From: Alicyclobacillus sp.
Lineage (GTDB): Bacteria; Bacillota; Bacilli; Alicyclobacillales; Alicyclobacillaceae
Assembly (NCBI GenBank): GCA_023511725.1
Contig: JAIMAY010000026.1
Coordinates: forward strand, 1 to 37,580
Length of the DNA: 37,580 nucleotides
Direction: 5' to 3'
In this document: positions 1 through 37,580 of the stretch, in pieces
Position numbering within the stretch: the stretch's first letter is position 1
Layout: the number at the start of each line of letters is the position of its first letter
Notes under the pieces: model-generated
What the model was told of the DNA's origin: nothing
Seen by the model: only the letters and a program-made list of their open reading frames with translations
The model's database searches: none
Translations under genes and position numbers: made by a program

Positions 1-77
1 GGGATTCGAACCCACGAGCCCCTTGCAGGGCTACTCGCTTTCGAGGCGAGCTCCTTCAACCACTCGGACATCTCTCC
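1..77 (-). tRNA. tRNA-Ser (anticodon CGA), 3' end outside window
   Basis: Read on the minus strand, the 5' end GGAGAGATGTCCGAGTGG is typical of bacterial tRNA-Ser. It is followed by an anticodon stem-loop CTCGC-CTCGAAA-GCGAG giving anticodon CGA (reads UCG), a long variable arm CCCTGCAAGGG, and a T-loop GTTCGAATCCC. The acceptor 3' strand lies beyond position 1. It sits 6 bp downstream of tadA on the same strand and may be cotranscribed with it. Confidence 0.95.
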
Positions 78-83
78 GAGTCG

Positions 84-608
84 TCACGTGTTCGCACCGC
101 CTTCCTCGCCGTCCGCCGCCGACTGGCCACGGAGGTTTCGGAAGAAGTCCTTGAGTATATTACCACACTCCTCTGCGAGAATGCCAGCGGTAATTTGCGG
201 GTGATGGTTCCAGCGGCCGGGCACCAAGAGCTCCAGCTTGGACGCGATGGCCCCCGCCTTCGGGTCCGACGCGCCGTAGATCAGCCGCTGCACCCTCGCC
301 TGCATCAGCGCGCCCGCGCACATCGGGCACGGCTCCAGCGTCACATACAGCTCGCAACCATCCAGCCGCCATCCGCCCAACCGGCGTGCCGCCTCGCGGA
401 TAGCCAAGATTTCCGCGTGCGCGGTTGGATCTCGCCACGTCTCCCGCCAATTGTGCGATCTCGCCACCACCTCGCCATCTTTCACCACGACGGCGCCGAT
501 GGGCACCTCGCCGTAATCCGCAGCACGCGCCGCCTCCGCCAATGCCATCCGCATGAAGCGCTCGTCCCTGCGCCGCTGCTCCTCATCTGCTGCAGATACC
601 CCGGACAT
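84..608 (-). CDS. tadA: tRNA-specific adenosine deaminase TadA
   Basis: Zinc-dependent deaminase that converts A34 to inosine in tRNA-Arg(ACG), allowing wobble decoding in the cytoplasm. The 174-residue protein has the HAE motif (His64, catalytic Glu66) and the zinc motif PCPMC (Cys94, Cys97), with the family's VPIGAVVV strand before them. The open frame extends further upstream to 842, but the ATG at 606-608 is chosen because AGGAGGTG (618-625 on the plus strand as CACCTCCT) lies 9 nt before it and homology begins just after it. It is divergent from the YheC/D-like gene (start 682), so both promoters must share the short 609-681 interval. In Bacillus, tadA lies near dnaX and oriC; that placement here is inference. 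Confidence 0.95.
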   Translation of the reverse strand: MSGVSAADEEQRRRDERFMRMALAEAARAADYGEVPIGAVVVKDGEVVARSHNWRETWRDPTAHAEILAIREAARRLGGWRLDGCELYVTLEPCPMCAGALMQARVQRLIYGASDPKAGAIASKLELLVPGRWNHHPQITAGILAEECGNILKDFFRNLRGQSAADGEEGGANT

Positions 609-681
609 CCGCCCCGCCACCTCCTGATCTCGCGGCATACGCTGCCACGGGTTGTTCTCATGTCTCGGGAGGCGATAGCAC

Positions 682-1839
682 GTGACCCACCGCCCGACCT
701 CACCGCGTCTGAACGCCGAAGCCAAGCGCATCCGCCGCTGGGGGCCGCCGCGCCTGGACCCGGATCGGCAGTTTCTGAACAAATGGGAGATGTACAAAGT
801 GCTGGTCGCGTCGCCGCCTGTGCCCTTTCGCTTGCCCGTCACACGCCCCTACACCCGGCGACACCTGCTCCGGCTGCTGCGCCGCTTTCGGGGCGTCTAC
901 GTCAAGCCGGTCGGCGGCTACGGCGGCGCAGGCGTCGTGCGGGTCAGCGCGGAGTCGCACGACCGGTTCACGGTTCAGCCCGCTGTTGCCCCCCCACAAC
1001 GCGTCACCGGCACCGATGCCCTCCTGCGCGCGGTGGCGACCGCCCTCGGTGAAGCCGCTGACGACGCCTGCATTGTACAGCAGGCGGTGGCCAGCGTGAA
1101 GTGGCGGCACCGGCCCATGGACATCCGCAGCCTATGGCAGCGCGACGAGCTGGCCCGATGGGTGCACGCCGGATGCGTGGTGCGCATCGGCGGGCGAGAC
1201 GCCGCCGTCTCCAACGTCGCCCTCACCGGCGGCCAGGTGCTGCCTTGGGACCGAGCCATGGCTGGCATGGGCCTGAAGGGGCCCCGGGCACTGGCCCTGA
1301 CGCGTCAAATCCTGCACGGTGGCCGCCGTGTCTGCGAAGCGCTGGCGCCGTACCGGGAGTTTGAAGAGGTGGGTCTCGATCTCTGCCTCGACGGCCGCGG
1401 ACGCCTCTGGCTGATTGAGGTCAACACCGACGACGCGTGGGGCGCGCCGAGCCACGACCTGTTTCAGGTGGATCCGGCCCTGCACGCCGCCATCGAGGAG
1501 CGTTGGCTCGCCCGACGGCGGCGCTGGCTCGCGGACCTCTTCACCGCCATCGGGGCCGAGCTGCAAAGCGGCGCCGCCTGCCCCACAGACGGTGCGTGCA
1601 TCGCACCCCGTACCGCCGATGCGGACAACGCAAACGCGGACAGTTCAGCCGCTGCCGGGTGCAGCGTCGCGCAGTTCGCTGACGAGCCGCTCGACAATCT
1701 CCCAGTCCTCGAGGCCGGTGATGTCCCCGCGGACCTCTCCCGTCTGCAGGATTTCCCTGAGCATACGGCGGATGATCTTGCCAGACCGGGTCTTGGGCAT
1801 GGCCTCGACGAAGTAGATCCGGGCCGGGCGCGCGAATGA
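682..1839 (+). CDS. YheC/YheD-family ATP-grasp protein (spore-associated)
   Basis: The protein resembles the YheC/YheD family of Bacillus, ATP-grasp proteins linked to the spore coat whose substrate is unknown. Family hallmarks are the N-terminal NKWEMYKVL segment, the glycine-rich VKPVGGYGGAGV nucleotide loop (near residue 75), and the metal-binding LWLIEVNTDDAWG segment near residue 245. The start is the GTG at 682, preceded by GGGAGG at 667-672. Recognisable family sequence ends near residue 295. The last 90 or so residues are low-complexity, resemble nothing I know, and run 195 bp antisense into the end of acs. They may be read-through after loss of an earlier stop codon. Confidence is high for the ATP-grasp part and low for the tail. 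Confidence 0.8.
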   Translation: MTHRPTSPRLNAEAKRIRRWGPPRLDPDRQFLNKWEMYKVLVASPPVPFRLPVTRPYTRRHLLRLLRRFRGVYVKPVGGYGGAGVVRVSAESHDRFTVQPAVAPPQRVTGTDALLRAVATALGEAADDACIVQQAVASVKWRHRPMDIRSLWQRDELARWVHAGCVVRIGGRDAAVSNVALTGGQVLPWDRAMAGMGLKGPRALALTRQILHGGRRVCEALAPYREFEEVGLDLCLDGRGRLWLIEVNTDDAWGAPSHDLFQVDPALHAAIEERWLARRRRWLADLFTAIGAELQSGAACPTDGACIAPRTADADNANADSSAAAGCSVAQFADEPLDNLPVLEAGDVPADLSRLQDFPEHTADDLARPGLGHGLDEVDPGRARE

Positions 1840-3618
1840 GCCGATGTCATGCACCACCTGCTGCTTCAACGCCTCGACCAACGCGTCGTCCGGCGCGTAG
1901 CCTTTCTCCAGCGTGACGAAGGCGACCGGCACCTGGCCGCGCACCTCATCCGACTGACCGACGACGGCCGCCTCCACCACCGCCGGATGGCGGATCAGGG
2001 AACTCTCCATCTCCATGGTGCTGATGCGATGGCCAGACACATTGATGACGTCATCCACCCGCCCCAGCACCCAGAAATGGCCGTCCTCGTCACGCACGGC
2101 GCTGTCGCCCGTGAAATACACACCCGGGATCTGCGAGAAATACGACTGCAGATACCGCTGCCTGTCCCCGTACACATCCCGCGCCAGCGACGGGAACGGT
2201 TTGCGGATGACCAGATACCCCGGCGTGCCCGGCGGCACGGGCTGCCCGTCCCGGTCCACGATGTCCAGCTCATGCCCGAAGAACGGAACGCCGCACGATC
2301 CCGGCTTCATCGACACCGCCCCCGGCAGCGACGCCAGCGGAGTGCCGCCCGTCTCCGTCTGCCCCCACGTGTTGTTGATCACGGCCACGCCGCCGCCGAC
2401 CACCCGCCGTACCCAGTGCCACGCCTCGGGGTTGAATGGTTCGCCGACGGACACGAGCAGCTCGAGCGTCGACAGATCATAGCGGCGGGCCACCTCTTCG
2501 CCATGCTTCAGCATCATTCGGTACGCAGTGGGAGCCGAGAACAGCTTGTTGACGCGGTAGCGCTGGATCACCTCGTACAACCTGCCCGGCTGCGGCCAGT
2601 CGAGCGCACCCTCGTAAAGCACCGTCGTGACGCCGCAGGCCAAGCCGCCGACGAGCACGAAGATGTGCGCCGTGAGCCAGCCGATGTCCGCGGTGTTCCA
2701 GTACACGTCCTCCGGCCGCAGGTCCAGTTGATACTTGGTGTACGCGTAAGTGCCGAGCAGGAAACCGCCGCCCGCGTGCACAATCCCCTTCGGCTTACCC
2801 GTGGTGCCGCTGGTGAAGATGAGCAGCCCCGGAGCGTTCGCCTCGAGGCGGGCCGGCGGGCAGTCCGTCGAGGCGGCCGAGAGGAGCGTGTCGTAGTCGT
2901 GATCCCGCCCTGGCGTCATGGGCGTCTCGAGGTCCGGCAAGCGGCGGAAGACCACCACGTGCTCCACTCTGTCCACGCCGGTGAGCGCATCGTCGACCGT
3001 CTCTTTCAGGCGCAGCACACGGCCGCGACGCAGGCTACCGTTGGCGCAGACGACCGCCTTCGCCCCGGAGCTCACAATCCGCTCGCGCAGCGCTTCCGCG
3101 GAAAAACCGGCGAACACCGTGTTGTAGACGATGCCAAGGCGAAGACAGGCGAGCAGAACCACGTACGTCTCAATGAGATTCTGCATGTACACGCACACCA
3201 CATCGCCTGCCTTGAGTCCCAACGCCGACAGAGCGTTCGCGCAGCGGCGCACCTCATCGTACAACTGCAGGTAAGTCACGGTCCGGCGCGTCCCGTCCTC
3301 TCCCTCGAAGAAGAGGGCCACCTTGTTGCGCGTGGCGGGGTTCAGGGCGAACCTGTCCACGCAGTTCTCGCAGACGTTGATGTAACTGCCGGGGAAGAAC
3401 TGAAATTCGGGCAGGCTGCCGCTGATCACGGTGTCACCGCGGCTCTGCCAGAGGAGTTCGTCGGCCACCTGGCTCCAGAACACCTCGGGTTGCTCGATGG
3501 AACGCCGGTACAAGACCTCGTACTCGGCCATCGACCGGACGTACGACCGCTCCGTGTACGCCGCGGGCGGATCTATTTTCGGGCTTTCGGCGATCATCCT
3601 CAGCGCATCCTCCGCCAT
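1645..3618 (-). CDS. AMP-forming acetyl-CoA synthetase family, probable wider acyl range
   Basis: Activates a carboxylic acid with ATP to an acyl-AMP and then an acyl-CoA. The 657-residue length matches acetyl-CoA synthetases. Visible motifs are the P-loop-like TSGTTGKPKG (269-278), the motif containing QTETGG (from residue 420), and the regulatory/catalytic lysine in TRSGK (Lys614), the site acetylated in AcsA. The usual WWQTETGG reads W418-G419-QTETGG, so the second tryptophan, which closes the acyl pocket on acetate, is glycine; this suggests acceptance of longer acids (inference from the family). The ATG at 3618 follows GAGGAGGGG. The promoter region carries cre-like palindromes. The 3' end overlaps the convergent YheC/D-like ORF. 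Alternatives are a propionyl- or medium-chain acyl-CoA synthetase. Confidence 0.88.
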   Translation of the reverse strand: MAEDALRMIAESPKIDPPAAYTERSYVRSMAEYEVLYRRSIEQPEVFWSQVADELLWQSRGDTVISGSLPEFQFFPGSYINVCENCVDRFALNPATRNKVALFFEGEDGTRRTVTYLQLYDEVRRCANALSALGLKAGDVVCVYMQNLIETYVVLLACLRLGIVYNTVFAGFSAEALRERIVSSGAKAVVCANGSLRRGRVLRLKETVDDALTGVDRVEHVVVFRRLPDLETPMTPGRDHDYDTLLSAASTDCPPARLEANAPGLLIFTSGTTGKPKGIVHAGGGFLLGTYAYTKYQLDLRPEDVYWNTADIGWLTAHIFVLVGGLACGVTTVLYEGALDWPQPGRLYEVIQRYRVNKLFSAPTAYRMMLKHGEEVARRYDLSTLELLVSVGEPFNPEAWHWVRRVVGGGVAVINNTWGQTETGGTPLASLPGAVSMKPGSCGVPFFGHELDIVDRDGQPVPPGTPGYLVIRKPFPSLARDVYGDRQRYLQSYFSQIPGVYFTGDSAVRDEDGHFWVLGRVDDVINVSGHRISTMEMESSLIRHPAVVEAAVVGQSDEVRGQVPVAFVTLEKGYAPDDALVEALKQQVVHDIGSFARPARIYFVEAMPKTRSGKIIRRMLREILQTGEVRGDITGLEDWEIVERLVSELRDAAPGSG

Positions 3619-3658
3619 TCGGTCCCCTCCTCAAAAACCATCTCAATTTTCAGTGTTT

Positions 3659-3695
3659 ATTATACAGAAAGCGCCTTCATGACGAAAGCGTTCGT
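3659..3695 (-). promoter_or_regulatory. Promoter of the ACS-family gene with two cre-like palindromes
   Basis: On the minus strand a perfect -10 TATAAT (3659-3664) is preceded by 17 nt and a weak -35 TTTCGT (3682-3687). A cre-like 14-mer TGAAGGCGCTTTCT (3666-3679) fills the spacer and differs at two positions from the ideal TGAAAGCGCTTTCA. A second palindrome ACGAACGCTTTCGT (3682-3695) overlaps the -35 with a 16-nt centre-to-centre offset. CcpA control of acsA is known in Bacillus; repression here is inferred. Confidence 0.6.
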
Positions 3696-3731
3696 GCCTG
3701 ACGCCGCCGATCACGCCCCGGACCAGCGGCG

Positions 3732-3989
3732 TCAACCGCACGGCTTCACGGTGCCCCCGAGGTTCGAACGGTCCCCGGCGACGCCCCATTTCCAGGTGCA
3801 GGAACCGGATGCCCCCCGTCCAAAATCTGGAATGTTGTGCGAAGCACAGATCCCCAAGGGCACATCCGTGCCCTCCACGCGGCGAAAGCCGGTCTGAAAC
3901 ACCTGCACCGCCCCCTCGGCCGACCGGACCTCGCCACAATACAAGCAGAACAATGCGCCACCCGGCAGCCACGGTTGATCTTCCGCCAT
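3732..3989 (-). CDS. Small Cys-containing hypothetical protein
   Basis: An 85-residue ORF that I do not recognise. It starts with ATG at 3987-3989 behind a G-rich stretch (GGGGTGGGGTGG) that could serve as a poor ribosome binding site. It contains a C-x2-C pair (CLYC, residues 15-18), a CASH motif in the middle and a final cysteine near the C-terminus, so a metal site is possible. There is no signal peptide or membrane segment. It lies upstream of acs on the same strand, with the acs promoter between them, and is divergent from asnO. Codon choice is compatible with a real gene, but the region is GC-rich and other frames are also open, so confidence is moderate. Confidence 0.45.
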   Translation of the reverse strand: MAEDQPWLPGGALFCLYCGEVRSAEGAVQVFQTGFRRVEGTDVPLGICASHNIPDFGRGASGSCTWKWGVAGDRSNLGGTVKPCG

Positions 3990-4211
3990 GCCACCCCACC
4001 CCGTTTCTCCCGAATCTATCAATCCTGGCAGAATCATACCACTTTCACAAGTGAAGAGGCAGTCTGCGGACGCCCTCGCCAGGAAATTTCGAGCGTCACG
4101 CGCAGGCGTCCCGCTGCATAGATTGCGTTGTGTTCTGGGCGCCTGCCCGGCGCCCCGCGAGACTTCCGGCGCCCCCGAGGACGCCGACGACGAGTGGGGA
4201 GGCTGCGATAC

Positions 4212-6062
4212 ATGTGCGGAATTGCAGGCTGGGTGGATTGGGAACGCGACCTTACGCAGGCTGCCGACGTCGTTCGGGCGATGGGCGAGACGCTCGTCTG
4301 CCGCGGCCCGGATGCGTCCGGCGCATGGACGTCCCGCTGCGCCGCGTTTGCCCACCGCCGGCTGATTGTAGTGGACCCCGCGGGCGGCGGCCAACCCATG
4401 ACGCGCCGCCACGGCGACAGAGTCTTCACCATCACGTACAACGGTGAGCTCTACAACACCGAGGACCTGCGCCGGGATCTGCTTGCGCGCGGCCATCGCT
4501 TTGAATCGTATTCCGACACGGAGGTTCTGCTGCACGCCTACATCGAATGGGGCGCCGATTGCGTGCACCGGCTGAACGGCATCTTCGCCTTCGCCATCTG
4601 GGATGAATCGCGGCGAGCGCTGTTCATGGCCCGTGATCGGCTCGGTGTCAAACCGCTGTTCTATGCTCAGACGCGGACTGGGTTCGTGTTTGGTTCCGAG
4701 GTCAAGGCGTTGCTCGCCCACCCCGAGATTCATCCGCAAGTTGACGCGGAGGGGCTGGCAGAGGTGCTCGCAGTGGGGCCGGCGCGCACTCCGGGGCACG
4801 GCGTCTACCGCGGCATCCGCGAGGTTCGCGCCGGATGGATGCTGTGGGCGACAGCGGACGGTGTGAAGACCCGGCCGTACTGGCAGTTGGAGAGCCGGGA
4901 ACATACGGACGATGAGAGAACGACCATCGCCACCGTGCGCGAGCTGCTCATCGACACGGTGCGCCGGCAACTGGTCTCCGATGTGCCCGTATGCACCTTC
5001 CTTTCCGGCGGTCTCGACTCCAGCGCAGTATCGGCCATCGCCGCGCGCGCGTTTGCCGAGGATGGTCGCGGGCCGCTGCACACCTTCTCCATCGACTTTG
5101 CCGACATGGAGAAATACTTCCAGGCCAACAGTTTTCAGACCGGGCTGGACGCCCCGTGGGCGCGGCGGGTCAGTGAGCACCTTGGCACCATCCACCATCC
5201 GGTGGTGTTCGACACGCCGGATTTGGTGGAGCACCTGATGCGCCCGCTGGCCGCGCGTGATCTCCCCGGCATGGCAGACATCGACGTCTCGCTGTACCTG
5301 TTCTGCCGGGAAATCAAGCGCGAGTTCACAGTGGCGCTGTCCGGCGAGTCGGCGGACGAGGTGTTTGGCGGCTATCCCTGGTTCCACCGCGAGGAAGCCA
5401 TTCAGGCAAACACCTTCCCGTGGGCGCTACGGCTGGCCGACCGCGTGAAGATCCTCGCGCCTGACGTCCGCGCGAAGCTGCAGCCGGAGGCGTACGTGGC
5501 GGATCGGTACCGCGAGGCCCTGGCGGAGGTGCCGCGCCTGCCTGGTGAAGACCCACGCGCCGCGCGCATCCGCGAGATCTCGTACCTGAGCATCACGCGC
5601 TTTTTGCCGACACTGCTTGACCGCAAGGACCGGATGAGCATGGCCACGGGGCTGGAGGTGCGCGTGCCGTTCTGCGATCACCGCCTCGTCGAGTACGTCT
5701 TCAACATCCCCTGGGCGCTCAAGACCGTGGGCGGTCAGGCGAAGGGCGTGCTGCGTGAGGCGATGCGCGGCCTGCTGCCCGACGATGTGCTCGCGCGCCG
5801 CAAAAGCCCGTATCCGTCGACGCCTCATCCCGGCTATCTGGCGGCCGTGCGTGATCAGGCGCTCGCTGCACTCAACCGCAGCGACTCGCCGCTGCGGCCG
5901 CTGCTCGACATGAACGCCGTGCAGGAGTGGGTGGAGGCGAGTTACCGACCCAGCGAGCATCGGCCGTGGTTCGGGCAGATCATGGCGACGGCGCAGATGT
6001 TCCACTACCTGCTCGAAGTTGACACGTGGCTGCGCACGTACAAGGTGGAGGTCAGCATCTGA
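4212..6062 (+). CDS. asnO: Asparagine synthase (glutamine-hydrolysing), AsnO type
   Basis: Makes asparagine from aspartate, ATP and glutamine. The 616-residue protein begins MCGIAGW, so Cys2 becomes the N-terminal nucleophile of the class II glutaminase domain (about 1-200). The synthetase domain follows with its PP-loop SGGLDSS (from residue 265) and the later SGESADEVFGGYPWF segment. Size and sequence fit AsnO of Bacillus, one of several asparagine synthetases and the one tied to sporulation. The open frame begins at 4128, but GGGGAGG 9 nt before the ATG at 4212 and the need for Cys2 fix the start. The 222-bp leader (3990-4211) has a short palindrome TTCAC-AA-GTGAA at 4044-4055 and a CATACCACT sequence at 4035 that vaguely resembles a sigma-E -10; neither is convincing. 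A hairpin follows the stop. Confidence 0.92.
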   Translation: MCGIAGWVDWERDLTQAADVVRAMGETLVCRGPDASGAWTSRCAAFAHRRLIVVDPAGGGQPMTRRHGDRVFTITYNGELYNTEDLRRDLLARGHRFESYSDTEVLLHAYIEWGADCVHRLNGIFAFAIWDESRRALFMARDRLGVKPLFYAQTRTGFVFGSEVKALLAHPEIHPQVDAEGLAEVLAVGPARTPGHGVYRGIREVRAGWMLWATADGVKTRPYWQLESREHTDDERTTIATVRELLIDTVRRQLVSDVPVCTFLSGGLDSSAVSAIAARAFAEDGRGPLHTFSIDFADMEKYFQANSFQTGLDAPWARRVSEHLGTIHHPVVFDTPDLVEHLMRPLAARDLPGMADIDVSLYLFCREIKREFTVALSGESADEVFGGYPWFHREEAIQANTFPWALRLADRVKILAPDVRAKLQPEAYVADRYREALAEVPRLPGEDPRAARIREISYLSITRFLPTLLDRKDRMSMATGLEVRVPFCDHRLVEYVFNIPWALKTVGGQAKGVLREAMRGLLPDDVLARRKSPYPSTPHPGYLAAVRDQALAALNRSDSPLRPLLDMNAVQEWVEASYRPSEHRPWFGQIMATAQMFHYLLEVDTWLRTYKVEVSI

Positions 6063-6072
6063 ACGGCGGAAT

Positions 6073-6093
6073 GGGGCGGGGAGATCCCGCCCC
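6073..6093 (+). terminator. Hairpin after asnO
   Basis: GGGGCGGG-GAGAT-CCCGCCCC forms a perfect 8-bp GC stem with a 5-nt loop, beginning 10 bp after the asnO stop. The downstream tract TCGCTCTGT is only partly T-rich, so termination efficiency is uncertain. Confidence 0.6.
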
Positions 6094-6129
6094 TCGCTCT
6101 GTACGTACATGGGGTGTAGGAACCGAAAA

Positions 6130-6825
6130 TCAAACGGCCTCAGCCTTTCTTCCGAATGGTCTGATGTAAACATGACTATCGCCTGCCGAACACCATCCCA
6201 TCACGTTGCCGAACGCATAGGGCAACCCCCCTGTGCCCAAATCCACTTGTTCATGGGACGCCAGGAAATATACATGAACACCGGGACCATCCGGGCCTGA
6301 TTCATCACTCCACGTGACATATCCATCCCCGACATCCCAGAAAAATGGGGAGTCCGCTACGAGCGTGACCGTTTTGTGTGTGGACATATCATATACGTCT
6401 ATTTCAGTACGGAGGGCATCTTTGTTCGCCTGCGGAGAATACGCGACGTTGTCCGCGTTAATCTTGGGCCAGGCGAAGGGTCCTTCCACAGAGGTGATTG
6501 TCTGTCGCTTCTTTGTGGCAAGGTCCAACACCACAATCCTGCCTCGCCAAGCGTCGAGATCACTTTCCTCCCAAACGAGGGTTCTACCGTTGGTGTACGG
6601 CGCCGGCGTGATATCACTGTTCACATGAGCTAGGCTCGTGGTCTCCATTCGACAGAGATCCGTTACCTTGATGTCAGACACACGGGGTGTCGATGGAAGG
6701 CTCCAGTAGAGCGTGTCGCCTCGCAAAAACGCCCAAGGGGGGTTCGTGTGCACAGGAGTACTGAATCGGCTCACCAAAGTGGTGCGGTCCGTTGTTCGAT
6801 TGTAAGCAAAAATAGAATAGTATCC
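6130..6825 (-). pseudogene. N-terminally truncated TolB-like beta-propeller protein
   Basis: The minus-strand frame encodes about 230 residues with repeated propeller-blade signatures such as GRIVVLDLATKK, TEIDVYDMSTHK and GDGYVTWSDESG, typical of TolB/WD40-like domains. A TTG at 6775-6777 could start a 215-residue ORF, but recognisable protein (SIFAYNRTTDRTTLV) continues upstream of it without a start codon until the frame runs directly into the 52-bp repeat array at 6826. No ribosome binding site is seen. The N-terminal blades and any signal peptide are therefore missing. I read it as the 3' remnant of an extracellular or envelope propeller gene cut by the repeats. Its ligand is unknown. 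Confidence 0.7.
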
Positions 6826-7254
6826 GGCGCGATCGCGCCCCCGGCGGGGCGGATAAGCCGGATTTCCCCGCTTATATGGCGCGCCGGCGCCCCCGGCGGG
6901 GCGGATAAGCCGGTTTTTCCGCCTTATCTGGCGCGATCGCGCTCCCTGCGCGGCGGATAAGCCGGATTTTCCCGCTTATATGCCGCGCCGGCGCCCCCGG
7001 CAGGGCGCATAAGCCGGTTTTTCCGCTTTATCCGGCGCGATCGCGTCTCCTGCGCGGCGCATAAGCCGGTTTTTCCGCCTTATGTGGCGCGATCGCGCCC
7101 CCGGCAGGGCGGATAAGCCGGTTTTTCCGCCTTATCCGGCGCGCCGGCGCCCCCTGCGCGGCGGATAAGCCGGATTTCCCCGCTTATATGGCGCGCCGGC
7201 GCCCCCGGCGGAACGGATAAGCCGGATTTTCCCGCTTATGTGATGCGATCGCGG
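6826..7254. repeat. Tandem array of eight 52-bp repeats plus partial ninth
   Basis: Units start at 6826, 6878, 6930, 6982, 7034, 7086, 7138 and 7190, each exactly 52 bp with no spacer, and a degenerate partial unit runs to about 7254. Each unit has three parts. The first is a GC palindrome in two versions, GGCGCGATCGCGCC (units 1, 6 and, over its core, 3, 5 and 9) or GGCGCGCCGGCGCC (units 2, 4, 7, 8; unit 4 starts GC). The second is a variable C/G-rich linker. The third is a hairpin such as GGATAAG-C-CGG-TTTTT-CCG-C-CTTATCC. Because 52 is not a multiple of 3 the array is not coding. It is not CRISPR. It separates the truncated propeller gene from decayed transporter genes. Confidence 0.95.
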
Positions 7255-7424
7255 CCTTGTCCTCACTGCTGTTTGCACGCTACAGTCACTGGAAAAACAG
7301 ACCGCGCAGTGATTCCTCAGTTTGCAAAATCCATGGACGAACACGAACACGCGGTCCCTGTAACGCCAAAACGCCACACGTTCCTTCACGGCAGATATTT
7401 CCCGTATTATGAGAATTTTCTTGA

Positions 7425-7580
7425 ACCATTGGGTCCAATATCCGCTGGACGCGCCCACTGTTTGCCGTGCGCGAGCTCGCCAACTCGTGCCACATCGGCC
7501 ACGACTTCGCGATCTCCCTCCTCGGCGCGGCCACTATCGCCCTCGTGTTCGCACCGCTCGCGGTCCGGGTGTACATGTGA
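7425..7580 (+). pseudogene. C-terminal remnant of an ABC-2 type permease
   Basis: After an in-frame stop at 7422 the frame reads about 50 residues ending at the TGA 7578-7580. The segment PLFAVRELANS followed by a hydrophobic helix (ISLLGAATIALVFAPLAVRVY) resembles the last cytoplasmic loop and final membrane helix of ABC-2 family export permeases. There is no start codon, ribosome binding site or upstream permease domain, so this is a fragment. The 7255-7424 stretch before it holds no gene I can support, although LSSLLFARY near 7260 might be another scrap. Recognition rests on a short segment. Confidence 0.5.
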
Positions 7581-7699
7581 AGGCGTGACTCGAGTTTTGA
7601 CAAAGTGGCCCGCGATCAACCCGTGGGCCGGGGTGGCTGTGGTTGGTGCCCGCGGGACCTGTCGCACACCGGTACGGGATCACCAGACCCAGAAGGAAG

Positions 7700-7709
7700 T
7701 TGTATACAA
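7700..7709. promoter_or_regulatory. TTGTATACAA palindrome upstream of broken MFS gene
   Basis: A perfect 10-bp palindrome lies 45 bp before the GTG of the decayed MFS gene, followed by ACGTGTAGTATC, which partly repeats it. Such TGTATACA-type dyads are typical of GntR-family (YtrA-like) operators. No regulator gene is present in the window. It could be a leftover operator of the dead transporter. Confidence 0.3.
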
Positions 7710-7754
7710 TACGTGTAGTATCTTGCAAGCAGTCCGCGGCATGAGGGTGATCAG

Positions 7755-8500
7755 GTGACGACACCGTACCTCAGACCGAGAAGACGGCTGTTCAAAGCCA
7801 TCATGATTTTGAATTTTAGTGCCAGTTTGGCGATTTTTGCCCCGATTGGCCTGCTCCTCACCCTGAAGTTGAACGGGATTGACCCGGCGCACCTGGCGGT
7901 GGCGATCAGCCATGCGACGGGGCTGGGAGCACTTGTCGCTCTCTTCATGAACCCCATCGCCGGTGCCATCTCCGATAGGACCCCTTGGCGATCCGGCAAG
8001 CGGCGCACCTGGATGGGTTTCGGCGCCAACAACGCCCTCGTCGCAGATCAGGTCCCCACCGAGGAGCGCGGCACAGTGTCCGGAGCCGTCGGGCTGGTGT
8101 CCAACCTGGCCATCTTCGCGGGGATGGGCTTAGTGAATCTGCTCAACCACGCGGGTGATTTGTCCCAATGGGGAGCTCTGGCGGCGGTGGGTGTCGCAGG
8201 GGCTGGGACGGCCATCGTGCTCATTCGCGATACGCCAGCCTCTCGTCGGCCGGGGACACATCGCAGAGGAGCGCTCGGCAAGGTGTGCCCCCACCCGCGA
8301 AAGGATCCGTCATTTTACTGGGCGTGGTTGGCCAGGCTACTGTTCCGCTGTTCCTCGGGTTTGGCGGTTATCCGGCTTTCTTCGGGTTCCTGGCATTGCT
8401 CGGTCTGCTCGGCGGCGTGGCCATTCTGCCGGTCCCGGACCATCGACAGACCCTGGCCATAACCACCACAGGCGCAGGTTGCGGTGCGAAGCGGGGCTGA
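7755..8500 (+). pseudogene. Degraded MFS transporter
   Basis: The frame opens with GTG at 7755 and encodes the first membrane helices, the loop AGAISDRTPWRSGKRRTW and, immediately after WMGFG, the ANNALVADQVPTEERG segment. In intact MFS proteins helices 3 and 4 separate these two, so about 50 residues are deleted in frame. After residue 165 or so the protein sense is lost, and a terminal helix (LFLGFGGYPAFFGFLALLG) reappears in another frame ending at 8500. The second half is mostly missing. At least one internal deletion and one frameshift make it non-functional. The substrate is unknown. DnaA-box-like sites lie just downstream. Confidence 0.75.
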
Positions 8501-8533
8501 CCTGCGGGTCAAACGCCGTGCGCGGGCCGTAAA

Positions 8534-8598
8534 GAATCCACAACCTGTGGATAAATCTGTGGATAACCTGTGGGCAATACTGTGGAATCTGTGGACAA
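8534..8598. promoter_or_regulatory. Cluster of DnaA-box-like sequences
   Basis: Two perfect consensus boxes TGTGGATAA (reverse complement of TTATCCACA) lie at 8546-8554 and 8558-8566. Near matches follow in the same orientation: TGTGGGCAA (8569-8577), TGTGGAATC (8581-8589) and TGTGGACAA (8590-8598). A 7/9 match in the opposite orientation, GAATCCACA, lies at 8534-8542. Spacings are 9-12 bp, close to one helical turn. The cluster lies between the dead MFS gene and a bidirectional terminator, with no dnaA or dnaN in the window. Candidate roles are a DnaA-binding cluster outside oriC or a relic of an origin. Confidence 0.7.
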
Positions 8599-8606
8599 CA
8601 TGCACG

Positions 8607-8635
8607 AAAGCCCGCCGAAACCCTCGGCGGGCTTT
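8607..8635. terminator. Strong bidirectional terminator
   Basis: AAAGCCCGCCGA and TCGGCGGGCTTT form a perfect 12-bp stem around a 5-nt loop (AACCC). The arms start with A-runs and end with T-runs (TTTCCCTTCTT on the plus strand), so it can serve both the decayed plus-strand MFS gene and the minus-strand MFS gene that converges on it. Confidence 0.85.
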
Positions 8636-8709
8636 CCCTTCTTGATGCACGATGAAACGGTGCGTGTCACCAAGCTGGGGCACGGCCGTTGGGACACCGA
8701 GACGACCGT

Positions 8710-9903
8710 TCAGCCGTGCGCGTGCAGCCCCTCCGTGTGACCGTTCGCCTCGAGCCCGTGTTCCAGAATGCCGCGGGCGAGCGCCAGCGCCATGCAACCC
8801 ACCAGCACCAGCGCAGCGGCCACCCAGAACGGCAGCTTCGGATTGAAGGTGTCGGCGAGCCAGCCGGACAGTACCGGCGCGATGGCGGCGCCTGCCCAGC
8901 GCACGAAGTTATACGTGCCGGAGGAGATGGATCGGGAGAACGGCGAGACCTCCATCGCCAGCGTGGTGAACATGGCGTTCGAGATGCCGCAGAAAAAGCC
9001 CGATACGATGATCACCCACAGCAGCCCCCCGCTCGGCACGAGCGCCGCCGCGATGAACACCACCACCAGCGCCAGCATGTTGTACTCGAGCAGCCGGATG
9101 GGGCCGAGCACCGGGCGCAGCCAGTTGACGACAAACACGGACGAGATGCCCACCAGAATGCCCCACGCGAAGTACGTCCAGCCCAGCGCGAGCGGGTTCA
9201 GGTGCTTCAGCGTCAGCGGCGAGTACGCCATGATGGTGAAGAACGCGAAGCTGTAGCACAGCCCTGCCAGTGCGTTGATCAGGACGGCCGGGTGGCGGAT
9301 GGCCCGAAACAGGTCGGCCGCAGTGCGGGGAGGCTCCTTCTGCTTCGGTTCAGAGACCAGGAAGAAGGTGCACATCACCGCGATGAACATCAGGACGGAC
9401 GCGCCAAAGAATGGATAGCGCCAGCTGACCCCGCCAAGGAAGCCACCGAGCAGCGGCCCCGCAGCAATGCCGATGCCGAGCGCCGCCTCGTACAGCGTGA
9501 TGGCCGCGGCCACGCCGCCGGAGGACGCGCCGACAATCACCGACAGCGCCGTTGAGGTGAAGAAGGCGTTCCCCAACCCCCAACCGGCGCGGAACACGGC
9601 CAGTTGCGGAATGCTGTGCGCCGCACCGCTCAGCGCAGCGAAGATGACGACCAGTGACAGCCCCAGCAGCATGGTCATTCGGCCGCCGAGCCGCGTGGCA
9701 ATCACACCCGAGATGAGCATGGTGATGGCCATGATGGCGATGTAGCTGGTGAACAGCCACTCCACCTGGGCGCTGGTGGCACCCATCGCTTTGCCGATCA
9801 GCGACAGCAGCGGATCCACCACACCAATCCCCATGAAGGCAATCAGCGTGGCGAACGCCGTGGCCCACACCGCCGGCGGAAAGCGTCGTGTTGTGTCTGA
9901 CAT
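8710..9903 (-). CDS. MFS transporter, drug/siderophore exporter-like
   Basis: A 397-residue major facilitator with about 12 predicted membrane helices, similar in layout to the YmfD/YceJ group of proton-coupled exporters of Bacillus (family-level resemblance, substrate unknown). It opens with TFATLIAFMGIGVVDPLL-type helix 1 and carries the inter-helix basic loop RLGGRM after helix 2 and GIAAGPLLGGFLGG in helix 5, an antiporter-like motif. The ATG at 9901-9903 follows GGAGGG 8 nt upstream. The leader contains an 8-bp palindrome TCTATAGA and a TATTCG/CGAAATA near-dyad that might bind a regulator. It ends at the shared terminator at 8607-8635. The C-terminal tail is short and His-containing. Confidence 0.85.
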   Translation of the reverse strand: MSDTTRRFPPAVWATAFATLIAFMGIGVVDPLLSLIGKAMGATSAQVEWLFTSYIAIMAITMLISGVIATRLGGRMTMLLGLSLVVIFAALSGAAHSIPQLAVFRAGWGLGNAFFTSTALSVIVGASSGGVAAAITLYEAALGIGIAAGPLLGGFLGGVSWRYPFFGASVLMFIAVMCTFFLVSEPKQKEPPRTAADLFRAIRHPAVLINALAGLCYSFAFFTIMAYSPLTLKHLNPLALGWTYFAWGILVGISSVFVVNWLRPVLGPIRLLEYNMLALVVVFIAAALVPSGGLLWVIIVSGFFCGISNAMFTTLAMEVSPFSRSISSGTYNFVRWAGAAIAPVLSGWLADTFNPKLPFWVAAALVLVGCMALALARGILEHGLEANGHTEGLHAHG

Positions 9904-10014
9904 CTCTGCACTCCCTCCTGTTATCTCTATAGATTTATTTCGTATGTCGAATACATGACGCGTATCATCTTAGCACGGTCGGCTCCGCTTGTGTAGGGGG
10001 CTGTGAAAATGAAA

Positions 10015-10035
10015 GCGCCGGCATTTCGCCGGCGC
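10015..10035 (-). terminator. Terminator of mtnD
   Basis: On the minus strand GCGCCGGC-GAAAT-GCCGGCGC forms an 8-bp stem followed by TTTCATTTT, a good rho-independent terminator 45 bp after the mtnD stop. Confidence 0.85.
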
Positions 10036-10079
10036 CGTCTTCACTCAGGAAACGATGCAAGAAGGTGGCACGCGATCCT

Positions 10080-10616
10080 TTACGCGCGCTGGAACTCGGG
10101 GTCTTCGTAGGGATGGGCGACCCAGCCGGAAGGATCAATGAACAGACGCACCGCGACGACCTTACGCTCATCGGTGAGCGTGAAGAAGTGCGGATTGCGC
10201 TCCGGCACCGAGATCACGTCGCCGGCCTGCAGCTCGACATCAAAGTAGCCTTCCTTCCCCTTGATCACGAAGATGCCGCTGCCGGCCACGATGGCGCGGA
10301 CCTCATCCTCGGTGTGGGTGTGCACCTGCTCGAACTTCTTCAGCATCTCCTCGAGGTTGGGGGTCTGTTCGGACAGGGCAATGACGTCCCACTTCACATA
10401 CCCCCGCGCCTTTGCCAGCGCCTCAATCTGCGGCCGCAGTGCCTCGAGAATCTGATCCTTCTCGTCGTCCGACAGCACGAACTTACCGCGCAGCGACGCG
10501 GGCAGCGCGTCGAGCGGCCAGTGCTCATAGTAGACGTTGTTGCTTTCCAGGAAGGCGCGAACCTGCGCCTCGTCGGTGATGCGCTCACCGGTGTTGCGCA
10601 CGCGAATCGTCGCCAC
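10080..10616 (-). CDS. mtnD: Acireductone dioxygenase
   Basis: Oxidises acireductone to 2-keto-4-methylthiobutyrate and formate (Fe form) in methionine salvage. The 178-residue cupin carries the metal motif H-x-H-x3-E (His99, His101, Glu105 in VHTHTEDEV) and the fourth ligand His143 in NPHFF. The start is the GTG at 10614-10616, preceded by AGGAGGATG 8 nt away; the frame is open a few codons further, but without a ribosome binding site. It stands alone on the minus strand, divergent from the ZIP transporter and 1 kb from mtnWXB, so the salvage genes are split over two transcripts. mtnK and mtnA are not in the window. Confidence 0.95.
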   Translation of the reverse strand: MATIRVRNTGERITDEAQVRAFLESNNVYYEHWPLDALPASLRGKFVLSDDEKDQILEALRPQIEALAKARGYVKWDVIALSEQTPNLEEMLKKFEQVHTHTEDEVRAIVAGSGIFVIKGKEGYFDVELQAGDVISVPERNPHFFTLTDERKVVAVRLFIDPSGWVAHPYEDPEFQRA

Positions 10617-10678
10617 GGCACATCCTCCTCTCAACACCTTGAGTTGTATGGTATGATAACCGCCCTGATTTGTCTATA

Positions 10679-10707
10679 TTGACGTCACAGCATGCATCCT
10701 GTAGAGT
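10679..10707 (+). promoter_or_regulatory. Sigma-A-like promoter of the ZIP transporter
   Basis: TTGACG (10679-10684), 17 nt, then TAGAGT (10702-10707) fit a vegetative promoter for the gene starting at 10758. The adjacent 17-bp palindrome lies just downstream of the expected transcription start. Confidence 0.5.
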
Positions 10708-10725
10708 CTTCTTCGGGTCTCCTTG

Positions 10726-10742
10726 TAGAAAATGATTTTCTA
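10726..10742. promoter_or_regulatory. Perfect 17-bp palindrome, Fur-family-like operator
   Basis: TAGAAAAT-G-ATTTTCTA has 8-bp arms around one base. It has the inverted 7-1-7 architecture with the AATnATT core seen in Fur, Zur and PerR boxes of Bacillota. Lying between the promoter and the start codon of a metal-ion transporter, it should act as a repressor site. Which Fur paralogue binds cannot be told from sequence. Confidence 0.7.
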
Positions 10743-10757
10743 TTAGAGGGTGGATAG

Positions 10758-11492
10758 ATGGTATGGCTTACACTGGGGCTGTCCGTGTTGGCGGCGCTGG
10801 CAGACCTCATCGGCGGCCTCGCCACGCGTTTCGCGCCCAGACTTCGTGACGCCGCATGGCTCACGGCCCTCGGTACCGGCTTTCTCCTCGGCGCGACGCT
10901 GCTGGACCGGATGCCGGACGCCATGCGCGCGCTGCCGCAGACGGCGCCGCTGTGGATTGGTGCGGGTTACCTCACGCTGCTCCTGCTGGAGCAAGCGCGA
11001 TGGGGCAGCGCGCATCACCACGCGCATGTATCGTACAGGGTGTCCACAGGCGGGGCGTGGGCGACGTTTGTCGGCCTGCTGCTGCACACGTTCATGGACG
11101 GCGTGATCATCGCCGGCGCATTTACCGTCAGCCGCGCAACCGGTATCCTGATGTTTGTGGCCATCACGCTGCACAAACTGCCCGAGGGCTTTGGCATGGC
11201 CACCGTCACGCTGGCCGCCGGAGGGCCGCCGCGACGAGCGGTGTGGACCGCCGCGGCGCTGGGTGCCTCAACGCTGCTGGGTGCGGTGGTCACGCTGCGC
11301 ATCGGGCAGGTTGACGCGTTGGCGGTCGACATCCTGATGGCCATCGCCACGGGAACGTTCCTATATATCACGACGACGGACCTGATGCCGGCCGTCAAGC
11401 AGGCGGGCAGGCGGGCGGCGGTGGCGGCCGTGATCGGCTTCGTGCTATTCGGACTGTCCCTGCAGGCGGTGCTCTCCGTCGGTCTGCACTGA
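10758..11492 (+). CDS. ZIP family metal transporter
   Basis: A 244-residue membrane protein with about 8 helices that imports divalent metal (zinc, iron or manganese). The ZIP transport signature is visible as HTFMDG (His110, Asp114) in one helix and HKLPEG (His139, Glu143) in the next. A cytoplasmic His-rich loop HHHAH (86-90) precedes them. The ATG at 10758 has GAGGGTGG close upstream. The Fur-family-like palindrome in the leader predicts metal-dependent repression. Position between mtnD, a metal-dependent dioxygenase, and mtnWXB is suggestive but does not prove a link. Relatives include ZupT/GufA-like proteins; substrate specificity is open. Confidence 0.88.
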   Translation: MVWLTLGLSVLAALADLIGGLATRFAPRLRDAAWLTALGTGFLLGATLLDRMPDAMRALPQTAPLWIGAGYLTLLLLEQARWGSAHHHAHVSYRVSTGGAWATFVGLLLHTFMDGVIIAGAFTVSRATGILMFVAITLHKLPEGFGMATVTLAAGGPPRRAVWTAAALGASTLLGAVVTLRIGQVDALAVDILMAIATGTFLYITTTDLMPAVKQAGRRAAVAAVIGFVLFGLSLQAVLSVGLH

Positions 11493-11581
11493 TGCAGCAC
11501 GGGGCCATTCACCTGCGCACGGAAGCCGGCGACCGTGGTGAGCCATCTTAGGAACAGGACCCGAGTGGATGGAGAAATGAG

Positions 11582-12814
11582 GTGCGAAGATTGCCCAACG
11601 ACGCGTATGTGTATGCGACATACCGCCTGGTGGATAGGGAGGACAAGCTGAAGGCGCGTGCCGACGGGATTGCCGTGGGGCTCACGGTCGGATCCTGGAC
11701 AGACCTGCCCGCGGCGAAACAGGCGCAGGTGCAGAAGCATTGCGGTGTGGTCGAGCGGATGGAGACGGTGGAACACCTCGCCGACGGCCAGGTGGTGGCG
11801 GACATCACCATCGGCTATCCGGTGATCAACTTCACGCCGACCTTTTCAGCGCTGCTCACCACCGTGTTCGGCAAGCTGTCGATGGATGGCATCATCAAAT
11901 TGATAGCGCTGCACATCCCGGACGCGTTACGCCAGCAGTTTCCTGGGCCCAAGTTTGGCGTGCAAGGCGTGCGGGACCGACTTGGGGTTCATGACCGACC
12001 GCTGCTCATGAGCATCTTCAAGTCGTGTATCGGCAACAACCTGGACGAACTCACCGCGCACTTCACGGAGCAGGCGTTGGGCGGTGCGGACCTGATCAAG
12101 GACGACGAGATCTTCTTCACGGAAGCGTACGCCACGCCGGAGGAAAGGGTGCAGGCGTACGCGAAGGCGGCCGAGCGAACCCGGCAGGAGACAGGCAAGC
12201 GCGTGCTGTATGCAGTCAATTTGACGGGGCCGGTGTTTGAACTGCGAGAACGGGCGCGGCGGCTGGCTTCGCTGGGCGCGGGTGCGTTGCTGCTCAACGT
12301 CTACGCGTACGGCCTCGATGTCCTGGCCGATCTCGCCCGCGACCCGGAGGTCACGGTCCCCATCATGGCGCACCCGGCGGTCTCCGGCGCACTGTATGCG
12401 GCGCCGCACCACGGGATCAGCGCCGACATCGTGCTCGGCGAGTTGCTGCGCCTGGCTGGCGCGGACATCGTGATCTACCCGTCACCCTACGGCTCCGTGA
12501 CGCTACCGCGAGAGGAAGGCGAGCGCCTCGTGGCGGCGCTGCGGCGACCTGGTCCGCACAAGCCGTGCCTGCCGGCGCCCTCGGCGGGCATTCACCCAGG
12601 ACTGGTCCCGGTGCTGCTGCGCGATTTCGGCACGGACATCATCGTCAACGCGGGCGGCGGTATCCACGGCCATCCGGGCGGCGCCACCGCCGGCGGCCGC
12701 GCCTTCTGTGCCGCCATCGACGCGGCGGTCCGCGGCATACCGCTGCCGCAGGCGGCGGAGAACAGCCCAGCGTTGGCGCAGGCGCTGCAGAAATGGGGGT
12801 ATCGAGAAGCATGA
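11582..12814 (+). CDS. mtnW: 2,3-diketo-5-methylthiopentyl-1-phosphate enolase (RuBisCO-like)
   Basis: RuBisCO-like protein that enolises 2,3-diketo-5-methylthiopentyl-1-phosphate in methionine salvage. The 410-residue protein has the large-subunit N-terminal domain (VYATYRL) and a TIM barrel with the metal motif LIKDDE, where Lys173 corresponds to the carbamylated lysine and Asp175/Glu176 to the Mg ligands. NAGGGIHGHPGG near the end forms the phosphate-binding loop. The start is uncertain: GTG at 11582 (GGAG 9 nt upstream) or TTG at 11591 (GAGGTG 6 nt upstream). The stop overlaps mtnX as ATGA, so the genes are translationally coupled. The 90-bp leader contains no SAM riboswitch that I can fold. 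Confidence 0.93.
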   Translation: MRRLPNDAYVYATYRLVDREDKLKARADGIAVGLTVGSWTDLPAAKQAQVQKHCGVVERMETVEHLADGQVVADITIGYPVINFTPTFSALLTTVFGKLSMDGIIKLIALHIPDALRQQFPGPKFGVQGVRDRLGVHDRPLLMSIFKSCIGNNLDELTAHFTEQALGGADLIKDDEIFFTEAYATPEERVQAYAKAAERTRQETGKRVLYAVNLTGPVFELRERARRLASLGAGALLLNVYAYGLDVLADLARDPEVTVPIMAHPAVSGALYAAPHHGISADIVLGELLRLAGADIVIYPSPYGSVTLPREEGERLVAALRRPGPHKPCLPAPSAGIHPGLVPVLLRDFGTDIIVNAGGGIHGHPGGATAGGRAFCAAIDAAVRGIPLPQAAENSPALAQALQKWGYREA

Positions 12815-13512
12815 CCACCGCGCGCCGCGGTGGGCCGTGGGGCTGGTTCAGCGATTTTGACGGCACCATCGCAGAACAGGACATGAACCGGGCCATCCTC
12901 ATGCACTTTGTGCCCGAGCAGGCGGAACCGCTGATTCGAGCGGTCAACCAGCGCGAGCTGTCGGTGCGCGAGGGGCTCGAGCGGATGTTTGGTCTCATCC
13001 CCTCGCGCTGGTTGGATGATATTCGCGCGTACGCGCTGCGCGAGGTGCGGCTGCGGCCCGGGTTCGGCGAATTCGTGAACCGCGTGCACGCCGAAGGTGA
13101 CAGGCTGTGGGTGGTGAGCAGCGGCTTCAGCTTCTTCCTGGAGCCCGTGCTGGCGCCGTGGGCGGACAGGCTCACCCTGTACTGCAACCGACTTGACCCG
13201 AGCGGCGATTATCTGCGCGTCATCTGGCCTCATCCGTGCGACGAGCAGTGTCACGCCGATTGCGGCTTGTGCAAGCCCACCATCCAGCGCCGCCACCGTG
13301 CGGAGGTGACGAAAGTGATCACCATCGGCGACGGCGTGACCGACTTTGAGGCGGCGGCGCACGCCGACTTTGTGTTCGCGCGGGCCGCGCTGCTTGAGCA
13401 CTGCGGCGCCGAGGGCTACCCGCACGCCGCGTTTGAGACGTTCCACGATATCGTCGCGCAGTGGCAGGCGCCGCTGACGGCAGAACGCGAGACGGGAGGC
13501 AACAGGGGATGA
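12811..13512 (+). CDS. mtnX: 2-hydroxy-3-keto-5-methylthiopentenyl-1-phosphate phosphatase
   Basis: HAD-superfamily phosphatase that removes phosphate from the enol made by MtnW to give acireductone. The 233-residue protein has the nucleophile motif SDFDGT (Asp15, Asp17), motif II in VVSSGFS, and motif IV GDGVTD near residue 174. A cysteine-rich stretch (CDEQCHADCGLC) sits in the cap region and may bind metal. The ATG lies inside ATGA shared with mtnW, and the stop is shared the same way with mtnB. The operon order W-X-B is typical of Bacillus. Confidence 0.93.
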   Translation: MTTARRGGPWGWFSDFDGTIAEQDMNRAILMHFVPEQAEPLIRAVNQRELSVREGLERMFGLIPSRWLDDIRAYALREVRLRPGFGEFVNRVHAEGDRLWVVSSGFSFFLEPVLAPWADRLTLYCNRLDPSGDYLRVIWPHPCDEQCHADCGLCKPTIQRRHRAEVTKVITIGDGVTDFEAAAHADFVFARAALLEHCGAEGYPHAAFETFHDIVAQWQAPLTAERETGGNRG

Positions 13513-14159
13513 CCACCGCGAGCACGGGGCAGACGCCTGCGCCCATCGCGCAAGGATCGCTGAATTTTGACGAGGCCGCACAGACACTGTGCAGGCTGGG
13601 CCACCTGTTTGGCCAGCGCGGCTGGCTGCCGGCGACCAGCGGCAACCTGTCGATCCGGCTCCAATCCGAACCGCTGCTGATGGCCATCACCCGCTCCGGC
13701 GCGGACAAGCAGTTGCTGACGCCGGCGGACATCATCCGTGTGGATGGGGAAGGGCGCGTGATGGACGATGTCCCCTACCGGCCATCGGCGGAGACGGTGG
13801 TGCACATCGAACTGTACGAAGCCCTCGGCCCGGGCTGCATTCTGCACGTGCACAGCGTGGCCAACAACGTCATCTCGGAGCGGATGTTTGCTCGGGGTTA
13901 TGTGGAGGTGGCGCAGCACGAGCTGCTGAAGGCGCTCGGGCACTGGGACGAGGACGCGCGCATCCGCATTCCCATCGTGGAGAATTACGCGGATCTGCCG
14001 CGCCTCGGCGCTGCAGTGCGCGAGGTGGCCAGCGCCACGGTGCCGGGCGTCCTCGTCCGGCGGCACGGGATCTACGCCTGGGGAGAGGACGCCTTTGCGG
14101 CCAAGCGGCACCTGGAGGCGTTCGAGTTTCTGTTCGAGTATCTACTGCACATGCGGTGA
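13509..14159 (+). CDS. mtnB: Methylthioribulose-1-phosphate dehydratase
   Basis: Class II aldolase-fold zinc enzyme that dehydrates methylthioribulose-1-phosphate to the diketo substrate of MtnW. The 216-residue protein has zinc ligands in LHVHSVANN (His113, His115) and a third His in RRHGIYAWG near the C-terminus. The SGNLSIRL segment near residue 50 is the phosphate-binding region. The ATG at 13509 overlaps the mtnX stop (ATGA) and follows CAGGGG; the frame is open upstream, but that part is antisense to nothing and lacks homology. Last gene of the operon, with no clear terminator hairpin before the convergent SDR. Confidence 0.93.
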   Translation: MTTASTGQTPAPIAQGSLNFDEAAQTLCRLGHLFGQRGWLPATSGNLSIRLQSEPLLMAITRSGADKQLLTPADIIRVDGEGRVMDDVPYRPSAETVVHIELYEALGPGCILHVHSVANNVISERMFARGYVEVAQHELLKALGHWDEDARIRIPIVENYADLPRLGAAVREVASATVPGVLVRRHGIYAWGEDAFAAKRHLEAFEFLFEYLLHMR

Positions 14160-14161
14160 AC

Positions 14162-14241
14162 GGCGGTGCGCCCGTGTCATCGGCGGGCGCGGGTGTGTGC
14201 GGATCGACCGGCGGCACGCCCGTCTCATCGGCCGGCGCGGG
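14162..14241. repeat. Imperfect 30-bp direct repeat after mtnB
   Basis: The sequence around CGCCCGTGTCATCGGCGGGC (from about 14168) recurs as CGCCCGTCTCATCGGCCGGC (from about 14216), an offset of about 48 bp. It lies between the convergent ends of mtnB and the SDR gene. The GC-rich arms could fold, but there is no T-run. No function is evident. Confidence 0.6.
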
Positions 14242-14249
14242 GATGGGCG

Positions 14250-15107
14250 TCAGCTGCCGGTGATGGTGCCGCCGTTGAGGTGCAGCACCTGCCCCGTCAT
14301 GTAGCTGCTGTCGCGGCTCGCCAAGTACACGTAGGCAGGCGCCAGCTCGGCGGGCTGGCCGGCGCGGCCGAGGGGCGTGTTCGTGCCGAAGCTGGCCACC
14401 TGATCCGCACTGAAGGTGGACGGGATCAGCGGCGTCCAGACGGGCCCCGGCGCAACGGCGTTGACGCGGATACCGCGAGGTGCCAGGGATAGCGCGAGCG
14501 ATCTCGTGAACGCCACGATGGCCCCCTTGGTAGCGCTGTAGTCGATGAGTTGTGCGTTCCCCTCATACGCCGTCACCGACGTGGTCATGATGATGGACGC
14601 ACCGGGTTGCAGGTGCGGCAAAGCCGCCTGGGCCATGTAGAAATAGCCGAAGACGTTGGTACGGAATGTGCGCTCCAGCTGCTGTGGCGTGATCTTCTCC
14701 AGGCCGGGCTGCGGATGCTGCTCGGCGGCGTTGTTGACGAGGATGTCGAGGCGCCCGAATGCGCGCACCGTCTCCTCCACGGCGTGCCGACAGAACTCCG
14801 GCTGGCCCACATCGCCGGCCAGCGTGAGGCAGCGCCGGCCTAGCGCCGACACCCTGTCGCGCGTCCACGCCGCGTCCTCGTGCTCGTTCAGGTAGACGAT
14901 GGCCACATCCGCCCCTTCCTTCGCAAAGGCGATGGCCACCGCGCGGCCAATACCGCTGTCTCCTCCGGTGATGATGGCCACCTTGCCAGATAGCTTGCCA
15001 GCGGGCTTGTACTGCGGATCCTCGGCCAGCGGTTGCGGGGCCATGTCGGATTCAATCCCCGGTTGCCTGTCCTGATGCTGCGGCGGAAATGCCGTTTTCT
15101 GCACCAT
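14250..15107 (-). CDS. SDR family oxidoreductase (YdaD/YhxD-like)
   Basis: A 285-residue NAD(P)-dependent short-chain dehydrogenase. The Rossmann motif TGGDSGIG (47-54), NNAA (125-128), catalytic Ser177 and the Tyr190/Lys194 pair in YSATK are intact. The N-terminal tail of about 40 residues rich in Pro and Gln matches the general-stress SDR group (YdaD/GSP39, YhxD) of Bacillus, whose substrates are poorly known. The ATG at 15105-15107 follows GGGAGGG 7 nt upstream. It is divergent from the RNA methyltransferase gene (start 15174), sharing a 66-bp intergenic region. Confidence 0.9.
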   Translation of the reverse strand: MVQKTAFPPQHQDRQPGIESDMAPQPLAEDPQYKPAGKLSGKVAIITGGDSGIGRAVAIAFAKEGADVAIVYLNEHEDAAWTRDRVSALGRRCLTLAGDVGQPEFCRHAVEETVRAFGRLDILVNNAAEQHPQPGLEKITPQQLERTFRTNVFGYFYMAQAALPHLQPGASIIMTTSVTAYEGNAQLIDYSATKGAIVAFTRSLALSLAPRGIRVNAVAPGPVWTPLIPSTFSADQVASFGTNTPLGRAGQPAELAPAYVYLASRDSSYMTGQVLHLNGGTITGS

Positions 15108-15173
15108 CCGAATCCCTCCCCGGTTCAGGCTGAGCCTACCGGGAAGACTGTATGCGTGAAAGGAGGCATCGGT

Positions 15174-16499
15174 GTGACCACACGTCTCGTCCTATCCCGC
15201 CAGCGCAAACGCCGTCTGGAGCAAGGCCACCCGTGGGTGTATCAATCTGAGGTGGACCATGTGGACGGTCCCTTGTCTCCCGGCGATCTCGTCGACATCG
15301 TCAACCACCAAGGCGTCTTCCTCGCACGCGGATACGCGAATCCGAAGTCCCAAATCATCGCGCGCGTGCTTACATACAACCCGGATGAAGCCATCGACGA
15401 AGCCTTCTTCCGCCGCCGCTTTGAACAGGCGCTGGCGTATCGGCGCCGCTTTGCCGCCAACCCCCGGTACGGCCGCGCCGTCTACGGCGAGGCGGACTTC
15501 GTGCCCGGGCTGATTGTCGACCGGTACGGCGACGTGCTCGTCGTGCAGGTGCTGAGTGCCGGCATGGACCGGTTGTGGCCTGTGATTGAGTCGGCGCTGA
15601 GAGCCGTGTATCAACCCCGCGGGATCCTGCTCCGCAACGATGTGCCCGTGCGCCGCCTGGAGGGGCTGGACGAAACCGTCCGCGTCGCCTGGGGCGAAGT
15701 GCCGCGCGAAATTGAGGTGGAGGAGAACGGCCTGCGGTTCATCGTCGATCCATATGAAGGCCAGAAGACCGGCTACTTTTGGGATCAGACAGAAAACCGC
15801 GCCGCCATTCGGCCGCTGATGACGGGCTGGCAGGAGACCCGGCTGGCACGGCAAGCTGGGATGCCGACAGCGGCCGCGGCTACCGCGAGCGCGGGGGCGG
15901 TGCCCGCGCCCGGGGCGGTAGGTGCTGGGGCGGGATGGACCCAGTTGGATCCGCATCTGGACGGCGCCGACGTCCTCGAATGCTTCTGCCACACCGGCTC
16001 CTTCACGGTGCACGCCCTGCACTACGGCGCACGCCACGTCACCGCCGTCGACATCTCGGAGGACGCCATCGCCATCGCTCGCCGCAACGTCGAGCTGAAT
16101 GGCGGTTTGGACCGCGTGACCTTCCGCGTCGGCAACGCCTTCGACGTGCTGCGCGAGGCGGACGACGCCGGCAGGCGATACGATGTCGTGATCCTGGATC
16201 CGCCCGCCTTCGCCAAGTCGCGCGCGGCCCTGCCCGGTGCCCGCCGCGGCTACAAGGAGATCAACCTGCGCGCGATGCGCATCCTGCATGACGGCGGTTT
16301 CCTGGTCACCGCCAGCTGCTCGTTCCACATGTCGCCGGAGCTGTTCCAGGAGACCATCCTCGAAGCCGCCACCGACGCGCATAAGATCCTGCGCCTCGTG
16401 CATTGGTCCGGCGCCGGCAAGGACCACCCCGAGATTGCCGGGGCGCGCGAAGGGCACTATCTGAAGTTCGCCATCTACGAGGTCCGCAGCCGGAAGTGA
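15174..16499 (+). CDS. RlmI-type 23S rRNA (cytosine-C5) methyltransferase
   Basis: SAM-dependent methyltransferase with an N-terminal PUA-like domain (about 1-75, LVLSRQRKRRLEQGHPWVY) and a C-terminal Rossmann domain, as in RlmI/YwbD proteins that make m5C in 23S rRNA. The SAM loop is ECFCHTGSF, motif IV is VILDPPAFAKS, and the catalytic cysteine is in ASCSFHM. The start is GTG 15174, with AGGAGG at 15161-15166. Against the family, residues 222-262 are an Ala/Gly/Pro-rich insertion immediately before the SAM-binding strand, probably a disordered linker. The exact target base is inferred by family only. Confidence 0.88.
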   Translation: MTTRLVLSRQRKRRLEQGHPWVYQSEVDHVDGPLSPGDLVDIVNHQGVFLARGYANPKSQIIARVLTYNPDEAIDEAFFRRRFEQALAYRRRFAANPRYGRAVYGEADFVPGLIVDRYGDVLVVQVLSAGMDRLWPVIESALRAVYQPRGILLRNDVPVRRLEGLDETVRVAWGEVPREIEVEENGLRFIVDPYEGQKTGYFWDQTENRAAIRPLMTGWQETRLARQAGMPTAAAATASAGAVPAPGAVGAGAGWTQLDPHLDGADVLECFCHTGSFTVHALHYGARHVTAVDISEDAIAIARRNVELNGGLDRVTFRVGNAFDVLREADDAGRRYDVVILDPPAFAKSRAALPGARRGYKEINLRAMRILHDGGFLVTASCSFHMSPELFQETILEAATDAHKILRLVHWSGAGKDHPEIAGAREGHYLKFAIYEVRSRK

Positions 16500-16663
16500 G
16501 GGGCAGGTGGGCCGGCGCGGGCGTGGATAGCGGCGCTTTCTTTCACTATCCGTCGCGATTGCGCCAAGGCAGCGTACCATCCGGAAGGACGCAGTCCGTC
16601 CAACTTGACCTCGTTCGCACCCGCCTGCACGCCGGCCCCGCGTGCAGCGCGGTCTCCGCTCCC

Positions 16664-17158
16664 TCACAATACCTTCGCCAACTCCAGCTCGTCGTGGATC
16701 TCAATCCCGTTCTCCGCCCGCAGCGGAATGCCCGGCTTGATGCGGCGAGCATCGTCGATGGCACCTGGATACACGGCCACGATGCGGTAGCCGCGGCGCT
16801 GGTAAAAACCCAGCGCGTCGAGATTGTCGTTGCTGGTGATCAGCCACACGCGCCGGCATCCGGCGGCCCGGGCCCGCGCTTCCACGTCGGCGAGCAGCCG
16901 CGAGCCGATGCCCCGCCCCGGCAGGATCGCATTGATGCTGACAAGCTCGCAACCATCCGCCGGATCGATACGGTACGTCGCGGCCCCCGCGGGCTCCCCG
17001 TTCACCCGGGCAATCACGGCCTCCAACTGCGCCAAGCACCATACCCGACCGCGGCTCACCATCAACTCGCCGCCCCATTCCGCCTGCCACAGTTGGCGGA
17101 GCCACGCCCGTTCCGCGTCGTTGTGAGGCGGCGAGATGGTTACGCTTTGCTCTGCCAA
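16664..17158 (-). CDS. GNAT family N-acetyltransferase
   Basis: A 164-residue acetyl-CoA-dependent acyltransferase. The acetyl-CoA motif A is seen as LPGRGIGSRLL, followed by ARAAGCRRVWLIT and the C-terminal ALGFYQRRGY segment that ends motif B. The start is TTG at 17156-17158, with GGGAGGG 6 nt upstream; the frame is open further but without a ribosome binding site. It follows the VOC gene on the minus strand after 81 bp and is convergent with the rRNA methyltransferase. The 16500-16663 interval shows nothing beyond a weak GGATAG/CTATCC pair. The substrate is unknown. Confidence 0.88.
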   Translation of the reverse strand: MAEQSVTISPPHNDAERAWLRQLWQAEWGGELMVSRGRVWCLAQLEAVIARVNGEPAGAATYRIDPADGCELVSINAILPGRGIGSRLLADVEARARAAGCRRVWLITSNDNLDALGFYQRRGYRIVAVYPGAIDDARRIKPGIPLRAENGIEIHDELELAKVL

Positions 17159-17239
17159 GTCTTTCCCTCCCTCTGTTCCCACGTCACACACTCTCGCCGA
17201 CAAGCCGGCGGCGCAATGCATGGCGTATCCACGGCGGCT

Positions 17240-17611
17240 CTACCTCGATGTGATCCGCAGATAATACCCATCCGGATCCATCACGCGAAAATCCGTCAGC
17301 CCCCAAGGCCGCACCATCAGCGGCTCCGCCACCGGGTAACCCGCCGCGGCGACTCGCTGATACGCCGCATTAACATCCTCCACCTCCAGCACCACCTCGA
17401 CACCCACCCCCTTGCGCTCGCCGGCGTGGAGCGGGCGAAGCGGGTGGTCCTGTGACAGCTGGTCCGCAGCGCCCAGGCCAATCTGCACATCATCCCGCCG
17501 CACCACCGCGTAGCCCGGCGAAGACTTCACGACGTCGAACCCGAGCACACGTTGGTAAAACGCCGCTGATCTAGCGACATCCGCCACAAACAGCTCCAAA
17601 CGCAGGCGCAT
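17240..17611 (-). CDS. VOC (glyoxalase/bleomycin-resistance) family protein
   Basis: A 123-residue protein with the paired beta-alpha-beta-beta-beta modules of the vicinal oxygen chelate fold: LELFVADVARSAAFYQRVLG at the start and VEDVNAAYQRVAAAGYPV in the second half, ending MDPDGYYLRI. These single-domain proteins bind metal or small toxic molecules as dimers; the ligand here is unknown. The ATG at 17609-17611 is preceded by GAGGAGGG 8 nt away. It follows the DUF3891 gene with a 14-bp gap on the same strand, so they were probably one transcript. Confidence 0.88.
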   Translation of the reverse strand: MRLRLELFVADVARSAAFYQRVLGFDVVKSSPGYAVVRRDDVQIGLGAADQLSQDHPLRPLHAGERKGVGVEVVLEVEDVNAAYQRVAAAGYPVAEPLMVRPWGLTDFRVMDPDGYYLRITSR

Positions 17612-17625
17612 GGGGCCATCCCTCC

Positions 17626-18394
17626 TCACGTGATCGGGACAAGGGTGAGGGAACGAGGCGTTACGGGCGTCGTGCGGTAGGCCGCCACCAGCCCTTCCGC
17701 CCTTATCCGCGCGCGGCCAATCACGCGCACCGGCAACACCGCCTCCACCGGTCCGCGGAACGGGAACGGGCCCAGACCCATGTGGGCGTCGTCCAGCCAC
17801 CTGGCGGCGATGCGGCGACCACCACCCGTGCCCGGCAGGTGCTCCGAGTCCGGGAAACCGTCGCGGAAGGCGGTCCAGCCCGTGCCGGGCGGCATATCCG
17901 GCTCGGTCATGCAAATGTAAATGGAGAGCCGGTCGAGGAACTGAAGCACCCGCAGGTGTGCGGCCAGCTCCGCCTCGTCCACACCAAGCTCACGCATCAG
18001 GCGGGCCTGGCGCGCCCGCTCGTGCTGATAGAACGATGCCTCGTGAGGGCTGCCGGGCGGATCGAAAAACGAGGCGTAGTGGGCGCTGCAGAGGATGGCG
18101 GCGTATGGATTATCGGCTTCCACCGCGTCCACGCCCTGCCGGTAGTGCGGGAGCTTGAGCAAATCCGGCAAGTCCGAGAATGTGTACGGCATCTCTTTGG
18201 CGTCGTTCCAGAGCGGCGTGTCGTCCATGGTGATCCACGCGCGGTCATGGTTCGCAACGGCAAAGATGACGTCCTCGCGCCGGTCCAGGCACAAACATCT
18301 CGTCTGGCAGATACCGGGCCAGCTCCCCCGCGAACAGGGCGTGCTGATGCTGCTCCACCATCACAAAGGCGCCGTGCCTTTCATGGACAAGCAC
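17626..18394 (-). pseudogene. DUF3891 family protein with frameshift
   Basis: The family N-terminus (VHERHGAF, then MVEQHQHALFAGELARYL) is read from a GTG at 18392-18394, but the remainder, starting REDVIFAVANHDRAW and running to 17626, is in another frame. The total span is 769 bp, one more than a multiple of three. The switch lies at about 18274-18297, next to GCGCG on the coding strand, so a lost GC dinucleotide or one inserted base would explain it. Together the two parts make about 256 residues, the normal family size. DUF3891 proteins are cytoplasmic and uncharacterised. It may be a true mutation or a sequencing error. Confidence 0.75.
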
Positions 18395-18457
18395 GTTCTA
18401 TCCACCCGTCCCGCCCGTACCCGCACCCCGAAGCCGCAGGGCACGAGCACTGCGAAA

Positions 18458-18487
18458 TTGTGATACCATTGTAACAATCCATACAAT
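18458..18487 (+). promoter_or_regulatory. Sigma-A promoter with internal palindrome, upstream of panE-like gene
   Basis: TTGTGA (18458-18463), 18 nt, TACAAT (18482-18487) makes a good vegetative promoter. The spacer contains ATTGT-A-ACAAT (18468-18478), a perfect 5-1-5 dyad placed to block RNA polymerase, and ATTGTGA repeats half of it at the -35. The regulator is unknown. Confidence 0.5.
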
Positions 18488-18571
18488 GTCCGGATAGAGA
18501 ACCACACGGTGGACGGGGTGGCGCGTACCGGATCAGCGGCGCGTCCCCGGCATCTTGGGGGGAGTGTGTCC

Positions 18572-19501
18572 ATGAACATCGTGGTCGTGGGTGCAGGTGC
18601 GGTGGGCGGCTACTTCGGTGGGCGGCTGGCGCAGGCGGGTGCGCCTGTCACATTTCTCGTACGTGAGGGGCGCTACCGTCAGCTATCGCAAAGCGGGCTG
18701 CAGGTACGCAGCGTGCACGGCGATTTCACCGTGCACCCCAAGCTCGCGCGGTCCGCGGAGGAGGTCGAGGGGGCGCCCGAGGTCGTGATCGTCGCGGTCA
18801 AGAACTACCACCTGGAAGGCGTGCTGACAGCGGTGCAGGCACTGGCGCAGCGGGGTGCGAGCGTACTGCCGCTGCTCAACGGTGTGGAGCATATGGCGGT
18901 ATTGCGCGACGCCGTGGGCGAAGAGGCGCTGTGGGGCGGCGTCTGCTACATCGAGGCGACGCTGGATGAGGCAGGCCGCGTCGTGCACACGAGCCCGATG
19001 CACGATATGATCTTCGGGCCTGCCGCGGCGTCGGACGCAGCGCAGCAGCGCGCGGAAGCGTTGGCGAACACGTTGCGCGAGGCCGGCGTGAACGCTTTCG
19101 TCAGCCGCGACATCTGGGCGGACATGTGGCAGAAATACATCTTCCTCACGGCGCTCAGCGCCATCACGGCTGGAGCGCGCAAACCGATTGGGGATGTTCT
19201 GGCCGATCCCGTCACCCGCCCCTTCCTCGAGGACATGGTTCGGGAAATTGTGGCCATCGCCCGCACCCAGCGGTCGAACCTGCCGGAGGATACGGCCGAG
19301 CAGGTACTGCAGCGGATGCACGCGGCGGCACCGGCCATGACATCGTCGATGCACCGAGACCTGGAGAAGGGGATGCCGCTCGAACTCGACAGCCTGCAGG
19401 GCGCGCTCCTTCGTACGGCAGAGCAGGCAGGCGTGGCGGCACCGTGCCTGCGTGCGGTGTACGCGCTGCTGCACCCGCACAAGGATGGGCGGCGGGGGTA
19501 A
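18572..19501 (+). CDS. panE: 2-dehydropantoate 2-reductase family protein
   Basis: A 309-residue NADPH-dependent reductase of the ketopantoate reductase family, which makes pantoate for coenzyme A synthesis. The N-terminal dinucleotide loop GAGAVGGYFGG (from residue 7), the VKNYHLEGVL segment with the catalytic-domain lysine, and the ELDSLQGALLR helix near the C-terminus are family features. The ATG at 18572 has GGGGGGAG 8 nt upstream; 21 in-frame codons before it lack homology. No panB or panC is nearby, so a role in another 2-keto acid reduction is possible. It is convergent with spoVR. Confidence 0.85.
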   Translation: MNIVVVGAGAVGGYFGGRLAQAGAPVTFLVREGRYRQLSQSGLQVRSVHGDFTVHPKLARSAEEVEGAPEVVIVAVKNYHLEGVLTAVQALAQRGASVLPLLNGVEHMAVLRDAVGEEALWGGVCYIEATLDEAGRVVHTSPMHDMIFGPAAASDAAQQRAEALANTLREAGVNAFVSRDIWADMWQKYIFLTALSAITAGARKPIGDVLADPVTRPFLEDMVREIVAIARTQRSNLPEDTAEQVLQRMHAAAPAMTSSMHRDLEKGMPLELDSLQGALLRTAEQAGVAAPCLRAVYALLHPHKDGRRG

Positions 19502-19525
19502 CGCCGCGCCTCACATGGCGCGGCG
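19502..19525. terminator. Hairpin shared by panE and spoVR ends
   Basis: CGCCGCGCC-TCACAT-GGCGCGGCG forms a perfect 9-bp stem directly after the panE stop. Its loop contains the spoVR stop codon. No T-run follows on either strand, so it may act as an RNA 3'-end barrier rather than a classical terminator. Confidence 0.5.
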
Positions 19526-20800
19526 CTCCACCTTGTCCCCGTCGTACACAAACTCCACCTCGCGGCCGGAGAGCACGGTGCGCAGCACCACCGGCCGTCC
19601 CCACAGGCGGTGCACGCGCGGCAGGGTGCGTTCAATCGACTGAATATCGAGCTCCTGACCCTCGAACGCGTGTGTTAGGCAAAGCCCGCCCTGGCGGTTC
19701 CAGTCGGCATCCGTCACGCGCAGCGTTGGAAAGCCTGCGTTGGTACGCTGCTGCACCAGAAGGTCACGGATCACCCGGTAGTCCCGCTCCACAATCACCC
19801 ACTCCAAACCGCGCCGGTCGTAGATGTACAGTTGACACTCGTCGACGATGTCCTGGTTCAGGTAGTTGCGCAGAAAACCCGTGTCAGACTCGCACTCCCG
19901 CACCTCGAACATCTTCTCCACACCGGACCTGCGTTCGATGTCGCGCCAGATGGCGTAGCCGACGTTGTACGGATTGAGCGTGAAGCGATTCGGCTGCGTC
20001 ACGTTCGCCGTGAGCTGCGCGAACTCGATGGCGTCGTCCTCCGACAGGTCCATCTCGCGCATCAACCGCGTGTGCCAGTAGGTGGCCCAGCCTTCGTTCA
20101 TGATCTTCGTCTCAAGCTGCGGCCAGAAGTACAGCATCTCCTCCCGTACCGTCGCGACGATGTCGCGCTCCCAATCCTCCAGCACCGGGCTGTAGGCGGC
20201 AACGAAGAGAAGGAGGTCCTTCTCCGCCAGCGGGCCGCCGCGTGACAGCGCCGCCAGAGATGGCACCGCATGGAGCGAGGGTTCGCGGGTGTGGCGGGAT
20301 CGCCAGGAGGGGTCGATGTGCTCCTGGATGGACAGGGCTGCGTCGAGAACCTCCTCCACCCGCTCCATCCCGTAACGCTCCTCGTACCGCCGGAAGCGCT
20401 CCGCGGTGGCCGCCATCGTCTCCACCATCTGCCGCGGCGTGTGCCGGAAGCGCGCGTTGTTCTTGAAGAAGTCGCTGTGCGCAAGGACGTGCGCGACAAT
20501 CATCTCGTTCTGCAGCACGGTGTTGGTGTCGAGCAAAAAGGCGTAGCACGGGTCATTGTTGACCACGAGCTCGTAGATGCGCGACAGACCCAGATCGAAC
20601 TCGAGCTTCTGCCGCTCGTAGTGCTTGCCGAATGACCAGTGGCTGTAGCGCGTCGGCATGCCAAAGCCGGCGATGGTGTAGACCACATCCGGAGGGCAGA
20701 TCTCGTAGCGCATGTCGAAGAAGTCAAGGCCGAGTTCGCGTGCGCGCCGCTCCAGCCACTCGATGGACTGCTCCAGCCGCGCCACATCGCCCGGTTTCAT
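19511..20800 (-). CDS. spoVR: SpoVR family protein
   Basis: A 429-residue cytoplasmic protein of the SpoVR/YcgB family, needed for normal spore cortex in Bacillus. The biochemical role is unknown. Recognised from the conserved opening (AREYGLDFF-like ARELGLDFFDMRYEICP), the YSHWSFGKHYERQK block near residue 55, NDPCYAFLL, and the zinc-like sequence NEGWATYWH. The ATG overlaps the yhbH stop by 4 bp (ATGA), so it is translationally coupled as the third gene of prkA-yhbH-spoVR. The same trio exists in Gram-negative bacteria as yeaG-yeaH-ycgB, which supports a joint function in stress or sporulation. Confidence 0.95.
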   Translation of the reverse strand: MKPGDVARLEQSIEWLERRARELGLDFFDMRYEICPPDVVYTIAGFGMPTRYSHWSFGKHYERQKLEFDLGLSRIYELVVNNDPCYAFLLDTNTVLQNEMIVAHVLAHSDFFKNNARFRHTPRQMVETMAATAERFRRYEERYGMERVEEVLDAALSIQEHIDPSWRSRHTREPSLHAVPSLAALSRGGPLAEKDLLLFVAAYSPVLEDWERDIVATVREEMLYFWPQLETKIMNEGWATYWHTRLMREMDLSEDDAIEFAQLTANVTQPNRFTLNPYNVGYAIWRDIERRSGVEKMFEVRECESDTGFLRNYLNQDIVDECQLYIYDRRGLEWVIVERDYRVIRDLLVQQRTNAGFPTLRVTDADWNRQGGLCLTHAFEGQELDIQSIERTLPRVHRLWGRPVVLRTVLSGREVEFVYDGDKVERRAM

Positions 20801-21972
20801 CCCGCCATCCCTCCGTTCGCGGGCGCCGCACTATCCCCCGTCGCGGCGGCCGCAGGGCGCTCGCTGAAAAAGTGCTTGAGCGCATCCAGAATCTGTCGCC
20901 TGTCCGCCACGGATGTCTGCCGGAACGCCGGGTGCAAGAGCGATGCGAACACGCGCGACAGCGAGGTCACGCGATGGTACGGGTTGACCTCGAGGTAGCC
21001 GGACATTGCGGACAGATCGCACAGCTCGCGCATCTTCGCCAGCGCCAGGTCGTTGTCGCTGAACAGGTTGTCGCCGTCGCCCACGTACATCGGGTAGATG
21101 TTCCACGCGTCCTGAGGGTAGTCGCGGCGGATGATCTCCAACGCCAGCCGCAGCACCGAGGAGCACAGCGTTCCGCCGCTCTCGCGGGTGCTGTAGAACG
21201 CGTCCTTCGACGTCTCATACGCTTCCACGTGGTGGACCAGGTAGCGGACCTCGACGTGCTGGTAGTGATGCTCGAGGAACCGTTCCATCCAGTGAAAGAA
21301 CGAGCGGGCCAGGTACTTCTCCGTCATCCCCATGCTGCCGGACACGTCCATCATGGCAATGACGACCGCCCCCGCGTTCTGCCTCGGCGTGTCCTCCCAC
21401 GTCTTGAAGCGCAGGTCTTCCTCCGTGATGCGCAGCGGCTGGCCGTGCATGCGGCTGCGGAGCAGCGCCTGTTTGAGGGTCAACCGCCGGTCGATGTTCG
21501 CCCGGATCCCCCGCTGACGAACATCGGTGAACTCCGGCTGCTCTACCCAATGCCGCGGCGTGTGCTTGTCGCGGAGGTTCGGGAGGCGCAGCTCGGCAAA
21601 CAGTGCCGCCTCCACCTCCTCAATGGTGACCTCGACTTCGAGAATGCGCGATCCCGGCGCCGTCCCGGCCCCCTCGCCGCCCGCCGCACCGGGCTGTCCG
21701 TCGCCGTAGGCCTTGCCGATGGCCTCGCCCTTCTGCCCCGCGCCCTGGCCGATGTGGCGGTTGCGACCAAAGTCGTAGATGAAGTGCGGCTCATCCAGCG
21801 ACTGCACCGGGATGCGGATGGTCTTCTTCCCGTCGGATACAATCACGCCCTGATCCGTGATAATATCTCGCAGGTTTTCGCGGATGGCCTGCCGGACCTT
21901 CTCGCGGTGACGAGCCTTCGCACGCTCGCCACGGCGGTCCAGCGACCAATCGTCGTGCGACAGAATGCCCAT
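20797..21972 (-). CDS. yhbH: Sporulation protein YhbH (UPF0229)
   Basis: A 391-residue protein of the YhbH/YeaH family with a von Willebrand A-like domain in its second half: the MIDAS-type motif MDVSGSMG has Asp209, Ser211 and Ser213. A Gly/Gln-rich flexible stretch (about 76-108) separates the N-terminal region from it. Members work with the PrkA/YeaG kinase. The ATG at 21972 follows GAGGAGGT 8 nt upstream, 20 bp after prkA, and the stop overlaps spoVR. In Bacillus the gene is controlled by sporulation sigma factor E; no clear sigma-E site is seen inside this operon. Confidence 0.95.
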   Translation of the reverse strand: MGILSHDDWSLDRRGERAKARHREKVRQAIRENLRDIITDQGVIVSDGKKTIRIPVQSLDEPHFIYDFGRNRHIGQGAGQKGEAIGKAYGDGQPGAAGGEGAGTAPGSRILEVEVTIEEVEAALFAELRLPNLRDKHTPRHWVEQPEFTDVRQRGIRANIDRRLTLKQALLRSRMHGQPLRITEEDLRFKTWEDTPRQNAGAVVIAMMDVSGSMGMTEKYLARSFFHWMERFLEHHYQHVEVRYLVHHVEAYETSKDAFYSTRESGGTLCSSVLRLALEIIRRDYPQDAWNIYPMYVGDGDNLFSDNDLALAKMRELCDLSAMSGYLEVNPYHRVTSLSRVFASLLHPAFRQTSVADRRQILDALKHFFSERPAAAATGDSAAPANGGMAG

Positions 21973-21992
21973 GGCGCGTACCTCCTCGCGCC

Positions 21993-23879
21993 TCAGCGGC
22001 TGAGCAGGCTGCCCACGTACTTGAGTGTCTCGTTCGCACAGATGGGGCAGTAGCCGTATTTGCTGACCAGCGTGTCCAGGACCTGGTTGATGCGGCGGAG
22101 CTGATCCGGATCGGGCGTTTTGGTATTGGCCGTGATCTTGATGACGTCCTTCAGGTCCGCGAACAGCTTCCGCTCGATGGCCTCCTTCAGCCGTTCGTGC
22201 GAGTCGTAGCGGAACGGCTTGCCGCGCCGCGCGTAGGAGGACATGCGGATCAGGATCTCCTCGCGGAACTGCGCTTTCGCATTCTCCGTCACGCCAATCT
22301 GCTCCTCGATGGATCGCATCAAGGTCTCGTCCGGGTCCACCTCTTCGTCGGTGATGGGATCCCGCAACTTCTGGTGGTTGCAGTACGCCTCCACGTGGTC
22401 CAGGTAGTTGTTGAACAGCGTCTGCGCCGATTCTTCGTAAGAGTAGACGAACGCCTTCTGCACTTCCTTCTTGACGATCTCGTCAAACTCCTGACGCGCC
22501 ATCGAGATGAACGTGAGCAGCTTCTCCTTGTCCTGCGGCTGGATGCTGGCGTGCTGGTCCAGTCCGTCCTTGAGCGAGCGGAGGATGTCCAGGGCATTGA
22601 TGCACTGCTGGTCACTGCGCACCAGCGCCGAGGAGATGCGGTTGATCACGTAGCGCGGGTCAATGCCGCTCATCCCTTCGTACGGGAACTCCGCCTGCAG
22701 CTCTTTGACGTCCACCTCATTTCCCTCGACGTCCTGGCCGTCGTACAGCTTGAGCTTTTTCATCAGGTCCGCCTTGGCAGACTCTTTCAGCCGTGAGAGG
22801 ACGGAGAAGATGGCCGCCGTGCGCAGCCCGTGGGGTGCGATGTGGACACCCCTCAGGTCGCTCTGCCGGATCAGCTTCTCGTAGATCTTCACCTCATCGC
22901 TGACGCGGAGCGTGTATGGAATGGGCATCACAATCATGCGGGAATGAAGGGCTTCATTCTTCTTGTTCTGGATAAAGGCCTGATACTCTGTCTCGTTGGT
23001 GTGCGCAATGACGACCTCGTCCGCGCTGATCAGCGCAAACCGTCCCGCCTTGAAGTTGCCCTCCTGCGTCAGACTCAACAGATGGTAGAGGAACTTGCTA
23101 TCCAGCTTCAGCATCTCCTGCATCTCGAGGATGCCGCGATTCGCCTTGTTGAGTTCACCGTCAAAGCGGAACGCTCGCGGATCCGACTCCGACCCATATT
23201 CCGCAATCGTGGAAAAGTCCACGCTGCCGGTGAGGTCCGCGATGTCCTGCGACTTCGGATCGCTCGGGCTGAACGTCCCGATGCCGATGCGCTTCGCCTC
23301 GCTGAACAACACACGCTCCACCGGCACCCTGAGGATGTCACCGCCAAACTCCTCCTCGACCCGCAACTGGCACACGGGACAGAGGTCCCCCTCGATGTGC
23401 ACTCCCAGCTCCTTCTCCATCTCCGGCCGCAACCGGTGCGGGATCAGGTGCAGCGGCTCCTCATGCATGGGACAGCCCTTGATACCATACACCGCGCCCC
23501 GGTCCGTCCGCGTGAACGCCTCGAGCCCTCGCTTGAGCAGTGTCACCAGCGTCGACTTACCCCCGCTCACCGGCCCCATCAAGAGCAGGATGCGCTTGCG
23601 CACATCCAGCCGCCGTGCCGCCGAATGGAAGTATTCCTCGACGAGCCGCTCCAACGCCGCGTCGAGGCCGAACAGCTCCCCCTCGAAGAAACGGTAGATT
23701 TTCCGCCCGTCCCGCTCCTCGATGCCCGCCGACGCGATCATGTCATACACCCTCGCATGCGCCGGCGCCGCGATGTGCGGACTTTTCTCCACCAGCCCGA
23801 GGTAGTCTTCAAAGGTACCTTCCCAATGGAGACTCGCCTCTTCCTCCCGATACTGCTTCAGCCGAAGCGCGAAACTCAC
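21993..23879 (-). CDS. prkA: PrkA serine protein kinase / AAA+ protein
   Basis: A 628-residue protein, the usual PrkA length. The N-terminal AAA+ domain holds the P-loop GPVSGGKS (102-109); the C-terminal part is the PrkA kinase-like domain. Two cysteine pairs stand out: CPVC near residue 167 downstream of a CPMH, and CPIC close to the C-terminus, both plausible metal sites. Recent work treats some PrkA proteins as AAA+ proteases as well as kinases. The start is the GTG at 23877-23879, with AAGGAGG 9 nt upstream. First gene of prkA-yhbH-spoVR; in Bacillus it is made in the mother cell and supports sporulation. Confidence 0.95.
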   Translation of the reverse strand: MSFALRLKQYREEEASLHWEGTFEDYLGLVEKSPHIAAPAHARVYDMIASAGIEERDGRKIYRFFEGELFGLDAALERLVEEYFHSAARRLDVRKRILLLMGPVSGGKSTLVTLLKRGLEAFTRTDRGAVYGIKGCPMHEEPLHLIPHRLRPEMEKELGVHIEGDLCPVCQLRVEEEFGGDILRVPVERVLFSEAKRIGIGTFSPSDPKSQDIADLTGSVDFSTIAEYGSESDPRAFRFDGELNKANRGILEMQEMLKLDSKFLYHLLSLTQEGNFKAGRFALISADEVVIAHTNETEYQAFIQNKKNEALHSRMIVMPIPYTLRVSDEVKIYEKLIRQSDLRGVHIAPHGLRTAAIFSVLSRLKESAKADLMKKLKLYDGQDVEGNEVDVKELQAEFPYEGMSGIDPRYVINRISSALVRSDQQCINALDILRSLKDGLDQHASIQPQDKEKLLTFISMARQEFDEIVKKEVQKAFVYSYEESAQTLFNNYLDHVEAYCNHQKLRDPITDEEVDPDETLMRSIEEQIGVTENAKAQFREEILIRMSSYARRGKPFRYDSHERLKEAIERKLFADLKDVIKITANTKTPDPDQLRRINQVLDTLVSKYGYCPICANETLKYVGSLLSR

Positions 23880-24223
23880 TTCCCTACGCCTCCTTTTGGA
23901 TGAGGTGGGGTTCTAGGAATCACTCTGTCCAATTTGCAACCCCTTAAACGGGTGGAGGCGGTGAACGGGAAAATTTCATGATTGGGAGGAGAGAAGTGGA
24001 AGTGGCGAGGATTACGGCGAGAAGGGGGGGACGGGGGCGACGATGTGGGGGGCGATCACGGGTTGACGGCGAGGGGACCATCACGGCCCGCGATAGTGGA
24101 GGACAACGCCGCGAAGCACCACTGGTTACGCCAGCACCAACGGCTTGAGTCAGCGTTGTCCCCACATTGTTCTACAAGTTGCGTCCCTCCTACCCCCACC
24201 CCGCCCCCTCGCTCGGCTGCAGC
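23880..24223 (-). other. Intergenic region upstream of prkA
   Basis: These 344 bp hold the prkA leader and probably its promoter. I found no convincing sigma-E or sigma-A pair; TTGCAA, 17 nt, CTAGAA near 23915-23945 (minus) is the best but poor. A 73-codon minus-strand ORF (23944-24165) is open, but proline/arginine-rich and without homology, and is probably chance. The plus-strand G-runs around 24020-24060 suggest neutral high-GC sequence. Confidence 0.5.
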
Positions 24224-26510
24224 CTACCCACGCTCGACGGGCGCGTCCAAGATCTCCACGTACCCCCGCGTGCCGTCCACGCGGATGCGCGCGCCGTCGG
24301 GGATGCGCGACAGTGCGCCATCCACGCCGACGACGGCCGGGATGCCGTACTCGCGCGCGACGACGGCCCCATGCGTCATCATGCCGCCGACCTCCATGAC
24401 CAGGGCGCGGGCGGCGTGGAAGAGGGGGGTCCATGCTGGATCGGTGAAGGGGGCCACGAGGATATCGCCAGGCTCCAGCCGGGCCTCCTCGGGGCGGCGG
24501 ACGATGCGCGCACGACCTTCGGCGACGCCGTGCGAAGCGGCGGTGCCTGCGAGGGCGCCGGGCGGGAGATCCGCGCGCAGCCTATCCCCCATGCCGATCT
24601 CGCCCTCACTCGTGATCACCCTCGGCGGCCTGCGCTCAGCGTCACGCGCGTACGCGGCTTTGCGCTGCTGCACCGTGCGCTGCGCCTCCTCGTGCGCCTC
24701 GGCCATCCCGACCTCGCCATCCAGCAGGCGCGCCAACTCCTCCAGCGAGAACCAGAACACATCCGCCGGCTCCGGGTCCGGCGGCCGGTTCGGTGGCGAC
24801 CGTCGCGGGAGTGTACCGCTCCCCCGCAGACGCGAGCAGGTGGTGCAGGCGGGGGTGGGGGCGGGCGAGATCGGCCAGGTCACCCAGTTCCATGCCCATG
24901 CGGCTGGTGATGTTGCCAGGCAGCGAACGGTTGAGCGCAGCGACGAGGTCCGCGCGGCCCGTCCAGCGCTGCACCAGGATGCGCGTAGCCACTGACGAGG
25001 CGACGCCCAGGAACATGTATGGGCCGACATGGCGCACGATATCCGGGATGACGCGCCCGACATCCGCCTGAATGGCGCGGACGCGCACTGCGCCCCGGAG
25101 TCGCGCGAGCGTCTCCGCGGTTTGCCGCACGCGTCCGTCTGCAAAGGCATTCACCTGCGCCCATGCGCGCGCGACATCCTGATCCCGCGAAGCGCGGCGC
25201 ACCGCGCGAATGGCCTGCGGGATGAAGCGCGCGAGAAAGTGGCGGACGTCCGGCGAGGATCGGCGGCGAAACTCCGGCCGCCGCATCACCGCCTGCACAT
25301 CCCACGCGATGCGCTCATCCAACTGCTCAAGCAGCCGTGGCAGCACCCGCCGAAACGGCCACACCTGCAAGAGGTCCGTCGGGTCCACGAACAGGTGGCT
25401 CGCTGCCTCCACCACCACCGGACTCTCGCGCTCGAAAGCCCCACCCTTGGCAAAGGGAAACACCGTCCGCAGTACCGACATCCCCATCGGCGTCAGGGCA
25501 TCCGTCATCATTTGCTGGTGGCCGAGCGAGACGAACACGCGCAGGCCCTCCGCGGGGCTGGGTGGGATGGGGTGAAGGGTTGTGATGGGCCGGCTTTGGA
25601 GGATGAACAGCTCACCCTGCGCCATGCACCACTCGATGTCTTGCGGCACGCCGAAGCGGCGCTCGATGGCGCGGCCCACCTCAGCGAGCGCTTGCGCCTG
25701 CGCGTCCGTGAGCACCGGCGCCGTCTGCTGATCCGGCGGCACCTCCTGCAGCCGGCTCCCGCCCGCGTCGTCTGCCACCACCATCGCCGTCTTGCGCATG
25801 ATCCGCCGCTCCACGCGCCCCTCCCGCACGCGATATTGGTCAGGCGTGACGCGACCGGAGACCAGCGCTTCACCGAGGCCGAAGCTGGCGTCGATCACGA
25901 CCGTCCCCCGCCGCCCGGAGACCGGATCAGCCGTGAACAGGATACCTGAGACGTCCGGCACCACCATCTGCTGCACGACCACCGCCAGCGCCACCGACGC
26001 ATGATCCAGCCCATGCGCCGCACGGTAGACGACAGCCCGATCCGTGAACAGCGACGCAAAACACCCGCGCACAGCCGTCACCAGCGCGTCCTCGCCGCGC
26101 ACGTTGAGGTACGTCTCCTGCTGGCCCGCGAACGAGGCGTCCGGCAGGTCTTCGGCGGTCGCGCTGGATCGGACAGCCACACCGCCGGGTGCCGCCAGCG
26201 CCCGGTACGCCTCTCGGATCTCCGCGTCCACCTCCTGCCGCAGAGGCAGCCCCTGCAGATGCTTGCGCAGTTCGGTGGCGACACGGCGCAGAGTTTCGGT
26301 GTCGGCGGCGGGCGTTTGATCCAACGCCCGGATCAGCCTGTCAGCCTCCGCGCTTTGCGCGACAAAGCGTCGATACACTTCGGCCGTGACGCAAAACCCC
26401 GGAGGAACCCTGAACCCAGCGCGGAGAAGTTCGCCGAGATTGGCCCCTTTACCGCCGACCTGCGGCAGGTTTTGGGCGGTAACGGCGGACAGTGGCAGCA
26501 CCCATGCCAC
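24224..26510 (-). pseudogene. Rifampicin phosphotransferase/YvkC-like PEP-utilising enzyme with frameshift
   Basis: The N-terminal ATP-grasp domain (VGGKGANLGEL at the start, RSSATAEDLPDASFAGQQ, IEWCMAQGELFILQSRPIT ending near residue 325) is followed by a central domain (VSLGHQQMMTDALTPMG) and a C-terminal phosphohistidine domain (GGMMTHGAVVAREYGIPAVVG). This order matches rifampicin phosphotransferases and YvkC rather than true PEP synthase, which would end in a PEP-binding barrel. The first frame is lost near 24785-24800 after TVATEP and continues as DPEPADVFWFSLEELA one base further on, so one base is extra or two are missing. Joined, it would be about 762 residues. GTG start at 26510 with GGGAGT upstream. 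It could be a pseudogene or a sequencing error. Confidence 0.8.
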
Positions 26511-26551
26511 CCGGCATCACTCCCTTGTGAAGCCTCTAGGTGACAGCTACA

Positions 26552-27847
26552 TTATGGGAGGTCCTGGACATACCAGGTGTCACCAAGATCATGAGAGGTC
26601 CAAAAGCCGGGCACAAACGTGACAGCGATGTCTCCAGACACCCACATCTGACCCGTGGTGTTCACAATCTGTGCACCCGGCTTGAGGGTGGCTGAGCGTA
26701 TACCGCCGTTGGCCGTGTACGCTGTTGACCACGCGCCGTAGATACCGGCATCTGACATGTTGGTGACGACGGCGTCGGGATCAATCGTGTACGCATATCG
26801 CGATGGTACGCCTGCGTCGGCAAACGTCCACGAGAGCGTCCCGCCTCCTGTTGTTCCAGATGGCCCGAAATCTACCACATTTTCTCCCTCAAACCTGGCC
26901 CGCCCGTTCGTAATCCCTACGGATTCCCACACAGCGCTGATTCGGCTCTTTTCATCACCACCATCGGACATAGTCCCGCCGGGGGTAACGACGTCGTACC
27001 GCTGGGCACCCCACAAAGAAAAATCCTTCGCATTGGTGTACACCCGGGTTAGCACGTATCCCCATTGCACCCGACCGACGGTGTGACCACTGTCATCAGC
27101 GACGTATTGCATGCCGGACCAATAGTACCAGGTACCTGGAGCGTCGGCGCTTTCCTCGGCGACTCGTGGACCAGACCTCGCGTTGGATGCAGCCCGCTCG
27201 GCCGCCACGCCTTGCGCGGTAAGGTACTGTTGATAAACAGCATCTTCGACCTGTGCCAGCTGAAGTGGGCTATCGGCCAACACAGAAAAAATCGTACACG
27301 CGGGCGTTCCCGACACTCTGGCGATGGCTTTTGCGACGAGCCGCGATTGCGGATCTGACGTGCGGTGCGAAACGACGACGGGTCCGCCGGAGGTGGGATC
27401 GAAGACTTGACGCAGCAACATGTCGTTTAACCTTCTGTCTCCGTTGTTCAGGAAAACAATGATCTTACCGTTCTGCAGGTCGCTCATCAGGCTCTTGTAC
27501 AAGGGAGAACGTTTGATCTCCCTGATGGCGGACGGATCAGCGTGCCCCATTGTCCCCTTTTGCGGATAAACAGTGCCATCGTTCCCGGGAAGCGATGGCC
27601 CAACCACCACGTCCATACGGGCATTGCTATCCATGAGCGCGAGTTGACCTTGCTCCATTGTAGTGGATACCGTAGGTGCATCGAGCAGCCCACGCGCCTG
27701 TCCAGCGCCATTCACCGTACTTGTTGCCCAAACGACAGATTCACTGTCCTAGCCAGGAAGGCCAGGTGTTTGGGGATTCGACATTCCGCAGCCATTTAAC
27801 ACGCAGTAACCCGCTACAGCGCACGCTAGGACCCATATCCTCCTCAT
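26552..27847 (-). pseudogene. Lipoprotein gene interrupted by an in-frame amber codon
   Basis: ATG at 27845-27847 opens a lipoprotein signal peptide: MRRIW, a hydrophobic stretch and the lipobox LNGC with Cys20. Codon 33 (27749-27751) is TAG, followed in the same frame by 398 sense codons to the stop at 26552. A GTG at 27713-27715 begins the downstream ORF but has no obvious ribosome binding site and would lack export signals. A single C-to-T change (CAG to TAG) would explain it. The body has an N-terminal region with IVFLNNGDRRLNDMLL and a Trp/Tyr- and Gly-rich, probably beta-structured C-terminal half ending DTWYVQDLP. I recognise no family. A shrunken paralogue lies upstream. Confidence 0.75.
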
Positions 27848-27868
27848 GTTGCCGCCCCCACGAGAATA

Positions 27869-28088
27869 TTACGGCAGGTCCGGCACGTACCAGGTATCAC
27901 CCTGGTCATGTGAACTTGCACAACTTGTACATGGATAACTACCGGAAATCCGCAATTGCCTCCTCTATCTGCGACAGGGTGAGATGACCGTTTGAATATA
28001 CAGAGAATATGGAGCACGCAGGGAAGCCTGGAATGTCTGCAACTGCCTGTACCAAAATCATCCATAACCGACAGGATATCCGTCGCAT
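27869..28088 (-). pseudogene. Deletion relic of a paralogue of the lipoprotein gene
   Basis: ATG 28086-28088, preceded by a perfect AGGAGGTG 7 nt away, opens a 49-codon ORF ending at 27939. It begins MRRI like its neighbour, and its segment GFPACSIFSVYSNGHLTLSQIEEAI matches GTPACTIFSVLADSPLQLAQVEDAV inside the downstream gene. At 27869-27910, in another frame, HDQGDTWYVPDLP-stop matches the neighbour's end HDLGDTWYVQDLP-stop. So the start, one internal block and the C-terminus of a tandem duplicate survive, while roughly 1 kb was deleted between and around them. The 49-residue peptide could still be translated. Confidence 0.8.
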
Positions 28089-28116
28089 GACGACACCTCC
28101 TGTCATATGTGAGATG

Positions 28117-28145
28117 AGATTAACTCACGGAACATCGAAAGTCAA
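28117..28145 (-). promoter_or_regulatory. Possible promoter of the lipoprotein gene pair
   Basis: On the minus strand TTGACT (28140-28145), 17 nt, TAATCT (28117-28122) lies 28 bp upstream of the relic's start codon in an AT-rich stretch. The -35 is near consensus and the -10 weak. The 28146-28336 interval behind it, downstream of dam, holds no gene I can support. Confidence 0.4.
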
Positions 28146-28336
28146 TAATTTATGTGTATAGTTAAACTAGATAAAATGATGTGAAAACAAGCAGTCCCTT
28201 CGTTAAATTGCAGGCATCTTGTTAGACCCTACAATGACTTCCTTGGCAACGTTCTCCTCCCGTATTTGCCCAAGTCCATGTAGTGATGTAACTCTGAAGA
28301 GGCTCTATCTCCATCCGTTCGAGTACATTTCCGGAA

Positions 28337-29182
28337 CTATTTGCATATCCACCTTGTGTACTTGGACGCGTCATCGCTGCGCACCCCGAACAATGCCAAG
28401 ACCTCCGGCGCGGTGCCGCGGTTGTCGCCATCGCAACTGATGAAGCGGCGAACCTCGAGATATTCCACATCCGCCATCGCATACGCGGCGTTCGTGAACT
28501 CGGTGGCATGGTTGGAGATGAGCACAGGAACGCCCCGTTCGCTCAGTTCCTGGGCCAGTCGGGACAGATCCTCCTGGTCCTTGACGCCGAAGCCGCCCGC
28601 CGCATAGTCGGTGAAGTTGGCGGTGGCGGATAGAGGGACATACGGCGGATCGCAATAGACCACGTCGCCAGGTTGCGTAGCGCGCATCACATCACGAAAG
28701 TCCCCGCAAATGAAGGTGGCTCGCTGCGCCTTGCGCGCGAAATAGCGCATCTCTATTTCCGGGAAATAAGGCCGCTTGTAGCGCCCAAAAGGCACGTTGA
28801 ACTGACCGCTGGCGTTGTAGCGGCACAGCCCGTTGTAGCCGTGACGGTTCAAATACACGAACAATGCAGCTTTCCGCCAACCATCCTGCGTAGTATTGAA
28901 CTCCTCGCGCAGTGCGTAATATCGCTCTGGCGTGTTGTTCTCCGGGGTGAACAGCATCTTGCAGTAGTCGATGAAGTGGTCTCCATGCAGCTGCAGGGTT
29001 CGGTAGACATGGATGAGATCAGGATTGATGTCGGAAAGAAGATATTCCGTGTAATCCGTATTGAGAAATACGGCCGCGGAACCCGCAAACGGCTCCACCA
29101 GACGCCGTCCGGGGGGCAACCGGCGACGGATAGCCTCCACAATGCGATACTTTCCCCCAGCCCACTTCAAAAAGGGTTTCAT
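28337..29182 (-). CDS. dam: Dam-type DNA adenine-N6 methyltransferase (solitary)
   Basis: A 281-residue D12-class methyltransferase. The order of motifs FLKWAGGKY (4-12), VEPFAGSAAVFLNTD with the SAM loop, YLNRHGYNGLCRYN, FNVPFGRYKRPYFPE and the catalytic DPPY (178-181) within YCDPPYVPLSATANFTDY is almost the same as in E. coli Dam, which methylates GATC. Similar residues in the recognition segments suggest the same target (inference). The ATG at 29182 follows GAGAGGA; the frame is open upstream to 29371 but without homology. No restriction endonuclease gene adjoins it, so it is an orphan methyltransferase. The neighbourhood of pseudogenes suggests acquisition by transfer. Confidence 0.92.
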   Translation of the reverse strand: MKPFLKWAGGKYRIVEAIRRRLPPGRRLVEPFAGSAAVFLNTDYTEYLLSDINPDLIHVYRTLQLHGDHFIDYCKMLFTPENNTPERYYALREEFNTTQDGWRKAALFVYLNRHGYNGLCRYNASGQFNVPFGRYKRPYFPEIEMRYFARKAQRATFICGDFRDVMRATQPGDVVYCDPPYVPLSATANFTDYAAGGFGVKDQEDLSRLAQELSERGVPVLISNHATEFTNAAYAMADVEYLEVRRFISCDGDNRGTAPEVLALFGVRSDDASKYTRWICK

Positions 29183-29289
29183 TCGGCGCTGTCCTCTCCC
29201 AGGCGCATTGCACCATCCAGTCGATGCCTCGAGATGTGCTCCTGCGCACCTCATGTCTATGATGATTCCAATATAGCAAATGCGACTCC

Positions 29290-29308
29290 TCACCCGACTT
29301 ACGGGTGA
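29290..29308 (-). terminator. Hairpin after acyl-CoA dehydrogenase gene
   Basis: On the minus strand TCACCCG-TAAGT-CGGGTGA forms a 7-bp stem with a 5-nt loop, 52 bp after the acyl-CoA dehydrogenase stop. The T-run is poor (GGAGTCGCATTTG), so this is a weak call. Confidence 0.4.
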
Positions 29309-29360
29309 CATCGGATGAACAACCCTCCATGTCACCCGCATCGAGTCAGGGGGTGCCCCG

Positions 29361-30557
29361 TCAATCCTCAAACGGCCACGCCGGCAGCATCTTGTTCAGC
29401 GGCTTGTCGACGCGGTAGCCGAGTGCGTACTCCGCCTGCATGATGGTGTGGATCTCGCGCGTTCCCTCGTAGATCACGGGCGCCTTCGCGTTGCGCAAAT
29501 AGCGCTCCACCGGGTATTCGTTGGAGTAGCCGTACGCGCCGTGGATCTGCACCGCGTCGGAAGCGGCCTCCCACGCCGCGTCGCAGGCGAACCACTTGGC
29601 GAGCGAAGTCTCGCGGGTGTTGCGCTTGCCTTGGTTCTTGAGCCAGCCCGCCTTGTACACCAACAGGCGCGAGATCTCGAGATTGGCGGCCATCTTGGCA
29701 ATCATCTGTTGCACCAACTGGTGGCGTCCGATGGGTTTGCCGAACGTCTCCCGCTCATGGCAGTACTTCAGCGACGCCTCCAGGCAAGCCGCGATGCAGC
29801 CGCAGGCCCCCGCCGCCACGGTGAAGCGGCCGTTGTCGAGCGCGGACATGGCAATCTTAAAGCCTTCGCCCTCCTCGCCCAGCCGGTTCTCCACCGGAAC
29901 GCGGACATTGTCAAAGATCAGCTCGCCCGTGTTGCCGGCGCGGATGCCCAGCTTGCCTTTGATGGACCTCGTCGTGAAGCCTTCCCACCCGCGCTCGACG
30001 ATGAAGGCGGTAATGCCGTGATGCTTCTTCGACTTATCCGTGTAGGCGAAGACCAGGAAGTGGTCCGCCACATCGGCGAGCGAGATCCAGATCTTCGAAC
30101 CGTTGAGGATGTAATAGTCACCATCGCGGACCGCGGTCGACTGCATCGCGGCCACATCGGAGCCGGCCCCCGGCTCGGTGAGCCCAAACGCGCCAATCTT
30201 TTCACCGCGCGCCTGCGGCACCAGGTACTTCTGCTTCTGCTCCTCGGTGCCCCACTGCAGCAGCGTCATCGAATTCAGCCCCGTGTGCACCGACACGGCC
30301 GTGCGGAACGCGATGTCCCCGCGCTCGAGCTCCTCGCACACGATGGCCAGTGTGTTGTAGTCCATCCCCGCGCCACCGTACTTCTCCGGAATGCACACGC
30401 CCATCAGGCCGAGTTCCGCCAGACGCTTCAGCACCCGGGGTTCAAAATGGTGCTTTTCATCCCATTCGCGGATGTACGGGAGAATCTCCTCGTCGACAAA
30501 CTTGCGCACCATGTCGCGCACCGCAAGCTGTTCCGGCGTCAGGCTGAAATCCATCAT
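29361..30557 (-). CDS. Acyl-CoA dehydrogenase
   Basis: A 398-residue FAD enzyme that introduces a 2,3 double bond into acyl-CoA and passes electrons to ETF. Signatures are [11 protein letters not shown] (about 125-135), the Trp-containing [12 protein letters not shown] flavin segment, [16 protein letters not shown], and the catalytic glutamate in [10 protein letters not shown] near residue 365. The ATG (tandem ATGATG at 30552-30557) follows GAGGAGGAG. It is downstream of the CoA-transferase gene on the same strand after 167 bp, a pairing typical for activation and oxidation of a carboxylic acid (for instance a dicarboxylate). The actual acyl substrate cannot be read from sequence. Confidence 0.93.
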
Positions 30558-30724
30558 CGACGTCTCCTCCTCGCGTCGAGCGCCGTGATCGGGCGCCCTA
30601 TCGTTTCATTTTTGAAATTACGGTTCATCGCAGAAACAACACGACACCCGCCGTGCGGAGGTCCATGAGGCCACCATACGGCCGATCACGCCCCCACACG
30701 CCCGTCCGGCCGGCCCGGACCGCG

Positions 30725-31924
30725 TCACCGCACGACCCCCGCTTCGCGCAGCCGTGCCCGCTCGTGCGCCGGGATGCCGAGGCCCGCGAGCACCTCGTCC
30801 GTGTGCTCCCCGAGCGCGGGCGGTGCCCCACGCGGAGCCAGCGGCGTGTCGCTGAAGTGGATGGGATTCGCCGGCACACGCGCCACACTGCCCGTCGGCA
30901 GCGTCAAGGACCAGCACATCTCGCGCGCGGCCACCTGGGGATCCGCGAACGCCTGATCCACCGTCTGGATGGGGCCGCACGGGATCTCCGCCGCCGCGAG
31001 TTGCGCCATCCAATAGGCGCCGGGCTGCGTCTGAAAGCGCTGTCCGAGCAGTTCCACCAACGCATCGCGGTGCCGAACCCTATCCGGGTTGTGAGCAAAG
31101 CGCGGATCCTCCGCGAGCCCCGGCGCACCGAGGACCTCGCACAGCCGGCGAAATTGCCGATCATTGCCCACCGCCACCGCAATCTCCCCATCCGCCGCCG
31201 GAAACGTCTGATACGGCACGATGTTCGGGTGCTCATTCCCCATCCGCCGTGGCGTGCCGCCGCCGTTGAGCGCATTGCTCGCGACGTTGACGAGGGCGGC
31301 GAGGGCGGTGTCGTAGAGGGCGAGATCGATATACTCCCCGCGGCCCGAGTGCTCGCGGCCGCGCAGTGCGGCGAGGATGGCCACCGCCGCGTACAGCCCT
31401 GTGAACACGTCCGCAACGGCCACGCCCACCTTCATCGGCCTGCCATCCGGCTCCCCGGTGATGCTCATCAGCCCGGACATGGCCTGGATGATGAAATCGT
31501 AACCGGGCAGATCCCGGTACGGACCCGTTTGCCCGAAACCCGTGATGGAGCAGTAGATGAGGCGAGGATTGAGGTCCCGCAGCGCACTCGGCCCAATGCC
31601 GAGCGACTCTGCCTTGCCGGCGCGGAAGTTCTCGATGAACACATCCGCCTCCGCCGCGAGCCGGCGCAGGAGGTCGACGCCTTCCGGCGCCTTGAGGTTC
31701 ACCGCGATCGAACGCTTGCCACGATTGGCACACAGGTAGTACGCGCTGTAGCCATCGACAAACGGCGGCCCCCAGCCGCGCGTCTCATCCCCGGCCTGCG
31801 GGTCCTCCACTTTGATCACGTCTGCGCCCAGGTCCGCCAGGATCATGGTGCAGAGCGGTCCGGCCAACACACGCGAGCAGTCTATGATGCGCACACCCTT
31901 CAGAGGAAGTGTCAAAGTTCTCAC
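30725..31924 (-). CDS. CaiB/BaiF (class III) CoA transferase
   Basis: A 399-residue class III CoA transferase that moves CoA between carboxylic acids. The start LKGVRIIDCSRVLAGPLCTMILADLG, the RGKRSIAVNLK block (about 75) and NFRAG are family marks; the catalytic Asp lies in VGVAVADVFTG near residue 170, matching the aspartate of formyl-CoA transferase. The GTG at 31924 lacks a good ribosome binding site; a TTG 9 bases later is an alternative. A terminator-like hairpin at 31954-31980 separates it from the AT-richer cluster upstream. With the next gene it probably forms a two-gene unit to activate and oxidise an unknown acid. Confidence 0.9.
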   Translation of the reverse strand: MRTLTLPLKGVRIIDCSRVLAGPLCTMILADLGADVIKVEDPQAGDETRGWGPPFVDGYSAYYLCANRGKRSIAVNLKAPEGVDLLRRLAAEADVFIENFRAGKAESLGIGPSALRDLNPRLIYCSITGFGQTGPYRDLPGYDFIIQAMSGLMSITGEPDGRPMKVGVAVADVFTGLYAAVAILAALRGREHSGRGEYIDLALYDTALAALVNVASNALNGGGTPRRMGNEHPNIVPYQTFPAADGEIAVAVGNDRQFRRLCEVLGAPGLAEDPRFAHNPDRVRHRDALVELLGQRFQTQPGAYWMAQLAAAEIPCGPIQTVDQAFADPQVAAREMCWSLTLPTGSVARVPANPIHFSDTPLAPRGAPPALGEHTDEVLAGLGIPAHERARLREAGVVR

Positions 31925-31953
31925 CCGTTCGAGACAAGGTGCAGTTCAAATCA

Positions 31954-31980
31954 TGGGTGGAACCCTCGAAGTTCCACCCA
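31954..31980 (-). terminator. Terminator-like hairpin ending the hyu/MFS cluster
   Basis: TGGGTGGAAC and GTTCCACCCA form a perfect 10-bp stem around a 7-nt loop, 19 bp after the MFS stop (minus direction). The T-run is short (ATGATTTG). It also marks the point where base composition changes. Confidence 0.65.
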
Positions 31981-31998
31981 CCATTTATGCCTGGATGA

Positions 31999-33288
31999 TT
32001 ACAAGGTCGTTGGTTTGTCAGTCATAGCAACACTAATGGAGCGCGGGCGTTCACGTGTCAGCAATAGCAAACCAAGACCGCCGATGAGGGCCAGAATTGC
32101 CATTACTACAAAACCACTGCCGAAGCTGCCGGTTGCCTGACTTACAAAACCCATCACAGCAGGCGCTACAATTCCGGACAGGGCAAATGCGGCATCAACG
32201 AATCCAGCTGCTGCAGCAGGCTGCTCCGGCTCAGCATCGATGGATACTACCCACCATAGCGGGCCTGTGATCATACCAAACCCAATCGCCAACGAGATGA
32301 ATGTCACAGATGTAGTGAGTGTCGGGTAGATGATCACCGGAACCATTGAGAGCCCCGCTAAGAGAATGGCTATACCCATGGTAATAAAACGAGCACGAAT
32401 GTTTGCATTGCGTTTGTAAAAAGCGTCTACACAATAACCGCCTAGGATAGCTCCGATGGTTCCGGCGAGCCACGGGAGTACCGAAAATGCTCCAACAGCT
32501 TCAAGATTGAGATGATACACCTGTCCCAAATATCCGGGCAGCCAGAACATGAACGCCCAAAACATAAACCCCCATGCAAAGTACCCGATGGCCGTTAGCC
32601 ACAAATTTCCATTCCTAAAGATGGACAGCCAGCGGGTGCGTTCCAGTCTGACAGTCTGCTCTTCAGCGATTTGTCCAGATTCAATATATTGGCGTTCGGC
32701 CTCGTTAACACGTCTATGCATACTAGGAACATCGCGAAAGACAGCAAGCCACAAGATAACCCACAAAAGACCAACGAATCCAAGAAGTATAAAGGTCGAC
32801 TTCCACCCCATTGCCGTCAGAAGTGACGTTACAATAGGTCCTCCAATCATGAGGCTGAAAGGCACGCCGATGCCAACGATGAGCCCTAGCGCTCGTCCTC
32901 GCTCATGTGCTGGAAGCCATCGGCTCATCGTTCGTGTAGCCGCTGGAAAAGCAGGACCTTCCGAGATTCCAAGCAGCATGCGAATAATGAACAGCATAAC
33001 TGCTGATGTAGCCGCTGCTGTAGCGATGGTAACGATAGACCACAATGCTGCTGCTGAGGACCAAACACGTTTCACACCGAAACGGTCGACAATGGGCCCC
33101 CCTAAGAAAGCCAGCAGTAAGTAGCCGATTGAAAACGCGCTACCGATGACACCCCACCACGCGTTATCAATGTGGAGGGCTTGCGTGATCGGTTGAGTGG
33201 CATAGCCTACGGCAGAACGGTCAATATAGTTCACCAGGGTGATAAAGGCCACAAATGCAACGATTACCCATCGAAAGTTGGTTCTCAT
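31999..33288 (-). CDS. MFS transporter, anion:cation symporter (ACS) family
   Basis: A 429-residue permease with 12 predicted helices, resembling the ExuT/GudP/phthalate-permease group that imports organic anions. The opening WVIVAFVAFITLVNYIDRSAVGYA is the classic ACS helix 1 with its NYIDR motif, and the inter-helix loop reads GGPIVDRFGVKRV. The frame is open back to 33357, but GAGGGAGGG 7 nt upstream of ATG 33288 and homology fix the start. It is the last gene of the hyuB-hyuA-iclR-isochorismatase-like run and probably imports the substrate. Its codons are visibly richer in A/T than those of the CoA-transferase gene next to it. Confidence 0.9.
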   Translation of the reverse strand: MRTNFRWVIVAFVAFITLVNYIDRSAVGYATQPITQALHIDNAWWGVIGSAFSIGYLLLAFLGGPIVDRFGVKRVWSSAAALWSIVTIATAAATSAVMLFIIRMLLGISEGPAFPAATRTMSRWLPAHERGRALGLIVGIGVPFSLMIGGPIVTSLLTAMGWKSTFILLGFVGLLWVILWLAVFRDVPSMHRRVNEAERQYIESGQIAEEQTVRLERTRWLSIFRNGNLWLTAIGYFAWGFMFWAFMFWLPGYLGQVYHLNLEAVGAFSVLPWLAGTIGAILGGYCVDAFYKRNANIRARFITMGIAILLAGLSMVPVIIYPTLTTSVTFISLAIGFGMITGPLWWVVSIDAEPEQPAAAAGFVDAAFALSGIVAPAVMGFVSQATGSFGSGFVVMAILALIGGLGLLLLTRERPRSISVAMTDKPTTL

Positions 33289-33386
33289 GGTACTACCCTC
33301 CCTCGTGATCATGAGCCATTGTTCCGAATTACGGAATGCGTTACGAAAAGTGGACATAAGCCGTGCCTTACGTCCTACTCAGTTGG

Positions 33387-33989
33387 TCAGATACAATGAG
33401 CCACCCACTCGTCCACTGTCATAATCCGAGCAATTTCCGCAAGCGTTGTTAAAGCATGCTCGGTTGCATCTGGAGTCTCTGATGCTATTGCGTCAGCCAA
33501 AACTGTGATTTCAAAATCCCGTAAGTGCGCGTCTCGTACGGTCGCTGCCACTCCGCCATTCGCGGTGATGCCACAAACGGCGATGTTTTGAATCTCCATC
33601 GCCTTTAACAGTAGATCCAGTGGCGTTTGATAAAAGGCGCTGTAACGAGGTTTAATTAGCGTGTGACTTGGTAAAGGCAACTCATGAGTAAACTGTCGGC
33701 CTGCCTCCCCAATCCGAAACCCCGCCTTGGCTAAAAATGGACGCTTGTGTAGCAACGACGGCGCAATTAGGGGGGTTCCATCCACGTCCTCGAATATTGT
33801 GAACAAACTGGCGATACGAGGCATTCGAAGGTGCTCGGCCGCTCTCATTGCCTTACAGATCGAGGGTAATATAGATCTAAACGACTGAACGTTCACCCCC
33901 CCTCGTGCATATACCCCCTCCGGTGAGCAAAAGTCTTCCTGCATATCGATGATGATCAATGCTGAACGACTGTCCTTGACGGTGATCAC
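33387..33989 (-). CDS. Isochorismatase-fold hydrolase lacking the usual cysteine
   Basis: A 200-residue protein of the isochorismatase-like superfamily. The catalytic Asp15 (IIIDMQEDF) and Lys113 (IKPRYSAF) are present, but the nucleophile position in the motif GITxNxCV reads GITANGGV, with Gly146 where cysteine should be. True isochorismatases also lack this cysteine, while amidases of the fold need it; Cys139 lies seven residues earlier and is probably not equivalent. The GTG start overlaps the iclR stop (GTGA), so they are coupled. Next to hydantoinase genes one would expect an N-carbamoyl-amino-acid amidase, which makes the missing cysteine notable. Confidence 0.85.
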   Translation of the reverse strand: MITVKDSRSALIIIDMQEDFCSPEGVYARGGVNVQSFRSILPSICKAMRAAEHLRMPRIASLFTIFEDVDGTPLIAPSLLHKRPFLAKAGFRIGEAGRQFTHELPLPSHTLIKPRYSAFYQTPLDLLLKAMEIQNIAVCGITANGGVAATVRDAHLRDFEITVLADAIASETPDATEHALTTLAEIARIMTVDEWVAHCI

Positions 33990-34753
33990 CCCCTTTCAAC
34001 ACCAACCGGTATGTAACCGAGTCGGGCTGAAATCTCTGCCGCTGCTTCAAGCAATTGCGCGACAATAGTCGCTTCTCTTTCACGGATACGCTCAATAGGG
34101 CCGGATACAGTTAATCCGGCAATTAAGCAACCTGTACGGTCGAAGAGAGGTGCCGAGATGCCGCACGCGCCCGGTACGCGATTGCCGTAGGTCACGGCAT
34201 ACCCTTGCTGGCGAATATGTTCTAATTCTTGTTGCAGATGCGTCATGTCCAAGGTGTCCCGTGCATAAATCGTACGTAAAATCTCATCTCGACGTACAGG
34301 AGACATGTATGCTAACAGGACTTTGCCTGACGCACCGGATATGAGACTATTGCGTGTCCCGAGCTTAACGAAATGCCGGATGGCATGTGAACCCTCCACC
34401 AATTCAACACAGACACGTTCATTTCCATCAATGACGTTTAAATTTACGGTTTCCTTCGTTGATTCTGCAAGCCTTGTCATAACCGGAAGGGCGCTCTGAC
34501 GTAGGTTCATTTGACCGGGTACCATCGCACCAAGCGTGACCAATCGGAACCCCAAACGATACATCCCTGTACGCTCGTCTTGTTCAATCCACCGATGTTT
34601 ACGCATCGCACTGAGAAGCCGGTATACTGTCGGTTTGGGCAAATTCGTCCGCTCCGCAATTTCTCCTAGCGTCAGATCTGTAACATCGGCAGAAAAACAA
34701 TCCAAAATGCCTGCAACTCGATCAATGGATTGCACCCCTTCCGACCGCGGCAT
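33986..34753 (-). CDS. IclR family transcriptional regulator
   Basis: A 255-residue regulator with an N-terminal winged helix-turn-helix (SIDRVAGILDCF, LTLGEIAERTNLPKPTVYRLLSAM) and a C-terminal effector-binding domain (GKVLLAYM, ACGISAPLFDRTG, GLTVSGPIERI). IclR proteins commonly control the adjoining catabolic operon and bind its substrate. The start is taken as ATG 34753, because GGAG lies 6 nt upstream; a TTG at 34765 is open but sits on the ribosome binding site. It overlaps the hyuA 3' end by 32 bp and the hydrolase gene by 3 bp, so it is embedded in the operon and likely autoregulated. Confidence 0.92.
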   Translation of the reverse strand: MPRSEGVQSIDRVAGILDCFSADVTDLTLGEIAERTNLPKPTVYRLLSAMRKHRWIEQDERTGMYRLGFRLVTLGAMVPGQMNLRQSALPVMTRLAESTKETVNLNVIDGNERVCVELVEGSHAIRHFVKLGTRNSLISGASGKVLLAYMSPVRRDEILRTIYARDTLDMTHLQQELEHIRQQGYAVTYGNRVPGACGISAPLFDRTGCLIAGLTVSGPIERIREREATIVAQLLEAAAEISARLGYIPVGVERG

Positions 34754-36839
34754 TGCTATCTCCAACTCCTTCTGTCCCTAACATGTCCAACAATGATACG
34801 AGCAAGTGTCCACACGTGTCTACCGTCGCTTGCATATCTGGCTCGACTACTATCGTGGTATCCTCTTGTTCTACAATCGCAGGACCTTTGATCGTGGTAC
34901 CCGGCAGCAGCTGTTCGCGACGGTATACGGGAGTCTGTATAAATTCGCCATGAAAGTACACGGGACGTTTGGCTACGGGAACGGCGAGAAATTCGTTATC
35001 GTGTCCAGTAATCTTGGGCCAGTGCTGTTGTGCCATTTGGGCAAGATTAAAGGCTGGTCGTAGACCAATAACACTGGCGCGAAGTGTTTGCACACGAATA
35101 GGAATCCCCCTCAGAAGCTGGCCAAACTCACGTAAGTAGGCCGCTTCAAACGCGTCTTTGATCGACTCTAGCGTGAGATTCTCTATCGGTAAGGTGACTT
35201 GAACGGTATGTGTTTGACCTTCATATGCCATATCAGCCTCATAACGTACCGAGACGCCTACTAGCGGCAAATTACTCTCCTCGAGTTTATGCCTACCCTC
35301 TATAGTGAAGTGCTCCAAAATAGAACGGGTTTCCTGTATATCAAGGTCCGCCAGTGATCGATTGATTGTGCGCAAGAAATCGTACTGTACATTTGCAGTT
35401 ATGCATCCGAGGGCTGACGTGATACCTGGATAATATGGGATAACCGCTGTCCCAATGCGGCATTCACGAATCAGCGCTGCAGCATGCAATGGACCAGCTC
35501 CGCCAAACGGAACCAATGCGAACCGACGCGGATCATGGCCTCGTTCGACCGAAACAAGCCGTAGTGCCCCGGCCATCCTGCTTACGGCGACCTTTAAAAT
35601 TGCTTCCGCCGCTGAATAAACATCCATTCCTAAAGGCCGAGCGATATCTCGTTCAATTGCTTGCTTGGCTCCTTCTACATCCAGTGTTTTCCCCTTACTG
35701 CCTATCGGTTGATTTGGATTAATCCTACCCAGAACCACATTTGCATCTGTCACCGTGGGTCGTGTTCCTCCACGTCCAAACGCAACCGGCCCGGGATATG
35801 ATCCAGCAGATTCTGGGCCAATCCGGAGCATACCGCTCTTGTCGATCCACGCAATACTTCCACCGCCTGCACCAATGGTCGTAATTTCGATCATAGGAAC
35901 ACGGATAACAACGCCAAACTCGATAGTTTGTTGACTTTGCATTGCAGGTTGACCATTAACAATTAAGGACACATCGAAACTGGTTCCACCCATGTCCGCT
36001 GAAATGACGTGATCGAACCCCGATGCCAAACCGACTTGTGCTGCCGCGATCACTCCTGCTGCAGGTCCGGATAGCACCGTGTTCACTGCTCTACGGCGTG
36101 CTTGGCTCGAAGACATGATGCCTCCATTGCTCTGGATAATCTGGATATCGTGTTGAAAGCCATGATCCGCGAGTCGGTGGCTCAACCGATCCAGATAGAG
36201 GTCAATCTTAGGTTGCACGTAAGCGTTGACTACCGTGGTGGAGGTGCGCTCAAATTCCCTAATCTCCGGCAGTATTTCAGACGAGATGCTGATATACTCA
36301 TTAGGCCAAACTTTTCTCAGGATCTCTGCAACTTGTTGTTCGTGCTGGGGGTTTGCGTAAGAATGAATCAAAGCCACGGCCACAGCATCGCAGCCTTGGG
36401 CTACAAGGTATCGCGCAACTTCCTCTACTTCGTTTTCCGACAGAGGCTGCCGCACAGTACCATCGGCCAATACACGTTCAGTAACCTCACATCGCCATTT
36501 GCGAGGCACTAAGGGGATGTAGTCCCCCCAAAGTCCCCAGGTTTGAGCGCGTTCTCGCCGCCTCATCTCCAAAACGTCTCGAAAGCCCTTCGTTGTGATG
36601 AGGCCAACTCGAGCACCTTTTCGCTCGAGAATAGCATTCGTAGCTACTGTGGTACCGTGAATAATCCACCTGATCTCCGATATATCTATTCCTGAAAGTG
36701 TCAATGCGTTTACAAAACCCTCGGACTGATCGCCCGGTGTAGAAGGAGTCTTAACCACTCGGACCTCGCCTGTATCCGTGTTGAAGGCAATTAAGTCCGT
36801 GAACGTCCCGCCAACATCGACTCCGGCTATCCAAGCCAT
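34722..36839 (-). CDS. hyuA: Hydantoinase/oxoprolinase family protein, HyuA-type subunit
   Basis: A 705-residue ATP-binding subunit of the hydantoinase A/5-oxoprolinase/acetone carboxylase family. The actin-like ATPase signatures are DVGGTFTDLIAF (8-19), SGPAAGVIAAAQVG and SADMGGTSFDVSLI. With HyuB it hydrolyses a cyclic amide such as a hydantoin or 5-oxoproline at the cost of ATP; some relatives carboxylate ketones. The ATG at 36839 has GGGGGTGA 6 nt upstream, inside the last codons of hyuB, so the subunits are coupled. The C-terminus runs into iclR by 32 bp. The exact substrate is open. Confidence 0.92.
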   Translation of the reverse strand: MAWIAGVDVGGTFTDLIAFNTDTGEVRVVKTPSTPGDQSEGFVNALTLSGIDISEIRWIIHGTTVATNAILERKGARVGLITTKGFRDVLEMRRRERAQTWGLWGDYIPLVPRKWRCEVTERVLADGTVRQPLSENEVEEVARYLVAQGCDAVAVALIHSYANPQHEQQVAEILRKVWPNEYISISSEILPEIREFERTSTTVVNAYVQPKIDLYLDRLSHRLADHGFQHDIQIIQSNGGIMSSSQARRRAVNTVLSGPAAGVIAAAQVGLASGFDHVISADMGGTSFDVSLIVNGQPAMQSQQTIEFGVVIRVPMIEITTIGAGGGSIAWIDKSGMLRIGPESAGSYPGPVAFGRGGTRPTVTDANVVLGRINPNQPIGSKGKTLDVEGAKQAIERDIARPLGMDVYSAAEAILKVAVSRMAGALRLVSVERGHDPRRFALVPFGGAGPLHAAALIRECRIGTAVIPYYPGITSALGCITANVQYDFLRTINRSLADLDIQETRSILEHFTIEGRHKLEESNLPLVGVSVRYEADMAYEGQTHTVQVTLPIENLTLESIKDAFEAAYLREFGQLLRGIPIRVQTLRASVIGLRPAFNLAQMAQQHWPKITGHDNEFLAVPVAKRPVYFHGEFIQTPVYRREQLLPGTTIKGPAIVEQEDTTIVVEPDMQATVDTCGHLLVSLLDMLGTEGVGDSNAAVGRGAIH

Positions 36840-36845
36840 GTGGTT

Positions 36846-37580
36846 TCACCCCCGAGTTACAGTCTGCGACTGCGTCACATAACCATTTTCAACATCGTAT
36901 AGAATTCTTTCAGGAGAACGCTTCGAAGGATCCCCATATCCTCCGCCACCTGGTGTCTCTAGGCGAACTCGTTCTCCTCGGGCTAGCTTCATATCGACCG
37001 CCTTGGAGATCATGGGTGGTATCTGTACCCCATCCCGAGTGAGAAACAGGATTCTATTCAACGCACCCGCCTTACCTCCGGCGATGCCGAAGGGAGGAAA
37101 TTTGCCTCTATCCCCAAGAAAGAAGCAACGCGCTTCGTCGTTAAGTACTTCGATTTCGTAGTTGGCTCCCAGTCCCCCTCGATGCAGGCCTGCACCTGCT
37201 GAATCGGGTCTGAGAGACCATTCCGTAAACATCAAGGGATAAGCCGCCTCCACAAGTTCCAGTGGGGTTATAGAGGCTGTAGAAATAGGATTGCTTCCAT
37301 GGTTCAACCCGTCACTCATTGCGGAGCCTCCCAAACCGCCACCAAAATACATAAACATGATGTAGTTTTCTCCCGATTCCTTTTGTCCGCTGATGGCCAA
37401 ACAATTTACTGTACCATAAGGAGCTGCGTATGAGCGTTCAGGACAGGCTCTCGCCATGGCGCCAAATATGACGCCGATGACACGTAGGATTACCTCGAGA
37501 TAACCACCTACTGGTCGGGGCGGCTGAACATTAAGAAGCGTATTTTCTGGAATCACAATGTCAACGGGGTCGAAACACCC
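36846..37580 (-). CDS. hyuB: Hydantoinase B family subunit, N-terminus outside window
   Basis: The C-terminal 244 residues of a HyuB/oxoprolinase-beta type protein; the frame is open to the window edge (it begins FDPVDIVIPENTLLN). Typical motifs are FMYFGGGLGGSAMSDG, a PLELVEAAYPLMFTEWSLRP block, SAGAGLHRGGLG and the terminal ETPGGGGYGDP. Full-length members have about 550-600 residues, so over half is missing here. Located 6 bp upstream of hyuA as the partner subunit. As the promoter is not in the window, more cluster genes may lie beyond 37580. Confidence 0.92.
   Translation of the reverse strand, partial: GCFDPVDIVIPENTLLNVQPPRPVGGYLEVILRVIGVIFGAMARACPERSYAAPYGTVNCLAISGQKESGENYIMFMYFGGGLGGSAMSDGLNHGSNPISTASITPLELVEAAYPLMFTEWSLRPDSAGAGLHRGGLGANYEIEVLNDEARCFFLGDRGKFPPFGIAGGKAGALNRILFLTRDGVQIPPMISKAVDMKLARGERVRLETPGGGGYGDPSKRSPERILYDVENGYVTQSQTVTRG

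Follow-up and report, generated by a model that had tools for sequence, protein, structure and literature searches.

The window is a stretch of 37,580 nucleotides from an Alicyclobacillus sp., contig C76 of a 2.66-Mb genome assembled in 76 contigs (97.7% complete). At its left edge, a tRNA (positions 1 to 77) is truncated by the contig end. Positions 6063 to 8709 form a long gene-poor stretch surrounding a tandem array, which consists of eight head-to-tail 52-bp units without spacers and is closed by a ninth core (6828 to 7253). The asparagine synthase encoded upstream of the array has its nearest named homologues in Alicyclobacillus cellulosilyticus (75%) and in an Alicyclobacillaceae MAG (74%). 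An ORF beside the array (6130 to 6777) exhibits no Pfam match, and a shortened MFS gene is found at 7755 to 8462. The array comprises the following features.

6828..7253, strand +: array of eight 52-bp units plus a ninth core, orientation taken from the T-run
6829..6836, no strand: first linker core, GCGATCGC; cores recur each 52 bp, GATC or GCCG in this array, with more variants genome-wide
6853..6875, strand +: palindromic centre of unit 1, ATAAGCCGGATTTCCCCGCTTAT, supported by column conservation; recurs each 52 bp as far as 7239
7217..7239, strand +: palindromic centre of unit 8, ATAAGCCGGATTTTCCCGCTTAT
7245..7252, no strand: last core, GCGATCGC, which ends the array

A first-pass annotation of the window had described a spacer-free array of eight 52-bp units, and both a unit-by-unit reading and TRF (period 52 with 7.8 copies; also 104 with 4.2 copies) confirm it. 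The same annotation had the cores alternate between GATC and GCCGGC. The three-base swap of ATC for CCG is as described, but the nine cores run GATC, GCCG, GATC, GCCG, GATC, GATC, GCCG, GCCG, GATC, and are thus mixed rather than strictly alternating. Nor are there two interchangeable cores only: the 137 core 4-mers of the genome are GATC (63), TGCG (17), CGCG (11), GGCG (6), GCCG (4) and others (36). The dyad GGATAAG...CTTATCC is approximate, its left arm being literal in six of the eight window units (GCATAAG in the other two) but its right arm in one unit only. Each window unit does carry one C.C mismatch, at either of two neighbouring stem positions (columns 22/34 read CC in four units and CG in four). 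The claim that this mismatch is kept does not extend to the genome, where the same columns read CC in 86, CG in 29, GC in 29, GG in 20 and other combinations in 13 of the 177 units.

These 177 units, 172 of them distinct, came from the search of the remaining genome that the annotation had called for. They occupy 27 places, namely 25 arrays with a minimum of three units each and two lone units. A covariance model returns at least 150 matches in this genome, all within the known places (the best 150 of 1525 candidates). The unit of the family is a 23-bp interrupted palindrome, ATAAGNNGG-nTTTn-CCNNCTTAT (columns 17 to 39, most positions above 90%), followed by a drifting GC-rich linker of constant length. 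Identities within and between arrays are 0.88 and 0.83 for the centre, and 0.71 and 0.56 for the linker. A second subfamily, present at five places (on C29, C11, C75, C50 and C5), is 78% alike to the main one in the centre and 39% in the linker. Of 150 intervals between units, 137 measure 52 bp, the remainder being 51 (five), 53 (five), 62, 104 and 156 bp, and every array that has two intervals or more, 25 in all, has a modal spacing of 52. The sole larger insertion among the intervals measures +10 bp, one helical turn, which we mention as an anecdote only.

All 27 places lie in predicted intergenic DNA. The annotation had judged the array to be neither coding nor CRISPR, and both judgements are supported: zero genes are predicted inside any of the places (gene calls around them are from a home-made codon-usage predictor), and the linkers, 71% alike within arrays, are not unique spacers. 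Tandem units at many intergenic loci, here 27 places, are what characterises a dispersed intergenic minisatellite. The flanking genes are of mixed metabolic function (36 of the 40 proteins scanned have a Pfam family, 4 have none); among these 40 we found one DDE transposase, no recurring neighbour function and, in a scan confined to the flanks, no cas genes. The 19 places with both flanks known include eight co-directional, six divergent and five convergent gene pairs, and arrays occur in both orientations between co-directional genes. Several arrays are at contig ends; most of the 27 places are inside contigs.

The preservation of the dyads had been taken to suggest selection on a DNA or RNA structure or on protein binding. 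Constraint on the palindrome is evident, but the stem as a selected structure finds no support in the window genome. Stem positions are paired in 85.4% of cells against 86.4% after shuffling, with 481 of 500 shuffles scoring at least as high, and columns 22/34 pair below chance (44 of 137 against 55). Array-consensus linkers from the 27 places exhibit no excess folding relative to shuffles (mean z +0.62), and neither do the linkers of 20 Paenibacillus curdlanolyticus arrays (mean z 0.03; these arrays are described below). As single strands, individual units do fold better than their dinucleotide shuffles (three units of the window genome gave z from -1.5 to -4.0, in a set of four folded strands) because each unit holds a palindrome. 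Given a stem without compensatory change and linkers folding no better than shuffles, we conclude that the hairpin is not the entity kept in the window genome. An RNA hairpin was accordingly rejected as the conserved entity there, the contrary observations being the single-unit folds and a stem pair in P. curdlanolyticus. The data agree better with an inverted repeat that is recognised by its sequence and held at a fixed spacing. The core had also been said to stay palindromic. Its axis (GCGC-NNNN-GCG) is indeed self-complementary in 117 of 137 units, being AT, GC or CG in nearly all of them, against 51 after shuffling, but the count reflects a few ancestral variants, through which the axis is mostly retained.

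The search among relatives, likewise proposed by the annotation, gave a negative answer. Neither DNA nor model searches detect the unit in any of 58 other genomes of the order, none of the same genus, among the matches listed; copy numbers and absences from such searches are to be read as bounds. A strict pattern of the centre matches 100 times in the window genome and 0 times in 397 other Bacilli. There is no exact match to it in GTDB contigs or viral contigs, and no match to the window array among PLSDB plasmids; a phage or plasmid origin was rejected on the viral and plasmid results. With the pattern ATAG...TTT...CTAT, no other genome among 398 stands far above its reversed-pattern control (the top one, G391, has 31+31 against 13+25). 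Three genomes of the window genome's family (G001, G031 and G004) contain repeated ATAG...CTAT palindromes, in pairs 63, 149 or 189 bp apart.

The layout is found elsewhere with other sequences. Noncoding arrays of 51 bp were met in two of 80 named loci fetched for another reason. P. curdlanolyticus YK9 harbors at least 40 arrays with a 51-bp period. At 20 of its loci 151 of 161 intervals measure 51 bp, and the mode is 51 in 19 of the 20 arrays, one having 50. The centre, about AATAGGGCAGATTTTTATGCCCTATTC, exhibits identities of 0.90 within and 0.815 between arrays. For the 24-bp linker the values are 0.81 and 0.40, so that the linkers of different arrays are nearly unrelated and nevertheless keep the 51-bp mode. 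One stem pair clearly covaries in this species (147 of 181 paired, against 94 shuffled), which fits a hairpin too. Cohnella panacarvi has about ten places with a 51-bp unit; at six loci 48 of 48 intervals measure 51 bp, with within/between identities of 0.92/0.86 for the centre and 0.89/0.47 for the linker. A T-box leader is located near one C. panacarvi array (L273, 2672 to 2926). Two genomes of the same family as the window genome, G020 and G018, exhibit at least 33 and at least 27 matches, respectively, to a 53-bp unit. Their autocorrelation peaks at 53-54 bp in six of the seven loci checked (of 20 fetched) and at 55 in the seventh. This version is diffuse, neighbouring monomers being 35-41% identical in five of the six peak loci. 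Loci L234, L237, L242 and L248 of these two genomes exhibit higher-order repeats of 277, 393 and 426-428 bp made of diverged 53-bp monomers, resembling the higher-order satellites of eukaryotes.

Other long periods occur as well. Arrays of 30, 48, 61, 63, 72 and 84 bp, some of which may be coding, are present in 1.03 Mb of sequence (60 stretches, 55 Bacilli genomes); one of them (L209, 14965 to 15427, in G040) has 7.5 copies of 61 bp, about six helical turns. Seven Paenibacillus-type loci (L118, L120, L122, L101, L117, L128 and L131) contain tandem arrays of 39-44 bp, palindrome-bearing where inspected, which make up a further period class. Because arrays of 39-44, 61 bp and other periods occur, the layout is sporadic and the 51-53 bp period is not universal.

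In P. curdlanolyticus the arrays are oriented with respect to replication. The array list retains 49 of 66 matches, leaving out 17 weaker ones over or beside listed arrays (ten of these are on the opposite strand because of self-complementarity), and each array takes the orientation of its strongest match. On this basis 40 of 40 arrays share one direction with respect to replication. Each of the eight contigs with more than one array has them all in a single orientation (p about 1.2e-7 for random orientation). Judged by GC skew, the strand bearing the T-run is the C-rich one in every stretch (20 of 20, on 17 of 17 contigs), even in three whose genes mostly run opposite. This is stricter than usual for known oriented motifs. 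A gene-context table merged by hand assigns 31 distinct arrays, those with context, to 12 convergent, 11 co-directional and 0 divergent gene pairs, eight having an unresolved flank. C. panacarvi agrees in each of the 6 arrays whose flank skew was measured, two values being weak owing to short flanks. In the window genome such a bias is absent (14 of 26, with one ambiguous array excluded), and the counts read by hand are 13 or 14 of 20 for G020 and 7 of 13 for G018. Orientation is therefore not part of the general design.

The annotation knew of no named family for the array, and our comparisons with REP/RAYT, STAR and Rfam found none that matched. No Rfam family exceeds its gathering score on the array, the highest score being 28.6 bits where 77.5 are required. 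The annotation had also noted that the octamer GCGATCGC is that of cyanobacterial HIP1. The octamer is the same, but here it is confined mainly to the arrays, with 64 copies inside against 5 in 205 kb outside. As 4.5-7.2 copies are expected outside, it is not a genome-wide feature, and a HIP1 or methylation reading was discarded. GATC itself is over-represented outside the arrays (1112 against 678 expected by base composition, in 205 kb of the window genome). Mycobacterial MIRUs are units of some 50 bp, arranged head to tail and scattered among intergenic regions. Our arrays resemble such minisatellites (VNTRs) in all these respects, and differ in their genome-wide palindromic centre, in their array-specific linkers of fixed length, and in a layout that recurs in other lineages. 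The arrays also have the repeat-linker look without spacer diversity of the tandem repeats mistaken for CRISPRs and of STAR-like elements, and would be filed as tandem repeats or unknown in the scheme of PMC5294841. The portion of that source available to us gives neither a function nor a layout rule. Its STAR-like signature, T[GAT]TGTTG[GT]GGCCC[CA], is present in 0 of 21 stretches, and a STAR-like identity was rejected. Within our literature coverage, which leaves out most subscription journals, such arrays were not found described in these genera; the consulted part of the P. vortex genome paper (PMC3012674) gives a total of 231 tandem repeats and no details of the units.

The window array is best explained as one copy of a lineage-specific dispersed bacterial satellite. 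The centre is kept genome-wide, the linker drifts and is homogenised within each array, the unit length is constant, and the layout recurs elsewhere with other sequences. We further propose, at slightly less than an even chance, that the palindromes of these satellites are sites, helically phased at five turns, for a putative DNA-binding protein whose existence and function we infer. A dimeric protein would recognise the centre, and the 52-bp step, equal to five helical turns of 10.4 bp, would present successive dimers on the same face of the DNA. Such dimers might polymerise, bend or bridge DNA, making some 25 docking platforms around the chromosome. The arrays may grow and homogenise via unequal recombination or slippage, with selection on the bound array retaining centre and spacing. 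The beneficiary could be the host, through chromosome organisation, or the repeat itself. Length constancy is moderate evidence for a selected spacing. At the indel/substitution ratio found within arrays (0.010-0.017), the probability that an array keeps its length is 0.91 in the window genome and 0.78 in P. curdlanolyticus; assuming a ratio of 0.05 lowers these values to 0.62 and 0.48. The constancy is thus only mildly surprising at the in-array ratio, and would be a strong argument if the ratio were taken to be 0.05 or higher.

The signature of a protein-docking array is also what would be expected from a mobility or amplification enzyme that reads the centre. The main rival is accordingly a selfish or neutral satellite without host function, its arrays spread by amplification or transposition machinery that recognises the centre; we consider this possible, though rather unlikely. 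It agrees with the restriction to one lineage (0 of 58 other genomes of the order among the matches listed, 0 of 397 other Bacilli), the mixed neighbours, the array-specific linkers, the two lone units and the lack of an orientation rule in the window genome. It lacks, however, a candidate enzyme. The Y1 (RAYT-type) transposase family PF01797 has 0 matches in the 97.7% complete window genome, the control being positive in 5 of 14, and is also absent from P. curdlanolyticus and C. panacarvi; a Y1 transposase is thereby excluded as the amplification machinery in three of the five carriers. Taken alone, a selfish satellite also leaves unexplained the fixed linker length, and likewise the periods of 51, 51, 52 and 53 in separate lineages. 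The same missing transposase bears on REP/BIME elements dispersed by RAYT, which our arrays resemble as short, GC-rich, extragenic palindromes in high copy; the P. curdlanolyticus arrays even avoid divergent spacers, as REPs tend to according to the part of PMC3733652 consulted. The arrays differ in lacking both a RAYT and a terminal tag (of 177 units, 1 has GTAG and 14 have CGTC next to the palindrome) and in having a strict head-to-tail period fixed at 51-53 bp. E. coli yields no match to one 104-bp query from the second subfamily. A REP/RAYT identity was rejected on these grounds, and we regard dispersal of this kind as highly improbable.

If the arrays act instead as RNA, they would be transcribed multi-hairpin stretches serving as 3' ends, in mRNA stability or as sponge RNA. 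Single-strand folds exceeding shuffles, the covarying stem pair of P. curdlanolyticus and the absence of divergent flanks there (0 of the 23 arrays whose two flanks are known) speak for this. The window genome speaks against it, with no stem covariation, six divergent places among the 19 with two known flanks, and both orientations between co-directional genes; nor does any Rfam family match. Overall, we find an RNA role improbable. A replication-linked chromosome marker, such as a translocase-orienting site or a lagging-strand hairpin, would account for the uniform contigs and stretches of P. curdlanolyticus (8 of 8 and 20 of 20) and for C. panacarvi (6 of 6), yet it fails as a general rule for the window genome (14 of 26), as for G018 (7 of 13) and G020 (13 or 14 of 20), and is very unlikely. 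The arrays found at contig ends could hint at an assembly artefact or a CRISPR remnant, but with 172 of 177 units different, most places inside contigs and linkers repeated within arrays, this has almost no credibility.

Bacterial chromosomes are generally regarded as having little satellite DNA. What the window alone could not reveal is that its array is one of about 25 and that the design recurs elsewhere. That separate Bacilli have one layout in common but different sequences suggests that they share a selective rule, combining site sequence and helical spacing. A broader conjecture, which we put forward as speculative and would not yet bet on, is an unnamed class of satellites in Bacilli. 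Such genomes would carry tens of intergenic arrays, in each of which a lineage-specific palindromic protein site would recur at about five turns (51-53 bp), kept in step by a linker fixed in length but free in sequence. A co-evolving DNA-binding protein would polymerise on them into chromosome-organising filaments, the Paenibacillaceae arrays also having a single orientation with respect to the replication fork. The consistent orientation of the P. curdlanolyticus arrays (40 of 40) with replication is open to direct test. Arrays of the same design but different sequence in distant relatives suggest docking arrays for a putative DNA-binding protein, and the recurring layout perhaps implies that this protein evolves fast.
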